Source: Sandaracinus sp. (GTDB lineage: Bacteria; Myxococcota_A; Polyangia; Polyangiales; Houyiibacteriaceae). Taken from it: a stretch of 64,000 bases of DNA. The stretch is from NCBI GenBank assembly GCA_002699025.1, contig PABA01000168.1:1-64000 (forward strand). Direction: 5' to 3'. Below the pieces are notes generated by a model, which ran no database searches, was not told the origin of the DNA, and saw only the letters and a program-made list of their open reading frames with translations. Made by a program: the position numbers and the translations under genes. The stretch's first letter is position 1. Every line of letters begins with the position of its first letter. Positions 1 through 64,000 of the stretch are shown in pieces.

Positions 1-75
1 CCCCGAGCCCCGCGTCCCCGAGCCCCGCGTCCCCGAGCCCCGCGTCCCCGAGTCCCGCGTCCCCGAGCCCCGCGT
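1..75. repeat. 15-bp tandem repeat at left edge
   Basis: Five back-to-back copies of the 15-mer CCCCGAGCCCCGCGT are present; the fourth differs by one base (GAGT for GAGC). The array may extend beyond the window. It lies downstream of the leftward gene ending at 162. I see no gene in 1-161. Confidence 0.9.
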
Positions 76-161
76 CCCCGGTCCCATGGTCGGGGCGCGG
101 CGAGCCCGCCGGAGTCGCCCGGGCCGTCGCGCCAGTCGGTCGCCCCGGTCGGTCGACCGGC

Positions 162-860
162 TCAGTCGCGCCAGTCGAAGGCGCCGCCGACGCGCAGCAT
201 GGCCTGCGCGAGGAAGGTGCGGTCCGCCTCCGTGTCGATGCCGAAGTGCTGACGCAGGTCGAGGCTCGCGCCGACGAGGAAGCGCCCGAAGTGCACGCTC
301 CCCTCGACCCCGAAGAGCCAGCCGAGCGCGGCGTGGTCGAGCTCGTCCGCGGCCAGGCGCCGCTCGTTCTCGTCGATCCCCATCGGCCCGCGCCCGGTGC
401 CCGCGTCCGCCCAGCCGCCGCTCAGGCCGAGCGTGCCCGTGAGGAAGACCTGGCGTGCGGCGCTCGACATGCACGGCAGGAGCGCTCGCATCGAGTAGCC
501 GAGGTCGGCGATGCCGAAGCGGAAGCCGTAGCCCTGCCGGCCGAAGCCCCGCCCGGCCGTGTAGGCCCCGCGCAGGAGCAGCCCGTGGCGCACGTAGCGG
601 TCCCGCCCGAAGATCAGCCGCGCCTGGAGGTCGGTCACCGGGCCCGGCGCCCGGTCGTAGCCGTGGTCGTCCAGCGGCGTCCCCGAGGTGCTCTGGCCCA
701 GGACGCCGAGGCCGAGCGAGAGCTCGAGGCCGGTCAGCGTGCTCGGCTCGTCCGGCTCGATGCCCAGGGCGAGGGTGTCGGCCCGGGCGACGGAGCCGCC
801 GAGCGCTCCGGAGCCCAGGACCACGGCGGCCAGCGCGGCCACGGCGAGTGCTCGATCCAT
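162..860 (-). CDS. Secreted, possibly outer-membrane beta-barrel protein
   Basis: A 232-residue protein of unknown function. The start at 860 is chosen because a GGAGGAG-type ribosome site sits just upstream and because it opens a clear signal peptide: basic MDR, a hydrophobic run, and a probable cleavage site after Ala-Arg-Ala near residue 27. The mature part has short alternating hydrophobic/polar strands with many Gly, Tyr and Arg (for example GYGFRFGIADLGYS and FLVGASLDLRQHF), as in small outer-membrane barrels. That is an inference from composition; no family motif was recognised. A longer start at 959 adds 33 residues with no signal character. The gene diverges from the membrane-protein gene at 1040. 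Confidence 0.75.
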   Translation of the reverse strand: MDRALAVAALAAVVLGSGALGGSVARADTLALGIEPDEPSTLTGLELSLGLGVLGQSTSGTPLDDHGYDRAPGPVTDLQARLIFGRDRYVRHGLLLRGAYTAGRGFGRQGYGFRFGIADLGYSMRALLPCMSSAARQVFLTGTLGLSGGWADAGTGRGPMGIDENERRLAADELDHAALGWLFGVEGSVHFGRFLVGASLDLRQHFGIDTEADRTFLAQAMLRVGGAFDWRD

Positions 861-1039
861 CTTCGTCTCTCCTCCTCCTCGAGAGCGCCCACCGAGCTTC
901 GGTGGCCCCTCGGGGCGGTGGGACGCTTCACGGCCGTGGAAGTTTTCCGCGCGGGCCATCCGACCCCCTCGGATGCGCGCGGAATGTGAGAGGTCCCACG
1001 CTTTTCGGACCCGCTCGCGCGGTGTAGCGTGCGCGGACG

Positions 1040-1669
1040 ATGAGCGACGACGACCTGCGCATCGGCGACCCGGCGCCGCCCCTCGTGCCGGGTCCCTCGC
1101 TCGAGGCCGAGGAGCGCGCCATGCGCGGCGGCCGCGGCGGGCTCGTGGCCATCCTCGGCGGCATCGTGCTCCTCATCGGCGGCGGGCTCGCCTTCTTCGT
1201 GCTGCAGAGCGGCGACGCGAACGAGGCCTACGAGACGCTCGGGCGCAACGTGAACGGGCTGAAGGCGCGGCACTTCGACGCCTTCTGGACCTGCGCCTTC
1301 CAGGGCGAGAAGGACCTCCGCAACAACGAGGAGCTCGCCGTCGAGATCCACTCGCGCTCCGAGCGGGGGCACGCGGCCTACGCGCGCATGGTGCGGGAGC
1401 GCTGCCTCGATCGGCTCGAGCAGCTCGAGCCGCGGCTGCGCGACCTCATCCCGCCGGACGACATGGTCTCGGGTGTGAACGAGCTCATCGCCGCCACCGA
1501 GCTGCTCCGCGGCGCCTGGTCCGACTACCTCGCCTATCTCGAGGGGCTCGAGGGCGCCTACGATCGCGAGCTGGCGAGCGAGCGCGTCGCGCCGATCGCG
1601 CGCGGCTGGTACGAGTACCGGCGCGCCCACGGCGCCCTGAACCAGGCCATTCGCGAGAAGCTCGAGTAG
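1040..1669 (+). CDS. Single-pass membrane protein, unknown function
   Basis: A 209-residue protein: acidic N-terminal tail, one transmembrane helix at about residues 34-56 (Gly/Leu/Ile rich, ending in FFVLQSG), then a charged, mostly helical extracytoplasmic domain. That domain has two cysteines (in FWTCAF and ERCLDR) that could form a disulfide. No family was recognised. There is no Shine-Dalgarno sequence. Instead TAGCGT lies at 1025-1030, nine bases before the ATG, which fits the leaderless pattern seen at other genes here. It is followed by a 221-bp gap of CGCGTTCG-rich low-complexity DNA before the LysR gene. Confidence 0.7.
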   Translation: MSDDDLRIGDPAPPLVPGPSLEAEERAMRGGRGGLVAILGGIVLLIGGGLAFFVLQSGDANEAYETLGRNVNGLKARHFDAFWTCAFQGEKDLRNNEELAVEIHSRSERGHAAYARMVRERCLDRLEQLEPRLRDLIPPDDMVSGVNELIAATELLRGAWSDYLAYLEGLEGAYDRELASERVAPIARGWYEYRRAHGALNQAIREKLE

Positions 1670-1890
1670 GGCCTCCGCGCCGCGCGTTCGACCCCGCGCG
1701 TTCGCCTCCGCTCCGTCGACGCCGCGCGTTCGCCTCCGCCCGTCCGTCCGACCTGGCCGGCACCGCGCTCGGCTCCGCCCCTCTCTCTGGCGCACGTCTC
1801 CCGCGCGTCCGCACCGCTCGCCGTCGTGCCTTCCGCGACGGCCCCCGCCCGTCGTTGCGCTCCGCTCCACGACCGCGCCACGCTGCGCCC

Positions 1891-2784
1891 ATGGAGCGCA
1901 CCCGCCGCCTCGTCGACTTCTGGAGCGTCCTGCCGGCCTTCCGGGCCGTCGCCGAGACCGAGCACCTCCCCACCGCCGGCAAGGCGCTCCACCTCACCCC
2001 CTCGGCCCTCTCCCGGGCCGTGCGCCAGCTCGAGGATCAGCTCGGTCACTCCCTCTTCGACCGCCGCGGCCGCGCCCTGGTCCTCAACGACGACGCCCGC
2101 CGCTTCCTCCGCGCCGTCCGCGTCGCCATGCGCACGGTCCACGAGGCCCTCCTCGCCCTCGAGGACGAGCGCTTCCGCGGCCCGGTCCACGTCTCCGCGC
2201 CCGGCCCCTTCGTGCCCCTCGTCGTGCTCCCGGCTTTCGCCCGCCTGGCCGACGCGCACCCGGACCTCGTCCCCCACCTCCACGCCCTGGACGCCTCCGC
2301 CGCCATCGGCGCCCTCCAGCGCGGCGAGCTCGACGTCGCCCTCCTCGAGGACGCCCCGGACGCGCCGGACCTCGCCGTCCGCGCCCTCACCCGCCTCCCC
2401 CACGCCGTCTTCGCCGCGCCCGCGCACCCCCTCGCGGGCGACCCGGCCCTCCCCACGGACGCCGCCTTCGTGGCGCCGCCGCGCGTCCGGGGCCGCGAGG
2501 TCGACGGCTACCCGAGCCACCTCCCGCGCTCGGTCCGGCTCCGCGTGGACCGCATGCAGGCCGCCATCGACGCCGTCCGCACCGGTCGCTACGTCGCCTA
2601 CCTCCCGACCCGGGTCGGCGCCGCCCACGGCTTCGTCGCCCACCCGCTCGACGCCGAGGCGGCCACCACCCTCCACGTCGTCCACCGGGCCTCGCTCCAC
2701 CTGCCCGGCCGCACCGAGGCCCTCGTCGACGCGCTCTTCGCCGTCGAGCAGGCCGCCCGGCGCGGCGACTCCGCCGCACCCTGA
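1891..2784 (+). CDS. LysR-family transcriptional regulator
   Basis: A 297-residue protein, the usual length for LysR regulators. The N-terminal winged helix-turn-helix is clear at about residues 12-68, with the family pattern A-GKALHLTPSALSRAVRQLEDQLG followed by LFDR. After a linker helix comes the effector-binding half (from about residue 95, VHVSAPGPF onward), which is Pro/Ala rich and has no recognisable ligand signature. The start is the first Met in frame that precedes the HTH. No neighbour is divergently transcribed close by, so the usual LysR target cannot be read from context. An effector-binding role is family knowledge; the regulon is unknown. Confidence 0.9.
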   Translation: MERTRRLVDFWSVLPAFRAVAETEHLPTAGKALHLTPSALSRAVRQLEDQLGHSLFDRRGRALVLNDDARRFLRAVRVAMRTVHEALLALEDERFRGPVHVSAPGPFVPLVVLPAFARLADAHPDLVPHLHALDASAAIGALQRGELDVALLEDAPDAPDLAVRALTRLPHAVFAAPAHPLAGDPALPTDAAFVAPPRVRGREVDGYPSHLPRSVRLRVDRMQAAIDAVRTGRYVAYLPTRVGAAHGFVAHPLDAEAATTLHVVHRASLHLPGRTEALVDALFAVEQAARRGDSAAP

Positions 2785-2910
2785 GGCGCTCGACCCCCCG
2801 CCCGCACCCGCGCCCACGTCACGGGCCCGCTGGTCGGCCAAAGATGGCGAGCGCAGCGAGCGGAAGACGCGAGCGGTCCGGCCGCGACGTCGGCGAAGTC
2901 AGGCCACTGC

Positions 2911-3038
2911 GGAGGGGAGCGCTCCCACCTCTGCCCCGTGGCCGGCCCCACGGAGCCGCTTTCGTGTTCCCACGAAGAACCGACCCGTGTGACGCGAGCG
3001 GAGCGAGCGCCGAGGGCCCCAGGGGCCCGCTGGGAAGC
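2911..3038 (+). repeat. Dispersed ~130-bp intergenic element, copy A
   Basis: The 424-bp gap after the LysR gene holds no convincing gene but contains an element that recurs at 19543-19668. Conserved blocks are GGGGAGCGCTCCCA (with the dyad GGGAGCGCTCCC), a block with CGAAGAACCGAC and TGTGACGCG, and a hairpin GGGCCCC-A-GGGGCCC. Here the hairpin loop is one base; in the other copy it is two. Both copies lie on the + strand downstream of a + strand gene. Function is unknown. Confidence 0.75.
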
Positions 3039-3208
3039 AAAATGGCCCGGCTTTGACCCAGCTTGGGGACAGGTCTGCCCCCGGGGTGCCCGATCGGCAA
3101 CAAACGCTGGCGCGCCCGGGCCGGGGTGCTAATCCGGTTCGATTGCGCTGCGCGCGCGGAGCGCCCGGTTCCCGGGGGCTCTGGCCGCGGCCCGGAAGAG
3201 AGACGCGC

Positions 3209-5635
3209 ATGGCATCGGATCGCATGGCCACCCCGGCCCGGGGCATCGAGCCTCCTCCCGAGGCGACGAAGACCGAGACCGAGCAGGACGCCGAGCTGAC
3301 GCAGATCGTCGGCGAAGAGGAGAAGGTCCTCGGCCGCGTCGCGCGCACCATCTCGCAGCGCCGCGTGCAGCGCACGGGCACGCTCATCGACTACGACGCC
3401 GAGCTCGTCGCCCTCCGCGATCAGATCCGCGCCGCCCGCACGGAGGACATCCCGCCGCTCATCGAGGAGATGGCCCGGCTCCAGGGCGTGGCCGCGCGCC
3501 GCGCCAAGGTCACGGCCGGCGTCGTCGACCCGATGGCCCCCTACTTCGGTCGCCTCGTCCTCGAGGAGGACAGCCGCAAGCGCGAGGTCCTGATCGGCCG
3601 CAGCACCTTCCTCGACAGCAAGACCGGCGTGCGCATCGTCGACTGGCGCGACGCGCCCGTGAGCCGGATCTACTACCGCTACGAGGAGGGCGACGACTAC
3701 GAGGAGCTCTTCGGCACGCGCGAGGTCGAGGGCGAGGTGCTCGTCCGCCGCTCCCTCTCGATCGGCTCCGGCCGCCTCAAGCGCATCGGCGCGCCGCAGG
3801 GCACCTTCGTCCGCAAGGCCGACGGCAGCTGGCGCCGCGCGGGCTCGAGCGCCGTGCGACTCAGCGGCGGCCAGGGCGCGGCCATGCGCCCCGAGAAGCA
3901 CCACGCCCCCGGCCAGCTCGGCACGGGCGACCTCGAGGGCCGCGAGGACACGAGCCTCTCGGAGATCACGGCGCTCATCGACCCGCGCCAGTTCGAGCTG
4001 ATCACCAAGCCCACCTCGGGCCTGGTCGTGATCCAGGGCGGCGCCGGCAGCGGCAAGACCACCATCGGCCTCCACCGCCTCGCCTACCTCGCCTTCCAGG
4101 ATCGGCGCCGCTTCCGCCCGGACAAGATGCTCGTCGTCGTCTTCAACGACGCGCTCGTCCGCTACATCTCGCGCGTGCTCCCGGCCCTCGGCGTCGAGGG
4201 CGTGCCCGTGCTCACCTACGAGAGCTGGGCCGCGAAGCTCCGCGCCAAGCACGTGAAGCACCTGCCGAAGGGCTACACGGACGACACGCCCTCGGTCGTG
4301 ACGCGCATGAAGAAGCACCCGGTGATGCTGCGGCTCATCGAGGGCTGGGCCGATCGCATCGCCGGCGAGGTCGAGGCGCGCATCGTCGCCGTCGGCAAGA
4401 AGCAGGAGGGCGGCGCCAAGGCCCTCCGCGAGTGGCGGGCGACCAAGAGCGAGGCGCCCGAGCAGCGCATCGAGGCGCTCCGCGCGTGGCTGAAGGATCC
4501 CGAGAAGGGCGCGAAGGCGCTCGCCGTCGACGCGCGGCATGCCATCGATCGGGCGCTCGACGAGGCGCAGGAGCGCTGCCGCGACGTGGTGGGCGCCTGG
4601 GCCGAGCTGCTCACGGATCGGGACCGGCTCGGGGAGGCCTTCGCGAAGCACGCGCCGGACGCGATGGCGAAGGTGGAGCTCGACACGGCGCACGCCTGGT
4701 GCGCGCGGAAGGTGCCCGAGGCCACGGCCTGGCGGGACGAGCGCTTCGAGGAGATCCGCGACGGGGAGAAGGCGCCGAAGGCGAAGACCGTCGGCATCGA
4801 CGGGCTCGACGAGGACGTGCTGCCGACCCTCGACCGCGAGGACGACGCGATCCTCCTGCGCCTCCATCAGCGGCTCCGCGGCCCGCTCCGCCAGGGCAAG
4901 CGCGGCCGGCTGGCCTACGAGCACGTCTTCGTCGACGAGACGCAGGACCTCTCGCCGCTCGAGCTCGCCGTCGTGCTCGACACGATCAGCGATCGGAAGA
5001 GCGTCACGCTCGCCGGCGACGTGGCCCAGAAGCTCTACCTCGACAACGGCTTCAGCGACTGGCGCGACGTGCTCCACGAGCTCGAGCTCGACCACGTGGA
5101 GATCGAGCCGCTCCGCCTGAGCTACCGCTCGACGCACGAGATCCTCGACTTCGCGAACTTCGTGCTCGGGCCGCTCCAGCGCGACGAGGGCGGCAAGGCC
5201 GTGCGCCACGGCGCGCCGGTGGAGCTCTTCCGCTTCTCCACGAGTGGCGAGGGCGTGGCCTTCCTGAGCGAGGCGCTGCGCGAGCTCGTGCGCATGGAGC
5301 CGCTCTCGAGCGTGGCCGTGATCGCGCGCTACCCGGAGCAGGCGGACCTCTGGTTCAAGGGGTTGAAGCAGGGCGAGGTGCCGAACATGCGGCGCATCGC
5401 CGAGCAGGACTTCCCCTTCCGGCCGGGCATCGACGTGACCGACGTCAAGCAGGTGAAGGGCCTCGAGTTCGACTACGTGATCATCGTCGAGGCGAACACG
5501 GCGACCTTCCCGGAGGACGAGGAGGCGCGGCACCTCATGCACATCGCGGCGACGCGCGCGGCGCACCAGCTCTGGGTCCTGACGACCGGGACGCCTTCGC
5601 TGATGATGCCCGACGAGCTGCGCCAGCAGGCGTGA
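3209..5635 (+). CDS. HelD-like / UvrD-family superfamily 1 helicase
   Basis: An 808-residue SF1 ATPase. An acidic, coiled-coil-like N-terminal segment (about 15-110) precedes the motor, as in HelD/helicase IV-like proteins that act on RNA polymerase or DNA. Walker A is GGAGSGKT at 277-284. Walker B is VFVDETQ at about 573-580. Later motifs include LAGDVAQK, the arginine-bearing YRSTHEIL, VKGLEFDYVIIVEA, and a C-terminal HIAATRAAHQLWVLT typical of UvrD/HelD motif VI. The start at 3209 follows a GGAAGAGAG ribosome site; Met at 3224 is an alternative. Its TGA overlaps the GTG of the next gene (GTGA), so the two are probably co-translated. Assignment to the HelD branch rather than a repair helicase is inferred from the N-terminal extension. 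Confidence 0.88.
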   Translation: MASDRMATPARGIEPPPEATKTETEQDAELTQIVGEEEKVLGRVARTISQRRVQRTGTLIDYDAELVALRDQIRAARTEDIPPLIEEMARLQGVAARRAKVTAGVVDPMAPYFGRLVLEEDSRKREVLIGRSTFLDSKTGVRIVDWRDAPVSRIYYRYEEGDDYEELFGTREVEGEVLVRRSLSIGSGRLKRIGAPQGTFVRKADGSWRRAGSSAVRLSGGQGAAMRPEKHHAPGQLGTGDLEGREDTSLSEITALIDPRQFELITKPTSGLVVIQGGAGSGKTTIGLHRLAYLAFQDRRRFRPDKMLVVVFNDALVRYISRVLPALGVEGVPVLTYESWAAKLRAKHVKHLPKGYTDDTPSVVTRMKKHPVMLRLIEGWADRIAGEVEARIVAVGKKQEGGAKALREWRATKSEAPEQRIEALRAWLKDPEKGAKALAVDARHAIDRALDEAQERCRDVVGAWAELLTDRDRLGEAFAKHAPDAMAKVELDTAHAWCARKVPEATAWRDERFEEIRDGEKAPKAKTVGIDGLDEDVLPTLDREDDAILLRLHQRLRGPLRQGKRGRLAYEHVFVDETQDLSPLELAVVLDTISDRKSVTLAGDVAQKLYLDNGFSDWRDVLHELELDHVEIEPLRLSYRSTHEILDFANFVLGPLQRDEGGKAVRHGAPVELFRFSTSGEGVAFLSEALRELVRMEPLSSVAVIARYPEQADLWFKGLKQGEVPNMRRIAEQDFPFRPGIDVTDVKQVKGLEFDYVIIVEANTATFPEDEEARHLMHIAATRAAHQLWVLTTGTPSLMMPDELRQQA

Positions 5636-7362
5636 GCCGGGACGACGAGCTGGTCCGCGCGGCGCTCGGCGCGGTGAAGCGGGCCGGGGCCGGCGAGGGC
5701 GAGCCGGACACGCTGGGGGCGCGGCGGCGCGTGCTCTTCCCCGACTTCGAGGAGGCGTGGATCCTCGCGGAGAAGGGCGGGCTGATCGCCGTCGACAAGC
5801 CGGCGGGCGTGCCGAGCCAGGCGGCGGATCCGAGCTGGCCCGACGACGTGGTGACGCGGCTGGGGCGCTTCCTCGAGGCGCGGGGCGAGGACGGCTACCT
5901 CGGCGTGCACCAGCGGCTCGACCGGGACACCTCGGGGGTGCTCGTCTTCGCGCGGGACAAGGCGAAGAACCCGGCGCTCGCGGACCAGTTCGAGGGGCGC
6001 CGGGTCGACAAGCGCTACCTCGCCTGCGTGCGCGGCTGGAAGGGCGGGGCCAAGACGCTGCGACACCGGCTCGCGAAGGTGAAGGGGCGCGTCCAGCCGG
6101 TGGGGAAGGGCGATCGGCGCGGCAAGCGGGCCGTGACGCACGTGGAGGTGGCGGCGCGGCGCGGCGATCGGGCGCTCCTGGCGCTCCGCATCGAGACCGG
6201 GCGGACGCATCAGATCCGCGCGCAGCTCGCCGCCGTGGGCTGCCCGGTGGCGGGGGACGCGATCTACGAGGGCCCGGCGGCGCCGCGGCTGATGCTGCAC
6301 GCGGCTGCGCTCGGGCTCGAGGGCGGGCCGCGCTTCGAGGCGCCGACGCCGCGTGCCTTCGACGCCTGGCTCGCGGGGCAGGACGCGGTGTCGCTCGAGG
6401 ACGCGGGGGCCCTGGACGACGCGCTCGCGCGGGCCATGCAGGGGCGCTGGGGGCTGGGGCGCGCCGCGGAGGCGCCGGCGCCGACGACCGCGTTTCGGCT
6501 CCTGAACGGGGAGGGCGAGGGTGTGCCCGGCCTGGCCGTGGACGTGTACGGCGAGCACCTCGTCGCGCACCTCTACGGCGCCGAGGCGCTCCGCGCGGAG
6601 GACGGGATCCTCGACGCGCTCGCCGGGCTCGGCTTCGCCGGCGTCTACGTGAAGCGGCGGCCGCGGCAGGCCAACGAGATCGTCGACCCGACGCGGTGCG
6701 AGATCGCGCCCGCGGGCCCCGTGCGGGGGCGGGCGGCGCCGGAGGAATTCGAAGTGCGCGAGAACGGGCTCCGCTTCCCCGTGCGGCTCGGGGACGGGCT
6801 GAGCACCGGCGTCTTCCTCGATCAGCGGGACGCGCGGGCGCGGGTGCGGGCCGAGGCCGGGGGACGGCGCGTGCTCAACCTCTTCGCGTACACGGGCCCT
6901 TTCAGCGTGGCGGCGGCGGCCGGCGGGGCGCGCGAGGTGGCGACCGTCGACGTCTCGGCGCCGGCGCTCCAGCGGGCGCGGGAGGCCTTCGCGGCGAACG
7001 GCCTCGAGGGTCAGCGGGTCGTGCGCGAGGACTGCTTCGCGTACCTGAAGAAGCTCGGGCGGCGCGGGGAGCGCTTCGACCTCGTCATCGCCGATCCGCC
7101 GACCTACGCGACGACGAAGAAGACGCGCTGGAAGAGCGGCAAGCAGTGGGTGGGGCTCGCGGCGAGCTGCTTCGCCGTGGCCGCGCCGGGGGCCATCGTG
7201 CTTCTGAGCAGCAACGACGGGCGCATGAGCATGGGCCGCTTCCGCCGCTTCGTGCACGAGGGCGCGCGGGAGGCGGGCGTGAAGCTCCGGCAGGTGAAAG
7301 AGCTCCCCGAGCCGAGCGACTTCCCCGGGTCGGCCCCCAAACGCCTCTGGATCCGCCTATGA
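5632..7362 (+). CDS. Fused RluA-type pseudouridine synthase and RlmI-type methyltransferase
   Basis: A 576-residue two-domain enzyme. Residues about 30-235 are a RluA/RluD-family pseudouridine synthase: VDKPAGVPSQ, the catalytic motif HQRLDRDTSGV with Asp97, and ETGRTHQIRAQLAAVGCPVAGD. Residues about 285-576 resemble the RlmI/COG1092 23S rRNA cytosine-5 methyltransferases: FRLLNGEGEGVPGLAVDVYG, SAM-binding NLFAYTGPFSVAAAAGG (from about 416) and DPPTY at 488-492. The two together suggest one polypeptide making two rRNA modifications; the actual targets are inference. The GTG start overlaps the stop of the helicase gene, which supports translational coupling. No frameshift separates the domains, so the fusion appears genuine. 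Confidence 0.88.
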   Translation: MSRDDELVRAALGAVKRAGAGEGEPDTLGARRRVLFPDFEEAWILAEKGGLIAVDKPAGVPSQAADPSWPDDVVTRLGRFLEARGEDGYLGVHQRLDRDTSGVLVFARDKAKNPALADQFEGRRVDKRYLACVRGWKGGAKTLRHRLAKVKGRVQPVGKGDRRGKRAVTHVEVAARRGDRALLALRIETGRTHQIRAQLAAVGCPVAGDAIYEGPAAPRLMLHAAALGLEGGPRFEAPTPRAFDAWLAGQDAVSLEDAGALDDALARAMQGRWGLGRAAEAPAPTTAFRLLNGEGEGVPGLAVDVYGEHLVAHLYGAEALRAEDGILDALAGLGFAGVYVKRRPRQANEIVDPTRCEIAPAGPVRGRAAPEEFEVRENGLRFPVRLGDGLSTGVFLDQRDARARVRAEAGGRRVLNLFAYTGPFSVAAAAGGAREVATVDVSAPALQRAREAFAANGLEGQRVVREDCFAYLKKLGRRGERFDLVIADPPTYATTKKTRWKSGKQWVGLAASCFAVAAPGAIVLLSSNDGRMSMGRFRRFVHEGAREAGVKLRQVKELPEPSDFPGSAPKRLWIRL

Positions 7363-7403
7363 GACCCGGCTGAGAACCCGTGCCCGTGCCCCTGCCCGTG
7401 CCC

Positions 7404-7578
7404 CTGCCCGCAGGTCCCCGAAGCCCACGGGCAGACCAGACGCCCCAACGACCCCCTGCCCCTGCCCGCAGGTCCCCGAAGCCCACGGGCAGACCAGACG
7501 CCCCAACGACCCGCGTCCGTGCCCCTGCCCGCAGGTCCCCGAAGCCCACGGGCAGACCAGACGCCCCAACGACCCCCT
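7404..7578 (+). repeat. Three ~51-bp direct repeats
   Basis: The gap 7363-7690 contains three near-identical copies of a block that begins CTGCCCGCAGGTCCCCGAAG and ends CCCCAACGACCC. They start at 7404, 7462 and 7525. Spacers of 7 and 12 bp are made of CCCTGCCC or CCGTGCCC words. No gene is seen in the gap. With only three copies and short GC-rich spacers this is not a CRISPR array. Confidence 0.9.
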
Positions 7579-7653
7579 GCCCGCACCCCACCGGCGGTCG
7601 CGTCTCCGCCGCGTCTCCGCCGCCGCTCCGCCGCCCCCCTCGCGCGAAAACCC

Positions 7654-7682
7654 TGGAACGCGTTTCCCGGCGCCCCTATCGT
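7654..7682 (+). promoter_or_regulatory. Candidate leaderless promoter
   Basis: TGGAAC (7654-7659), a 17-bp spacer, then TATCGT (7677-7682), eight bases before the ATG at 7691. No Shine-Dalgarno sequence lies between. The same arrangement, TGGAAT-N17-TATGGT-N8-ATG, precedes the aminotransferase gene at 47470. Confidence 0.5.
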
Positions 7683-7690
7683 CGTGCGCC

Positions 7691-8227
7691 ATGCGTGAAG
7701 TCGTCCCCATCCGGGAGCGGAAGCTCGACTACCTCTTCGTCGGCTTCTTCCTGCTCAACCTGCTCTTCATCACGCCCATCGTCGACATGGAGCAGCTCAT
7801 GATCGACGACCCGAACGACTTCGACTACCCGGTCTGGCCGCCGAAGCCCTTCGTCGATCTCATCCACTGGTACGGCAGCAACTTCGACCCGCCGCTCATG
7901 GCCCGTCCGGCCTGGTGGCGCGCGACCATCTGGATCGACCAGCTCTTCTTCTTCCCCTTCTACGCGGCCGGCATCTGGTCGTTCATCAAGGGCAAGGACG
8001 GCATCCGCAACTGGTGCTTCATCTGGGCCAGCGTGATGATGACCAACGTCACCATCATCCTCTTCGAGGAGACCGTCGGCCCCCACGCCACCGACAGCCT
8101 CGCCCTCGTCTACCTCCTGAACCTCCCCTGGTTCAGCATCCCCATCGTCCTCATGTGGCGCATGTGGAGCACCACCACCCCCTTCACCCGCGAAGCGACC
8201 GAAGGCGGCGCGAGCGACGGCGCGTAG
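7691..8227 (+). CDS. EXPERA-domain membrane protein resembling TMEM97/sigma-2 receptor
   Basis: A 178-residue polytopic protein with four hydrophobic segments (about 14-31, 80-98, 109-125, 138-156). Its layout follows eukaryotic EXPERA proteins such as TMEM97: helix 1 ending TPIVDMEQ, then WYGSNFDPPLMARPAWW, then WIDQLFFFPFY, a KGKDGIRN loop, and two more helices with LFEETVG. From memory of human TMEM97, Asp29, Asp56 and Glu73 line its ligand pocket. The matching positions here are Asp32, Asp66 and Asp83, so the acidic residues are kept. Family members bind or isomerise sterols or act in sterol trafficking; the role in this organism is unknown. It converges with the lipoprotein gene ending at 8258. 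Confidence 0.75.
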   Translation: MREVVPIRERKLDYLFVGFFLLNLLFITPIVDMEQLMIDDPNDFDYPVWPPKPFVDLIHWYGSNFDPPLMARPAWWRATIWIDQLFFFPFYAAGIWSFIKGKDGIRNWCFIWASVMMTNVTIILFEETVGPHATDSLALVYLLNLPWFSIPIVLMWRMWSTTTPFTREATEGGASDGA

Positions 8228-8257
8228 TCGGCGACGACGCGCTCTGCTCCTCGCTGG

Positions 8258-10240
8258 TCAAGGGCAGAGCGTCTCGACGTTCACGGAGGGGGCGGGCAGC
8301 GTCTCCGAGGAGTCGTCGGTTCGGAAGCTGATGTACGGCGTGCTCGTGCTGGTCGCGCTCGAGACGATGCCGAAGTGGTAGGTGGCGCCCGACGTGATCG
8401 CGAAGCCGCAGTCCGGCTCGCCCCCGGCCCCGCAGGCGGCGGCTCGCTGCCAGAGGCCCATGTATTGGTACTGCACCACCACCTCGGTCTCGTTCGTCGT
8501 GGTGACGGGGTTGTCCGGCGTGATCCGCGCACGGAGGTGCTGCCGCGGGCGGCTCCCGCGGGTCGTCTGGAAGGCGTGGGGCTCGGCCCGCTCCGTCGTC
8601 CGGGACACCACCGGATCCGCGCCGCTCGCCCGGAGCTGTCGCAAGGCGACCGTGTCGTCCACATCCCCCGCCGCCTCGAAGTCGTACCACCACCACTCCA
8701 CGGCCATGCCGTCGCGGCCCCGGGGCACGCCCATCTCGCCGACCGCTCCGAGCAGCGGCGAGGGGTTCGTGTCGTCCTCGAGCACCACCACCAGTCCCCA
8801 GCCGTGCTCCTGGGGAGTGTCGCGGTCCTCGAAGACGGTGACCTTGGCCTCGAAGGTGACTCCCTCGTAGCCGATCTCCACCGGTTCGCGGAGATACACG
8901 GCCCCGGTTCGGCTCGCTCCAGCGACCGTCGAGTTGTTGGGCACGGCGCATTGGGACGTGGAGGAAGAGCAGAGCGGGATGGACGGTGCGCCGAAGGTCT
9001 GTAGCTCGTCGACGGACGGGACGTCTTCCCGGTAGAACCGATGCTCCGTGTCGTTGCCGATGGAGAGGGAGATCTCCGTGTCGAGGGAGCCGCGGCCCGT
9101 GTCGTCGCAGTAGTCGCAGGTCGCCGCGGTCTCGTCGCGGCTGAAGTCGGGGGGCGTCCAGGTGCAGCTCAGGCAGGTGCGCGTGCCCTCCCGGCCGCAG
9201 TCGTTCAGGCCCGTGTCGGTCGCGCCGTTGCGGCACTCGAAGTCTTCGTCGATGGCGCCGTCGCAGTCGTCGTCCTCGTCGTTGCAGACCTCCTCGATGG
9301 GCCCGACGGCCCCGGCGCAGCCGCTCCACGCGGTGCCGCCGGCGACGGTCTGGCAGGTCTGCGCGCCCGGGGCGCAGCGGCCCACGCCGTCGCGGATGGC
9401 CATGGTCTCGCCGCAGACGCGCTCGGCGCCGACCGGGGTGCAGCCGCAGCCCTCGTCGATGGTGCCGTCGCAGTTCTCGTCGCTCATCGTGGGGTCCGTG
9501 CCGCCGTCGCAGACCTCCGCGGCGCCCGGGTTGATGCTGCGGAGGTCGTCGTTGCAGTCCGTGTCGAGCGGCGCGTAGCCCATGGGCGCGCCGCAGGCCT
9601 CGAGGGTCTCGTCCGGCGTGCCGTAGCCGTCCCCGTCGCGGTCCCGGTAGACGATCTCGTTCGGGTCCTCGTCGAAGCTCCCGTCGCAGTCCTCGTCGCC
9701 GCCCCCGCACCCGTCGAGCACGTCGGGCGAGATGCCGCCGTCGCCGTCGTCGCAGTCGGCCCCGCAGACGTCGCCGTTGCAGCACTCGTCGGAGACGTAG
9801 CCATCGCCGTCCCGGTCCGGGCCGAGCGTGTCCGGGTCGCAGTCCTCGTCGTGGCCCATCGCGTCGCAGACCTCGGTGTTCCCCGGGTAGCGGTCCGGGT
9901 CGTCGTCGTCGCAGTCCTCGCCGCCGCAGGCCGCGTCCTCGAAGCCGTCTCCGTCGGCGTCGACGCAGCCCTCGAGGCAGCGGTCCGCGTCGTCGTCGCA
10001 GGCGCCCTCGCAGGGCGCCGCGCCGCTCACGCAACCGCGGGCGTCGGCGCCGCTGGCCGCGGGGTCACAGCTCTCGGCGCCGTTGCAGAACATGCCGTCG
10101 TCGCAGTCGGAGGCGCGAGTGCAGATCGCCGCGCCGTCGCCTCCCGCGCCCCCGTCCTCACCGCCCCCGTCGTCGTCGCCGCAGGCCACGACCAGACCCA
10201 GCACACCGAAAAGCATCGCGATTCCGCGTCGGTCACTCAT
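8258..10240 (-). CDS. MopE/DCDG-repeat lipoprotein with lectin-like C-terminus
   Basis: A 660-residue lipoprotein. The start at 10240 has a GGAGGAG ribosome site and opens a signal with lipobox LVVAC (Cys20), followed by an Asp/Gly tether. Residues about 30-350 are cysteine-rich MopE-type putative metal-binding repeats: multiple CDDxDxDxxP, DRDGDGY, EVCDG and NDEDDDCDGAIDEDF motifs. Residues about 385-660 look like an L-type lectin/concanavalin A-like sandwich (HGWGLVVVLEDD, then LLGAVGEMG and MAVEWWWYDF). That call rests on pattern and is moderate. Likely a surface-anchored, calcium- or metal-binding adhesin or carbohydrate binder. It diverges from the exported-protein gene at 10474. Confidence 0.82.
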   Translation of the reverse strand: MSDRRGIAMLFGVLGLVVACGDDDGGGEDGGAGGDGAAICTRASDCDDGMFCNGAESCDPAASGADARGCVSGAAPCEGACDDDADRCLEGCVDADGDGFEDAACGGEDCDDDDPDRYPGNTEVCDAMGHDEDCDPDTLGPDRDGDGYVSDECCNGDVCGADCDDGDGGISPDVLDGCGGGDEDCDGSFDEDPNEIVYRDRDGDGYGTPDETLEACGAPMGYAPLDTDCNDDLRSINPGAAEVCDGGTDPTMSDENCDGTIDEGCGCTPVGAERVCGETMAIRDGVGRCAPGAQTCQTVAGGTAWSGCAGAVGPIEEVCNDEDDDCDGAIDEDFECRNGATDTGLNDCGREGTRTCLSCTWTPPDFSRDETAATCDYCDDTGRGSLDTEISLSIGNDTEHRFYREDVPSVDELQTFGAPSIPLCSSSTSQCAVPNNSTVAGASRTGAVYLREPVEIGYEGVTFEAKVTVFEDRDTPQEHGWGLVVVLEDDTNPSPLLGAVGEMGVPRGRDGMAVEWWWYDFEAAGDVDDTVALRQLRASGADPVVSRTTERAEPHAFQTTRGSRPRQHLRARITPDNPVTTTNETEVVVQYQYMGLWQRAAACGAGGEPDCGFAITSGATYHFGIVSSATSTSTPYISFRTDDSSETLPAPSVNVETLCP

Positions 10241-10473
10241 GAAAGCCACTCTCCTCCAGGGAGAGGAGAGAACGCCCCCCGGCTTTGTGAAGCGCCTTTT
10301 TTCGGGGCTCGAACGAGGGCGCACCGACCTCCCCCCCTCGCTGGGCGGGAGCGAGCTTCGCCCGGTGGCGTTCGGTTTCGGCGATCGCGGTGTTCATCGA
10401 GGCCGACGTCCCCATGCTTGGACGCCCGATTGGGGAGGTGGAGTCCGCGGCACGCCTGTGTTCCGGTGTGACC

Positions 10474-11667
10474 ATGGTTCGCCGATCCCTCCTCGTCCTT
10501 TCGCTCCTCTCCAGCCTCGGATTCCTCGCGCCGCCCGGCGCGGAGGCCCAGGACGAGCTGATCTTCGACGACGCCTTCCTCGTCATCCAGCTCGAGAACG
10601 AGGTGACGGCGCGGAGCGGGCGGCAGCCCTCGGAGGTGCACTACCGGCCGCAGATCCGGCTCCGCTTCTTCGGGCCGGTCTCGAGCGGCGACGCGGTGAA
10701 GATCCGCTGGCGGAAAGGACGCCGCACGCTCGCGGAGATCCGCTGCCCGCTCCAGTCCCGGCACGGGGACTGGCGGACCGGGCTCAGCCAGCGCTGCTGG
10801 AACCGGGACGAGGTCCAGCTCACGGCGCACGGGGACATCACGGCAGACGTGATCTTCGTCGACGACTCGGCCGACGAGGAGCGGACCATCCGCACGCTGC
10901 AGGTGCCCGTCGGGCGCTACTGGGCGGTGGACCGCACGATCCGGGGCCGCACGATCCACTCGCCGCGCTACCAGGTGCGAGGCGACGATCTGCTGGGGCT
11001 CTCGTACATCTGGTTCCGCGAGCCCGGCAACACGGACCCCTACGGCGACGTCTACCTCTACTTCTGGGCGACGCTCGCGAACGACGACACGAACTACCGC
11101 GACCCCTCCTGGCGCTGCACCCGGGACGGCGAGCTGGCGCCGGAGCTGAGCGTCGGGGACGACGTCGTCGAGTCGCTGACGGATATCCGCGTCACGGACG
11201 ACCAGATGCGCGGGCGGAGCCGCGAGACGACGCACTACGCCTGGCGGCTGATGTGGGTGAAGCCAGAGTGGATCTGGGGCACGGAGCGGAACCCGCGGGC
11301 GCCGAGCACCGTGTCGAACAGCCGCTACAACATCAGCGAGCACCCCGGGGAGTACGTCTGTCAGCTCCGCAACGAGGGGGAGATGGTGCGGACGTTCCGC
11401 TTCACGATCACCGAGGAGGGGACGGCGGCGCCGCACCCGGCGCAGACGGCCGAGGGGGGCGTGTCGCTGCGGCCCGGGGCGTTCTTCGTGGAGACGGGCT
11501 TCCCGCGGCGGAACGGAGCGGAGACGAGCTTCGACCGGGACGCCGTGCGGCGGAGCGTGGCGTTCGGGCGGGCGTGGCCGGACGATCCGGCCGTGCGTCG
11601 TTGGCTCCAGGGGCTTCCGCCGAGCTTCGGGCGGAGCGAGCCTCGCCCTCCGCGCGGCGCGCGCTGA
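10474..11667 (+). CDS. Exported protein, unknown function
   Basis: A 397-residue protein with a classical signal peptide (MVRRS, hydrophobic run, cleavage after Ala-Glu-Ala at about residue 25; no lipobox Cys). The mature part has even spacing of aromatic and charged residues consistent with beta-sandwich domains. Two Cys pairs are visible (IRCPLQ/QRCWNR and WRCTRD/YVCQLR). The segment around ISEHPGEYVCQLRNEGEMVRTFRFTI resembles the end of an immunoglobulin-like domain. No family was recognised. A longer start at 10390 lacks signal character. It lies divergent to the MopE-type lipoprotein, with a 233-bp gap. Confidence 0.75.
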   Translation: MVRRSLLVLSLLSSLGFLAPPGAEAQDELIFDDAFLVIQLENEVTARSGRQPSEVHYRPQIRLRFFGPVSSGDAVKIRWRKGRRTLAEIRCPLQSRHGDWRTGLSQRCWNRDEVQLTAHGDITADVIFVDDSADEERTIRTLQVPVGRYWAVDRTIRGRTIHSPRYQVRGDDLLGLSYIWFREPGNTDPYGDVYLYFWATLANDDTNYRDPSWRCTRDGELAPELSVGDDVVESLTDIRVTDDQMRGRSRETTHYAWRLMWVKPEWIWGTERNPRAPSTVSNSRYNISEHPGEYVCQLRNEGEMVRTFRFTITEEGTAAPHPAQTAEGGVSLRPGAFFVETGFPRRNGAETSFDRDAVRRSVAFGRAWPDDPAVRRWLQGLPPSFGRSEPRPPRGAR

Positions 11668-11704
11668 GGGGCGCGAGCTCCGGACGACGCATGGGAAACG
11701 GGAC

Positions 11705-11819
11705 GTCCGCAGGACACCCGAGCCGGGGTCCGCAGGACACCCGAGCCGGGGTCCGCAGGACACCCGAGCCGGGGTCCGCAGGACACCCGAGCAGGGGTCC
11801 GCAGGATACCCGAGCCTCC
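11705..11819 (+). repeat. Five 23-bp repeats with GTCC-GCA-GGAC dyad
   Basis: Copies start at exactly 11705, 11728, 11751, 11774 and 11797. The unit is GTCCGCAGGAC followed by ACCCGAGCCGGG; the last copy has GGAT and lesser changes. The 11-base core is an interrupted palindrome with 4-base arms. The same core in the opposite orientation forms arrays at 29123-29305 and 60499-60665. Confidence 0.9.
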
Positions 11820-11884
11820 GGGGGCATGAATCGGCGTCGGGTCGGGGTGTCGTCTCGAGGCGGGCCCGGATCTAAGCTCGTCGG

Positions 11885-12688
11885 GTGGCCCGCTCATCGC
11901 CGCTGCTCGCCGCCGCGCCTCCGCTCGTAGGAGGCGTGCTGGCGATCGCGCTCGACGCCGCGATGGGCTCGAGCTGGGCCGCGTGCGTCGGCGCCGGGGT
12001 GGCGCTGCTCCTCGCCGCCGCCACGACCCCCCTCGGCCCGGGGCTCTCCCTCGCGGGGCTGGCCGCCGGAGCGCTCGGCGCGGCCCTCTCGCGCGCCCTC
12101 GGCGTGGAGGCCCCGCTCGGCTGGCTCGCGGCCGCCCTGGCCGGAGGGGTCCTGGGTGGCGTCACCGTCGAGCGCACCCGCACGCATCGCTGGGCGCCCA
12201 CGGCCGTCGCCTCGCTCCTCGCGCTCAGCGTCCTCGCGGCGGGCTCCGTCCTCTCGCTCTCCGTTCTGCGCCTCCGCTTCGGCGCCCTGCCGGTCTCCGT
12301 CGCCGGCCCGCCGGTCGCGCTCGCGCTCGTCGGCGTGGGCCTCGGCCTCCTCTCCCTCGCCGCCAGCGTCGGCCCCTGGCGCGCGCTCCGGCGCGCGGTC
12401 CGTGCGCGGGGCGGGCGGCTCGACGCGGCCGGGCACATCCGCTTCTACGACGGCGAAGAGGGGAGGGCCCGCGCGCCCGCCGAGGGGGAGGTCCTCGCCT
12501 GGGCCACCGGCGAGGCGGCCCCGCCCGAGGGCTACCGCCGCGACGCCGGGCCGCCCCGCTTCGAGATCTTCGTCGGCGACCGCGCGACCTTCGTCGACCG
12601 CGAGCGCCGGCGCGCCATGCGCTGGCACCTCGCTGGCCTCGCCGCCGTCTGGGGCCTGGCGGCGCCGGCCCTCCTCCTGGTCGTCTGA
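11885..12688 (+). CDS. Polytopic membrane protein, unknown function
   Basis: A 267-residue protein with about six hydrophobic helices in residues 5-165, a cytoplasmic or periplasmic domain at about 170-240 (with HIRFYDGEEG and FEIFVGDRATFVDRERRR), and a final helix at about 246-266. It resembles no family I can name. The GTG start has no ribosome site; TAAGCT at 11873-11878 sits six bases upstream, matching the leaderless pattern. Its TGA shares one base with the ATG of the next gene (TGATG), so the pair is probably one transcription and translation unit. Confidence 0.75.
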   Translation: MARSSPLLAAAPPLVGGVLAIALDAAMGSSWAACVGAGVALLLAAATTPLGPGLSLAGLAAGALGAALSRALGVEAPLGWLAAALAGGVLGGVTVERTRTHRWAPTAVASLLALSVLAAGSVLSLSVLRLRFGALPVSVAGPPVALALVGVGLGLLSLAASVGPWRALRRAVRARGGRLDAAGHIRFYDGEEGRARAPAEGEVLAWATGEAAPPEGYRRDAGPPRFEIFVGDRATFVDRERRRAMRWHLAGLAAVWGLAAPALLLVV

Positions 12689-13494
12689 TGGCGGAGCGCC
12701 GGGCGGCGCGTCACGCTCCCCCGATGGAGGACTCGGCGCTCGAGCGCCCCGAAGAGCCCGCTGCCGAGAGCGACGCTGGCCCGAACGACACCGGACCGAG
12801 CGGTGCCGACCAGAGCGGTGCCGACCAGAGCGGTGCCGACCAGAGCGGTGCCGACCAGAGCGGTGCCGACCAGAGCGGTGCCGATCAGAGCGATGCGCAG
12901 GGCAACACCGCCCGGGGCGACGCGGCGCAGACCGACGGCCGCGCCAAGGGCCTTCGCCTGCTCGCGCTCGTCGTCCTCGTCGTCGGCTCCATCCTCGTCG
13001 CCCGCAGCACCGGCGTCACCGAGGCCCTCAGCCTCGAGCGCGTGCGCACCTTCATGGAGGGCGCCGGCGTCGTCGGCTTCCTCCTCTTCCTCGGCGCCTT
13101 CGCCCTCGGCGAGCTCGTCCACGTCCCCGGCGTCGTCTTCGTCGCCGCCGCGATCCTCGCCTACGGCCGCACGCTCGGCGGGAGCGCCGCCTACGTGGGC
13201 GCCCTCGTCAGCGTCTGCGTCTCCTTCTTCGTCGTCCGCGCCGTCGGCGGTCAGCCCCTCGCGGGCCTCCAGCGCCCCTGGATGAAGCGCATCCTCGACC
13301 GCCTCGAGCAGCGCCCGGTCCGGGTCGTCGCGATCCTCCGCATGATCCTCTGGATGGCGCCCCCCCTGAACTACGCGCTGGCCATGTCCACGGTGCGCTT
13401 CCGCGACTACCTCGTGGGCTCGGCCATCGGCCTGCTCCTCCCCATCGCCCTCGCCGCGCTCTTCCTCGACTGGGTCGTCCGGACCCTGCTCTGA
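12688..13494 (+). CDS. VTT/TVP38-DedA-like membrane protein with repeat tail
   Basis: A 268-residue protein. Residues 1-85 are disordered and acidic and include six perfect copies of Ser-Gly-Ala-Asp-Gln. Residues about 86-265 hold a TVP38/DedA-like (VTT or SNARE-associated) core: a first helix, then FLLFLGAFALGELVHVPGVVF, a re-entrant AYVGALVSVCVSFFVVRAVG, an amphipathic linker and VRVVAILRMILWMAPPLNYALAMSTVRFRDY, the conserved basic/Pro segment of the family. Family members are linked to phospholipid scrambling or transport. Translation is probably coupled to the upstream gene through TGATG; Met at 12724 is an alternative start. Confidence 0.82.
   Translation: MAERRAARHAPPMEDSALERPEEPAAESDAGPNDTGPSGADQSGADQSGADQSGADQSGADQSGADQSDAQGNTARGDAAQTDGRAKGLRLLALVVLVVGSILVARSTGVTEALSLERVRTFMEGAGVVGFLLFLGAFALGELVHVPGVVFVAAAILAYGRTLGGSAAYVGALVSVCVSFFVVRAVGGQPLAGLQRPWMKRILDRLEQRPVRVVAILRMILWMAPPLNYALAMSTVRFRDYLVGSAIGLLLPIALAALFLDWVVRTLL
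12799..12888 (+). repeat. In-frame 15-bp minisatellite
   Basis: Six copies of AGCGGTGCCGACCAG (the last has GAT for GAC) lie inside the N-terminal tail of the VTT protein and encode Ser-Gly-Ala-Asp-Gln repeats. Because the unit is a multiple of three, copy-number change would lengthen or shorten the tail without breaking the frame. Confidence 0.95.
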
Positions 13495-13525
13495 CGCCCC
13501 GCACCGGCTCCGTGGACGAGCCCGC

Positions 13526-14158
13526 TCAGCCGAGCTTCGCGAAGAGGCCGACCACCACGAGCGTGAGCCCGGCGATCAGCACCAGCCCGGAGAGGTAGGC
13601 CCGCTCCCGCCACGGCGGCCGGAGCCCGGCGTTCTTCGGGAAGACCGGGTCGTAGTGAACCGTCACCGACGCCCCCGGCATGCCGCCGCCGCGCCCTTCG
13701 TGCTTGGCCTCGATGCGCTCGCCCTCCACCTCGAAGGAGAAGACGACCACGCGCACGTTCCGCGTCCCTTCCCCCGGCGCGGCCCCCTGCCGGACCCGGG
13801 TCTCGTGGCGCACGCTCTCGACCTCGCCGACCGTGCGCGCCCGCCGCCGCCGCGCGCGAGCCCGATCGGACGCGCCCGCGAGGATCAGGCCGAGCGCGAA
13901 GAGGGCCGGGAAGCCGCCGGCCGCCAGCACGAAGACCTCCGCGTCCTCCCCCACCAGGCCGATGGGAGGCTCGGCGAGCACCTCGAAGAGCCCGTCGGCG
14001 ATCGGCGCCCAGTGGCGTCGCAGCAAGACCAGGACCCCGACCCACCCGGCGGCGGCCGCGAAGGTGGCGAGGATGCCGGCGCCGGCGTCGTCGGGCGGAT
14101 GCTCGTCGAAGGAGGCCAAGGGGCGCGAAGTGTCGCGGAGGCCGGCGGACCGGCGCAA
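13526..14158 (-). CDS. DUF3592-like membrane protein
   Basis: A protein of about 210 residues with three hydrophobic segments (about 28-46, 76-94, 187-206). Between the last two lies a soluble domain with GEVESVRHETRV, RNVRVVVFSFEVEGERIEAKHEGRGGGMPGASVTVHYDPVFPKNAGL. The 'V-Y-DP--P' ending is characteristic of DUF3592 proteins, which read as short beta-barrel-like domains between helices. The start is uncertain: the most upstream start is a TTG at 14158 preceded by GGGAG, and another TTG lies at 14119. It converges with the VTT gene, with only 31 bp between stops. Confidence 0.7.
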   Translation of the reverse strand: MRRSAGLRDTSRPLASFDEHPPDDAGAGILATFAAAAGWVGVLVLLRRHWAPIADGLFEVLAEPPIGLVGEDAEVFVLAAGGFPALFALGLILAGASDRARARRRRARTVGEVESVRHETRVRQGAAPGEGTRNVRVVVFSFEVEGERIEAKHEGRGGGMPGASVTVHYDPVFPKNAGLRPPWRERAYLSGLVLIAGLTLVVVGLFAKLG

Positions 14159-14302
14159 CCCAGCCGCCCGCTCCCATCGCGTTCCCGAGGCGATCCGTGG
14201 GACGCCGTCGCAAGCGGCGCGAGCGGCTCCCGACCACGCTGGTGAAGGCCGAAGGGGCGAGCGGCCCCCGGCTGCGCTGGCCGAAGAGGGGGAGCGGCGA
14301 GC

Positions 14303-15367
14303 TCAGCTCTTCTTGCGCGTCAGCGGGAGGGCGCCGAAGTCCTCGAGCGTGTCGACCTCGTCTTCGAGCGAGGCGAGCACCTCGCCCGTCTCCTTCGCCT
14401 CCGCCTCCACGCGCTCCCGCTCCAGGTGCTCCTGCGATCGGCGCACGGTCTTGGCGAGCACGTCGGCGCTGGTCGACTCGGGCGTCATCCGCAGGATGTT
14501 CGCGAGCGCGCGCACCATCGAGCGGGCCGAGCGGTAGCGGTCGTCCGGGTTCTTCGCGAGCGCCCGATGCACCACGTCGTGCAGCGTCCGTGGCACGTCC
14601 GGGCGCTCCTCCCGGAGCGGCGGCACCTTCGCGTCGCGGACCTTCGTGAGGATCTCGAGGGGCCCGGAGCCGTCGAAGAGCTTCCGCCCGACGAGCGTCT
14701 CCCAGAGCACGATGCCGACCCCGAACAGATCGGTCTTCACCGACGGGTCGTCGCCGGCCGTGAGCTCCGGCGCGAGGTAGCTGAGCTTCCCCTTCACCAT
14801 CTCCGGCTGGGTCATGCGCGCCCGGTCCATGGCCCGGGCGAGGCCGAAGTCCGTGAGCTTCACGACGCCGTTCGAGCCCACGAGGATGTTCTGCGGCGTG
14901 ACGTCCCGGTGGTAGACGGGCACCTTCCGCCCCTCCTCGTCGGTGTTCTCGTGGGCGGCGCCGAGCGCCTTGAGGACCTCGATGCCGATGGCCGTGACGA
15001 GGTGCCAGGGCGTCGGCTCCTCGAGCCCGTGGTGGGCGCGCTGCCACTCGAAGAGGTTCACGCCGTCGACCCACTCCATGACGAGATAGAAGTGGCCGTC
15101 GTCCTCGTCGAAGTCGTGGATCTGGACGATGTTCGGGTGCGTCATGGTCGCCGTGACGCGCGCCTCCTCGACGAACATCGCGACGAACTGCGGGTCCTCG
15201 CTGAGGTGCTCGAGGATCTGCTTCACGGCCACCGAGCGGCGGAAGCCGGCCGCGCCGTGCGTGATGGCACGGAACACCTCGGCCATGCCGCCCTCGCCCG
15301 CGAGCGCGACCAGCTCGTACTTGCCCCCCAGGCGCTTTCCGACGTCCGGATGCTGCACCGGCGCCAT
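14303..15367 (-). CDS. Eukaryote-type Ser/Thr protein kinase
   Basis: A 354-residue soluble kinase. The glycine loop is LAGEGGMAEVFRA (about 22-34) and the ATP-anchoring lysine is in VAVKQ (Lys49). The catalytic loop is HRDVTPQN with Asp155, DFG starts at Asp173, and the APE equivalent is YLAPEL. HRDVTPQN (Thr in place of Lys after the catalytic Asp) is common in myxobacterial kinases of this subgroup. A C-terminal tail of about 75 residues, charged and coiled-coil-like, has no recognised sensor domain and no membrane segment. It is divergent from the TPR-protein gene at 15457, with 89 bp between starts, so the two may share control. Confidence 0.93.
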   Translation of the reverse strand: MAPVQHPDVGKRLGGKYELVALAGEGGMAEVFRAITHGAAGFRRSVAVKQILEHLSEDPQFVAMFVEEARVTATMTHPNIVQIHDFDEDDGHFYLVMEWVDGVNLFEWQRAHHGLEEPTPWHLVTAIGIEVLKALGAAHENTDEEGRKVPVYHRDVTPQNILVGSNGVVKLTDFGLARAMDRARMTQPEMVKGKLSYLAPELTAGDDPSVKTDLFGVGIVLWETLVGRKLFDGSGPLEILTKVRDAKVPPLREERPDVPRTLHDVVHRALAKNPDDRYRSARSMVRALANILRMTPESTSADVLAKTVRRSQEHLERERVEAEAKETGEVLASLEDEVDTLEDFGALPLTRKKS

Positions 15368-15421
15368 TTCACCACGGAGGGGGACCCGCTGGCGAGAAAC
15401 CCGGGGGAGCGCGCCGGTTTT

Positions 15422-15451
15422 TTGACCGCGCGGATCGGGCCGGCGTAGCTG
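15422..15451 (+). promoter_or_regulatory. Candidate promoter of the TPR gene
   Basis: TTGACC (15422-15427), an 18-bp spacer, then TAGCTG (15446-15451). The predicted transcription start coincides with the ATG at 15457, and no ribosome site is present, so the mRNA would be leaderless. Confidence 0.5.
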
Positions 15452-15456
15452 GTCCC

Positions 15457-16755
15457 ATGACCCGCCTCCGTCGCCCCGCCCGCCCCGTGCTCGTCGTGCT
15501 CGTCGCGTCCGCGCTCGCCGGCGGCGTGGCGCTGGTGACGTTCCAGCAGCGCGCCGCCGAGGCCGAGGCGAAGCTCGCGGCCGCAGAGCGCGCGCTCCAC
15601 CCGGCCTTCGCCGACGCGCCGGAGCTCTGGGACGTGGACGCGGAGGCGGCCCTCGCGGCGTTCGAGGCGGCCGAGGCGAGCGGGGCGGAGGGCGGCGTCG
15701 GGCGCGCCGAGGCGCAGGCGCTCGCTTACCTCCAGGCCGGCGAGCTGGTCTTCGCGGAGGAGGCCCTCGACGAGGCGCGGCGCGCGCAGGGTCACTGGAC
15801 GCCGGGGCTCCGCGTGCTGGCGGCGGAGATCGCCCGGGCCGGCCTCCAGAGCGACGCGGCGCGGGAGCACGTGGCCCGGGCGCTGGCGACCGATCCCGAG
15901 CACCCGCGGGCCCTGCTCGCGAAGGCGGACCTCGCGCTGGACGCGCGCGACGGCCGGGCGGCGGCCACCGCGCTGGCGCGGCTCGCCGAGGAGGTCCCGG
16001 CGTGGGCCCCGCTCCACGATCGGCGCGGGCTGGCCCTCGAGCTCATGGGAGAGCACGCGGCGGCGCGGGAGGCCTTCGAGCGCGCCGTGGAGCTCGACCC
16101 GCGCTGGGCGAGCGGTTGGATCAACCTCGGTCGCGCCCGGCGGCGCGCCGGCGAGACGGTGGCGGCGCGGGAGGCCTTCGACGCGGCGCTGGGGGTGGCG
16201 CCGGAGAACGCCGACGGCTGGCTCGGCCGCGGGCTCTGCGACCTCGACGCGGGCGACGGCGCGGCGGCGCGGGAGGCCTTCGAGCGGGCCCGCGAGCTCG
16301 CGCCCCACGACGCCCAGGCGCAGGTGGCCCTCGCCGACCTGGCGGCCGCCGAGGGCGACGGGGCGGCGGCCATCGCCGGGTACCGGGCGGCGCTCGCCGA
16401 GAACGGCCGCGACGCCGGCGTCTGGGTGAAGCTCGGGAACGCGCTCGTGCGCGCGGGGCAGGGCGCGGAGGCCGAGGAGGCCTACCGCTCGGCCATCGCG
16501 CGGGCGCCTCAGCTGGCGGCGGCCCACAACGGGCTCGGGGCGGCGCTGATGCGGCGTGGCGCGGTGGAGCACGCCTCGACGGCGCTGGAGCGGGCGGCGC
16601 GCCTCGACCCGGTCGACCCGCACCCCTGGATGAACCTGGCGCTTCTCCACGAGGGGCGCGGAGACACGGAGGCGGCGCGCCGCGCCTGGGAGGCGGCCCT
16701 CGAGCGGCAGCCCGACCAGGCCCTCGCGCGCGCCCGCCTCGCCGCCCTCCGCTGA
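15457..16755 (+). CDS. TPR-repeat protein with N-terminal membrane anchor
   Basis: A 432-residue protein. One hydrophobic helix (about 12-28) after a basic start makes it membrane-anchored or exported. The rest is alpha-helical and consists of about nine to ten tetratricopeptide repeats from about residue 60. Canonical units include LHDRRGLALELMGEHAAAREAFERAVELDP and WVKLGNALVRAGQGAEAEEAYRSAIARAP. TPR arrays are protein-docking scaffolds; the partner is not known. Being divergent from a Ser/Thr kinase gene is suggestive but not proof of a shared pathway. It converges with the RsmC-like gene (61 bp between stops). Confidence 0.88.
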   Translation: MTRLRRPARPVLVVLVASALAGGVALVTFQQRAAEAEAKLAAAERALHPAFADAPELWDVDAEAALAAFEAAEASGAEGGVGRAEAQALAYLQAGELVFAEEALDEARRAQGHWTPGLRVLAAEIARAGLQSDAAREHVARALATDPEHPRALLAKADLALDARDGRAAATALARLAEEVPAWAPLHDRRGLALELMGEHAAAREAFERAVELDPRWASGWINLGRARRRAGETVAAREAFDAALGVAPENADGWLGRGLCDLDAGDGAAAREAFERARELAPHDAQAQVALADLAAAEGDGAAAIAGYRAALAENGRDAGVWVKLGNALVRAGQGAEAEEAYRSAIARAPQLAAAHNGLGAALMRRGAVEHASTALERAARLDPVDPHPWMNLALLHEGRGDTEAARRAWEAALERQPDQALARARLAALR

Positions 16756-16816
16756 GCGCCGGCCCTCGAGCGGCGGCCGGCGGCTCTCGAGCGGCGGCCC
16801 GAGCGGTGGCGCGCGA

Positions 16817-17812
16817 CTATCCGCGCGCGCCCGTCGCCCGCCAGACCTTGAAGCGCCGCCCGGCGTGCACCCGCTCCACCTCGGCGAAGCTCTCCTCGAG
16901 CACCTCGCCCCAGGGGAGGAAGTGGTTCGCCACCATCCAGAGCGTCCCGCCTCGCCGGAGCTTCGTCGGCGCCTCCCGCGCGATGCGCCGCGCCGTGCCG
17001 TACTCGGTCCCCACGCCCCGGTGGAAGGGCGGGTTGGTCACGATCACGTCGAAGCGCCCCGGCACGTTCGCGTAGACGTCGCTCCCCATCGCCTCCACGG
17101 CCAGCTCGTTCGCTGCCGCGCTCCGCCGCGTCGACTCGACGGCGAAGTCGTCCGCGTCCGAGGCGACCACCTCGAGGCCGGGCCGGCGCCGCTTCGCCAC
17201 GCAGGCCAGCACCCCGGCCCCGCAGCCCACGTCGAGCAGCCGCCCCGTCTCCGGCAGCTCCAGCACCTCGAGCAGGCGCGCCGTGCCCTCGTCGAGGCGC
17301 CCGGCCGCGAAGGTGCCCGGCAGGCTCACCATCTCGAGCCCCTCCACCTCGAAGCGGCTCTCCCAGCGCTCGAGCGCAGGCGCCTCCACCTGCTCCACGT
17401 CGGCGACCACGATCTGGCAGTGGGCCCCCGCCGCCGTCGCCCGGATCGTCCCGCGCTGCGCCAACGCCTTCTTCCCCGGCTTGATGCCGCCCTTCTTCGC
17501 GCCGACGAGCGCCACCCGCGGCGCCACCGAGCAGGCCAGCGCCAGCACGTAGTCGCGCCGCCGCGTGCCTTTGGGCAGGTAGGTCAGCGCGACCTCGTGC
17601 GCGCCCGCGTAGGCCACGCCGCCGACCGCGACCCCCTTCGCCGCCGCCCGCTCGTGCGCGTCCGGGATCCACGCGGCGCCCACCCCGAGCCGGGCCACGT
17701 CCGCCCCGGGCGGCCCGAGCGCGACCACGTCCTCGGCCTCCCAGAGCGCTCGCTGCGCCAGCGCCAGGCGCGTCGCGGGGGCCGCCCCCGGGTCGTTCTT
17801 CTCGCGTGCCAC
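16817..17812 (-). CDS. RsmC/RlmG-like rRNA guanine-N2 methyltransferase
   Basis: A 331-residue protein with the two-half plan of RsmC/RlmG. The N-terminal half (about 1-165) is a degenerate copy that keeps GAKKGGIKPGKKAL. The C-terminal half is the catalytic Rossmann domain, with SAM motif LLDVGCGAGVLA (Asp194) and active-site NPPFH (260-264). It is followed by LRRGGTLWMVANHFLPW, which closely follows RsmC. Such enzymes make m2G in 16S or 23S rRNA; the exact base is not predictable here. The GTG start at 17812 has CATACT six bases upstream and no ribosome site. The gene is divergent from murJ. Confidence 0.87.
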   Translation of the reverse strand: MAREKNDPGAAPATRLALAQRALWEAEDVVALGPPGADVARLGVGAAWIPDAHERAAAKGVAVGGVAYAGAHEVALTYLPKGTRRRDYVLALACSVAPRVALVGAKKGGIKPGKKALAQRGTIRATAAGAHCQIVVADVEQVEAPALERWESRFEVEGLEMVSLPGTFAAGRLDEGTARLLEVLELPETGRLLDVGCGAGVLACVAKRRRPGLEVVASDADDFAVESTRRSAAANELAVEAMGSDVYANVPGRFDVIVTNPPFHRGVGTEYGTARRIAREAPTKLRRGGTLWMVANHFLPWGEVLEESFAEVERVHAGRRFKVWRATGARG

Positions 17813-17818
17813 GCCCGG

Positions 17819-17846
17819 AGTATGCGCCGCCGGAAAGACCGAGCCA
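17819..17846 (-). promoter_or_regulatory. Candidate leaderless promoter
   Basis: Read on the minus strand: TGGCTC, 16-bp spacer, CATACT, then six bases to the GTG at 17812. The sixA gene has the same layout (TGGCCT-N16-CATACT-N6-ATG). Confidence 0.45.
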
Positions 17847-17900
17847 CCGCCGCGCGTTCTTTCTTTTGCCGCGGGCCCCGGCCCGGGGGAGAGTCGGCCG

Positions 17901-19535
17901 GTGCCGAGCGAAGAGCAGCCCGAGAGCGAGAGCGCGGAGCCCGCGCCGCCCGCGAAGCCCGCCGACGAGCGCGGCGCGATCGCTCGCCGCGCCGGCCTCG
18001 TCGCCCTCGGCACGCTCGCCTCGCGCGTCCTCGGCCTCGTCCGCGACGCCGTCATCGCCGCCACCTTCGCCCGGGTCGCCACGGACGCCTTCTGGTACGC
18101 CTTCACCATCCCGAACGCGCTCCGCGTCCTCCTCGGCGAGGGCGCCGTCTCGGGCGCCTTCGTCCCCGTGCTCACGGACGTGCGCGAGAAGCGCGGCCCC
18201 GCCGAGGCCCTCGTCTTCTTCCGCCGCCTCGCCGGCGTCTTCGCCCTCGTCCTCTTCGCCGTCAGCCTCGTCGGCGTCTTCGCCGCGCCGGCGCTGGTGC
18301 ACCTCTACGCCTCGGGCCTCGGCGACGACCCGGAGGCCTTCCGGACGACCGAGGCGCTCGTCCGCATCGTCTTCCCCTACATCGCGCTCATGGGCCTCGC
18401 CGCCCTCGCCACCGGCGCCCTCCACGCGCACAAGCGCTTCCTCGCCCCCGCCTTCGCGCCCGTCTGGCTGAACGTCTGCCTCATCGGCGCCGCCCTCGCG
18501 CTCCCCACCGTCGTCGAGCGCTGGGGCCTCCCGGGCGTGGCCGCCCTCGCGATCGGCGCCCTCGCCGGCGGCAGCCTCCAGCTCGCCTTCCAGCTCCCGG
18601 CGCTCCGCCGCATCGGCTACCTCCGCCTGCCGCGCCCGCGCCTCGACGCCGACGTGCGCCGCGCCTTCGGCCTGCTCGCGCCCCTCCTCGCCGGCCTCGG
18701 CGTCTACCAGCTGAACATCATCCTCAGCCGGAACCTCGCCTCCTACCTGCCCGAGGGCTCCATGAGCTACCTCAGCTACGGGCAGCGCCTGGTCGAGATC
18801 CCGCAGGGCATGTTCGCCCTCGCCATCGGCACGGCCGCGCTGCCGACGCTCGCGGAGCTGCAGAGCCGCGGCGACCTCGAGGAGGCCAAGCGCATCTTCC
18901 GCTACGGCCTGCGGCTCACGCTCTTCGTCGCCGTGCCCTCGACGGTCGCGCTCGCGATCCTCGCCGAGCCGGCCATCGCCGCCGTCTTCGGCCGCGGCCG
19001 CTTCGCCGACCCGGTCGCCATCTCCGAGACCGCCCGCTCGCTCGTCTTCATGGCCGCGGGTATCTGGGCCGTCGCCTCCGTGCGCACGATCGTTCCGATG
19101 TTCCACGCGCTCGGCGACACGCGCACGCCCGTCCTCGCGAGCGCCACCAACCTGGTCGTCTTCGGCGTCGTCGGGGGGACGCTCATGGGCCCGATGCAGC
19201 ACGCGGGCCTCGCCGCCGGCGTGAGCGCCGCCGCCGTCGCCCAGCTCCTCGCGCTCCTCGCGCTCCTCCGCCGCAAGGTCGGCCGGCTCGGGCTGAGCGA
19301 GGTCCTCGCGAGCGCCTGGCGGGTGCTGCTCGCGAGCGCCGCCATGGGCGGCGTGCTCTGGCCGATCGTGCAGCTCGGCGAGTGGGGGGAGGGCGGCACG
19401 GGGAAGAACACCGCGCTCTTCGCCGCCGCCGTCGTCGCCGGCGGCCTGACCTACCTCGTCGTTGCCGCCGTCGCCGGCTCCCCCGAGCTCCGCCAGCTCC
19501 TCCGCACCCTCCGCCGCAAGCTGCGGAAGAGCTGA
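17901..19535 (+). CDS. murJ: MurJ lipid II flippase
   Basis: A 544-residue MOP-superfamily transporter that flips lipid II across the inner membrane for peptidoglycan synthesis. After a hydrophilic N-terminal extension of about 25 residues, the first helices carry the family signature: ASRVLGLVRDAVIAATFARVATDAFWYAFTIPNALRVLLGEGAVSGAFVPVL. This includes the conserved Arg residues of the central cavity. About 14 hydrophobic helices follow, with LSRNLASYLPEGSMSYLSYGQRLVEIPQGMFALAIGTAALP in helices 7-8 as in MurJ. The start is GTG at 17901 behind GGGGGAGAG. It ends just before copy B of the dispersed element. Confidence 0.95.
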   Translation: MPSEEQPESESAEPAPPAKPADERGAIARRAGLVALGTLASRVLGLVRDAVIAATFARVATDAFWYAFTIPNALRVLLGEGAVSGAFVPVLTDVREKRGPAEALVFFRRLAGVFALVLFAVSLVGVFAAPALVHLYASGLGDDPEAFRTTEALVRIVFPYIALMGLAALATGALHAHKRFLAPAFAPVWLNVCLIGAALALPTVVERWGLPGVAALAIGALAGGSLQLAFQLPALRRIGYLRLPRPRLDADVRRAFGLLAPLLAGLGVYQLNIILSRNLASYLPEGSMSYLSYGQRLVEIPQGMFALAIGTAALPTLAELQSRGDLEEAKRIFRYGLRLTLFVAVPSTVALAILAEPAIAAVFGRGRFADPVAISETARSLVFMAAGIWAVASVRTIVPMFHALGDTRTPVLASATNLVVFGVVGGTLMGPMQHAGLAAGVSAAAVAQLLALLALLRRKVGRLGLSEVLASAWRVLLASAAMGGVLWPIVQLGEWGEGGTGKNTALFAAAVVAGGLTYLVVAAVAGSPELRQLLRTLRRKLRKS

Positions 19536-19542
19536 TCGGCGC

Positions 19543-19668
19543 CGGGGGAGCGCTCCCATCTCCGCCCGGTGGCCCCGCGGAGCCGCGTCCGTGCGCGTCC
19601 TCGAAGAACCGACCTCTGTGACGCGGCCGGGGGCCGCGCCGAGGGCCCCACGGGGCCCGCGGGCAAGC
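19543..19668 (+). repeat. Dispersed ~130-bp intergenic element, copy B
   Basis: Matches 2911-3038 over its length with a few small gaps. Shared blocks are GGGGGAGCGCTCCCA, CGGAGCCGC, TCGAAGAACCGACC, CTGTGACGCG and the hairpin GGGCCCC-AC-GGGGCCC. It lies directly after murJ and on the same strand, between murJ and the convergent sixA. Confidence 0.75.
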
Positions 19669-19701
19669 CAGAGACGGAGACAGCGACGGAGACGGAGAGC
19701 G

Positions 19702-20190
19702 TCAGCGCGCGGAAGAGGCGAGCCTCCGCAGCGTCTTCGGCGGCCAGATGGCGCGGAGGGCGCAGCCGCCGGGCTCGGGGGTGCCCTCGAGCATCGCCAC
19801 GCCGGCCTTCTTGAAGGGGAAGCGATCGCCGAGGTCCGGGTCGCCCGTGACCAGCCAGGCGCAGAGCTCCCCCATCCAGGGCTCGTGCCCCACGGCCGCG
19901 ATCCGCTCGCCGCGCAGCCCGCGCAGCAGCTCCTTGCCCGGCGGCGCCGCCAGCGCTTCGAGCTCGACGCGCCGTGGCCGGCCCATCAGCGGCGTGAGCC
20001 GCTCGGCGGTCTCGATCGCCCGCCGCCACGGGCTGTGGAAGACGGCGTCCAGCTCGACGTCCAGCGCCTTCAGCCCGCTCACCACTCGCTCCAGCCGCTC
20101 GATCCCCTTCAGCGTCAGCGGCCGCTCCGCGTCCGGCCAGCCCGCCCCCCGCGGCTCGGCGATCGCGTGACGCACGATGTACAGCTCCAT
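19702..20190 (-). CDS. sixA: SixA-type phosphohistidine phosphatase
   Basis: A 162-residue histidine-phosphatase-superfamily protein, the size of SixA. It opens MELYIVRHAIAEP, giving the RH phosphate-pocket motif (Arg7-His8). It also has SPWRRAIETAERL and the second histidine in AAVGHEPWMGELCAWL. SixA dephosphorylates histidine phosphotransfer domains in E. coli; the partner here is unknown, and a general phosphoprotein or metabolite phosphatase is possible. The start at 20190 is the first Met, with CATACT six bases upstream and no ribosome site. Confidence 0.88.
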   Translation of the reverse strand: MELYIVRHAIAEPRGAGWPDAERPLTLKGIERLERVVSGLKALDVELDAVFHSPWRRAIETAERLTPLMGRPRRVELEALAAPPGKELLRGLRGERIAAVGHEPWMGELCAWLVTGDPDLGDRFPFKKAGVAMLEGTPEPGGCALRAIWPPKTLRRLASSAR

Positions 20191-20196
20191 GCGCCG

Positions 20197-20224
20197 AGTA
20201 TGGCCGCCGACCCCCGCGAGGCCA
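20197..20224 (-). promoter_or_regulatory. Candidate leaderless promoter of sixA
   Basis: On the minus strand: TGGCCT, 16-bp spacer, CATACT, six bases, ATG at 20190. Confidence 0.45.
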
Positions 20225-20719
20225 GCCCGCTCACGGCGCGTGTCGGGGCTTGCGCGGGCCGAACCTTCCGTGTACACCGCAATCAGGCGCTGCGGCGCCA
20301 ACCGCCGGGCCGGCTGCGCTGGAGCTTGGCGAGGAGAGGAGGGAGCGGCGCCGCCGCACCCGAGGCTTCCCGCACGAGCAGCAACCGCTCGCCGTCGGCA
20401 GGAGGACCCGAGTCCCCCGGCCGCCGGCTCCGACGCAACGGACGCCCGGAACCCGGTTCGCCACGCGAGCCGAGTCGTAGTTCCCGCCCGTGCTCCCCCG
20501 CGTGTTCCGGGAGGCGGGCCGAGAGGGAGGCCGCCCCAAAGGGCGACAGACGTCAGCACACGTTCCAGGAGGACCGCGGCCCACGCCCACCCGGCGAGGG
20601 AGCGCCGCGCTGCGCCACCGCGTCCTCCTTCCCCACGCATGCGACGGGCCCCCGCGCCCGTCGGCGCGACGCGAGGCGTCGCGAGAACCGCGGGGCGATC
20701 GCCCCAGGAGGCACGGCCC
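20225..20719. other. Long divergent intergenic region without a clear gene
   Basis: The 529-bp gap between sixA and the SNF2 gene is GC-rich and has no reading frame with convincing protein character. An AGGAGG ribosome site at 20706-20711 belongs to the SNF2 gene. The relatively AT-rich stretch around 20262-20285 (AACCTTCCGTGTACACCGC) is the most promoter-like part. It may be a long 5' leader. Confidence 0.5.
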
Positions 20720-23700
20720 ATGGCCGAGACCGCGACGACCACCGGCTCCGAGAGCGGAGGCGGGTCGAAGAGCAAGAAGAACGAGGGCAGCGGCAAGAAG
20801 AGCGGCGGCAACAAGCCGAAGCCGCCGATCGTCCAGAAGGTGATCGAGATGTCCGACCGCTCCATCCAGCGGGTCACGGGCGCGAACGCCTTCCTGCGCG
20901 GACGCCGCTACGCCCGCCGCAAGAGCGTCGACAACCTGGTCGCCCGCGGCGGCAAGGTCCGCGGCGAGATCCACGTCGGCAGCCAGGACGAGGCCTACGA
21001 GACCTCCGTCGAGCTGAAGGACGACGGCGCCTTCGTCTCGAAGTGCACCTGCCCCGGCTGGCGCGGGCCCGACGCGCACTGCAAGCACGTCGCCGCCGTC
21101 CTCGTCGCCCTGCGCGATCGGGAGCGCCCCCCGCGCCCGAAGAAGGAGGAGAACAAGGCCAAGGGCGACGGCTCCGACGGCAACCAGGGCAACCAGAACA
21201 ACGACGGCGGCGGCGGCAAGAAGAAGCGCAAGCGCCGCAAGAAGAAGAACAAGAACAAGCCGCAGCCCGTGCACGTGCCCCAGACGGTGTCGGTCGGCGG
21301 CAAGCGGCGCACCCGGCGCCGTCGTCGTCGCGGCGGCGGGGCCGGGAACGAGAAGCTCGAGGTCCTCTCGGCGCGCGATCTCGCCGGCTCGCTCGGCGAG
21401 TCCCGCGGCGCCATCGACGCCTGGCTCCCGCCCGACGCCCGGCGCAAGCCCCTCGAGCTCGAGTTCCGCGTGGTCGTGCGCCCGGCCTCCCTCGCCGTGA
21501 CGCCGGTCGTGGCCGGCACGCGCAACGCCGTGCCCATCGCCGACGCCATCGGCGCGTTCAACATGATCTCCAACGCGGACCGGGCCATCATGCGCGCCCT
21601 CGGGCGGAACACGAGCCGCGGCAACCCGGCGACCGCCGAGCTCCGCGCCGAGGACGCGGCCGAGGCCCTCTCGCTCCTGAAGGACAAGCGCGTCCTCCTC
21701 GAGCCGGCCTCCATGGAGCTCCGCTTCAGCGACGAGACGCTGCGCCCCTCCATCGAGCTCGACACGGTCAGCGCCAACACGCTCCGCACCCGCGTCGTCT
21801 TCGTCTCGGACACCACCCAGCGCCGCTTCGCCCTCTCCTCCGGCGCCTGGTTCGAGGGCACGCCGGGCTGGCACATCGACGCCTCCGACGGCGTCGCCCG
21901 CCCCATCGACGAGACGGTCACGCCGGGCTGGCTCCAGCGCCTCTACCGCTCGCCCTCGCTCGTGCATCCCATCGAGGAGATGCCGAAGCTCCTCGGCGAT
22001 CACATCCCGCGCATCGCCGCCACGCTGAAGGCCGAGCTCCCGGACCTGAGCAGCATCGCCGATCTCGTCGACGCCACGCCCGAGTTCCAGCTCTGGGGCG
22101 AGGGCGACATCGTCGAGGCCCACGCGACGCTGAAGGTCCAGTACGACGACCACACCTTCCCCGTGCCGGTCGAGGGCTTCCCGACGCCGCTCGCCTTCCT
22201 GCCGCCGGTGGAGAAGGGCGGCCCGCCCCGGGTCGTGCGCCGCGACGTGGGCATGGAGATGGCCGCGCTGCAGCGCCTGCTCGATCAGGGCTTCGAGGCC
22301 GAGGACGGCGAGCTGATCGCGACTGGCGACGACGCGATCCAGTTCTGGAGCCGGGGCATCGGCGAGCTCCCGAAGGACTGGGAGCGCTTCGTGCCGGACG
22401 ACCTGGCCGGCGTGAAGATCCGCAAGGAGGGCGTGTCCACGAAGATGCGCGTGTCGAGCGGCGTCGACTGGCTCAGCCTCGACATGGTCTTCGGCACCGG
22501 CGACGCCGTCGTCAGCGAGGAGGAGCTCCGCGCCTGCCTCGAGAGCGGCCGCGACATCGTGCGCCTGAGCGACGGCACCTACGCCCCCGTCGACCCGGAC
22601 GCGGTGGGTGAGGTGCTCGCGCGCATGGCCGAGATCTACGCGACGGCCGGGGGCAAGAAGAAGCTCCCGCTCTCGCAGGCGGGCCGCATCCAGGACCTGA
22701 TCGGCCTGGTCGGCGAGTCCGACGCGGACGTGAAGCCGAAGGCGCGCTCGCTCTTCGAGCAGCTCGACGACATCGACGAGGTCCCGAGCGTCGCCAAGCC
22801 GCGGAGCCTCAAGGCGAAGCTGCGCCCCTACCAGAAGCAGGGCTTCAGCTGGCTCGTCTTCCTCCACCAGAAGGGCATGGGCGGCATCCTCGCCGACGAT
22901 ATGGGTCTCGGTAAGACGCTGCAGACGATCGCCCTGCTGCTCTGGGCGAAGTCGAAGCACAAGCGGAAGCTGAACCTGGTCATCGCGCCGACCTCGGTCG
23001 TGCCGAACTGGGAGCGCGAGATCCACAAGTTCGCCCCCTCGACCTTCAAGGCCGTGGTCTGGCAGGGGCCGAACCGCTTCGACCAGCGCGACGCGCTCGA
23101 CGACGCGGACGTGATGATCACCTCCTACGCGCTGCTCCGGCGCGACGAGGAGCTGCTCGCGGAGCTCGACTTCCGCTACGCGATCCTCGACGAGGCGCAG
23201 CACATCAAGAACCCGGCGAGCCAGACGGCGCAGGCCGCGAAGAAGCTCCAGAGCGAGCACCGGCTCGCGCTGACGGGCACGCCCATCGAGAACCGGCTCA
23301 GCGAGATGTGGAGCATCTTCGACTTCGTCTCGCCGGGGCTCCTCGGGAACCTCAAGAAGTTCGAGGAGAACGTTGCGCGCCCGATCGATCGGGGCGACCA
23401 GGAGACGGCCGACCGGCTGCGCAACACGATCAAGCCCTTCGTGCTGCGGCGCCTGAAGACCGACGTCGCCGACGATCTGCCCGAGAAGATCGAGCAGGAG
23501 ATCGTCGTGCCGATGGAGGAGGCGCAGGATGGCCTCTACAAGCAGGTGCTGGCGCAGGTGCGCAAGAACGTCCTCTCGGAGGTCGAGAAGAAGGGCATCA
23601 GCAAGTCGCAGATCCAGATCCTGGCGGCGCTGACGCGGCTGCGGCAGGTGGCCTGCGACCCGCGGCTCGTGAAGGACTTCGAGACGGCCGACTTCTCGGC

Positions 23701-24214
23701 GGACGACAGCGGCAAGCTCGCGGCGCTCCGGGAGATCGTCGAGAACGCCAAGGGCGGCGGGCATCGGGTGCTGATCTTCAGCCAGTTCGTGACGATGCTG
23801 CAGCACATCCGGAACGCGCTCGACGAGGACGGGGTGAGCTACGAGTACCTCGACGGGTCGACGAAGGACCGGCTCGAGCGCGTGGAGCGCTTCAACGAGG
23901 ACGAGTCCATCCAGGCGTTCCTCATCAGCCTGAAGGCGGGCGGCACGGGCCTGAACCTGACGGGCGCCGACACGGTCATCCACTTCGATCCGTGGTGGAA
24001 CCCGGCGGTGGAGGACCAGGCGACGGACCGGGCGCACCGCATCGGGCAGACGAAGGTCGTGAACGTGTACCGGCTGATCGCGCGGGGCTCGGTGGAGGAG
24101 AAGATCCTCGAGCTGAGCGCGAAGAAGCGGGCGCTGATGGAGAACGTGCTCTCGACCGAGGGGAGCCCGCTGAAGGGGCTGACCAAGAAGGACGTCGACG
24201 CGCTCTTCAGCTGA
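20720..24214 (+). CDS. SWIM-zinc-finger SNF2-family ATPase
   Basis: A 1164-residue SWI2/SNF2 protein. The order is a Lys/Ser/Gly-rich head, then a SWIM zinc finger with ligands Cys109, Cys111, Cys121 and His123. Next comes a strongly basic low-complexity stretch (about 150-210, KKK/RRR runs), then a bacterial SNF2-associated region. The motor begins at about 700: LRPYQKQGFSWL, Walker A DDMGLGKT (726-733), DEAQ at 824-827, LTGTPIENR, FVLRRLKTDV, then lobe 2 with IFSQFVTMLQHI, SLKAGGTGLNLT and DRAHRIGQTK. This is the common bacterial SWIM-SNF2 type, likely a dsDNA translocase. The start has a good AGGAGG site. Confidence 0.93.
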   Translation: MAETATTTGSESGGGSKSKKNEGSGKKSGGNKPKPPIVQKVIEMSDRSIQRVTGANAFLRGRRYARRKSVDNLVARGGKVRGEIHVGSQDEAYETSVELKDDGAFVSKCTCPGWRGPDAHCKHVAAVLVALRDRERPPRPKKEENKAKGDGSDGNQGNQNNDGGGGKKKRKRRKKKNKNKPQPVHVPQTVSVGGKRRTRRRRRRGGGAGNEKLEVLSARDLAGSLGESRGAIDAWLPPDARRKPLELEFRVVVRPASLAVTPVVAGTRNAVPIADAIGAFNMISNADRAIMRALGRNTSRGNPATAELRAEDAAEALSLLKDKRVLLEPASMELRFSDETLRPSIELDTVSANTLRTRVVFVSDTTQRRFALSSGAWFEGTPGWHIDASDGVARPIDETVTPGWLQRLYRSPSLVHPIEEMPKLLGDHIPRIAATLKAELPDLSSIADLVDATPEFQLWGEGDIVEAHATLKVQYDDHTFPVPVEGFPTPLAFLPPVEKGGPPRVVRRDVGMEMAALQRLLDQGFEAEDGELIATGDDAIQFWSRGIGELPKDWERFVPDDLAGVKIRKEGVSTKMRVSSGVDWLSLDMVFGTGDAVVSEEELRACLESGRDIVRLSDGTYAPVDPDAVGEVLARMAEIYATAGGKKKLPLSQAGRIQDLIGLVGESDADVKPKARSLFEQLDDIDEVPSVAKPRSLKAKLRPYQKQGFSWLVFLHQKGMGGILADDMGLGKTLQTIALLLWAKSKHKRKLNLVIAPTSVVPNWEREIHKFAPSTFKAVVWQGPNRFDQRDALDDADVMITSYALLRRDEELLAELDFRYAILDEAQHIKNPASQTAQAAKKLQSEHRLALTGTPIENRLSEMWSIFDFVSPGLLGNLKKFEENVARPIDRGDQETADRLRNTIKPFVLRRLKTDVADDLPEKIEQEIVVPMEEAQDGLYKQVLAQVRKNVLSEVEKKGISKSQIQILAALTRLRQVACDPRLVKDFETADFSADDSGKLAALREIVENAKGGGHRVLIFSQFVTMLQHIRNALDEDGVSYEYLDGSTKDRLERVERFNEDESIQAFLISLKAGGTGLNLTGADTVIHFDPWWNPAVEDQATDRAHRIGQTKVVNVYRLIARGSVEEKILELSAKKRALMENVLSTEGSPLKGLTKKDVDALFS

Positions 24215-24465
24215 GCGCCAGGCCGTTCGGTCTGGTGCGGTCGCGGGGTTCCTGGGAGGGAGCCCCGCGGCGGGCGCGGAGTGGGGCTCTGCGTCGAGCT
24301 TCCCATCGGGGAGCTCGTGCAGCGGCGTCCCGCCCGCGGTCGTGGTGGGGCTCTCGGTCTGAAGGCGGCAGCCCTCGGTCTGAAGGCGGATGAGGGGGGC
24401 GCCGCCTTCGGGGTGACCTCTGCACCCCTTCGTCCCCCGGGCAGGGGCAGGGGCACGGGCACGGG

Positions 24466-24482
24466 AGCCGGCTTCGCCGGCT
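24466..24482 (-). terminator. Hairpin overlapping a stop codon
   Basis: AGCCGGC-TTC-GCCGGCT is a perfect 7-bp stem that includes the stop codon of the leftward gene ending at 24481. No T tract follows, so it may be a weak terminator or simply a 3'-end hairpin. Confidence 0.4.
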
Positions 24483-25044
24483 AGTGGCGGGCGAAGAGGG
24501 TGAGGTGGCTCGGGCCCCAGTCCTCGACGCGCACCTCGGCCGGTCGGACGCCCGCCTGCCGGAGGAGCACGCGGATGCTGGCGCGCGTCAGCACGCGGTA
24601 GTGCATGTCGGCGAAGAAGGGGAAGTCCGCGTAGCGGACGTGCGAGCCGCCCGGCGCGCCCTCGACCCGCACGTGCCCCGGGCCGCGGCGGATCATCTTC
24701 CACATGGTCGGGATCTGGCGGAGCACGAAGCCCGGCCGGCTCAGCTTGAGCACGACGCTGAAGAAGCGGTGGATGCCGTGCTCGACGGTCTCCTCCATCA
24801 GCTCCTCGAAGCGCTCCGGCTCGCCCTCGGCGACCACGTCGTAGAGGGCCGAGAGCACCGCCTGGAGCGTCTCCTCCGGATACCACTCGGAGGCCAGGGG
24901 CTCGTCGAAGGGGCCCCGCGCCTCCGGCGGAAGGGCGGCGCGCACCGCGTCCCGGACCGAGTCCGGGCGCGACGCGAGCACCCTCTGCCCGGTCACGAAC
25001 CAGCTGCCCTTCACCTCGCTGCGACCCTGCACGGCGACCCCCAT
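24481..25044 (-). CDS. DUF2378/TIGR02265-like protein
   Basis: A 187-residue protein resembling the small myxobacterial DUF2378-like family. It opens VKGSWFVTGQRVL, has LASEWYPEETLQAVLSAL and GEPERFEELMEETVEHGIHRFF in the helical middle, and ends with a strand-rich part (HVRYADFPFFADMHYRVL, VRVEDWGPSHLTLFARH). The biochemical function of the family is not known. The start at 25044 is preceded by GAGGATGCAGG, a good ribosome site. Upstream in-frame Met codons give low-complexity Arg-rich extensions and were rejected. Confidence 0.7.
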   Translation of the reverse strand: MGVAVQGRSEVKGSWFVTGQRVLASRPDSVRDAVRAALPPEARGPFDEPLASEWYPEETLQAVLSALYDVVAEGEPERFEELMEETVEHGIHRFFSVVLKLSRPGFVLRQIPTMWKMIRRGPGHVRVEGAPGGSHVRYADFPFFADMHYRVLTRASIRVLLRQAGVRPAEVRVEDWGPSHLTLFARH

Positions 25045-25223
25045 CCTGCATCCTCGCGCCGGGGGACGATAGCCGAACGGGGGCGCGGGACGGAGCCCCC
25101 AGCTAGGGGCCCGGGAGCGCGGTCGGCCTCGGAGCGGCGTCGCGATGGCGCGGCGTGCTCGGTGGCGGGCACACCTCGAGCGGGCCCCGACTCGGCGTGC
25201 CGCCGGTCCCGCGGGCCCGCCGA

Positions 25224-26084
25224 TCAGCTCGGCTGGGCGAGGCCCTCGAGCTCCGCGAGCTCGACCCGGTAGCGCGAGCCGCACCAGTCGCAGCTCATCT
25301 CGAGCGCCTCGCCGGCGTCGATCAGCTCGCGGATCTCGTGGCGGGTCAGCGTCGAGAGGCTCGTCAGCACGCGGACGCGGCTGCAGTCGCAGCCGAAGCG
25401 GATGGCGCTGTCGTCGAGGCGCGTGTGCTTCATGCCCCAGAAGATCTCCTCGACGAGGTGATCGGGCGAGGCGTCCGTGTCCACGAGGCGCGCCTCGATG
25501 TCGCTGAAGTCGTCTTCGAGCCGCTGCGCCATGATGGCGAGCGCGCCCTCCGCCTCCGGGGCCTCCGGGAGGAGCTGGACCAGGTAGCCGCCGGCGGCCT
25601 TCACGGCGCCGCTCTCGTCCAGGACCGCGGCGACGCGCGCCATGGTCACCGTCTGCTCGGACTGCTGCATGTAGCCCATCAGGCCATGGCTGACGGTGCC
25701 GCCGGCGGGGAGCTCGACGAGGCCCTGGTGGAGCTCGCCGTTGGGGAGCGAGCGCATCATCTGCATGAGCGCGCCTTCGCCGAGGCGGAAGGGCGGGGCC
25801 TCGTCGCTCCGCTGCACGAGGCCCCGGTTCCAGCCGTCCGGGTGGCTGTCGGCGATGACCTGGCCGCTCTGATCGAGCCCCTTGATGACGCCCTGGACGC
25901 GGAGCGTGGGCGCCATGGTCTCGCGGAAGAGCACGGCTGCCGTGACCATCTCGCCGAGCACGCGCGCCGCCGCGCCCTCGACCTCCTGGGCCGCGATCGC
26001 GCGCGTCACCGTATCCGTCGTCCGCGCCGTGATGATGCGAAAGGCGCCGTCATCGGTCATCGCTCGGAGTACGCGGTCGGTCAT
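25224..26084 (-). CDS. hslO: Redox-regulated holdase chaperone Hsp33
   Basis: A 286-residue Hsp33. The N-terminal domain has the family pattern: AFRIITARTTDTVTRA, EVEGAAARVLGEMVTAAVLF, VQGVIKGLDQSGQVIADSHPDGWNRGLV. The C-terminal redox switch is complete, with Cys-Asp-Cys then, 30 residues on, Cys-Asp-Trp-Cys, the CxC-x(27-32)-CxxC zinc site. Hsp33 becomes an active holdase when oxidation and unfolding release the zinc. Start options are ATGs at 26084, 26093 and 26099; GGGAG precedes the first of these closely. Its start lies 144 bp from the divergent Cys-rich lipoprotein gene. Confidence 0.95.
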   Translation of the reverse strand: MTDRVLRAMTDDGAFRIITARTTDTVTRAIAAQEVEGAAARVLGEMVTAAVLFRETMAPTLRVQGVIKGLDQSGQVIADSHPDGWNRGLVQRSDEAPPFRLGEGALMQMMRSLPNGELHQGLVELPAGGTVSHGLMGYMQQSEQTVTMARVAAVLDESGAVKAAGGYLVQLLPEAPEAEGALAIMAQRLEDDFSDIEARLVDTDASPDHLVEEIFWGMKHTRLDDSAIRFGCDCSRVRVLTSLSTLTRHEIRELIDAGEALEMSCDWCGSRYRVELAELEGLAQPS

Positions 26085-26228
26085 CGCTCCCATGTGCATT
26101 CGGGGAGCCTCGGGCGCAACCGGGGAGCGGGGTGGAGGCGAGCGCCGAGCGGTGGTTCGAGGAAGGCCACCCGTGTCCCGGTCGAGGGAAGATCGACGCC
26201 GCTCTCTCGGTAGGAAGCTCGTGCCGTC

Positions 26229-27314
26229 ATGACCCGCCGCTTCCTCCTGCTCCTCCCGCTCGCGCTCCTCTCCGCCTGCCCCGGCGAGTCGCCGAGTGAT
26301 GACGAACCGCGCGTCTGCGAGCCGGGCGTCTGCTGCACGGACGCCGACTGCGGGCCGGGCACCTGCTGCGGCGAGGACCACCTCTGCGCGCCCTGCTGCG
26401 CGTCGAACGCCGATTGCCGGGCGGGCGAGTGCTGCGACGTCGCGAGTGGCCAGTGCGGCTCCTGCGGGTGCGCGTCGAACGCGGACTGCCGGGCGGGCGA
26501 GTGCTGCCAGGATGGGGCCTGCGGGGCCTGCGGCTGCGCCACGAACGAGGACTGCCGGGCGGGGGAGTGCTGCGAGGATGGGGCCTGCGGGGCCTGCGGG
26601 TGCGCGACGAACGCGGATTGCCGGGCCGGGGAGTGCTGCGAGGACGGGGCCTGCGGGGCCTGCGGGTGCGCGACGAACGCGGATTGCCGGGCCGGGGAGT
26701 GCTGCGAGGACGGGGTCTGCGGGGCCTGCGGGTGCGCGTCGAACGCGGACTGTCGAGCGGGGGAGTGCTGTCAGGATGGGGCCTGCGGCGCGTGCGGCTG
26801 CGCGACGAACGACGACTGCACGGCGGGGGAGTGCTGCACGGACGGGGCCTGCTCGCCCTGCGGGTGTGCGTCGAACGCGGATTGCCTCGCCGGGCAATGC
26901 TGTGAGGACGGGGCCTGCGGCGCGTGTGGGTGCGCGTCGAACGCGGACTGCCGGGCGGGCGAGTGCTGCGAGGACGGGGCCTGCGGCGCGTGCGGGTGCG
27001 CGTCGAACGCGGACTGCCGGGCGGGCGAGTGCTGCGAGGACGGGGCCTGCGGCGCGTGCGGCTGCGCGACGAACGCGGACTGCACGGCGGGGGAGTGCTG
27101 TCAGCCGGACGGAAGCTGTGGCGCGTGCGGGTGCGCGACGAACGCGGACTGCCTGGCGGGGCAGTGCTGCACGGACGGGGCGTGCGGCGCGTGCGGGTGC
27201 GCTTCGGATGCGGACTGCACCGCCGGCCAGTGTTGCCAGGGCGACGGGAGCTGCGGGCCGTGCTCGTGCCGGAGCCACGCCGACTGCCGCGTGGGTGAGG
27301 TCTGCTGTGACTGA
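26229..27314 (+). CDS. Lipoprotein made of 22-residue six-cysteine repeats
   Basis: A 361-residue lipoprotein. The lipobox is LLSAC (Cys17) after a Leu-rich signal. From about residue 57 to the end it is 13 near-identical units plus a partial one, each about 22 residues of the form CGCATNADCRAGECCEDGAC. Each unit carries six Cys, including one Cys-Cys pair. The underlying DNA repeats with a 66-bp period from about 26399. Such a protein would be a rod of small disulfide knots or a metal-binding array on the cell surface; both are inference. It resembles cysteine-rich myxobacterial proteins but matches no named family I recall. It precedes a second Cys-rich lipoprotein by 156 bp. Confidence 0.85.
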   Translation: MTRRFLLLLPLALLSACPGESPSDDEPRVCEPGVCCTDADCGPGTCCGEDHLCAPCCASNADCRAGECCDVASGQCGSCGCASNADCRAGECCQDGACGACGCATNEDCRAGECCEDGACGACGCATNADCRAGECCEDGACGACGCATNADCRAGECCEDGVCGACGCASNADCRAGECCQDGACGACGCATNDDCTAGECCTDGACSPCGCASNADCLAGQCCEDGACGACGCASNADCRAGECCEDGACGACGCASNADCRAGECCEDGACGACGCATNADCTAGECCQPDGSCGACGCATNADCLAGQCCTDGACGACGCASDADCTAGQCCQGDGSCGPCSCRSHADCRVGEVCCD

Positions 27315-27470
27315 GCTTCGGCCGACCGGGCGCGCCGGAGTGCCCGGCCTCTGAGCGGTCGAGGGCGGTAGCTCGCGGAGAGCGAGAGGGATTCGGCCGG
27401 AGTGGCGCTGCGCGCCCTCGGCCCTGGAGGCGCGCCTGCGCCTCGCGAGACGAACACGAGGAGAACGACG

Positions 27471-28982
27471 ATGCGGAAGTGGATGATGCTGGCGCTGCTC
27501 GCCCTCGCCGCGGCCTGCGGCGGGGACGACGCCATGGGGGACACGGACGCCGGCCCCACGGGGCCGGAGCCCGGGGAGCTCGGCTGGCCCTGCGCGCGGA
27601 ACGCGGACTGCAACTCGGGGCTCTGCCTCGAGGCGGGCGTCTGCACCGAGAGCTGCGTGGACACGGCGACCTGCCCGGAGAGCTGGGCCTGCGACCCCGT
27701 GCCCGGCGCGGGGCTCCTCTGCCAGTGCTCGCTCTCGTCGGTCGAGGAGCTCTGCAACGGCGTGGACGACGACTGCGACGGCGTGGTGGATCTCGGCGCG
27801 ACCTGCCCCGAGGGGCTCGTCTGCGAGGGCGGCTCCTGCACCTGCCCGCCGGAGGAGCGCTGCGACGGGGAGTGCGTGGATCGGCAGTCGGATGCGCGCC
27901 ACTGCGGGGCCTGCGGCAACGCCTGTCCGAGCGGCCAGGCCTGCGAAGGCGGCGCCTGCGTGGTCATGTGCAGCGCCGGGCAGACGCGCTGCGGGGACAG
28001 CTGCGTCGACGTGGCGAGCGACGCGCGGCACTGCGGCGCCTGCGACGCGGCCTGCTCCGCCGGGGGCGTCTGCGAAGGGGGCGCGTGCGTCTGCGCCGCC
28101 GGCACGACGAGCTGCAGCGGCGCGTGCACGGACACGACCACGGACCGCAACAACTGCGGCGCCTGTGGGCGGGTCTGTGCGGCGAGCGAGGCGTGCGTGG
28201 CCGGGGCGTGCGAGTGCGCGGCCGGCTTCATCCGCTGCGGGAGCGCCTGCGTGGACACGCAGCGGGACGAGGCCCACTGCGGAGCCTGCGGGAACGCCTG
28301 CCCGGGCGGCCAGGTCTGCGAGAGCGGCGCCTGCCGCGTGGCTTGCGGCGCCGGCGAGACGCGCTGCGGGGACAGCTGCGTGAACACCGACACGGACGCC
28401 GCGAACTGCGGAGCGTGCGGGAACGCTTGCGGGGACGGGGAGTTCTGCCGCGAGGGCGCGTGCGCGCTCGACTGCGGGGCGCTTCGGCTCTGCAGCGCGG
28501 CGTGCGTGGACGTCACGCGCGATCCGGACCACTGCGGTGACTGCGACAACGCCTGCGCCTTCGATCAGGTCTGCGCGGATGGGAGCTGCGTGTGCGAGGC
28601 GGGCCTCACGGCTTGTGGCGGGAGCTGCGTCAGCACGAGCTCGGACCCGTCCCATTGTGGAGAGTGCGGCAACGTCTGCCCGACCGGCTCGACGTGCTCG
28701 TTCGGGCGCTGCACCGTGCCCGTGGGCGAGGGCTGCTCGAGCGATCTCCAGTGCGGGGACGACCTCGCGGCCTTCTGCGCGACGGAGGGGGAGGGCTTCC
28801 CCGGTGGATACTGCACGAAGACCTGCGGGAGCTGCCCGATGGGCTCCATCTGCGTGGGGGTCGACGCGGACTTCGCGATTTGCCTCTCGCGATGCGGCGC
28901 GGGCTTCGGTTCGTGCCGTTCGGGGTACGACTGCGAGGTCCTCGACGACGGCGTGACCCGGGTCTGCCTGCCGCCGGCCTGA
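27471..28982 (+). CDS. Stig1-like cysteine-rich repeat lipoprotein
   Basis: A 503-residue lipoprotein; GAGGAG precedes the ATG. The lipobox is LAAAC (Cys16), then CGGDDAMGDTDAG. One MopE-type motif (LCNGVDDDCDGVVD) occurs near residue 100. It is followed by seven repeats of the 'CVDxxxDxxHCGACGNAC' type found in stigma-specific Stig1-like proteins of myxobacteria. Units end HCGACGNACPSG, HCGACDAACSAG, NCGACGRVCAAS, HCGACGNACPGG, NCGACGNACGDG, HCGDCDNACAFD and HCGECGNVCPTG. The C-terminal 80 residues form a separate Cys-rich cap. Role unknown; probably surface structure or binding. Strong hairpins follow the stop. Confidence 0.85.
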   Translation: MRKWMMLALLALAAACGGDDAMGDTDAGPTGPEPGELGWPCARNADCNSGLCLEAGVCTESCVDTATCPESWACDPVPGAGLLCQCSLSSVEELCNGVDDDCDGVVDLGATCPEGLVCEGGSCTCPPEERCDGECVDRQSDARHCGACGNACPSGQACEGGACVVMCSAGQTRCGDSCVDVASDARHCGACDAACSAGGVCEGGACVCAAGTTSCSGACTDTTTDRNNCGACGRVCAASEACVAGACECAAGFIRCGSACVDTQRDEAHCGACGNACPGGQVCESGACRVACGAGETRCGDSCVNTDTDAANCGACGNACGDGEFCREGACALDCGALRLCSAACVDVTRDPDHCGDCDNACAFDQVCADGSCVCEAGLTACGGSCVSTSSDPSHCGECGNVCPTGSTCSFGRCTVPVGEGCSSDLQCGDDLAAFCATEGEGFPGGYCTKTCGSCPMGSICVGVDADFAICLSRCGAGFGSCRSGYDCEVLDDGVTRVCLPPA

Positions 28983-28997
28983 GCTCCCGCCGCCTCT

Positions 28998-29067
28998 GGA
29001 GCGCCTAGGCGCTCCGAGCCCAGAACGCGAGCGCGCGATCGGGAAGCCCCGGTCGCGCGCTCGCGTT
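28998..29067 (+). terminator. Tandem terminator hairpins
   Basis: The first is the perfect palindrome GGAGCGCCTAGGCGCTCC (28998-29015). The second is a perfect 15-bp stem: AACGCGAGCGCGCGA (29024-29038) pairs with TCGCGCGCTCGCGTT (29053-29067) across a 14-base loop. Both follow the Stig1-like gene within 90 bp. The T tract is short. Confidence 0.75.
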
Positions 29068-29122
29068 TCGCCCGCGGGGCCGCCCCGGAGGGTCGCTCCA
29101 CCGGGGCGGACGCGGCTCGGAC

Positions 29123-29305
29123 GTCCTGCGGACGCCGCTCGGGCGTCCTGCGGACGCCGTCCGGAGCCCAGAGGCCGCCAGGTCTCTCGGATTCGCGGCG
29201 AGTCCGAGGGCCAGCGCCCATCCGGAGTCCTGCGGGCGCCGCTCGGGCGTCCTGCGGACGCGGCCCGGGCGTCCTGCGGACGTCCCGCTCGGGTGTCCTG
29301 CGGAC
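29123..29305 (-). repeat. GTCC-TGC-GGAC dyad array in the lon upstream region
   Basis: GTCCTGCGGAC cores start at 29123, 29145, 29227 (ends GGGC), 29249, 29271 and 29295. Spacing within the two clusters is 22-24 bp. Several copies extend to GCGTCC-TGC-GGACGC. Linker sequence (CCCGCTCGGGT) matches the reverse complement of the array at 11705, so this is the same family in inverted orientation. The gap 28983-29568 otherwise holds no gene. Confidence 0.88.
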
Positions 29306-29397
29306 CCCCAGATGCGGGGTTAGGGTGCTGAATTCATTGGGCTAGATGGTTCGCGAGGGGGGCCGGGAGCGGCTTCCTGCTCTGCTGCGCCGATTCA

Positions 29398-29414
29398 AAT
29401 GACTGCCGGTCATT
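29398..29414. promoter_or_regulatory. Palindromic operator-like site upstream of lon
   Basis: AATGAC-TGCCG-GTCATT is a perfect 6-bp inverted repeat in an AT-richer patch about 155 bp before lon. Its size and symmetry fit a dimeric (for example TetR-type) regulator, but nothing identifies the protein. Confidence 0.4.
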
Positions 29415-29534
29415 ACGGCTCCCGAGCGGAGCCCTGCGGACGCTCGCAGCGGGGCGAGCACGACGCCAGGCGGGCCGTAGGCTTGCAGAAAGCGTCGTTC
29501 TTTCGACGATTGGCGCCGAATCCTCGTTGCACCG

Positions 29535-29562
29535 TTGACCTGCTCTTGAACGAAATTACGTT
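29535..29562 (+). promoter_or_regulatory. Candidate lon promoter
   Basis: TTGACC (29535-29540), 16-bp spacer, TACGTT (29557-29562), seven bases before the ATG at 29569. The surrounding 30 bp are AT-rich compared with the window. CTTGAA at 29545 recalls a heat-shock -35 box, but no matching -10 was found. Confidence 0.4.
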
Positions 29563-29568
29563 TTGTTC

Positions 29569-31980
<2,412 letters not shown>

Positions 31981-32045
31981 GCAGACGACCCCTCCTCTCC
32001 CCCCTTCACACCGGAGAACGCGACCCCACACTGATCGACTGGACG

Positions 32046-32148
32046 CCTCCCCGAGTCCCTGCCTCGGCCTCGTCGGCACGCTCGAGGCCATTCCCTCCCC
32101 TCCTCGGCCTCGCGTTCTGCGAGCCGTCGGGGCAGGGGCTCGGGGAGG
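32046..32148 (+). repeat. 23-bp inverted repeat after lon
   Basis: The left arm 32046-32068 (CCTCCCCGAGTCCCTGCC…) pairs with 32126-32148. Of 23 positions, 20 are Watson-Crick and the other three are G-T, that is G-U wobble in a + strand RNA. The loop is 57 bases. Confidence 0.8.
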
Positions 32149-32175
32149 TGTCCCCCCCCCTCCTCCTCTCCTCTT

Positions 32176-32283
32176 CGCCGGGCCCACCGAGCCTCCGCCC
32201 CGGCCCCGGGTATCTCGCTCTCCGCGCGACCTGGTGCCTCTCCTCCTCCTCCTCGCCGGGGCGGAGCCTCGGTGGGCCCGGCG
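32176..32283 (+). repeat. 28-bp inverted repeat after lon
   Basis: The arm 32176-32203 (CGCCGGGCCCACCGAGCC…) is complementary to 32256-32283 at 27 of 28 positions, with a 52-base pyrimidine-rich loop. It follows the previous inverted repeat directly. The gap 31981-32458 holds no credible gene. Confidence 0.85.
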
Positions 32284-32341
32284 TCTCTCCGTCCCCTCGC
32301 GAGCCCGTGGCGAGCCCCCACTCCGGCGAGCCCGCGCTCTC

Positions 32342-32436
32342 CGACCCTGGCGAGCCCGCGGCGCGCTCCCCGACCCTGGCGAGCCTGCGCCCCCGACCCT
32401 GGCGAGCCCGCGCCCTCCGAGCCTGGCGAGCCCGCG
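32342..32436 (+). repeat. Direct repeats of CGACCCTGGCGAGCCCGCG
   Basis: Four copies start at 32342, 32371, 32393 and 32418 (the last reads CGAGCCTGG), at uneven spacing, immediately ahead of the L,D-transpeptidase gene. Further CGAGCCC words extend to 32300. Confidence 0.85.
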
Positions 32437-32458
32437 GCGCGCCCTCCACAGTGTGTGG

Positions 32459-33193
32459 GTGCGCCGCCCGCTGCCGGTCCTCCTCGCGCCGCTCGCGCTC
32501 GCCCTCGTCGCCGCGCCGCCCGCGGTCACGGCCAGCGGCGTCCCCGCGAGCGCCCGGAGCCGCGCCGTCGTCCAGCGCGTCGCCCCCACGCTCCGCGCCG
32601 AGCTCGAGGCCCGCGGTCTCCGCCTCGGCGCGCCGGTCTTCCTCCGCGTCTTCAAGGAGGAGCGCGAGCTCGAGGTCTGGCTCGGCCACCCGGACGGCCG
32701 CCACCGGCTCCTCGAGACGCACCCCATCTGCGCCGTCTCCGGGGAGCTCGGGCCGAAGCTCGCCGAGGGCGACGGCCAGGCGCCGGAGGGGTTCTACGCC
32801 GTCCGCGCGGGCCAGCTGAACCCGCGGAGCCGCTTCCACCTCGCGCTGAACCTCGGCTTCCCGAACGCCTACGACCGCGCCCACGACCGCACGGGGAGCT
32901 TCCTGATGATCCACGGCGCCTGCGCGAGCCGCGGCTGCTACGCGATGACCGACCCGACCATCGAGCGCGTCTGGGTCCTCGTCGACGCCGCGCTCCGTGC
33001 CGGCCAGCGCGCCGTGCCCGTCCACGCCTTCCCCTTCCGCATGAGCGACGCGCGCCTCGAGGCCGCCGAGGGCCAGCGCTGGCATCGCTTCTGGGCCGAG
33101 GAGCTCCGCCCCGTCTTCGATGCCTTCGAGCGCACCCGCGTGCCGCCGCGCGTCCGCGTGCGAGGCGACCGCTACGTGCTCGCCTCGCGCTGA
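32459..33193 (+). CDS. YafK-like L,D-transpeptidase-family protein
   Basis: A 244-residue exported protein. The signal peptide is RRPLPVLLAPLALALVAAPPAVTA. The YkuD-type catalytic site is FLMIHGACASRGCYAMTD, with His152 and Cys160, in the arrangement of YafK/DpaA-like murein L,D-transpeptidases or amidases. FLRVFKEERELEVWLG and GEGDGQAPEGFYAV upstream are also typical of that subgroup. These enzymes form or cut 3-3 crosslinks or detach proteins from peptidoglycan; which one applies cannot be told. The start is uncertain: GTG at 32459 gives the best signal, GTG at 32453 is the alternative. No ribosome site is visible. Confidence 0.83.
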   Translation: MRRPLPVLLAPLALALVAAPPAVTASGVPASARSRAVVQRVAPTLRAELEARGLRLGAPVFLRVFKEERELEVWLGHPDGRHRLLETHPICAVSGELGPKLAEGDGQAPEGFYAVRAGQLNPRSRFHLALNLGFPNAYDRAHDRTGSFLMIHGACASRGCYAMTDPTIERVWVLVDAALRAGQRAVPVHAFPFRMSDARLEAAEGQRWHRFWAEELRPVFDAFERTRVPPRVRVRGDRYVLASR

Positions 33194-33254
33194 GCCGCGA
33201 ACCGCGGCGGAGCGGGAGTGCGGGGCTGGATCGGCGCCTGGTACCCTGACCGCG

Positions 33255-34388
33255 ATGCGTCGCCCCGCTCTCCGTGCCGCCCTCGGGCTCCTCGCTCTCG
33301 GCTCCCTCGCCGCCGCGCTCCACGCCCAGCCGGCCGCCGGGCCGACGCAGGTCGCGCTCGGCGACGGCTTCGGCTGCGGCCTCGCGGCGGACGGGACGGT
33401 GCGCTGCTGGGGCGAGTGCGGCGACGGGCAGTGCGGCTCCCCGGGGGGCGACGCGCGGACGCCGCGCCCGGTCCCGGGGCTCAGCGCCGTGCGGGCGATC
33501 GACGCGGGCTACGGCTTCGCCTGCGCGCTCGGCGAGGACGGGCAGGTGCGCTGCTGGGGCGACAACGGCTACGGCCAGCTCGGCGTGGAGGGCGTCGAGG
33601 AGCGCGCCGAGCCCGAGCCCGTCCCGGGCGTCGAGGGCGCCACGGCCATCGCGCTCGGCAGCTTCCACGCCTGCGCGCTCGTCGAGGGCGGCGAGGTGCG
33701 CTGCTGGGGCAGCAACCGCTACGCGAACCTCGGCGTACCCCAGCCCGAGCGCGTCCGCGCCGAGGCCCGCCCCGTGCCGCGTCTGCGGGCGACGGCGATC
33801 TGGTCGGGCAAGTACCACAGCTGCGCGCGGGACCGGCGCGGGCGCCTCGTCTGCTGGGGCTCGAGCGACCACGGCCAGGTGGGTACGCGCCGCCGCGTCC
33901 GGCGCGCCGGGCTGACGCGCGTGCGCGGGACGGGCTCCGTCGAGCAGGTGAGCCTCGGCGGATCGCAGAGCTGTGTGCTCGGCGCGGAGGGCGAGCTCCG
34001 GTGCTGGGGGCAGAACCTCTTCAACGTGGGCGAGGGCTCGGTCTCCATGCACCCGCGCCCGGTCGTCGATCCGCGCGCCGCCGGGGCCGAGGGGCTCAGC
34101 GTCTACGGCGAGAACCACTGCATCGTGCGCGGCGGCCAGGTGCTCTGCTGGGGCGTGAACCGCACGCACTTCCTCCACGTGCCCACGGACGAGATGGGCG
34201 AGGTCGTCCTCGAGCCGAGCGCCGTGCCCGGCCTGCGCGACGCCACCGCCGTCGAGCTCGGCGCGAGCGCGGTCTGCGCTCGGCGGGCCAGCGGCCAGTG
34301 GGTCTGCTGGGGGCGCAACCGCCACGGCGCCGTCGGGGTCGGGAGCGCCGATCCGATGGTGAGCGCGCCGACCCCGCTGCCCTGGTGA
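33255..34388 (+). CDS. Secreted RCC1-repeat protein
   Basis: A 377-residue protein with a signal peptide (cleavage after His-Ala at about 24). About seven RCC1/BLIP-type repeats follow, each with 'ALGxxxxCALxxDGxVRCWGxNxxGQLG'. Examples are [48 protein letters not shown] and [18 protein letters not shown]. Such repeats close into a beta-propeller. Paired Cys in each blade (CAL…RCWG) suggest disulfides outside the cytoplasm. Partner unknown. No ribosome site; TACCCT (33242-33247) lies seven bases before the ATG. Confidence 0.88.
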
Positions 34389-34656
34389 GCGCCGCCCGGA
34401 TCGGAGCGTGCGGGCTGCCCCGGCGTCGCTCCGCGCCGGGTCGTCGCTCTGCCGACGGAGCGCGCATCGGACCGACGGTGAGCGCATCGAGCCGACGGTG
34501 AGCGGATCGAGCCGACCCGCGCGCCGACCGCTGCGTCGAGCGCGCGTCTTTCCGACCGCTTCGGCGCGCGCTCCGAGCGCGCCGGCCCATCGTCTCGACT
34601 GCCTCCTCCGGGCCCGCGCCTTGCGCTCGAGCCCCCGCGGCCCTTCATTCGTTCTC

Positions 34657-35496
34657 GTGGACCTCGCCCCGCGCGTCCCCCTCCCGGACCTCGACGAGCT
34701 CGCCGCCCTCCTGCGCGGGCGCCGCGTCGCCGTGCTCACCGGCGCCGGCTGCAGCACGGAGAGCGGCATCCCCGACTACCGCGGCCCGGAGACGCGCCGC
34801 CGGGCACGCAACCCCATCCCCTTCCGCCGCTTCCTCGACGACCCGGCCGCCCGCCGGCGCTACTGGGCCCGCGCCCTGGTCGGCTGGCGCAAGTTCGCCG
34901 GCAAGGCGCCGAACGCGGGCCACCGGGCGCTCGCCGAGCTCGAGCGCCGCGGCGTCCTGACGGGGCTCATCACGCAGAACGTCGATCGGCTCCACCAGGC
35001 CGCCGGCAGCCGCGACGTGATCGAGCTCCACGGCGCCCTCGAGGAGGTGCTCTGCCTCGGCTGCGGCACGGTCGGCTCGCGGGTCGCGCTGCAGGAGCGT
35101 CTCGAGGGGCTGAACCCGAGCTGGGTCGGGCGCAGGGCGGAGATGGCGCCGGACGGGGACGCGGAGATCGACGAGACGGCGGGCTTCCGGGTGGTCGACT
35201 GCGAGCGCTGCGACGGGCCGCTGAAGCCGCACGTGGTCTTCTTCGGGGAGGGCGTGCCGAAGGAGCGGGTCGAGGCGGCCTGGGCGCGGGTGGACGCGGC
35301 GGACGTGCTCCTCGTCGTCGGCTCCTCGCTCGCCGTCTACAGCGGCTACCGCTTCGTCCGGGGCGCGGCGAAGCGCGGGCAGCCGGTGGCGATCCTCAAC
35401 CTCGGCGAGACCCGTGGCGATCCGCACGCCGCCGTGAAGGTCGAGGCCCGGGCCGGCGACGCGCTCCCGGCCCTCGCGCGCCTGCTCGCCGAGTAG
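34657..35496 (+). CDS. Sir2-family NAD-dependent protein deacylase
   Basis: A 279-residue sirtuin. NAD-binding motifs are [20 protein letters not shown] and [22 protein letters not shown], the latter holding the catalytic His. The zinc site is CLGCG plus [20 protein letters not shown]. The late motif is [17 protein letters not shown]. The inserted stretch between the two Cys pairs ([35 protein letters not shown]) is typical of the class II (SIRT4-like) bacterial branch. That branch has deacylase and ADP-ribosyl or lipoamidase activities. The GTG at 34657 is chosen as start; upstream in-frame sequence is low-complexity repeat. The gap before it (34389-34656) contains GAGCGCATCGAGCCGACGGT-type short repeats. 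Confidence 0.92.
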
Positions 35497-35640
35497 GCCG
35501 GATTCGTCACCCGTCGGCGCGCCCTCGCCCATCCTTCGGGCCGGCAGCGGGTTCTCGCCTCGCCGAAGCGCGGCCTGCGCTCCTCGCTTCGTGAAACTCC
35601 TCCCCGCCGCACGAGCGCGTCGCGCGTGCTCGCGCCGGCT

Positions 35641-35745
35641 CCCTCCGCGCCGGCTCCCTCCGCGCCGGGTTCCTCCGCGCCGGGTTCCTCCGCGCCGGGT
35701 CCCTCCGCGCCGGGTCCCTCCGCGCCGGAGTCCTCAGCGGCGGAG
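35641..35745. repeat. Seven 15-bp repeats overlapping the tetR stop
   Basis: Units of (T/C)CCTCCGCGCCGGGT run at exact 15-bp steps from 35641; the last one (35731-35745) is degenerate. The TetR-family gene ends at 35734 inside that last copy, so the array has reached its 3' end. Confidence 0.9.
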
Positions 35746-36300
35746 CAGGCCGCGGAGCACCAGCGCGTGCTGCTGGGGGAGCTCCTCCCGCAGCCGCTCG
35801 ACCTCGCCGGCGTAGAGCACGGGCGGCGCGAAGGCCGCGTAGGCGCGGAGCAGGGCGCTCGCCGCCCGACGCGGATCGGGCGCGTGCAGCTCCTCGGCGC
35901 CGGCCAGGAACGCCGCGAAGAGCTCCCGCTCGCGATCCCGGAAGGCGTGGTGCGCCCCCCGGATCGCGTCGCAGCGCGAGCAGAAGAAGAGCTCGGGCCC
36001 ATGCGCCAGCCGCGCCACCGAGACGAAGCCCTCGAAGCGCCGGTCGAGCGCCCGCGCCAGCCGCGCCTCGGCCCGCCCCTCCATCTCGAGCGCCTCCTGC
36101 TCCGCCCGCAGGAGCTTCCCGTGCGCCCGCCGCGAGAGCGCCCCGAGCAGCGCGTTCTTCGAGGGGAACTCGAGGTACACGGAGCCCACCCCGACCTGCG
36201 CCTCGCGCGCGATGTCGGCCACGGTCGTCTTCGTCGGCCCGTAGTGGTGGAAGAGCCGAAGCGCCGCGTCGAGGATCAGCCGCTGCCGCGAGTCGGTCAC
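35734..36300 (-). CDS. TetR-family transcriptional regulator
   Basis: A 188-residue regulator. The N-terminal HTH is standard: RQRLILDAALRLFHHYGPTKTTVADIAREAQVGVGSVYLEFPSKNALL (about 5-52). The helical C-terminal ligand domain includes a CSRC pair. The GTG start at 36300 has TATGCT eight bases upstream and no ribosome site. It is divergent from the SNF2-SbcDC cassette with 76 bp between starts, so it is a candidate regulator of that cassette and of itself. That is inference from position only. Confidence 0.9.
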   Translation of the reverse strand: MTDSRQRLILDAALRLFHHYGPTKTTVADIAREAQVGVGSVYLEFPSKNALLGALSRRAHGKLLRAEQEALEMEGRAEARLARALDRRFEGFVSVARLAHGPELFFCSRCDAIRGAHHAFRDRERELFAAFLAGAEELHAPDPRRAASALLRAYAAFAPPVLYAGEVERLREELPQQHALVLRGLLRR

Positions 36301-36308
36301 GGCGCGAG

Positions 36309-36356
36309 AGCATAGCCGCTCGCGACCGTTGACACACCGGCGCGGTACACCATCCT
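36309..36356. promoter_or_regulatory. Overlapping divergent promoters, tetR and SNF2 cassette
   Basis: Leftward: TATGCT (36309-36314 on the minus strand) eight bases before the tetR GTG. Rightward: TTGACA (36329-36334), 16-bp spacer, CATCCT (36351-36356), 20 bases before the ATG at 36377. Between them ACCG-GCG-CGGT (36337-36346) is a small dyad that could be an operator. Confidence 0.45.
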
Positions 36357-36376
36357 GGCCCTCCCGCCGTCCGCCC

Positions 36377-39300
36377 ATGCCGCCGCCCGCCCCCGCCGAC
36401 GCCCGCGACGCCCCGGCGAGCCCGCCCCCGGGCCCGCTCCACCCGGCCCAGCGGCGCCTCCTCGCCGAGGAGCTCGTGCGCTTGCGCCGTGCCGACGAGG
36501 CGCGCCGCTGGGTGGCGAGCCAGCGCGCCGGCCGCATCGATCCGAACCCCCACCAGATCGACGCCGTCGTCTTCGCCCTCCAGAAGGTGCGCGAGGGCGG
36601 CTGCATCCTCGCCGACGAGGTCGGCCTCGGGAAGACCATCGAGGCGGGCCTGGTCATCGCCCAGCTTCGCGCCGAGGGCGCCACGCGCGTGCTCCTCATC
36701 GTGCCCAAGCCCCTGCTCGGCCAGTGGCGCCAGGAGCTCTACGCTCTCTTCGGGATCGCCGCCCGCGAGGCCCGGGCCGAGCCCGGCGACCTCGACGCGG
36801 ACGGCGTCTACATCGTCGGCCGGGAGGCCGCCGGCCAGAAGGTCATGGCGGGGCTCCTCGCCCAGCAGGCCTGGGACCTCTGCGTCATCGACGAGGCCCA
36901 CGAGATGTTCGCCGGCGTCTGGCGTCGCTACGACGCGGGCGGCCGCTACCAGGCCGACTCGCCCCACGCGAAGATCGCCGGCCGCGTGAAGGAGGCCCTC
37001 GGGCCGACCCCCATGCTCCTGCTGACGGCGACGCCGATCCAGAACTCGCTCGCCGAGCTCTGGGGCCTCGTCCAGTTCGTCGACCCGACGGGCACGCTCC
37101 TCGGCGATCTGCCGACCTTCCGCGCCGTCTTCACGGCCCAGGGCGATCGCCGCCTCGCCCCCGGCGCCGCCCACGAGCTCCAGCGGCGCATGGGCCAGGT
37201 CGTCCAGCGCACGCTCCGCCGGCAGGCCCAGGCCTTCATGCGTCGCCCCTTCGTCGACCGCCGCGCGCGCACCTTCGAGTACGCGATGCAGCCCGAGGAG
37301 AAGGCGCTCTACGACGACGTCACGCGCTACCTCCTCCGGCCGCACCTGCAGGCCTTCCGCGGCAGCCACCGCTCGCTGCTCCTGCTCGGCTTCCACCGGC
37401 GCATGGCCTCGTCCAAGGCGGCGCTCGCCGCGAGCCTGGCGAACGTGGAGACGCGGCTCGAGCGCATGCTCCGGGCGGCCGAGGGCGGACGCCTCGACGA
37501 GGGCGAGGAGACGGCCCGGGTCTTCGTGGACGACCTCGACGACGACGAGATCGTCGAGGCGCTCGAGGCGGAGGAGCGCGACGAGGGGGGCGACCTCCAG
37601 GCCGAGGCGATCGGCGAGGAGCTCGCCCACGTGCGCGCGCTGAAGGAGCGGGCGGAGGGGCTCGCGACGGACAGCAAGGCCCAGGCGCTGATGCAGGCGG
37701 TGCGGGTCGTGCTCCGGCGCGGCGAGCGCGGCGAGGGGAGCGGCAAGGTGGTGATCTTCACCGAGTCGCTCACGACCCAGAGCTACCTGCGCGCGCTCCT
37801 CGTGCAAGGGGGCGTGGCGCGGGAGGACGAGATCACCCTCTTCCGCGGGCAGAACGTCGGGCCGCGCGCGCAGGAGGCGCTCGAGGCCTGGGAGCGCGAG
37901 GTCGAGGCGCACCTGCCGGCCCGGGAGCGGCCCTCGCGGCAGGTCGCCGTGCGCCTCGCGCTGGTGCACGAGTTCCGCGAGAAGACGAAGGTCTTCATCG
38001 GCACGGAGGCGGCGGCGAAGGGCCTGAACCTCCAGTTCTGCGACACGATCGTCAACTACGACCTGCCCTGGAACCCGCAGCGCATCGAGCAGCGCATCGG
38101 CCGCTGCCACCGCTACGGGCAGACCCGCGACGTGACGGTCATCAACTTCCTCGCGAAGGACAACGCGGCCCAGCAGCTCACCTACGAGATCCTCAGCCGC
38201 AAGCTCGAGCTCTTCGGCACGGTCCTCGGCGCCTCCGACGAGGTGCTCCACGCGGCCGGCGAGGCGCCGAGCGACGCGCTCCTCGGGGCGCTCTCGGCGG
38301 ACTTCGAGGCGCAGCTGAACCGCATCTATCGGCAGGCGCGGAGCGTGGAGGAGATCGAGGCGAAGCTGGGGGAGCTGCGGGAGGCGACGGACGAGCGGCG
38401 GCGGCACTTCGAGGAGGAGCACGAGCGGACGCGGAGCCTCATCGAGACGCGCCTCGACGCGACCGTGCGCAAGGTCTTCGAGCGCATCCGGGAGGCGCTC
38501 CCGGCGGAGCTCGCGGCCTTCGACGCGCAGCTCGAGCGGCTCTTGGTCGCGTACCTCGAGGCGCTCGGGGTGGGCTTCGAGGTGGAGCGCGAGGAGGCGG
38601 AGGCCGGCCAGGTGCGGCGGCGCTTCGCGCTCGGTGCGTCGGCGGCGCTCCCCGAGGGGCTCGAGGCCGGGCTCGAGGTGAGCGTCGGGCCGCCGGCGCA
38701 GGACGAGGAGGAGGAGGCGCTCGCGGATCCGCTCCACCTCGGGCACCCGCTCGTGCTCGCGGCGGTGGAGGAGGCGCGGGCGGCCACGGCGGCGCCGCGT
38801 GCGGTACGCGTGGCCGGGGGCGGCGCGGTGCGGGGGCGGCTCCGCGTCTTGAAGCTCCGCTTCGATGGGCTCGAGCCCGTGGAGCGGATCGCGGCCGTGG
38901 GCGCGCGTGTCGAGGGGGAGGGGCTCACGCCGCTCGCGGCGGAGGAGGCGGCGGCGCTGCTCGAGCGCGTTCGCCGCGGGCCCCTGGAGGAGGCGGAGGG
39001 GCTCGAGGTGCCGGAGGACGGGCTGCTCTTCGAGGACCTCGCGGCGGAGGCGCTCTTCGACGCGCAGGCCGAGGTCGAGGACGTGGAGCAGGCGCGCTTC
39101 GAGGAGGCCGTCGAGCGGCTCGAGCGCTACGTGGACGATCGCGTGCTGGTGCTGCGGCGCGAGCGGGGGGAGCTCGAGGCGCAGCTCGCCGACGCGGAGC
39201 GGGCCCGGGACGCGGCGCTCGGCTCGGCGCGGCGGACGAAGGCGGAGGCGGCCGTGAAGCGCTACGGCGAGCGGCTCGAGGCGCTGGATGCGCGGCTGGA

Positions 39301-39445
39301 CGCGCTCCGCGATCGGGAGGACGGCACCTACCAGGCGCAGAAGGAGCGGGTGCATGCGCGCCGCTACGCGCCGCCGCGGGTGGAGCCGGTGCTCGAGCTG
39401 ATCTTCGAGGCGCCCGAGGCGGCGCTCACGGGGGAGGGCGCGTGA
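36377..39445 (+). CDS. SNF2/RapA-like helicase of an SbcCD-linked cassette
   Basis: A 1022-residue SF2 translocase. Lobe 1 has PHQIDAVVFALQ, Walker A DEVGLGKT (80-87), DEAH at 172-175 and LLTATPIQNS. Lobe 2 has KVVIFTESLTTQSYL, GTEAAAKGLNLQFCDTIVNYDLPWNP and motif VI QRIGRCHRYGQTRD (about 571-583), the RapA/DrmD-type signature rather than Swi2. The C-terminal 400 residues are acidic coiled coil and unassigned domains. ATG at 36377 is preferred; a TTG at 36329 would lie inside the -35 box. It is followed 97 bp on by the SbcD-like gene. The association suggests DNA end processing or defence; untested. Confidence 0.88.
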   Translation: MPPPAPADARDAPASPPPGPLHPAQRRLLAEELVRLRRADEARRWVASQRAGRIDPNPHQIDAVVFALQKVREGGCILADEVGLGKTIEAGLVIAQLRAEGATRVLLIVPKPLLGQWRQELYALFGIAAREARAEPGDLDADGVYIVGREAAGQKVMAGLLAQQAWDLCVIDEAHEMFAGVWRRYDAGGRYQADSPHAKIAGRVKEALGPTPMLLLTATPIQNSLAELWGLVQFVDPTGTLLGDLPTFRAVFTAQGDRRLAPGAAHELQRRMGQVVQRTLRRQAQAFMRRPFVDRRARTFEYAMQPEEKALYDDVTRYLLRPHLQAFRGSHRSLLLLGFHRRMASSKAALAASLANVETRLERMLRAAEGGRLDEGEETARVFVDDLDDDEIVEALEAEERDEGGDLQAEAIGEELAHVRALKERAEGLATDSKAQALMQAVRVVLRRGERGEGSGKVVIFTESLTTQSYLRALLVQGGVAREDEITLFRGQNVGPRAQEALEAWEREVEAHLPARERPSRQVAVRLALVHEFREKTKVFIGTEAAAKGLNLQFCDTIVNYDLPWNPQRIEQRIGRCHRYGQTRDVTVINFLAKDNAAQQLTYEILSRKLELFGTVLGASDEVLHAAGEAPSDALLGALSADFEAQLNRIYRQARSVEEIEAKLGELREATDERRRHFEEEHERTRSLIETRLDATVRKVFERIREALPAELAAFDAQLERLLVAYLEALGVGFEVEREEAEAGQVRRRFALGASAALPEGLEAGLEVSVGPPAQDEEEEALADPLHLGHPLVLAAVEEARAATAAPRAVRVAGGGAVRGRLRVLKLRFDGLEPVERIAAVGARVEGEGLTPLAAEEAAALLERVRRGPLEEAEGLEVPEDGLLFEDLAAEALFDAQAEVEDVEQARFEEAVERLERYVDDRVLVLRRERGELEAQLADAERARDAALGSARRTKAEAAVKRYGERLEALDARLDALRDREDGTYQAQKERVHARRYAPPRVEPVLELIFEAPEAALTGEGA

Positions 39446-39542
39446 GGCCGGGCGCTTCGCTCCCGGAAGGGGCGCCGTGCTCCGCGGGGGCTCCGCTCGG
39501 GTGCCCCTCGGACCATGTGCGCCCGACGCTCCGTTCGCATCG

Positions 39543-40823
39543 ATGGCCGCGAAGGAAGAGCCCGTGGAGGATCCCGTGGAGGAGCCCGTGGAAGAGCTGG
39601 ACGCGCCCGCCGAAGGAGACGCCCTGCCGCCGGAGGACGAGGTGGCGCTGACCGTCCTCCACACGGCCGATTGGCACCTCGGTCGCCGCTTCCCCGCCTT
39701 CGACGAGGACGACGCGCGGACCCTCTCGCGGGCTCGCCTCGAGGTCGTCGAGCGCATCTTCGGCGTGGCCGACCGCCGCCGCGTCGACGCCGTCCTCTGC
39801 GCCGGCGACCTCTTCGACGAGCCGAGCCCGGACGCCCAGTTCTGGGAGGGCCTGCTCGCCATCCTCGAGCGCGCCGCCCGGCCCGAGCGACCCATCGTGC
39901 TCCTCCCCGGCAACCACGACCCGCTGATCGCCGGCAGCGTCTGGCATCCGACGCACCCGCTGCGGCAGCGCCTCCCCGAGGGCGTGCACGTGGTCGATCG
40001 GGACGACTTCGAGCTCGCGCTGGGCGAGGGCGCCGTGCTCCACGCGCGCCCCTGCCGGAGCAAGGCCGGCCAGAAGGACAACGCCCTCGCCTTGCCGGCC
40101 CGCGAGGAGGGCGACGCGCGCATCCGCATCGGCATGGTCCACGGCCAGACCTTCGACGTGCCCGGTTGCCAGCAGAACTTCCCCATCGCCGAGGACGCCG
40201 CCGTGCGCCGCGGCTTCGACTACCTCGCCATCGGCGACACGCACGCCTACCGGAAGGTCCCGCCCGACGCCGAGGTGCCGACCGTCTATCCCTCGGCGCC
40301 CGAGGCGACGAACTTCGGCGAGAAGGACACGGGCTACGTCGCCCTCGTGCTCTTCCTCCGGCACCGGCGCCGCGCCGTGGTGCGCCCCGAGCGGGTGGCG
40401 CGCTGGACCTGGCGCCGCGAGAAGGTGACCTCCCTCGCGCGGCTCCGCGAGCTCGCCACCGAGGACCTCGCGCGGACCGTGCTCCGCCTCGAGCTCTCCA
40501 TGCCCGTCTCGCCGGAGGAGTACGGCGAGGTGGAGCAGCTCCTCGCCGCGCTGAAGGGGAGCGAGGCGGCGCACGGGCGCGTGGGCGTGCTGCGGGTCGA
40601 GCGGGACGAGCTCCAGCTCGTGACCGAGGACATCGAGCGCTACTTCGAGCGGCTCCCGGCCGTGCTCCGCGCCACCGTCGAGCGGCTCAAGGCGCGCGAG
40701 GCGGAGCAGCCCGAGCAGGCGCGGCGGGCCCTCTACCAGCTCTACCGGCTGACCCGCGCGGCCGGGGGCTCCGGCGTTGGCGCGGCCGGCGACTCGGACG
40801 CATCCGCGGAGGACGGCGCGTGA
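39543..40823 (+). CDS. SbcD/Mre11/YhaO-like DNA nuclease subunit
   Basis: A 426-residue calcineurin-like metallophosphoesterase. After an acidic repeat tail (PVEDPVEEPVEE) come the metal motifs in order: HTADWHLGR (Asp43, His45), AGDLFD (Asp89), LPGNHDP (Asn124, His125), MVHGQT and IGDTHAY. The 'cap' region is shorter than in E. coli SbcD, closer to YhaO-type proteins. Mre11-family enzymes are Mn-dependent nucleases that work with a Rad50-type ATPase. Its TGA overlaps the GTG of that partner gene (GTGA), which supports a stoichiometric complex. Confidence 0.9.
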   Translation: MAAKEEPVEDPVEEPVEELDAPAEGDALPPEDEVALTVLHTADWHLGRRFPAFDEDDARTLSRARLEVVERIFGVADRRRVDAVLCAGDLFDEPSPDAQFWEGLLAILERAARPERPIVLLPGNHDPLIAGSVWHPTHPLRQRLPEGVHVVDRDDFELALGEGAVLHARPCRSKAGQKDNALALPAREEGDARIRIGMVHGQTFDVPGCQQNFPIAEDAAVRRGFDYLAIGDTHAYRKVPPDAEVPTVYPSAPEATNFGEKDTGYVALVLFLRHRRRAVVRPERVARWTWRREKVTSLARLRELATEDLARTVLRLELSMPVSPEEYGEVEQLLAALKGSEAAHGRVGVLRVERDELQLVTEDIERYFERLPAVLRATVERLKAREAEQPEQARRALYQLYRLTRAAGGSGVGAAGDSDASAEDGA

Positions 40824-43800
40824 GGCTGGTCGCCCTCGAGGTGCGCGACTTCGGGCGCGTGGGCCACGCGGAGCTGGCCCTCGGCGAGGGGCTGAACGTG
40901 CTCTACGGGCCGAACGACCTCGGCAAGAGCACGCTCGCCCAGGCGCTCCGGGCGGCGCTTCTCTTGCCCCACTCCTCGTCGGCGGCGAAGGCCTTCGTGC
41001 CCTGGGACCGGGACGCGACGCCGGCCGTGACCCTGACCTTCCGCGACGACGAGGGGCGCTGGTGGCGGGTCGCGAAGACCTGGGGCACGGGCTCGCGCGG
41101 GAGCTCCCTGCTGGAGGCGTCGACCGACGGGAAGACCTGGACCGTCGACGCGAAGGCGCGCGAGGTGGACGGCAAGCTCCGCGAGCTCCTCGGCTGGGGT
41201 ATCCGCGGGCCGGGCGGGAAGGGCGCGCCGCGTGGGCTGCCGGAGAGCTTCCTGACGAAGGTGCTCCTCGGCGAGCAGGCGGACGTGACGGCCGTGCTCC
41301 GCGAGACCCTCGAGGCGGACTCGGACGAGGCCGGGCGCGAGCGGCTCACGCGGGCGCTCGAAGCCTACGCCCAGGACCCGCTCTTCAAGGAGGTGCTCGA
41401 GGAGGCGCAGGGGAAGGTGGACCAGGCCTTCACGGCGACGGGCAAGCGGCGCTCGGGGCGGAGCTCGCCCTTCCGCGAGGTGCGCGAGCTGGTGAAGGCG
41501 GCGCGGCGCGGGCGCGAGGAGGCCGAGGAGGAGCTGAAGCGCGCGGAGAGCGCCCTCGAGGAGGCCGAGGGGCTCCAGCGGGCGCATCGGACGGCGGCGG
41601 CGCGGCTCGGGCGGGCCGAGGAGGCGCGGAAGAGGCTCCGCGCGCGGGCCGAGGCGACGCGCGTCTTTCGGGCGGCGAAGGCGCGCTTCGAGGAGGCGGC
41701 CCGGCGCCTCGCGGAGCACGAGGCGGAGCGGGAGCGGCTCGTCGCCCTCGAGGAGGAGATCGGCGCGCTGGGCGCCGAGCGCGAGCGGCGCGAGGCCGCG
41801 CTGAAGGCGGCGGAGGCGGAGGCCGAGCGCGCGGCGGCCGAGGCGGCGCGGGCCGAGGAGGCGCGCCGCGCGGCGGCGGCGGGCGAGGGCGAGAAGGAGC
41901 GGCAGCTCCAGGAGGCGTCCCTGCGCGAGCGGCTCGCGGCGGCGCGGGCAGCGCTCGAGGCGGCCGAGGCGCGGGCGGCGGCGGAGGCGACGGCGAAGGA
42001 GGCGTGGGCGGCGGCGGAGGCGGCGCGGGCCGAGGAGCAGGCGACGCGCGAGGCCCTCGAGGAGGCGAAGGCGGCGCGGGCGGGCGCCGCGGCGGCGCTC
42101 GCGGCGCTCGAGCACGCGCGGGTGGAGCTCGACCGGCGGGAGGTCGCGCGGGAGCGCGAGGCGGCGGAGGCGGCCGGCGCGGAGGCGGCGGCGCTGAAGA
42201 AGGACGCGGCCGCGGCCCGGGGCGAGGCGACCCGGCGGGAGAAGGCGCTCCCGGCGCTCCCGGAGGCGGAGGCGCTGGACGCGCTCCGCGCGCTCCGGCG
42301 CGAGCTCGAGGTGGCCGAGGCGAAGCTCGACGTGGGGCTCTCGGTGGCGCTCCGGCGTCAGCCGGCGGTCACGGTGGACGCGCACGTCGACGAGGAGCCG
42401 GTGGAGGTGCCCGAAGGCCGGGCCGTCGACCTCGAGGCGCGGCGCGAGGTGCGCGTGAGCATCGCGCTCCCGACGGGGGAGCCGATGGCGGATCTCGTCG
42501 TGCGCGGCGGCGGGGCGGACGCGCGCCGGGAGGCGGAGGCGCTCCGCGCGCGCTGGGAGGCGGAGGGCGCGCCCTCGCTCGAGGCGGCCGGCCTGGAGGA
42601 CCTCGAGGCGCTGACGGCGGCCGTGCGCGACGCGGAGAAGGAGCGGGCGGCCATCGCGCGGCGGCGCGAGGAGGCCGACCGGCTCGCGGAGAAGGCCGAG
42701 GCCGCGGCGAGGCGTGCGGAGGCGCTGGAGGGGCTCCGGCGGCGCGAGGCCGAGCTCGAGCGGGCGCTCGAGGGCGTGGACCGGGAGGCGCTCGCCGCGG
42801 AGCTCGAGGGGGTCGAGGCGGCGGAGGCGCTCTTCGATCGGCGGCGCGAGGCCGAGGCCGCGCGCGAGGCGGCGGAGGCGCGGGAGAAGGAGGCGGCGGC
42901 GACGCTCGCGGAGCGGGCCCAGGCGGCGGCCGTGGCGGAGCGCGAGCGCGAGCTCGCCGAGGCGACGCTCGCGGAGCGGGGCGGGAGCGCGGGAGCGGGC
43001 GGCGCGGACGTGCCGGCCGCGCGGGAGGCGCTCGCGCGGCTCGAGGAGGAGCGGTCGCGGCTCGAGGCGTCCGCCGGGGCGGCGCTCGCGGAGGCGACGC
43101 GCGAGGCCGAGGCCGCGAAGGCGGCGCGGGGGGAGGCCGAGGCGGCGCTCGGGGCGGCGCGGGAGGCGCTCGGCGAGGTGCGGGAGGCGCTCGGGCGGGC
43201 GGAGACCAAGCAGGAGATGCTCGCCGAGCGGCTCGGCAAGGAGGCGCGGGCGAAGCTCGAGGCCGAGCGGGACGCGGCGCGGGAGGCGCTCGAGGCGGTG
43301 GAGGCGCCGGAGGCCGAGGTCGAGGAGGCGGAGCTCGAGGCGGCGGAGGCGGAGGCCACGGCGGCGGAGGAGGCGCTGCGCACGGCGGAGCGCGCGCTCG
43401 ACAAGCACGAAGGGCTCCTCGAGGGGACCGGCGGCGCCGTCGCGCAGGAGCGCTTCGAAGAGGCGCAGGAGGCCTTCGAGCGGGCGACGGCGAAGGAGGA
43501 GGAGGTCGAGGTCGAGTACGGCGCGTGGCGCCTGCTCACGGAGGCGCTCCGGGAGGCGGAGAACGCGGAGGGGGCGCACCTCGGCGAGGCGCTCGGGTCG
43601 AAGGTGGCGCCGCGTTTCGAGGAGCTGCTCGCGGCGGCGGGCGCGGAGCGTCCCTACGGGGCGCTGACGCTGGACGCGCACCTCGGGGCGGAGGGGATCG
43701 AGGCGCACGGGGAGCTGCGGGAGACGGAGGCGTTGAGCGTGGGCACGCGGGAGCAGCTCGCGACGCTGATCCGGCTGAGCGTGGCCGAGGCGCTCGGCGC

Positions 43801-44029
43801 GCCGCTGGTGCTCGACGATCACCTCACGCACACGGACCCGGCGCGGACGGCGTGGTTCCGCGACGTGCTCCGGGCGGCGGCGCACGACACGCAGGTGCTC
43901 GTGCTGACGTGCCACCCGCGGGCCTACCTCGAGGAGGGCGACCTGCCGGGGGAGGGCGAGGCGGCGCGGGACCGGGCCGCCGGGCTGGTGCGCGCGCTCG
44001 ACGCCGAGCGGATCATCGAGGCCGGCTGA
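40820..44029 (+). CDS. SbcC/Rad50/YhaN-like ATPase without zinc hook
   Basis: A 1069-residue SMC-like ATPase. Walker A is YGPNDLGKST (29-38). Walker B is PLVLDDHLTHTD (Asp999, Asp1000) with a following CHP. Between them are two very long Ala/Glu/Arg-rich coiled coils. They are broken at about residues 512-570 by a strand-rich insert (AVTVDAHVDEEPVEVPEG…VRVSIALPTGEPMADLVV). No CxxC is present; the only Cys seen is near residue 1034, so a Rad50 zinc hook is absent and dimerisation must use other means. Begins with GTG inside the stop of the nuclease gene. DNA double-strand-end tethering and processing is family knowledge. Confidence 0.88.
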   Translation: MRLVALEVRDFGRVGHAELALGEGLNVLYGPNDLGKSTLAQALRAALLLPHSSSAAKAFVPWDRDATPAVTLTFRDDEGRWWRVAKTWGTGSRGSSLLEASTDGKTWTVDAKAREVDGKLRELLGWGIRGPGGKGAPRGLPESFLTKVLLGEQADVTAVLRETLEADSDEAGRERLTRALEAYAQDPLFKEVLEEAQGKVDQAFTATGKRRSGRSSPFREVRELVKAARRGREEAEEELKRAESALEEAEGLQRAHRTAAARLGRAEEARKRLRARAEATRVFRAAKARFEEAARRLAEHEAERERLVALEEEIGALGAERERREAALKAAEAEAERAAAEAARAEEARRAAAAGEGEKERQLQEASLRERLAAARAALEAAEARAAAEATAKEAWAAAEAARAEEQATREALEEAKAARAGAAAALAALEHARVELDRREVAREREAAEAAGAEAAALKKDAAAARGEATRREKALPALPEAEALDALRALRRELEVAEAKLDVGLSVALRRQPAVTVDAHVDEEPVEVPEGRAVDLEARREVRVSIALPTGEPMADLVVRGGGADARREAEALRARWEAEGAPSLEAAGLEDLEALTAAVRDAEKERAAIARRREEADRLAEKAEAAARRAEALEGLRRREAELERALEGVDREALAAELEGVEAAEALFDRRREAEAAREAAEAREKEAAATLAERAQAAAVAERERELAEATLAERGGSAGAGGADVPAAREALARLEEERSRLEASAGAALAEATREAEAAKAARGEAEAALGAAREALGEVREALGRAETKQEMLAERLGKEARAKLEAERDAAREALEAVEAPEAEVEEAELEAAEAEATAAEEALRTAERALDKHEGLLEGTGGAVAQERFEEAQEAFERATAKEEEVEVEYGAWRLLTEALREAENAEGAHLGEALGSKVAPRFEELLAAAGAERPYGALTLDAHLGAEGIEAHGELRETEALSVGTREQLATLIRLSVAEALGAPLVLDDHLTHTDPARTAWFRDVLRAAAHDTQVLVLTCHPRAYLEEGDLPGEGEAARDRAAGLVRALDAERIIEAG

Positions 44030-44076
44030 GCTCCGCGCAGCGGCTGCGCCGTCCAGCGCCTACGGGCGCCGCGCGC

Positions 44077-44409
44077 CTATCCGAGCTGCCAGACGTCCAT
44101 CAGCCAGTCGAGGAGCTCGGTCTCGGCCGAGTCGATCCCGTCCACGGCCGCGAGGCCGACGAGCACGCCGTACATCCACTCGCGGACCTCGGGTCGCTGG
44201 ATGGCCGCGACGTGATCCGAGAGCTCCTCCGTCTCCATGGTCTGCGCGTCGGTCATCATCGACCAGAACCGGGTCGCGCCGATGTCCTTCGCCAGGGTGG
44301 AGACGGCGATGACCTCGTCGGGCGTGAACTGGCCGTCCATGCGCACCATCAGCCGGACCAGGCCCGCGAGCGCGAGCTGCTCTTCGGCCGTGAGCTCGTC
44401 GAAGGTCAC
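44077..44409 (-). CDS. Small TerB-like protein
   Basis: A 110-residue all-helical acidic protein. It has two 'hydrophobic-x-DG-x-x-x-x-E' motifs (VRMDGQFTPDEV and AAVDGIDSAETELL), as in TerB/DjlA-N-type domains that may bind metal; function unknown. The GTG at 44409 is chosen because TACACT (44416-44421, minus strand) lies six bases before it, fitting the leaderless pattern. A GTG at 44424 would place the start upstream of that box. It converges with the SbcC-like gene. Confidence 0.65.
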   Translation of the reverse strand: MTFDELTAEEQLALAGLVRLMVRMDGQFTPDEVIAVSTLAKDIGATRFWSMMTDAQTMETEELSDHVAAIQRPEVREWMYGVLVGLAAVDGIDSAETELLDWLMDVWQLG

Positions 44410-44538
44410 CGAGCGAGTGTACACGAGGGGGCTCGCCCACGTGTGCCGGACGGGGTCCCGCGGCGGGCCGGGGCGAGCCCGCCGCGCGCAGAGCCGCGCA
44501 GTTCAGCCGCGCAGTCGGCCGCGCAGTCGGCCGCGTAG

Positions 44539-45882
44539 TCAGCCGAGCAGGAAGAAGGCGGCGAGCGCGCCGAGGACGACGAGCAGGACGGCCGCGAGCG
44601 CGAGGAAGGGGCCGCGGCGGACCGGGAGGTCGGGCGGGTCGGCGGCGTGCGCGACGACGCTCGGCTCGAGCGAGGGGGCGCGGGCGCGGGCGGGCGCGGC
44701 GACGACCGGGGCCGTGGCCGGGGGCGACGCGCCGAGGGCGTCGGCCTGAGCGGGGCCCTCCACGCCGGCGAGCGAGGGCATCTCGGCGGTCGCCGCGAAG
44801 GCGTCGACGGGCACGGCGCCCGACGCGGGGTCCAGGGGCGTGGCGCCGGAGGCGGGCGCGGCGCCCGACGCGGGGTCCAGGCGCGTGGCGCCCGAGGCCG
44901 GCGCGACGTCGTCGATGGGCACGGCGCCCGAGCGGGGCTCGAGCGGCGCGCCAGAGGCCGGCGCTCGCCGGGGGTCGGGCTCCGGCGTGGCGCCGAGGGG
45001 CACGACCCCCGACGCCGGGTCGCTCGGCGCGGACGAGGCTGGCGAGACGTGCGGCGCCAGCGCGGCGGCGAAGCTCTCCACGTCCGGGAAGCGGCCCTCC
45101 GGCGCCAGCGTCAGCGCCCGGGCGAGCGCGGCCTCGACCGCTTGGGGCGCGTCCGGCCGCAGCGCCCCTAGGCGCGGCGGTGGGCCGGCCGTCTGCGCCT
45201 CGATGAGCGCGAAGAAGCTCGACACGTCGTAGGGCGGTCGCCCCGTGAGCATCTCGAAGAGCACCGCCCCGAGGCCGTACTGGTCGGCCCGCGCGTCGAC
45301 CGTCTTCGACGAGAGGAGCTGCTCCGGCGCCGCGTGCGTGGGCGTGCCCATGATCGCGGCGCTGTGCGTGATGTCGATGGCGTCGAGCACCTTCGAGACG
45401 CCGAAGTCGAGGACCACGGGCCGCGTCTCGGGGCCGCGCGCCGAGCGGTCGAGGAAGACGTTCGCCGGCTTCAGGTCCCGGTGGACGACGCCGGAGGCAT
45501 GCGCCGCCGAGACGGCCTCGGCGATGGGGAGCCAGAGCTGGATGGCCTCGCCGATGGGCAGGGGGCCGCGCGAGGCGATCACCACGTCGAGGGGGCGCCC
45601 CTCGAGGTGCTCCATGACCAGGAAGGGCCGCCCCGCATGCACGCCGAAGTCGGTCACCTTCACGACGTGGGGGTGGTCGAGCCGCCCCACGGCCTTCGCC
45701 TCGCGGAGGAAGCGCTCCACCACCTTCGGGTCCGTGGCGAGCTCGCTCTTGAGCACCTTCAACGCGACGTGGTGGCCGATGTGGGCGTGCCGCGCGAGGA
45801 CGATCTCGCCGCTCGCCCCCTGGCCGAGGAGCCGCTCGACGACATAGCTGCCGAGCTGCTCCCCGGGCGTCAGCCGTCTCAC
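44539..45882 (-). CDS. Membrane-anchored Ser/Thr protein kinase
   Basis: A 447-residue kinase. The N-terminal catalytic domain (about 13-275) has LLGQGASGEIVLARH, VALKVLK, HRDLKPANVFLD with Asp136, DFGVSKV and APEQLL. Then comes a long Pro/Ala linker with repeats of the 'LDPASGAxP' type (about 300-395) and a single C-terminal transmembrane helix (about 425-446), an N-in topology without an extracellular sensor. The GTG start at 45882 has GGGGGAG close upstream. TAAGCT lies further up, and a tiny frame ATG-GGG-GAG-CGG-TGA overlaps the start. Confidence 0.9.
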   Translation of the reverse strand: MRRLTPGEQLGSYVVERLLGQGASGEIVLARHAHIGHHVALKVLKSELATDPKVVERFLREAKAVGRLDHPHVVKVTDFGVHAGRPFLVMEHLEGRPLDVVIASRGPLPIGEAIQLWLPIAEAVSAAHASGVVHRDLKPANVFLDRSARGPETRPVVLDFGVSKVLDAIDITHSAAIMGTPTHAAPEQLLSSKTVDARADQYGLGAVLFEMLTGRPPYDVSSFFALIEAQTAGPPPRLGALRPDAPQAVEAALARALTLAPEGRFPDVESFAAALAPHVSPASSAPSDPASGVVPLGATPEPDPRRAPASGAPLEPRSGAVPIDDVAPASGATRLDPASGAAPASGATPLDPASGAVPVDAFAATAEMPSLAGVEGPAQADALGASPPATAPVVAAPARARAPSLEPSVVAHAADPPDLPVRRGPFLALAAVLLVVLGALAAFFLLG

Positions 45883-45901
45883 CGCTCCCCCATGGCCCGC
45901 C

Positions 45902-45907
45902 AGCTTA
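45902..45907 (-). promoter_or_regulatory. Candidate -10 box of the kinase gene
   Basis: TAAGCT on the minus strand places the transcript start near 45893, giving an 11-base leader that begins ATGGGGGAGCG ahead of the GTG at 45882. Confidence 0.35.
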
Positions 45908-46048
45908 GTGCGGGATCCGGGCCGGTAGAAGGGACCTGGCTGGACCCCCGCGCAGCACGCTCCGCCCGGCGCCAACGCGCGACGGAGTCTCGGACGCGCG
46001 ACGGGGCCGGGCGGAAACGAGCGGCGACGCCCGGAGGCGGCCGCGCGC

Positions 46049-47470
46049 TCAGCCGGCGGCCGCGGCGAAGCCGCGCTCGAGCACCTCGAAGATGCGCGGC
46101 CAGTCCTCGAGCTTCATCGTCGGCAGCGGCGGGAGCAGGCGCAGGTGCACCGGCCCGTGGCCACACCAGAAGACGATCGCGCCCTCCCGGTAGATGGCCT
46201 TGGCGGCCGCCGCGACCTTCTCCTTCACGCCGCCGAAGGGCGTCATGCGCATCATGCCGCCCACGCCGCCGACGAGCTCCGGCGCGTACTCCACCTCCGG
46301 GAACCACTCCGGGTGCTTCGTCATCAGCGCCTGGGCGTGCTCCCGGAAGGCCTTCTGGTGCTGCGCGAAGAGCCCCTCCTCGCCGTAGAAGTCGCCCTCC
46401 TCGAGCATCTCGAGGATCCGCTGGCCCACGAGGAAGTCCGCCGTGCCGCTGAGGAAGGTGCCGCTGAGCAGCCCGCGCTGCGGCGCCATCTCCTCGGTCC
46501 AGGCCGCGGCGCAGGCCTGCGTCATCTTGCCGACGCAGAACACGTCCACGTACTCGCCCACGTCGAAGTGCTCGAAGGCGAACATCTGCTCGGTGCGCCC
46601 GAAGGCCTGGATCTCGTCGTCCCAGACCGGGATCCCGTAGCCCTTGCAGGCCTTCATGATCTCCACGAGCCAGTCGCGCGGCGGCACGTTGAAGCCGCCC
46701 TCGCCCTGCACGAGCTCCATGACGAAGCAGGCGTGGTCGTTCGGGTAGCGGCGCACGTACTGGTCGAGCTGCCAGAGGCTCCAGTCGATGAACTTCGTCT
46801 TGCCGCCGAGCTTCTCCGCGCCGCGCGCGTTCCAGAACGGCATGTAGTCGACCTCCATGGTCACCGGGATGTGGTGACGGGCGGCGGCGCTGTCGCCGAT
46901 GGAGGTCATCGTGAGGCTGCGCCCCATGAAGCAGTGCTTGAAGGCCAGCACGCGGCGCGCCGGCCAGCGCTTCTGCAGGCAGACCTTCAGCGCGCACTCG
47001 TTGGCCATGGCGCCGCTCGTCGTGAGGAAGGCGCGCGAGAGCCCGCTCTTGCGGCCGGCGAGCTCGAGGAGCTTCTTCGAGAAGGCGTAGGGCGCCGTGC
47101 CCGCCTGCAGGTTGCCGTGCTTGGTCGTGTCCTCGAGGCCCGCCTCCACCTGCGCGCGGATGATCTCCGGGTGGCTGTGCCCGAAGAAGTGCACGCCGAT
47201 GCCGGCGACCAGATCCCACTTCACCGATCCATCGGCGAGCTCCACGAGCGGGCCGCGCCCGGCGCCGCTCCCGAGGCAGGGGTAGAGCAGGGGCCAGCCG
47301 CGCGTCTCGCCGGCCTCCTTCACGAGCGCCTCGTAGGGCGTCTCGAGCTCGCTCTGGGGCCCGCGCACCTCGGTGATCGCGGCGGTCTTCGCGTCGACCT
47401 CGGCCACGATGGCGTCGATGGCCTGCGTCACGGCCGGGCTCGTTCGGATGGACTCTCCGATGGTCGTCAT
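46049..47470 (-). CDS. Class III PLP-dependent aminotransferase
   Basis: A 473-residue aminotransferase of the acetylornithine/ornithine/lysine omega-aminotransferase class. Motifs include WDLVAGIGVHFFGHSHPEI, FLTTSGAMANECALKVC, FKHCFMGRSLTMTSIGDS, ELVQGEGGFNVPP, VWDDEIQAFGRTEQMFAFEHF (the PLP-binding Asp) and VFCVGKMTQ, whose Lys is the Schiff-base candidate. It ends with PVHLRLLPPLP. Substrate cannot be read from sequence. ATG at 47470 has TATGGT eight bases upstream and no ribosome site. It is divergent from the CrtC-like gene. Confidence 0.9.
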   Translation of the reverse strand: MTTIGESIRTSPAVTQAIDAIVAEVDAKTAAITEVRGPQSELETPYEALVKEAGETRGWPLLYPCLGSGAGRGPLVELADGSVKWDLVAGIGVHFFGHSHPEIIRAQVEAGLEDTTKHGNLQAGTAPYAFSKKLLELAGRKSGLSRAFLTTSGAMANECALKVCLQKRWPARRVLAFKHCFMGRSLTMTSIGDSAAARHHIPVTMEVDYMPFWNARGAEKLGGKTKFIDWSLWQLDQYVRRYPNDHACFVMELVQGEGGFNVPPRDWLVEIMKACKGYGIPVWDDEIQAFGRTEQMFAFEHFDVGEYVDVFCVGKMTQACAAAWTEEMAPQRGLLSGTFLSGTADFLVGQRILEMLEEGDFYGEEGLFAQHQKAFREHAQALMTKHPEWFPEVEYAPELVGGVGGMMRMTPFGGVKEKVAAAAKAIYREGAIVFWCGHGPVHLRLLPPLPTMKLEDWPRIFEVLERGFAAAAG

Positions 47471-47478
47471 GGCCGCGG

Positions 47479-47507
47479 ACCATAGTCGCCGGGCCGGGGG
47501 GATTCCA
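47479..47507 (-). promoter_or_regulatory. Candidate leaderless promoter
   Basis: On the minus strand: TGGAAT, 17-bp spacer, TATGGT, eight bases, ATG at 47470. Nearly identical to the signal ahead of the EXPERA gene at 7654-7682. Confidence 0.5.
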
Positions 47508-47656
47508 GGCGGGCGGGAGGCGCGGAGTGATGGCGCTCGCACCTCCGCTCGCATCCCCGCTCGCACTCCCGCTCGCGCTCGCGGGGCCCGGGCTTCGGGC
47601 GGCGCCGCGCCGGCCGGACTTGCGGCCGGGGGCCGATCGGGCGTAGGCGAGGGGGA

Positions 47657-48664
47657 ATGGGCGAGCGTGAGGCGTGGAACGGGGCGCGGTTCGAGCCGGC
47701 GGACGCCGGCGGCCACTACGAGAGCTGGTTTCAGCGGGCGAACCACCCGACGCGGCGCGAGGCCTTCTGGATCCGCTACACGGTCTTCTCGCCGGCCGGG
47801 CGCCCCGAGGACGCGGTCGGGGAGCTCTGGGCGGTGGTCTGGCGCGGCGACGACCTCGTCGCGGTCAAGGAGGTGCACCCGGCGCTCGGCGCACACTTCG
47901 ATCCGCGCCGCCTCGACGTGCGCATCGCCCGGAGCACGCTGCGCGGCGAAGGGGAGGGCGGCGCGCTCGCGGGGGAGGCCGGGAGCGGCGGGCACACCAT
48001 CGGCTGGGACCTCGCCTTCAGCGGCGACGCCCCGCCGCTCCTGCTCCTCCCCGAGCGCCTCTACGCCGCTCCCTTCCCGAAGGCGAAGGCCCTCGTCGGT
48101 ACGCCGCTCGCCCGCTACGACGGCCGGCTCGAGGTGGACGGAGCGCCCCTCGAGGTCGACGGGTGGGTCGGCAGCCAGAACCACAACTGGGGCCGCAAGC
48201 ACACCGACGAGTACGCCTGGGGGCAGGTCGCGGGCTTCGACGGAGAGCCGAGCGCCTTCCTCGAGCTCTCGACGGCCCGCGTGAAGCTCGGCCCCGCCAA
48301 GACGCCCTGGCTCACGCCCCTCGTCCTCCGCCTCGGCGAGCGCGAGCTCCGCTTCAGCGCCCTCTGGCGCGCCGCCCGGAACCGCGGCGCCTACGACATC
48401 GACGCCTTCCGCTGGGAGTTCGCCGCCCGCAGCGCGGACGCTCGCGTGGAGGGGCGCATCGAGGCGCCGCGCGAGAGCTTCGTGGGCCTCCCCTACGACG
48501 ACCCGCCCGGCGGCCGGAAGACCTGCCTGAACTCCAAGGTCGGCCGCTGCACGCTCCGCCTCGAGCTCGATGGCGTCGCCCGCACGCTCGAGTCCGCGCG
48601 CCGCGCCGCCTTCGAGATCCTCACCACGCGGGACGACCACGGCGTCCCCGTGCTGCCCGTCTGA
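47657..48664 (+). CDS. CrtC/AttH/tocopherol-cyclase-like lipocalin-fold protein
   Basis: A 335-residue protein. It opens with HYESWFQRANHPTRREAFWIRYTVF and has the central motif VDGWVGSQNHNWGRKHTDEYAWGQVAGFD, followed by AFLELSTARVKLG. The pattern WxGxxxHxWG…WGQ is that of the double-lipocalin CrtC/AttH family (carotenoid 1,2-hydratases, tocopherol cyclases), which handle hydrophobic substrates. Residues near the end (DDPPGGRKTCLNSKVGRCTLRL) look like a local zinc or disulfide element. Family call moderate; substrate unknown. AGGGGG precedes the ATG as a ribosome site. Confidence 0.7.
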   Translation: MGEREAWNGARFEPADAGGHYESWFQRANHPTRREAFWIRYTVFSPAGRPEDAVGELWAVVWRGDDLVAVKEVHPALGAHFDPRRLDVRIARSTLRGEGEGGALAGEAGSGGHTIGWDLAFSGDAPPLLLLPERLYAAPFPKAKALVGTPLARYDGRLEVDGAPLEVDGWVGSQNHNWGRKHTDEYAWGQVAGFDGEPSAFLELSTARVKLGPAKTPWLTPLVLRLGERELRFSALWRAARNRGAYDIDAFRWEFAARSADARVEGRIEAPRESFVGLPYDDPPGGRKTCLNSKVGRCTLRLELDGVARTLESARRAAFEILTTRDDHGVPVLPV

Positions 48665-48799
48665 GCGCGGGCCGGCCCTCGGCGCCGTTCCCCGTCTCCT
48701 CACCGGTGCGATCGACCCCCGTGTGTGGCCCGCGTCCCCGGCCCGCGCTTCCCAGCGGGGGACCTGCGTCGCGCGGGCGGGCCGGGTACGCTCGGCCCC

Positions 48800-49103
48800 G
48801 TGAGGGAGACGCTCTTCGCGCAGGCCTCGGTCGGGCCGACGACGCACCCGACGCTCGCGCCGGAGCTCCTCGCCCTCGCGCGCGACCGCCTCCGCCGCAC
48901 GCCTCTTCCTCGGCACGCTCGCCGCGATCGAGAGCACGCTCTGGTCCTTCCTCCCGATCGCCGTCCCCCCGCACTCGAGCGTCCTCTCCGTCGCCTTCGT
49001 CGGGATCTCGCTCGGCCTCGGCGTCCTCCTCCATCGCGGCTCGGTCGCGCCCCGCCGCGTCCTCGACTTCGCGCTCGCCTACGAGCTCCTGGTCGCCCTC
49101 GGC
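48800..49103 (+). pseudogene. Out-of-frame N-terminal part of the kinase at 49104
   Basis: GTG at 48800 (TACGCT seven bases upstream) opens a frame whose first 31 or so codons read like protein (RETLFAQASVGP…ELLALARDRLR). Protein character then stops and appears in the next frame from about 48903 (LFLGTLAAIESTLWSFLPIAV, a membrane helix), which runs straight into the kinase. A one-base gain or two-base loss near 48890-48905 explains this. It may be a real mutation or a sequencing error in a G/C run. Confidence 0.65.
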
Positions 49104-50357
49104 ATGGCCTCCATCTGGGCGAGCTTCCCCTGGGCCTACGGCGTCGAGCGCATCGCCCTGACCCCGGTCGCCGCGTGGGTGGCCATCTACCCGATGATCG
49201 TCCCCACGAGCCGGCCCCGCGTCGTCCTCGGCTCGATCCTCGCGGCCTCCGCCGACCCGATCATGCTCGCCGTGGCCCTCTCCCATCGCGGCGATCCCTG
49301 GCCCGAGCCCGGCGAGCTCTTCGGTCAGCTCTACGGCAACGGCGCCGCCGTGCTGATCGCCGTCGTCGGCTCCAACACGATCTACCGGCTCGGCCGCGAG
49401 CTGAAGGCGGCCCGCGAGCTCGGCGCCTACCGGCTCGAGGAGCGGCTCGGCGGCGGCGGCATGGGCGAGGTCTGGCGGGCCTCGCACCGCTTCCTCGCGC
49501 GCCCGGCGGCCGTGAAGCTGATCGCCCCGCCCGCCGAGACCGAGGGCGAGGACGAGCAGCTCCTGCTCCGCTTCGAGCGCGAGGCCCAGGCCACGGCGCT
49601 GCTCCAGTCGCCGCATACGGTCGAGCTCTACGACTTCGGCCGCGCCCAGGACGGCCGCTTCTACTACGTCATGGAGCTCCTCGAGGGGATGGATCTCCAG
49701 AAGCTCGTCGCCGAGCACGGCCCGCAGCCGCCCGCGCGCGTCGCCTTCCTGCTGCGGCAGATCCTCCACTCGCTCGCCGAGGCCCACGCGGACGGCTTCG
49801 TCCACCGCGACGTGAAGCCGGCGAACGTCTTCGTCTGCCGCTACGGCCTGGACCTCGACTTCGTGAAGGTCCTCGACTTCGGCCTGGTCCGCTCGACGCC
49901 GGAGGCGGAGGACGCGCCGGCGGCCTTGGCCCGGAGCCTCGCCGAGGGGGACGTGCTGCGCGGGACGCCGGCCTTCATGGCGCCCGAGCAGATCCTCGGC
50001 GACGCCCTCGACGGGCGCGCGGACCTCTACGCCGTGGGCGGCGTCGCGTACTGGCTGCTCACGGGCGAGCTGGTCTTCGAGGGCGAGACGCCGATGGCGA
50101 TCGTGATGCAGCACCTCAAGGAGGAGCCGGACCCGCCCTCCGCGCGGCTCGGGCGGCCCGTCCCAGAGGAGCTCGAGGACCTGGTCATGGCGCTGCTCGC
50201 GAAGACCCCGGAGGAGCGGCCCCCGAGCGCCGACGCGGTCTGCGCGGTCCTCGAGGAGCTGGCGGATTCGTGGACCGGTCAGGCGCGGCGGGCCTGGTGG
50301 GAAGAGGTGGCCCCCCGCCCCGCTTCCTCGCCCCCGGCCGCTCCCCCGGGCGGGTGA
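49104..50357 (+). CDS. Ser/Thr protein kinase with N-terminal membrane domain
   Basis: 417 residues from the first in-frame Met; the intact protein probably began at 48800 (see the adjacent entry). Hydrophobic helices fill the first about 95 residues (continuing upstream). The cytoplasmic kinase domain then begins with YRLEERLGGGGMGEVWRASH, AAVKLI, HRDVKPANVFVC with Asp236, DFGLVRST and MAPEQIL, and ends at about residue 392. A Pro-rich tail follows. The topology (membrane domain first, kinase C-terminal) is the reverse of the kinase at 44539. Whether this copy is functional depends on the upstream frameshift. Confidence 0.88.
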   Translation: MASIWASFPWAYGVERIALTPVAAWVAIYPMIVPTSRPRVVLGSILAASADPIMLAVALSHRGDPWPEPGELFGQLYGNGAAVLIAVVGSNTIYRLGRELKAARELGAYRLEERLGGGGMGEVWRASHRFLARPAAVKLIAPPAETEGEDEQLLLRFEREAQATALLQSPHTVELYDFGRAQDGRFYYVMELLEGMDLQKLVAEHGPQPPARVAFLLRQILHSLAEAHADGFVHRDVKPANVFVCRYGLDLDFVKVLDFGLVRSTPEAEDAPAALARSLAEGDVLRGTPAFMAPEQILGDALDGRADLYAVGGVAYWLLTGELVFEGETPMAIVMQHLKEEPDPPSARLGRPVPEELEDLVMALLAKTPEERPPSADAVCAVLEELADSWTGQARRAWWEEVAPRPASSPPAAPPGG

Positions 50358-50513
50358 GGCGACGGGCGGCCTGCGCCGCTCGGCGCCTCGGATCGAGACA
50401 ACGTCTCATACGACGCCCCCCGAATGGAGGGGGGCGCGACGCCATGGTCTGCCCGAGACCATGACATTCATGTCGCGTATACAAAGAGTAAACGGATAAT
50501 GTCTAGCTAAACC

Positions 50514-50581
50514 TTGACGGTGCCTCGCGCCCGTCTAGATATGTCTCCACTCGGCCATCTTGGCTTGACGAAATCTAGACG
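50514..50581 (+). promoter_or_regulatory. AT-rich promoter and inverted repeat of the fasciclin gene
   Basis: TTGACG (50514-50519), 16-bp spacer, TAGATA (50536-50541). CGTCTAGAT (50532-50540) is repeated inverted as ATCTAGACG (50573-50581), placing a hairpin or paired operator across the -10 box and leader. The wider stretch 50460-50580 is far richer in A/T than anything nearby. A ribosome site AAGAGG precedes the ATG. Confidence 0.6.
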
Positions 50582-50594
50582 AAGAAGAGGCTCC

Positions 50595-51944
50595 ATGACG
50601 CGGATCAAGTACGTAGCCATGCTCGCGCTCGCCATCGGCCTGGTCGGCTGTGGCGACGACGACGGCACCGACCCCGGCACCGACTCGGGCACGCCCGGCG
50701 AAGACGGCGGGACCATGATGATGGACGACGCCGGCGAGACCGGCGGAGACACCATCGTCGACGTGGCCGTCGCGAACGGCAGCTTCACGACCCTGGTCGG
50801 CGCCCTCGAGAGCACCGGCCTCGACGAGGCGCTCGCGGGCGATGGGCCCTTCACCGTCTTCGCCCCGACCGACGACGCCTTCGAGGCGCTCGGGGTCGAC
50901 CTGAGCACGCTCAGCACGGAGGAGCTGACGACGATCCTCCAGTACCACGTCGTCGCGGGCGAGGTGCCCTCCACGGCCATCCCGGCCACGGCCGACACGC
51001 TCGCCGACCTGACGCTCGTCTTCGACACGAGCGACGGCGTCGTCGTGAACGACGCGAGCGTCGTGATGGCCGACGTCGAGGCCTCCAACGGCGTCATCCA
51101 CGTCATCGACACCGTGCTGCTCCCGCCCGACATCCCGACCATGGCCGGCTACGCGGGCCTGAGCTCCCTCGCCGGCGCGCTCGGCGACGCCGAGCTGGTC
51201 GAGGCGCTCCAGGCGGAGGGCCCCTTCACGGTCTTCGCCCCGACCAACGACGCCTTCGGTGAGCTCGAGGCCGTGCCCACGGGCGACGCGCTCGCGAGCG
51301 TCCTCCTCTATCACGTCGTCTCCGGCACCATCGCGGCCGAGGACATCCCGACCGACGGCGCGGCCTTCGTGGACACGCTCTCCGAGAACGAGGGCGGCAA
51401 CGGCATCACCCTCGTCGCCACGGCCGCCGGCGGCAGCGCCACCATCAACGGCGCCGGCGTCGCCGTCGCCGACGTGAAGTGCACCAACGGCGTCGTGCAC
51501 GTCATCGACGCGGTCCTCCTCCCGCCGAACATCGTCGACATGGTCGGCATCGCCGGCCTCACCGAGCTCGGGGACGCCGTGGGCGCCGCCGCCGACATCG
51601 ACGCCGACACCTCGGTCGCCGACGCCCTCGCCGGAGACGGGCCGCTCACGGTCTTCGCGCCGACGAACGCCGCCTTCGAGGACATCAGCGAGACCGTCGC
51701 GGGTCTCTCGGCCGAGCAGGTCCGCGACGTGCTCCTCTACCACGTCGTCGACGGCGCGGTGCTCTCCACGGACCTCGCCGACGGCGACGTCGAGACCCTC
51801 CTCGGTCAGGACGTCACCATCGACACGGCCGGCCCGACGGTCGACGGCGCCGCCAGCGACCCCAGCAACATCGTCGTCACCGACATCAACCTGACGAACG
51901 GCGTCGTGCACGTCATCGACACCGTCCTCATCCCCACCCTCTGA
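50595..51944 (+). CDS. Lipoprotein with three fasciclin (FAS1) domains
   Basis: A 449-residue lipoprotein: lipobox LVGC (Cys19), then an Asp/Gly/Thr tether beginning GDDDGTDPG. Three FAS1 domains follow at about 50-180, 185-315 and 320-449. Each has the H1/H2 pattern 'GPFTVFAPTDDAFE' … 'LQYHVVAGEV' … 'GVIHVIDTVLLPP' with local variants. FAS1 domains mediate adhesion between cells or to matrix. A canonical terminator follows 22 bp after the stop, so it is a single-gene unit with its own strong promoter. Confidence 0.93.
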   Translation: MTRIKYVAMLALAIGLVGCGDDDGTDPGTDSGTPGEDGGTMMMDDAGETGGDTIVDVAVANGSFTTLVGALESTGLDEALAGDGPFTVFAPTDDAFEALGVDLSTLSTEELTTILQYHVVAGEVPSTAIPATADTLADLTLVFDTSDGVVVNDASVVMADVEASNGVIHVIDTVLLPPDIPTMAGYAGLSSLAGALGDAELVEALQAEGPFTVFAPTNDAFGELEAVPTGDALASVLLYHVVSGTIAAEDIPTDGAAFVDTLSENEGGNGITLVATAAGGSATINGAGVAVADVKCTNGVVHVIDAVLLPPNIVDMVGIAGLTELGDAVGAAADIDADTSVADALAGDGPLTVFAPTNAAFEDISETVAGLSAEQVRDVLLYHVVDGAVLSTDLADGDVETLLGQDVTIDTAGPTVDGAASDPSNIVVTDINLTNGVVHVIDTVLIPTL

Positions 51945-51965
51945 ACCCATTCCCCGAACATCCAC

Positions 51966-51997
51966 GAACGCCGCCCCGGTCCGCCGGGGCGGCGTTC
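51966..51997 (+). terminator. Rho-independent terminator of the fasciclin gene
   Basis: GAACGCCGCCCCGG pairs perfectly with CCGGGGCGGCGTTC around the loop TCCG (14-bp stem), followed by GCCTTTCC. Confidence 0.85.
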
Positions 51998-52012
51998 GCC
52001 TTTCCGTCCAGC

Positions 52013-52119
52013 GGTTGGGCGAGCCAGCAGTTGGGAGCCAGCGGTTGGGCGAGCCAGTGGTTAAGCGAGCCAGTGGTTGGGCGAGCCAGTGGTTGGGCGA
52101 GCCGGCGGTTGGGCGAGCG
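52013..52119 (+). repeat. Seven 16-bp repeats
   Basis: Units of GGTTGGGCGAGCCAGT start at 52013, 52029 (short, 14 bp), 52043, 52059, 52075, 52091 and 52107. They lie between the fasciclin terminator and the next lipoprotein gene. No gene is seen in 51945-52260. Confidence 0.9.
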
Positions 52120-52260
52120 TGGGCTCCCGCCCACGGCCCGCGGGGAACCGTCCACCCCGACGGGCCCTTTTCACGCTGGCCTTCTCGTTATATCCATGGC
52201 ACGGCGGTTGCCATCCTCGACGCGTCCCCCGTTGGGGAGCGCCTCGCCCAGGAGAACAGA

Positions 52261-52680
52261 ATGCTTCGACAGATCCTTCGCCCCCTCGTCCTCGCCGGCT
52301 CGCTCTTCGCCCTCGTCGGCTGCGGCGGCCCCTCGGAATACGTCCTCACGGGTAGCTCCCGCTCCGCGGGTACGGATGGCACGCTCACGGTCGAGGAGAT
52401 CGAGGGCAACCGGATGATGACCGTCGAGCTCGAGCACCTCCCGCCCCCGTCGCGGGTCAGCGAGGGGTCGACCGTCTACGTCGTCTGGATCAAGCCCAAC
52501 GGCGGCACCCCCTCCATGGCCGGCCGCCTCGACTACGACGAGGACGAGCGCACGGGCATGATGCGCGCCACGACGCCCCACAGCGCCTTCGAGATGATGA
52601 TCACGGCCGAGGCCGACATGACCGTCACCAGCCCCAGCGAGGTGGTCATCTCGCGCCAGGAGGTCGGCGGCGAGGAGTGA
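52261..52680 (+). CDS. Small lipoprotein, unknown function
   Basis: A 139-residue lipoprotein: MLRQILRP, hydrophobic run, lipobox LVGC (Cys21). The mature 118 residues are strand-rich (MMTVELEHLPPPSRV, STVYVVWIKPNGG, AGRLDYDEDERTGMMRATTPHSAFEMMITAEADMTVTSPSE). They resemble the small immunoglobulin-like 'anti-sigma K/cupredoxin-like' lipoproteins of myxobacteria, but no named family is certain. GGAGAACAG precedes the ATG as a ribosome site, and TTATAT at 52189-52194 is a plausible -10 box with a leader of about 65 bases. Confidence 0.75.
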   Translation: MLRQILRPLVLAGSLFALVGCGGPSEYVLTGSSRSAGTDGTLTVEEIEGNRMMTVELEHLPPPSRVSEGSTVYVVWIKPNGGTPSMAGRLDYDEDERTGMMRATTPHSAFEMMITAEADMTVTSPSEVVISRQEVGGEE

Positions 52681-52717
52681 ATCCTCCTGCCTCCGCGCCT
52701 CTCGGCGCGGCACGTCT

Positions 52718-52743
52718 GCGGGCGGTCGGTCTCGGCCGCCCGC
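52718..52743 (+). terminator. Probable terminator hairpin
   Basis: GCGGGCGG pairs with CCGCCCGC across a 10-base loop, followed by GTTCGTTCCG. It lies 38 bp after the small lipoprotein gene. Confidence 0.5.
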
Positions 52744-52859
52744 GTTCGTTCCGTCCGTCTGCTCGCGATCGGGCCGAGCTCCCGACCCCGTGCGGGGGAA
52801 TCCCGACGCCCGTGTCCTTTGCGTGACTCCCCGCGATCCTTCGGCGTAGTCTCGCGCCC

Positions 52860-53594
52860 ATGAGGCACGTGATTGCTTGTGGATTGGTGTTGGCCCTCGT
52901 GGGCTGCGGTGATGACGACGGCGCGGATCCGATGGACGCCGGCGGCGGCGGCGAGGACTCCGGCAGCTCGACGATGGACGCGGGCGGCGGCGAGGAAGAC
53001 GCCGGCGGCGGTGGAGAGGACGCGGGCGGCGGCGAGGAAGACGCCGGCGGCGGCGAGGAGGACGCGGGCGGCGGCGGAGGCTGCCCCGACCTGATGCCCA
53101 CCGGCGACGTCCCCGAGCTGATCATCAGCCAGATCAACTTCGCCACCCGCGAGGTCGAGATCTTCAACCCGGGCGACACGGACGTCTCCCTTGGCGATGC
53201 TTCATCGAGCAACGAGCATCAGTGGTGCGAGCGTCCGTTCTACGACGCGGTCGTCGAGACGGGGGCGGATGTCGTTCCCGCCGGCGGCTATGCCGTGTTC
53301 ACGCTACCGACTCGCTATCTCAGCGATTCGACGAACGGCGAGCTCGCCCTCTACGCCGCTGGCCCGCCCTATGGGATCGTGGATGGGGTCGTCCCCCCGA
53401 TCTTGGACTTCGTCTGCTGGGGCTCGGGCGCTTCCTCGACGCGTCAGGACGTCGCCGAGACCGCCGGCATCTGGTCCGGGGACTGCGTGGCGTCGCCCAC
53501 CTCGGACGCCATCGTCCGCAACCCCTCCACGGACGGCACGAGCGCCGACTCCTACGACAGCACGGCCAGCTACGAAGCGACCGTCTGCGACTGA
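52860..53594 (+). CDS. Lipoprotein with acidic repeat tether and lamin-tail-like domain
   Basis: A 244-residue lipoprotein. Lipobox LVGC (Cys16), then GDDDGADPMDAG and a tether of repeated Asp-Ala-Gly-Gly-Gly-Glu-Glu up to about residue 75. The folded part resembles a lamin-tail (LTD) domain: ELIISQINFATREVEIFNPGDTDVSLGD, then PAGGYAVFTLP, GELALY, GIVDGVVPP and FVCWGSG. LTD domains occur in bacterial surface proteins and nucleases, but no nuclease part is present. TAGTCT (52847-52852) lies seven bases before the ATG; no ribosome site. GC drops noticeably in the second half. Confidence 0.78.
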   Translation: MRHVIACGLVLALVGCGDDDGADPMDAGGGGEDSGSSTMDAGGGEEDAGGGGEDAGGGEEDAGGGEEDAGGGGGCPDLMPTGDVPELIISQINFATREVEIFNPGDTDVSLGDASSSNEHQWCERPFYDAVVETGADVVPAGGYAVFTLPTRYLSDSTNGELALYAAGPPYGIVDGVVPPILDFVCWGSGASSTRQDVAETAGIWSGDCVASPTSDAIVRNPSTDGTSADSYDSTASYEATVCD

Positions 53595-53619
53595 CTTCCA
53601 ACCGAGTGGCTCCAAGCAT

Positions 53620-53657
53620 AGAAACCTGTCGGCGTCCGAGAACGCCGACAGGTTTCT
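53620..53657. terminator. Bidirectional terminator between convergent genes
   Basis: AGAAACCTGTCGGCGT pairs perfectly over 16 bp with ACGCCGACAGGTTTCT around the loop CCGAGA. The AGAAA/TTTCT ends give U-rich tails in both directions, fitting termination of both the LTD lipoprotein (+) and the FG-GAP lipoprotein (-). Confidence 0.9.
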
Positions 53658-53686
53658 TCACGTGACCCTCGGTCGAGACCTGTGTT

Positions 53687-55465
53687 CTACCGAGGGAGCA
53701 CACCGAAGTTGTTCGGTGCGACGGCTTCCATCGTGAGTGGATTGCGCAACAGCCAGTCGACGGAGGCTCCATCGAGGTCACGCCCGCCCCGAATCGCCCT
53801 GACGATTCCGCGGGCAGTGGAGGGGTTCATGTCTCGTGTGCGCCCGACCAACAAGTCTGGGAACCCATCCCCGTTAAGGTCGGCGAACGCGGCATCTTCC
53901 GCCAGCCAACTGACGTGCTCGCTCTCGTTCAGCGGACCCCCCAACAGCACCTGCCCATTCTCGCCAGTCCGACCTAGGACGTCGTCCGCTCCGTCCCCGT
54001 TCCAGTCGTCCACCGCGATCGAGCCGAGGCCCTCGAGCGGGGCCCTCTCGGTGGCCGGGCTTTCCAGCCCACGCCCACCCTCGATGATCCATATCGCGGC
54101 GCCTTCGCCGTCCATGCTCACGAAAGCGTCGGCGTAGCCGTCTTGGTTCCGGTCACCCGCGCGGACGTCGCGCAACTCCCCTATTTCGCTGGAGAAGTCG
54201 CTCAAGAGCGTCAGAGCAAAGCCTCCATCCTCACGTGACCCCGCTGCCCAGAACACGGACTGCGTCCCGGAGGCTGCCACGAGTGCGTCGACGATTCCGT
54301 CACCGTCGAGGTCTCCGGAGGCCTCGACGACCGAACCGGCGCTCGCTTCCGGGGTCGAGCTGCCGAGCTCGACGTCCGGCAGAGACGAGGGGCCGCTGGG
54401 AGAGCCGAAGTAGATCTGCAAGCCGCCTTCATCCGAGCCGCCAACTCGAGGGCGACCCACCAGCACGTCGCTGAACCCGTCTGCGTTGACGTCTCCGAGT
54501 GCGGCTTCGACACCGTCGCGACCGGGGAACGAGAACCGTTCCTCCTCGACGATACTGAGACCATCCGCGGACCCGAGGAGAAGCTGCTGCTCACCTACGT
54601 CCCTCGCAGTGCCTTCGTAGATGCCATCCACGTGAGCCAGCAGGTCATCGAAACCGTCGCCGTTCACGTCACCTCTTCCGTCGGCCGAGAACCAAGTCTC
54701 GTCGCGCGTGACGCTCGGGACGCTAGGGGGACCGTCCACGGACCCCGGGTAGACGTGGATTCCGACTCCATCGCGCATCACCACCAGGTCCGCGTAGCCG
54801 TCACCGTCGAAGTCGTTCGTGGTGCGGCCGACGTCGAGGTAGCGCACCTCGCTCCACGCGCCGCAGAGGCCGTCGGTGCGGCAAGCGCGAACGCGCCAGT
54901 GGTAGCGGCGCCCGACCGGGGGCTCGGTCGACACCGGGAGGGCCTCCTCGAGGGTCACGTCCGTCGTGGTGGTGGTGACGGTCGCCTCCGGAGACTCGAA
55001 ATCGCAGGAGCGGAAGTCGCGACCGCAGGAGTCTTCCACCTGGAGCTCGAAGGAGGCGGCGTCGTCCTGTGGCTCCCATCGGAAGCGGGGACGCAGAGGA
55101 TGCACGCGGAGCGGCGCGTCGGCCGCGGCGTGGAGACTTCCGGTGCGGTAGCCGTTCCATGGCCAACGTAGAGTCGGGGCATCCGGGAGCGGGCCCGCAT
55201 CGGAGGGCGCCGTCGCGTCGACGCCGGAGTCCAGGGGCAGCATCGCGTCCGTGCCAGCGTCCACGGTGACGGGGCCAGCGTCGTCGCCCTCGGCGGGGCA
55301 TCGATCACCGGGGAGCGGCTCCATCCCATTCGGGCACACGCAGCGGGTCCCATCCTCGGACTCGACGAGGTCGGGGCCGCAGGGGTCCCCGTCTTTGCAG
55401 CCCATCCCCGCCGCAGGCAGCCCCGCCGCGAGCAACCCCATCGCCAACCAAGCTCGTTTCTGCAT
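53687..55465 (-). CDS. FG-GAP (integrin-alpha-like) repeat lipoprotein
   Basis: A 592-residue protein. The Met at 55465 has AGAGG upstream and opens a signal ending AGMGC (Cys23, a loose lipobox). A Cys-rich segment (about 25-65) and a Thr/Asp/Ala tether follow. Next is a fibronectin-III-like part (about 110-225, ending HWRVRACRTDGLCGAWSEVRYLDV), and then about seven FG-GAP/VCBS blades with calcium loops: DFDGDGYADLVV, DVNGDGFDDLL, DVNADGFSDVLV, DLDGDGIVDALV, DRNQDGYADAFV, DWNGDGADDVLG and DLNGDGFPDLLV. Expected to fold as a calcium-stabilised beta-propeller on the surface. GC is lower than in neighbours. Confidence 0.88.
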   Translation of the reverse strand: MQKRAWLAMGLLAAGLPAAGMGCKDGDPCGPDLVESEDGTRCVCPNGMEPLPGDRCPAEGDDAGPVTVDAGTDAMLPLDSGVDATAPSDAGPLPDAPTLRWPWNGYRTGSLHAAADAPLRVHPLRPRFRWEPQDDAASFELQVEDSCGRDFRSCDFESPEATVTTTTTDVTLEEALPVSTEPPVGRRYHWRVRACRTDGLCGAWSEVRYLDVGRTTNDFDGDGYADLVVMRDGVGIHVYPGSVDGPPSVPSVTRDETWFSADGRGDVNGDGFDDLLAHVDGIYEGTARDVGEQQLLLGSADGLSIVEEERFSFPGRDGVEAALGDVNADGFSDVLVGRPRVGGSDEGGLQIYFGSPSGPSSLPDVELGSSTPEASAGSVVEASGDLDGDGIVDALVAASGTQSVFWAAGSREDGGFALTLLSDFSSEIGELRDVRAGDRNQDGYADAFVSMDGEGAAIWIIEGGRGLESPATERAPLEGLGSIAVDDWNGDGADDVLGRTGENGQVLLGGPLNESEHVSWLAEDAAFADLNGDGFPDLLVGRTRDMNPSTARGIVRAIRGGRDLDGASVDWLLRNPLTMEAVAPNNFGVLPR

Positions 55466-55572
55466 GTGCGCCTCTTCGTGCCTCGCTCGCACAGGTTGCG
55501 CGCCGGTCCCGCGCCGGACAACCCACCCGTTTCCGTTCCGTCCGGTCCCTGCTACGCCTCGCACCGAGCCCG

Positions 55573-57156
55573 ATGGGTCGCGTCCTCACGATCGCCTTCT
55601 ACGCCGTCATGCTCGGCGCGGTCGGCTTCTTCCTGCACAAGGTGCTCTGGTTCTTCCGCTACCGTCGGTTGCAGGAGAAGCTGGTCACCCGCGCCCTCGG
55701 CAAGCTCACGGAGGAGGCGGACACGACGGTCGTCCGCTGGGACCAGGGCGCCGAGGTCTCCTGGGCCGAGGCCTCCGCCGGCGACCAGAGCCCGCGCGAC
55801 TACGTCCGCCGCGTCGAGGACCGCCTCGCCCGCCTCGAGAAGGACCTGAGCGACGGCCACGAGGAGATCCGCCCCACCTTCGTCCGGGCCGTCATGGAGG
55901 AGCGCGAGCCGGAGCGCGTCACCCTCCTCCGCGTCCCGCGCCTCCACGAGGACCCGCGCCCCATCCACCTGGACCTCGCCTTCCCGACGGTCCCGGACCC
56001 GGCCGTCCCGGACCCGGCCCTCTTCGAGCTCCAGCTCCGCTCCCGCTACGGTCTCCTCCGCCGCATCCTCGCCTTCTTCCTCGGCGCGGCCGACGTCGTC
56101 TACTCCTCCCAGCACGTCATCCGCATGTCCCAGGACCCGAAGGTCCCCGGTGGCCTCCTCCTCCGCCGCGTCAGCCTGGTCCTGCTCATCCTCCTCGCCC
56201 TCGCCGTCGACATCGGCTTCGGCGTCCGCGACCACCTCGTTCGCCTCTCGGAGCAGTGGCTCGCCGCCCGCGACCTCGACGACGCCCTCGGCGGCAGCCT
56301 CCCCACGGCCCTCGGCTGGGGCATCTGGCTCGGCTGCTACGGCGCCCTCTACGTCGGCCTCTACCTCTTCCTCCGCTGGCGTTCGGGCCGCCACCTCGAG
56401 GAGCTCGAGCTCCTGCGCCAGACCTACCAGGAGCGCATCGCCGACATCCGCGACGACCACCTCGACGCCCTCGCGCGCTGGGCCGGCGACTACGCCACGA
56501 CCCTGGACGACGCCTCCATGCTCACGCTCCACCAGGCGCAGATGCTCGTGCAGCGCACGCGTCATCGCCTGCGCCGCCGGGTCGCCAGCCCGCCGCTCCT
56601 CGAGCTCGCCGGCGAGGTCGCTCGGCGCTTCTTCGAGCGCCTCCCGGAGTCGAGCACGAACCTCCAGGACCGCGCGACGGCCCAGAAGCACAGCCTCCTC
56701 CACGCCATCTGGCCGCGCTCGGACGAGATGAGCTACCAGGTCGAGATCGCCCAGTTCCGTCACGCCTGGCGCGACATCGAGATGTGCCTGAGCGCGCTCC
56801 GCGGCCAGCAGCCGGACCCGGATCTCGCGGGGCAACTCTGGCGCTCGCTCGTGCGCTACGCGCGCATGTTCCCGGACATCGTCCCCGAGGACCTCTTCGA
56901 GCGGCTCCAGCAGGCGCACGGCGCGACCGTCTCGCGCGTGGTCGAGGAGACCGAGCTCGATCTGGCGGACCTCGACGATCGGCTCGGGGAGCTCGCCGAC
57001 GCGCTCGCACACACGATGGATTCGGTCGCCCCGCTCGTGGAGAGCCGCGTCGAGCTCACGACCCAGTCGATGAACGCCTCCGTCGCCGAGTTCGTCGCGA
57101 AGGCGCTCCAGATCCGCGAGCGCGCGCGGCTCGAGGCCATGGCCTTCGAGATCTGA
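55573..57156 (+). CDS. Large membrane protein, unknown function
   Basis: A 527-residue protein with an N-terminal helix (about 8-27) and two central helices (about 197-215 and 245-267). Long charged, helical soluble parts lie before and after, rich in Arg/Glu and Leu (for example LEELELLRQTYQERIADIRDDHLDALARW). No catalytic motif or family was recognised. The C-terminal 150 residues look like coiled-coil or four-helix bundle (VEETELDLADLDDRLGELADALAHTMDS). It is divergent from the FG-GAP lipoprotein (107 bp). Confidence 0.8.
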   Translation: MGRVLTIAFYAVMLGAVGFFLHKVLWFFRYRRLQEKLVTRALGKLTEEADTTVVRWDQGAEVSWAEASAGDQSPRDYVRRVEDRLARLEKDLSDGHEEIRPTFVRAVMEEREPERVTLLRVPRLHEDPRPIHLDLAFPTVPDPAVPDPALFELQLRSRYGLLRRILAFFLGAADVVYSSQHVIRMSQDPKVPGGLLLRRVSLVLLILLALAVDIGFGVRDHLVRLSEQWLAARDLDDALGGSLPTALGWGIWLGCYGALYVGLYLFLRWRSGRHLEELELLRQTYQERIADIRDDHLDALARWAGDYATTLDDASMLTLHQAQMLVQRTRHRLRRRVASPPLLELAGEVARRFFERLPESSTNLQDRATAQKHSLLHAIWPRSDEMSYQVEIAQFRHAWRDIEMCLSALRGQQPDPDLAGQLWRSLVRYARMFPDIVPEDLFERLQQAHGATVSRVVEETELDLADLDDRLGELADALAHTMDSVAPLVESRVELTTQSMNASVAEFVAKALQIRERARLEAMAFEI

Positions 57157-57259
57157 CGGCGGTCGCTCGCCGCGGTGCTCGGTGCGGTCTCGCTGCACTG
57201 CGCGGGCGCTGCGGGGGCGGCTGCGCATCCTGGGCCCGACCCTCGCTGCAGGGCTGCCC

Positions 57260-57335
57260 CGTGCTCCGAGCCCCGTGTTCCGACCCGCGTGCTCCGGCCC
57301 CCGTGTTCCGACCCGCGGGCTCCGACCCGCGTGGC
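57260..57335 (+). repeat. 14-15-bp direct repeats
   Basis: Five alternating units of the type CGTG(C/T)TCCGACCCG run through the gap before the lipoprotein gene at 57367. They resemble the 15-mer at the left edge of the window. Confidence 0.75.
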
Positions 57336-57366
57336 TGGCACGCGGGCTGCGTACACTCCCCACGCC

Positions 57367-58407
57367 ATGCGTCTCCCGTGTCAGCCCGTGCCACTCCTCG
57401 GCTTCGCCGCCCTCTTGCTCACCCTCGGCTGCTTCCGCAGCGGCGAGAACGAGGGCTGCGAGCTCCCCGCGGACGCCCTCTGCTGCGGCCCGAGCGGTGA
57501 GCTCGATCGGGACCCGGATGGCTGCTGCCCCGCGGGCAGCGCGGTGCGCATCGGGACCTGCGCCGGGCCGCTCCCGGTCGACGCCGGGCCGCTGCCGGTC
57601 GACGGCGGGCCGCTCCCGGTCGACGGCGGGCCGCTCCCGGTCGACGCCGGCTCGCCGGACGCGGGCTTCCTCTGCGAGCCGGTCCGCGCGGACTTCAGCT
57701 GCCTCCCCGGCGACACCTTCCCGGCGGGCGAGGCCTTCGACCTCCCCTACGCCTTCGACGGCTGCGGCTGCTGCACCGAGTCCGAGTGCGCCGTCGACGT
57801 CGACCCCGCCGCCCGCACGCTCCGGCTCACGACCACGCTCTGCCCGGACCCTTGCGATTGCGCCGTCTGTGCGACGCCCACGGGGAGCTGCCGCGTGCCC
57901 GCCCTCGAGCCGGGGACCTGGACCCTCGAGGCGAACGGCGAGCCGGCCATGCGCCTCGAGGCGCGCGCGCCCGAGCCCGGCTTCGTGCCGCCGCCGCCCA
58001 CCTGCGTCGACTACGCCCAGGTCGACGAATGCCGGGGCGATCCGCTCGACTCGACGCCGATGAACGTCGACCAGGTCTGCGTCGGGCCGCGCTTCGACCG
58101 CACCGTGCTCGAGCTGCTGAACCGCTGCGGGAGCTGCGAGCGCGAGAGCAGCTGCGCCGTCGCCCTCGAGCCGCGCCTCACCGACGACCTCCCGCCCGGC
58201 GGCGATCTCCGCGTCGACCCGCGCGTCTTCTTCCCGGGCTGCGAGCTCGCCTGCCCGCCCGTCTGCATGGAGCGGACGCGGGAGTGCACGACGCCCGAGC
58301 TCACGCCCGGGGACGTCTACCGGGTCTTCGTCGGCGACGAGCTCGCGCTCACCTTCACGGCCGGGGAGGGCGGCCGGGTCTGCAGCACGGACGACGGCGC
58401 TCCCTGA
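57367..58407 (+). CDS. Cysteine-rich lipoprotein
   Basis: A 346-residue lipoprotein: lipobox TLGC (Cys22), a Cys-rich segment (CCGPSGELDRDPDGCCPAG), then four repeats of Gly-Pro-Leu-Pro-Val-Asp-(Ala/Gly)-Gly as a rigid tether. Two related Cys-rich domains follow. The first begins DFSCLPGD and has FDGCGCCTESECAVDVD…PCDCAVC. The second has NRCGSCERESSCAVALE…CELACPPVC. The matching pattern (CGxC--xSxCAV, then C---C--C) shows an internal duplication. Family unknown. TACACT lies nine bases before the ATG. Confidence 0.8.
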   Translation: MRLPCQPVPLLGFAALLLTLGCFRSGENEGCELPADALCCGPSGELDRDPDGCCPAGSAVRIGTCAGPLPVDAGPLPVDGGPLPVDGGPLPVDAGSPDAGFLCEPVRADFSCLPGDTFPAGEAFDLPYAFDGCGCCTESECAVDVDPAARTLRLTTTLCPDPCDCAVCATPTGSCRVPALEPGTWTLEANGEPAMRLEARAPEPGFVPPPPTCVDYAQVDECRGDPLDSTPMNVDQVCVGPRFDRTVLELLNRCGSCERESSCAVALEPRLTDDLPPGGDLRVDPRVFFPGCELACPPVCMERTRECTTPELTPGDVYRVFVGDELALTFTAGEGGRVCSTDDGAP

Positions 58408-58524
58408 CGCGGCGGCCCGTCGATGGGCGCTCGCGGAGCGCGTACCGTGCCGCGCATGGGCGAGCTCGTCGAGCGCCTCGACGCGCCCCTCGCGTCCGGC
58501 GCCGAAAGGCGCTATCCCGCGCCC

Positions 58525-60270
58525 ATGCGCTTCTCGCAGGCCTTCCTCCCCACGGTCAAAGAGGTCCCCAAGGACGCCGTCGACGCGTCCCACGTCCTCC
58601 TCCTCCGCGGCGGCTACATCCGCATGATTGGCGCGGGCATCTACGAGATGCTCCCGCTCGGTCAGCGCGTGCTGAAGAAGATCATCGCGATCCTCCGCGA
58701 GGAGCTCGACGCCGCCGGCTGCCAGGAGGTGCTCATGCCGGCGATCCTTCCGGCGAGCTACTTCCAGGAGACGGGCCGCTGGGACGTCTACGGCGACGTG
58801 CTCATGCGCCTGAAGGACCGCAAGGGCGGCGACTACCACCTCGCGCCGACGCACGAGGAGATCATCACGGACATGGTCCGGCGGGACGTCCGGAGCTACC
58901 GCCAGCTCCCGCTGAACCTCTTCCAGATCCAGATGAAGTACCGTGACGAGCCTCGCCCGCGCGCCGGGCTGATGCGCTGCCGCGAGTTCCTCATGAAGGA
59001 CGCCTACTCCTTCGACGTCGACGACGCGGCGGCGCGGAAGAGCTACGCGACCATGCGGAGCGCCTACGAGCGCATCTTCACGCGCCTCGGCCTCGACTTC
59101 CGCATCGTCGAGGCGGACAGCGGGCAGATCGGCGGCGACACGAGCGCCGAGTTCCAGATCCTCGCGCAGAGCGGGGAGGACCGCATCGTCGCCTGCGACG
59201 CCTGCGACTACGCGGCGAACGTCGAGGTCGCGGAGGCGCGGATCCCCGAGGCCGAGCCGCCGAAGGAGGCGGACATGAAGCCCCGGGAGCTGGTGGAGAC
59301 GCCGGGGACGAAGACCATCGAGCAGGTCGTCGCCTTCTTCGAGAAGGAGGGCTTCGGCGTCGAGGACGTGATCAAGAGCCTCGTCTACGTCGCGCCGAAG
59401 GCGGACGGCGAGAGCGAGATGGTGATGGCGCTCGTGCGCGGCGACCACGAGGTGAACGAGGTCAAGCTCGCGCGCCTGATGGGCGTCGACGAGGTGCACC
59501 TCGCCTCGGACGAGGACGTCGGGCGCCTGCTCCGCACCAAGGTCGGCTACGTCGGCCCGGTGAAGGACGCGCTCCCCGAGGGCGTGTCGATCCGCGTGGT
59601 CGCCGATCACGCGGTCGGCTCGATCCTCAACGGCGTCGCTGGCGCGACCAAGACGCAGTACCACTTCCGCCACGTGAACTTCGGGCGCGACTTCGACGCC
59701 GAGCTCCACCACCTCCGCCAGGTCGGGGACGGCGACGAGTGCCCGCGCTGCGGGGGGACGCTCCACGCCTACCGGGGCATCGAGGGCGGCCACATCTTCA
59801 TCCTCGGGACGCACTACTCGTCGAAGATGAACGCCACCTTCCTGGACGACGACGGGGAAGCGAAGCCCTTCGTCATGGGTTGCTACGGCATCGGCGTCAC
59901 GCGCCTGATGGCCGCCGCCATCGAGCAGCACCACGACGACGACGGCATCCAATGGCCCCTGTCCATCGCGCCCTACCAGGTGATCGTGCTCCCGCTCGGC
60001 AACGACGAGCAGGTCGCGGCGAAGGCCGAGGCGATCTACGAGGGGCTGAAGGCGAAGGGCGTCGAGGTGCTCTTGGACGATCGGGCCGAGCGGCCGGGCG
60101 TGAAGTTCAAGGACGCGGACCTCGTCGGCATCCCGCTGCGGGTGACGATCGGCAACCGCGGGCTGAAGAACGGCGTGGCGGAGCTGAAGATGCGGACCGG
60201 CGCCGACGCCGAGGACGTGCCGATGGACGAGATCGTCGAGGTCGTGGCGAAGCGGGTGCGCGGGGAGTGA
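58525..60270 (+). CDS. proS: Prolyl-tRNA synthetase
   Basis: A 581-residue bacterial-type ProRS that charges tRNA-Pro. Class II motifs: motif 1 region GGYIRMIGAGIYEMLPLGQRVLKKI, motif 2 KYRDEPRPRAGLMRCREFLMKDAYSF, and motif 3 VMGCYGIGVTRLMAAAIEQ. The YbaK-like editing insertion lies at about 240-390 (including KTIEQVVAFFEKEGFGVEDVIKSLVYV), and the anticodon-binding domain at about 480-581. ATG at 58525 matches where the family begins (RFSQAFLPTVKEVPKDA) and has TATCCC six bases upstream. An in-frame ATG at 58456, with TACCGT seven bases upstream, would add 23 residues. Confidence 0.96.
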   Translation: MRFSQAFLPTVKEVPKDAVDASHVLLLRGGYIRMIGAGIYEMLPLGQRVLKKIIAILREELDAAGCQEVLMPAILPASYFQETGRWDVYGDVLMRLKDRKGGDYHLAPTHEEIITDMVRRDVRSYRQLPLNLFQIQMKYRDEPRPRAGLMRCREFLMKDAYSFDVDDAAARKSYATMRSAYERIFTRLGLDFRIVEADSGQIGGDTSAEFQILAQSGEDRIVACDACDYAANVEVAEARIPEAEPPKEADMKPRELVETPGTKTIEQVVAFFEKEGFGVEDVIKSLVYVAPKADGESEMVMALVRGDHEVNEVKLARLMGVDEVHLASDEDVGRLLRTKVGYVGPVKDALPEGVSIRVVADHAVGSILNGVAGATKTQYHFRHVNFGRDFDAELHHLRQVGDGDECPRCGGTLHAYRGIEGGHIFILGTHYSSKMNATFLDDDGEAKPFVMGCYGIGVTRLMAAAIEQHHDDDGIQWPLSIAPYQVIVLPLGNDEQVAAKAEAIYEGLKAKGVEVLLDDRAERPGVKFKDADLVGIPLRVTIGNRGLKNGVAELKMRTGADAEDVPMDEIVEVVAKRVRGE

Positions 60271-60485
60271 GCGAGCCGGAGCCGAGCGAGGGCGTGGGGC
60301 CCCATGGAGAGCGCGAGTCGCCGCTCGTGGGCAACCTCGTGCTCTGGGTGGGCTTCGTGGTGCTCGTGGTGATCTCGGTGTTCACCGTGCTCCTCCCGGA
60401 GCTGCTCGACGACGACCCGGAGCGCACGACGGCCGAGGAGGCGCCCGCGGCCGAAGGGGCGCCGGCCGAGGACGCGGCCGAGTAG
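60267..60485 (+). CDS. Small single-pass membrane protein coupled to proS
   Basis: A 72-residue protein starting GTG inside the proS stop (GTGA overlap) with GGGGAG just upstream. Hydrophilic N-terminus, one strong transmembrane helix (about 21-44, VGNLVLWVGFVVLVVISVFTVLL), and an Ala/Glu/Pro-rich acidic tail. Family unknown; coding is supported by the overlap, the ribosome site and the clean helix. Confidence 0.7.
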   Translation: MSEPEPSEGVGPHGERESPLVGNLVLWVGFVVLVVISVFTVLLPELLDDDPERTTAEEAPAAEGAPAEDAAE

Positions 60486-60498
60486 GGCGCTTCGAGAG

Positions 60499-60665
60499 GA
60501 GTTCTGCGGGCGCTCGGATGGAGCCCTGCGGACGCGCGGAAGCGTCCTGCGGACGCGCGTGAAGCAGTCCCGCGGACGTACGGAGGAGTCCTGCGGACGC
60601 GCGCAAAGGAGTCCTGCGGACGCGCCGAGGAGTCCTGCGGACGCGGGGAAGGAGTCCTGCGGACC
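60499..60665 (+). repeat. Eight-copy GTCC-TGC-GGAC dyad array
   Basis: Units of GAGTCCTGCGGACGCG start at 60499, 60521, 60542, 60565, 60586, 60609, 60630 and 60652; the steps are 21-23 bp. The first, second and fourth copies carry core changes (TTCTGCGGGC, CCCTGCGGAC, TCCCGCGGAC). The array fills the start of the gap 60486-60850; the rest holds the next gene's promoter region. Confidence 0.92.
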
Positions 60666-60850
60666 TCGGGTGTATCGGTGCTGATTCGGCCGTTTCGCGG
60701 GGGCAGGGCGAAGAAAGGCCGCCCGGCGGGCGTCTGACCGGAGTGGTGACGCGGGACGGTCGAGCGAGGCGCGGAAGCGGGCCGGCGAGAAGGCGCCGAA
60801 ATCACCGGATTTTTGCGATCTCGGTCGAGGATGCGCACACTGTACCTGGT

Positions 60851-63349
60851 GTGACGCGGACTCCTCGTGTAGTTTCCAGGGTTTTTTCGGCCCTCGTGGT
60901 GGTGCTGGCCTTCCAGGTCGGGACCGCGCACGCCTACACCGGCGAGCCCCTCTGCGCCCTCGAGCCGCCGCCGCTGATCTCCCTTCCGCCGGTGGCCGCC
61001 GAGGAGCCCACGCCCGCGCCCATGTGCCAGCCGGTGCTGCGCGATCCGGCGCCCGCGAGGGATCTCGACCGGGGGAGCCTGCGCGAGGCCTGGGCGCGCT
61101 GTCGGGCCAAGGCCGAGGAGGCGCCCGGGGAGGCGGCCCTCGAGCTCGCAGCGCTCCGCGAAGGCTTCCCGCGGCTCGTGGATCTCTGGGAGCTCGAGCA
61201 GGCAGACCTCGCCCTCGCGGCCGGTGACGCGGAGGAGGCGTACCGCGCCTACGAGCGCGCGCGGGAGGCGACGGTCGAGAGCGACGTGCTCATGCGCGCC
61301 CGGGTCGGTCAGGTGCGCGCGCTGCTCGTGATGGGGCATCGGGACGCCCCCGAGCGCCTGACCCGCCTGCTGCGTCAGTACCCGGAGCTCCCCGAGGAGC
61401 CGGCGCTCCGCTTCGAGCTCGCGCGCATGCGCGAGGCGGGCGACGCGGTCGAGGACGCTATCGGCACCTACCGGGCGCTCGTGGTCCAGCACCCCGGGAG
61501 CGCGCTGGCCGGGCGCGCGGAGGCGCGGCTCGGGGCGCTCCGCGAGCGCGGAGTGGCCGTGCGCGAGCTGACGCCGCACGAGCGGGTCGAGCGCGTGGAG
61601 CGCCTCGTCCGCCGCGGGCCCTTGCCGACGGCGCGCGTGGAGCTGGCGGAGCTCGAGGCCGAGGAGCGGCTCCACCCGACGCTCCGGGCGCGCGTCCACT
61701 TCCTCTCCGCGCGGCTGGCGCGGCACGAGGGGCGCTGGGCGGACGCGCGGCGCCACTTCGAGCTCGGCCAGCGCATCGGCGCCGAGGTGGGCGACGAAGA
61801 GGATCGGGAGCGCCGCACGGAGCGGGCCGAGGACATGGCCGCGGCCGAGCGGGCGCGGGAGCGGGACGAGGCTGAGCGGCAGCTCCGGCGCCTCGGCTGG
61901 GGCCGCGGTCGGCTCGCGCGGCTCGGGACGCTTCGGCTCATGGGCATGCTCGAGATCGCGGCGCGGGCCGGGGTCGCCGAGGCGAGCAACGCGGTCCTCG
62001 AGACGCTCGTCGAGCGGGGGCTGCCGCCCCGGCTCCGGCTGAAGGTGGCCCTCGAGGCCATGGGCGCCGGGGACGACGCGCACGTCTTCGCGCTCCTCGA
62101 TGGGCTGCACGAGCGGCCGGGCTCGCTCGGGCTCCAGGCCGCCTACCACCGGGCGCGGGCGCTCCAGCGGCTCGGGCGCTTGGCCGAGGCGGAGCTCGCG
62201 TTCCTCGAGGTGATCGAGCGCGACCGGGGCATCACGCCCTTCTATGCGATGTGGGCCGAGCTCCAGCTCGACCACGTGCGCGCGGACATGGTCGGCTTCT
62301 GCGGGCCCGAGGCGGCCTGCGAGTCGCCCGACCCGGAGGCCGAGGGGAGCGCGAAGCCCGCGGGGGCGCCGACGCCGCGCATGGAGGGCTTCGCCCCGCC
62401 GGCGCGCGCGGAGCAGGACGAAGACGTCGCCGAGGGCGAGGGGCAGGGCGAGCCCGAGGGGCCCGACTTCGACGCGCTCGCCGATCGGCTCGGGCCCATC
62501 GTCGAGGCTCATGGCGAGGCCTACCCCTGGCTCGGGCGCGCCGAGGATCTCCTCCGCCTGCACCGGCCCGAGCCGGCCGGGCGGCAGCTCTACGAGGCCT
62601 TCCTGGCGTGGCGCGAGGCGAGCGGCCGGCCGATCCGGCGGGCGGGCATCGAGAGCGTGGCGCGGGGCGCGAACCGGCCCCGGCGCTTCACGAGCTGGCA
62701 GCTCCGGCGCGACCGCAAGCGCATCTCCGCCGAGGAGCGCGAGGTGCTCGCCGACATCGGCGCTGCCATCGACGACTGGGGCGCCGCGACCGGCTGGGGC
62801 GGCTGGGATCGGGTGGCCGTGCGGCCGCGCGCCTACGAGGCGCTGGTCGAGGAGGCCGCCGCGCGCCACGGCCTCGATCCGAACCTGCTCTTCGCCGTGA
62901 TGCGCGTCGAGAGCGTCTACCAGAAGCACATCGTCAGCTACGCCGGGGCCATCGGGCTCTGTCAGATCATGCCGCGCACCGGGCAGCTCATCGCGGACGC
63001 CAAGGGCGAGCGGGACTTCACGACGGCGGACCTGCTCGACCCGGCGGTGAACCTGGACTTCGCGGCCTGGTACCTGCGCTCGTTGATCGAGCGCTTCGAC
63101 GGGCACCTGCCGCTGGCCATCGCGAGCTACAACGGCGGCCCGCACAACGTGCGGCGCTGGCTCCAGGACCGGCCGGCGGACATGCCGCTGGACGTCTTCC
63201 TCGAGCACATCCCCTTCGGCCAGACCCACCGCTACGTGCGCCGGGTGCTCACGCACTACCGGGCCTACCGGGCGCAGGAGGGCCTGCCGATGGCGTCGCT
63301 CGACGACGACCTGCCCACGCCGCGGCCCGATCGCGAGATCGGCTTCTGA
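60851..63349 (+). CDS. Soluble lytic murein transglycosylase (Slt family)
   Basis: An 832-residue exported enzyme that cleaves peptidoglycan glycan strands. Signal peptide from GTG at 60851 (VVSRVFSALVVVLAFQVGTAHA). A long helical, TPR-like superhelix of about 600 residues follows, as in Slt70. The C-terminal goose-lysozyme-like domain has the catalytic glutamate in RVESVYQKHIVSYAGAIGLCQIMPRTG (Glu687), then NLDFAAWYL and LPLAIASYNGGPHNVRRWL. Gly-Leu-Cys-Gln replaces the usual Gly-Leu-Met-Gln. CACACT lies nine bases before the GTG, with TTGCGA 17 bp above it. An acidic low-complexity insert occurs at about 490-540. Confidence 0.93.
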   Translation: MTRTPRVVSRVFSALVVVLAFQVGTAHAYTGEPLCALEPPPLISLPPVAAEEPTPAPMCQPVLRDPAPARDLDRGSLREAWARCRAKAEEAPGEAALELAALREGFPRLVDLWELEQADLALAAGDAEEAYRAYERAREATVESDVLMRARVGQVRALLVMGHRDAPERLTRLLRQYPELPEEPALRFELARMREAGDAVEDAIGTYRALVVQHPGSALAGRAEARLGALRERGVAVRELTPHERVERVERLVRRGPLPTARVELAELEAEERLHPTLRARVHFLSARLARHEGRWADARRHFELGQRIGAEVGDEEDRERRTERAEDMAAAERARERDEAERQLRRLGWGRGRLARLGTLRLMGMLEIAARAGVAEASNAVLETLVERGLPPRLRLKVALEAMGAGDDAHVFALLDGLHERPGSLGLQAAYHRARALQRLGRLAEAELAFLEVIERDRGITPFYAMWAELQLDHVRADMVGFCGPEAACESPDPEAEGSAKPAGAPTPRMEGFAPPARAEQDEDVAEGEGQGEPEGPDFDALADRLGPIVEAHGEAYPWLGRAEDLLRLHRPEPAGRQLYEAFLAWREASGRPIRRAGIESVARGANRPRRFTSWQLRRDRKRISAEEREVLADIGAAIDDWGAATGWGGWDRVAVRPRAYEALVEEAAARHGLDPNLLFAVMRVESVYQKHIVSYAGAIGLCQIMPRTGQLIADAKGERDFTTADLLDPAVNLDFAAWYLRSLIERFDGHLPLAIASYNGGPHNVRRWLQDRPADMPLDVFLEHIPFGQTHRYVRRVLTHYRAYRAQEGLPMASLDDDLPTPRPDREIGF

Positions 63350-63400
63350 GCCCTCGCGCCGCCTCGCGGTGGCGCCGCGTCCTGCGGTGGGGAGCCGGGC

Positions 63401-64000
63401 TCAGATGCCGCAGTCGCGTTCGGGCAGGACCGGGAGGGTCCGGGGCACCGGCGGGGCGCCGAGCGGGCCGTCGACGAAGAGGGCCAGGCGCGCCTCCACC
63501 TCCCGCGGGGGCGTACCCGGCGGGACCATCAGCGCGACGTGGAGGATGGCCTCGTCGTCGACGCGGAGCCGGTGGTAGGCGTCCGCGTTGGAGACGCCCT
63601 CGTGGCAGGCTGGGACGATCAGCTCGGCGTGCCAGGCGCCCTCCGCCTCCCAGCGCGAGAGCGCCCGGTCGGGCTCGTCCAGTGCCGCGGGCGGAACGCC
63701 GACGAGGCGGCGGAAGAGCACGGCGGCGCGGCGCTCGGCCGGCACGCCGGCCAGCTCGCTCCGCTCGATCGCTCGCACGCGGACGTGATCGGCGCCGTCC
63801 GCCGTCACGAAGCTCCGCTCGGGCAACGCGCCCGGTCCGCCGCGGCGCGCGAGCTCGCGCCAGCCTCGGGGGAGCGAAGGCGCCTCGTACGAGAGGCGCG
63901 GCGGAGGACGGTCGACGCCGCGCCGGAGGGCGAAGAAGCCCTCGCCGGCCACGAGCAGCGTGAGCCCCTCCCCGTCCCCCGCGAACGCGATGGGGCCCAC
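63401..64000 (-). CDS. Hypothetical protein, 5' end beyond the window
   Basis: At least 199 residues are open to the right edge; the true start lies outside. No family was recognised. The visible part is strand-rich, with GLTLLVAGEGFFALRRG, RSFVTADGADHVRVRAIERSELAGV, WHAELIVPACHEGVSNADAYHRLRVDDEAILHVALMVPPG, and ends PVLPERDCGI. Two Cys (ACHEG and DCGI) could pair. It converges with the lytic transglycosylase gene. Confidence 0.65.
   Translation of the reverse strand: MGPIAFAGDGEGLTLLVAGEGFFALRRGVDRPPPRLSYEAPSLPRGWRELARRGGPGALPERSFVTADGADHVRVRAIERSELAGVPAERRAAVLFRRLVGVPPAALDEPDRALSRWEAEGAWHAELIVPACHEGVSNADAYHRLRVDDEAILHVALMVPPGTPPREVEARLALFVDGPLGAPPVPRTLPVLPERDCGI

What the first reader, a model, noticed from the sequence alone, without database searches (positions are those of the whole stretch)
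60499..60665. Phased arrays of a dyad-symmetric 11-mer, GTCC-TGC-GGAC
Seen: the interrupted palindrome GTCC-TGC-GGAC occurs 8 times here (three copies imperfect), 5 times at 11705-11819 (as its complement) and 6 times at 29123-29305, almost always at 21-24 bp steps. Some copies have 6-bp arms (GCGTCC-TGC-GGACGC). Linkers vary but the core and spacing persist. Inference: the spacing equals about two helical turns, so a dimeric protein could sit repeatedly on one DNA face. This could be a nucleoid or transcription-boundary element, or a REP-like mobile repeat.
Basis: partly seen in the sequence, partly recalled or inferred. Interest (0 to 1): 0.68.

Follow-up and report, generated by a model that had tools for sequence, protein, structure and literature searches.

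The report
Helix-phased arrays joined to TetR operators
One bacterial genome carries over 600 copies of an 11-letter near-palindrome in tandem arrays between genes, and many of these arrays form one end of a repeated DNA element whose other end, at helically phased distances, is the operator of a TetR-family protein; this looks like a dispersed docking platform for DNA-binding proteins that I found described nowhere.

Summary
GTCCTGCGGAC occurs 14 times exactly in the window (shuffles 0.07) and 618 times in the genome (reversed control 39). It was not found as tandem pairs in any of 283 other genomes of the phylum. In 1.5 Mb sampled, 207 of 208 copies are intergenic, every cluster has one orientation, and steps are 21-24 bp. 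The core is about three times better conserved than linkers within arrays, and no pairing covariation supports an RNA hairpin. Many arrays (55 of 88 clusters in partly targeted samples) are the 5' end of a larger element: array, middle block, then a dyad that is a TetR operator. Type A dyad (TGAACTTGACGTCAAGTTCA, about 30 copies; 22 of 22 examined have cores nearby) is the autoregulatory site of a TetR gene in five other genera, one copy each. Type B dyad (TGACCnnnGGTCA; 29 of 30 have cores) sits in triplicate 20 bp before another TetR gene. Distances between parts differ mostly by whole helical turns. Sequence between parts is close to random, so the parts look maintained. Best reading: a genus-specific, DNA-level protein-docking element, BIME/RIB-like in place and modularity, but with other parts and no RAYT. 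The 11-mer's protein and the function are inferred.

The parts
60501..60664 (+). Array 3: 8 tandem units with core GTCCTGCGGAC (5 exact, 3 imperfect), steps 21-23 bp, starting 16 bp after the stop codon of the 60267-60485 gene; no module dyad recognised downstream
29123..29305 (+). Array 2: 6 units (5 exact), steps 22-24 bp with one 82-bp gap; 5' part of a complete type B element
29321..29340 (+). Middle block of the type B element, TAGGGTGCTGAATTCATTGG (9 of 12 consensus positions of CAAnnnnnnGAAnnCATTnG), 26 bp from the start of the last core
29400..29412 (.). Type B dyad TGACTGCCGGTCA (TetR-type operator), 105 bp from the start of the last core and 79 bp from the middle block
29431..29441 (+). 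One-mismatch core GCCCTGCGGAC just after the dyad, possibly the remnant of a second tandem element
11705..11807 (-). Array 1: 5 units (4 exact), exact 23-bp period; solo array whose 3' side abuts the gene ending at 11667, no dyad found
29569..31980 (+). Context: Lon protease gene downstream of the type B element
27471..28982 (+). Context: gene upstream of array 2 (STIG1-like repeats)
60267..60485 (+). Context: small gene (72 aa, no Pfam match) that ends 16 bp before array 3
60896..63349 (+). Context: gene downstream of array 3 (SLT transglycosylase domain)

Best explanation
The arrays belong to a genus-specific family of composite intergenic DNA elements that work at the DNA level as docking platforms for several proteins. 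Anatomy (shown): one to about 17 copies of G-M-GTCCTGCGGAC-N-C, then a type-specific middle block, then a dyad that is the operator of TetR-A or TetR-B, with distances that vary mainly by whole helical turns. Some arrays stand alone. Mechanism (inferred): an unidentified dimeric protein X loads on the 11-mers; a TetR-family dimer binds the dyad; helical phasing lets them touch across bent DNA around the middle block. The elements lie mostly after stop codons and between tandem or convergent genes, next to unrelated genes. So the likely role is chromosome-level (structure, boundary, or a TetR reservoir) rather than an operator for each neighbouring gene.
For: Genome-wide excess and absence elsewhere in the phylum. 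Intergenic 207/208, single orientation per cluster. Core diverges 0.043 per site against 0.125 in linkers within arrays; flanks -2 G and +2 C nearly fixed; no complementary covariation. Dyad-first tests: 22/22 type A dyads have exact cores within 600 bp, 29/30 type B dyads within 400 bp, 19/21 exact type B dyads have an exact core at 60-180 bp, 13 of them at exactly 117. Intervening sequence between loci is only 42% identical against 32% expected. Helical-turn steps: A core-to-middle 51-53 or 61-63, middle-to-dyad 75-77 or 85-88; B middle-to-dyad 79 or 90. TetR-A autoregulation is footprinted in five other genera; the TetR-B gene has three type B dyads just upstream, the nearest 20 bp away. 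Neighbouring genes have no shared function. Divergent promoter regions are under-used, 5 of 49 against 143 of 520. No Rfam match and no consensus RNA fold beyond the dyads.
Against: No protein for the 11-mer was found and no binding was measured. Both TetR genes are preceded by core and dyad, so some elements may be true promoters. Phasing p-values treat copies as independent although they share ancestry, and a few type A copies have values between the classes (58, 80, 81). The 23-bp arrays are not strictly in phase. Part of the sample was chosen because it holds cores or dyads, and gene calls come from a home-made caller.
Confidence: 0.45

Rival explanations
1. Dispersed selfish or neutral composite repeat: copies of a TetR promoter region with an attached 11-mer spread through intergenic space by an unknown recombination or transposition route and expanded locally by slippage; the sites have no host function.
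For: Extragenic bias, local tandem duplication of whole elements with a period near 149 bp, a recent pair at 93% over 283 bp, local array homogenisation, neighbours unrelated, confined to one genome.
Against: Where dyads survive, cores are intact (19 of 21 exact, the other two not found at 60-180 bp) although the sequence between is nearly random; neutral decay would hit cores equally. Spacing changes favour helical turns. No RAYT and no terminal inverted repeats seen.
Confidence: 0.27
2. A real regulon: each element is a promoter region with an upstream activator array (11-mer) and a TetR operator, some in unusual positions; the dispersed copies are mobile promoters that drive downstream or antisense transcripts.
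For: TetR-A and TetR-B genes lie directly behind such elements; activator-site steps of one helical turn resemble class I activation (general knowledge); type A tandem cases are about 7 sense to 1 antisense.
Against: About half of the type A elements with both flanks known lie between convergent genes and only two between divergent genes; type B tandem cases are mostly antisense; no sigma-70-like promoter near the window element; no functional coherence.
Confidence: 0.2
3. RNA-level hairpins: tandem stem-loops in 3' UTRs that act as terminators, stabilisers or processing sites.
For: Each core can fold (GCGUCCUGCGGACGC -8.3 kcal/mol) and arrays fold better than shuffles, z -1.3 to -8.4; many sit just after stop codons.
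Against: No compensatory changes at flanking positions; loop TGC as conserved as the arms; no T run and no terminator call; both orientations relative to genes.
Confidence: 0.05
4. Ordinary minisatellites: slippage products without any shared origin or function.
For: Within-array homogeneity of linkers; the GC-rich relative G011 also has many intergenic tandem repeats.
Against: The same 11-mer at many independent loci with different linkers, core better conserved than linkers, linkage to specific dyads.
Confidence: 0.03

Closest known systems
BIME / REP elements of enterobacteria and others (PMC2817692, PMC3733652)
   Same: High-copy short palindromes, extragenic, mostly after genes or between convergent genes, modular composite structures that bind proteins.
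   Different: Core is 11 bp (about 15 with conserved flanks), head-to-tail arrays, no unpaired GTAG or CGTC tag, no Y1 transposase in the genome, and TetR operators as a part.
RIB/RIP elements (BIME-1) with an IHF site, at 3' ends of transcription units (Boccard and Prentki 1993, cited in PMC2817692)
   Same: Composite repeat at 3' ends with several protein sites.
   Different: REPs are in opposite orientation and IHF is the bound protein; here tandem 11-mers plus a TetR operator. The type B middle block only loosely resembles an IHF site (from memory, not tested).
SlmA and its binding sites in E. coli (TetR-family nucleoid occlusion factor; 24-52 sites, PMC3573117)
   Same: A TetR-family protein with tens of palindromic sites spread over the chromosome rather than a gene regulon.
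   Different: TetR-A scores far below the SlmA cut-off (18.4 against 120 bits) and its neighbours are lipid genes (Mpo1-like, fatty acid desaturase); the 11-mer array has no counterpart.
REPIN-RAYT systems (PMC3116915)
   Same: Lineage-specific population of intergenic palindromes.
   Different: No RAYT, no inverted pair architecture.
CGTC-tagged REPs (PMC3733652)
   Same: Lack a dedicated transposase; some copies here contain CGTC across flank and arm.
   Different: CGTC is part of the arm here, not an unpaired tag; stems of 8-9 bp with 4-5 base loops are not met.

Membership tests
REP/BIME (GTAG or CGTC type) | 20-40 bp imperfect palindrome with an unpaired GTAG or CGTC tag at one end | tested here: not met
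   Core 11 bp with flanks G-M and N-C; no GTAG; CGTC only as part of the arm
REP/BIME (GTAG or CGTC type) | Extragenic, high copy number | tested here: met
   618 copies; 207 of 208 sampled intergenic
REP/BIME (GTAG or CGTC type) | Clusters with alternating or head-to-head orientation | tested here: not met
   0 of 41 clusters with mixed orientation; at L242 separate groups in one region point both ways
REPIN-RAYT | Resident Y1_Tnp (PF01797) transposase | tested here: not met
   0 matches in G000, controls ring; assembly 95.9% complete
MITE | Terminal inverted repeats and near-identical copies | tested here: inconclusive
   Ends differ (11-mer against TetR dyad) and copies share about 42% between loci, but no search for target duplications was possible
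Intrinsic terminator | GC stem followed by a T run | tested here: not met
TetR operator (type A dyad) | Palindrome upstream of its own TetR gene, conserved across relatives | tested here: met
   Single copy next to the TetR-A ortholog in five relatives of other genera, 48-60% identity
TetR operator (type B dyad) | Palindrome upstream of its own TetR gene | tested here: met
   Three dyads just upstream of TetR-B in L261, the nearest 20 bp away; conservation in relatives not tested
SlmA-type nucleoid occlusion | SlmA orthology | tested here: not met
   18.4 bits against a cut-off of 120
SlmA-type nucleoid occlusion | Biased chromosomal distribution and FtsZ inhibition | not testable with these tools
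   238 unordered contigs; needs experiment
RIB/RIP (IHF-binding repeat) | IHF binding between palindromes | not tested
   Resemblance of the type B middle block to an IHF consensus is from memory only
Known structured RNA | Match to an Rfam family | tested here: not met
   0 matches in six loci with elements

The most novel reading that the evidence does not exclude
Two TetR-family proteins, at least one of them ancestrally a self-regulating repressor with a single site beside lipid genes, have been turned in this genus into genome-wide architectural proteins: their operators were spread to tens of intergenic sites as part of helically phased elements whose shared end is a tandem array for an unknown dimeric nucleoid protein, forming a new kind of bacterial chromosome-organising or boundary system.
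Probability: 0.25. Interest if true: 0.88.

Novelty: new variant of a known kind. Interest (0 to 1): 0.66.

Why it matters
Composite intergenic repeats such as BIMEs have been known for decades without an agreed role. Here the parts can be named: one dyad has a cognate protein by phylogenetic footprint and the other by adjacency, distances step by helical turns, and relatives show the single-site state of type A. That makes the question of what such repeats do directly testable by ChIP and by 5-bp against 10-bp insertions. If the elements organise the chromosome, it would be a case of a TetR repressor becoming an architectural protein.

Tried and rejected
RNA hairpin or riboswitch (no covariation, no Rfam match, no fixed sense to genes). 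Intrinsic terminator. RAYT-driven REPs (no PF01797). Protein-coding repeat (most periods are 22-24 bp and 207/208 copies are intergenic). Horizontal family shared with other bacteria: exact triple arrays exist in Elusimicrobia, Actinomadura, Gammaproteobacteria, Lentisphaerae, Clostridia and Bacillota records, but several lie in open frames as 21- or 24-bp protein repeats and their linkers differ, so I treat them as separate; no genome-wide control with another 11-mer was possible. Similar palindromic arrays with another core in relatives G002, G008 and G011: none seen in 383 kb. Regulon of neighbouring genes: no enriched family. Literature search for the 11-mer: no hit. Virus contigs: no hit.

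Full report
Observation. The three arrays exist as described: 8 units at 60501-60664, 5 at 11705-11807 (minus strand) and 6 at 29123-29305. The window holds 14 exact copies where dinucleotide shuffles give 0.07. The window lies in contig 179 of a 9.24-Mb, 238-contig assembly, G000, 95.9% complete. The genome has 618 exact copies (reversed-pattern control 39) and 345 tandem pairs (control 6). Tandem pairs occur in none of 57 relatives and none of the 283 other genomes drawn from the phylum. Relaxing the loop to NNN adds one chance-like pair in one relative.

Placement. I fetched 80 stretches of G000 and called genes with a simple codon-usage caller (coding fraction 85%). Of 208 exact copies in 1.5 Mb, 207 are intergenic; all 41 clusters have a single orientation; spacings are 20-24 bp with multiples where a copy has decayed. 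Many arrays start shortly after a stop codon. In a larger set, array-bearing intergenic regions are tandem 30, convergent 14, divergent 5, against 269, 108 and 143 in unselected stretches, so divergent promoter regions are avoided.

What is conserved. The loop TGC is fixed (208 copies; the next loop type has 9). Flanks add G at -2 (33 of 33 arrays), A or C at -1 (32 of 33) and C at +2 (30 of 33), with no complementary covariation between the two sides. Within arrays the core differs at 0.043 per site and linkers at 0.125; between arrays linkers are largely unrelated while the core is the same. This fits a duplex recognition site better than a hairpin or a plain slippage product.

The larger element. 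Alignment of array tails showed a 20-bp palindrome about 140 bp downstream of 21-bp arrays. A whole-genome search found 30 sites of TGAACTTGACGTCAAGTTCA with up to 3 mismatches and none for the control. All 22 distinct sites in the stretches examined have cores within 600 bp. A second dyad, TGACCnnnGGTCA, behaves alike: 29 of 30 have a core within 400 bp. Starting from exact dyads, 19 of 21 have an exact core at 60-180 bp, 13 at exactly 117 bp. Between core and dyad lies a middle block (CAAnnnnnnGAAnnCATTnG in type B, GGCGGAATnCGnCATGATGnC in type A). The rest is variable: type B copies from different loci share 42% where composition predicts 32% and shifted controls give 29-36%. Elements can be tandem with a period near 149 bp. 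The window array at 29123 is a complete type B element with middle block at 29321-29340 and dyad at 29400-29412, upstream of lon. The arrays at 11705 and 60501 are solo arrays. Of 88 clusters examined, 29 have a type A dyad and 26 a type B dyad downstream, but part of this set was fetched because of the dyads.

Helical phasing. In type B, core to middle is 26-27 bp and middle to dyad is 79 or 90 bp. In type A, core to middle is 51-53 or 61-63 bp and middle to dyad is 75-77 or 85-88 bp, with a few at 58, 80 and 81 (two copies re-measured from the nearest degenerate core; copies with a poorly matched middle block left out). A Rayleigh-type test at 10.5 bp gives R 0.87 and 0.73 (0 of 20,000 and 1.5e-4 of random uniform spacings reach this). 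Copies are related, so these p-values are optimistic, but both spacing classes occur in both middle-block subtypes.

Cognate proteins. In five relatives of other genera the type A palindrome occurs exactly once, just upstream of an ortholog (48-60% identity) of a G000 TetR gene at L096:13950-14588, whose own promoter also has it. None of these relatives has the 11-mer there. That TetR sits between a fatty acid desaturase and an Mpo1-like gene. Three type B dyads lie just upstream (nearest 20 bp) of another TetR gene, L261:4394-5059 (TetR_C_34), preceded by a nine-unit array and a middle block. A third TetR (TetR_C_33) lies next to type B elements in L119. Genes next to arrays otherwise share no family (131 families in 102 genes, at most 3 genes each; controls 155 in 104).

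Interpretation. Shown: the parts, their linkage, their spacing, the conserved role of dyad A in relatives, and maintenance of the core where surrounding sequence has drifted. Inferred: that a protein X binds the 11-mer, that X and TetR touch across phased DNA, and that the role is chromosomal rather than gene-specific. Rivals are a neutral composite repeat and mobile TetR-regulated promoters. RNA-level action is unlikely: no Rfam match, no consensus fold beyond the dyads, no terminator, and no consistent sense relative to genes.

Relation to known kinds. It resembles BIME/RIB elements in place and modularity (PMC2817692, PMC3733652), yet fails the REP tag, orientation and RAYT criteria. It resembles SlmA sites (PMC3573117) in that a TetR-family protein would have tens of dispersed sites, yet the protein is not SlmA. 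I rate it a new variant of a known kind (composite intergenic repeat), with a real chance that the underlying system is new.

Caveats. Gene calls are approximate; part of the sample was selected by cores or dyads; the assembly is fragmented, often at the arrays; no second genome of the genus was available.

Noticed in passing
L061, L067 and genome G058 (Elusimicrobia CG1_02_37_114): The same 11-mer occurs 23 times (control 0) in a 37-40% GC genome, often within AGATAGTCCTGCGGACAAA, inside open frames and between genes: an apparently independent dispersed repeat with an identical core.
   Followed up: partly
L063, L068, L164, L170 (gammaproteobacterial MAG SB0662_bin_60): Arrays of GCGTCCTGCGGACGC at 21-bp steps, next to a related hairpin CCTGTCCTTCGGACAGG.
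   Followed up: partly
L096:12401-15073: TetR-A sits between a fatty acid desaturase and an Mpo1-like gene; the small Mpo1-like gene also follows the TetR ortholog in L280-L283.
   Followed up: partly
L095:7041-7104: A third dyad type, ACTGACACGTCAGT, twice, downstream of a 14-copy array and upstream of a HAD hydrolase gene.
   Followed up: no
L264:4831-5270: Three complete type B elements in tandem with periods near 149 and 161 bp.
   Followed up: partly
G011, L182-L187: A relative from another genus is rich in intergenic tandem repeats of 12-32 bp without a shared palindromic core.
   Followed up: no
G000 contigs C23, C24, C31, C36, C39, C50, C53: Many contigs start or end inside or close to arrays, so the true copy number is probably higher than 618.
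   Followed up: no
window 27471-28982: Protein with six STIG1-like stretches, a family named for plant stigma proteins, next to array 2.
   Followed up: no
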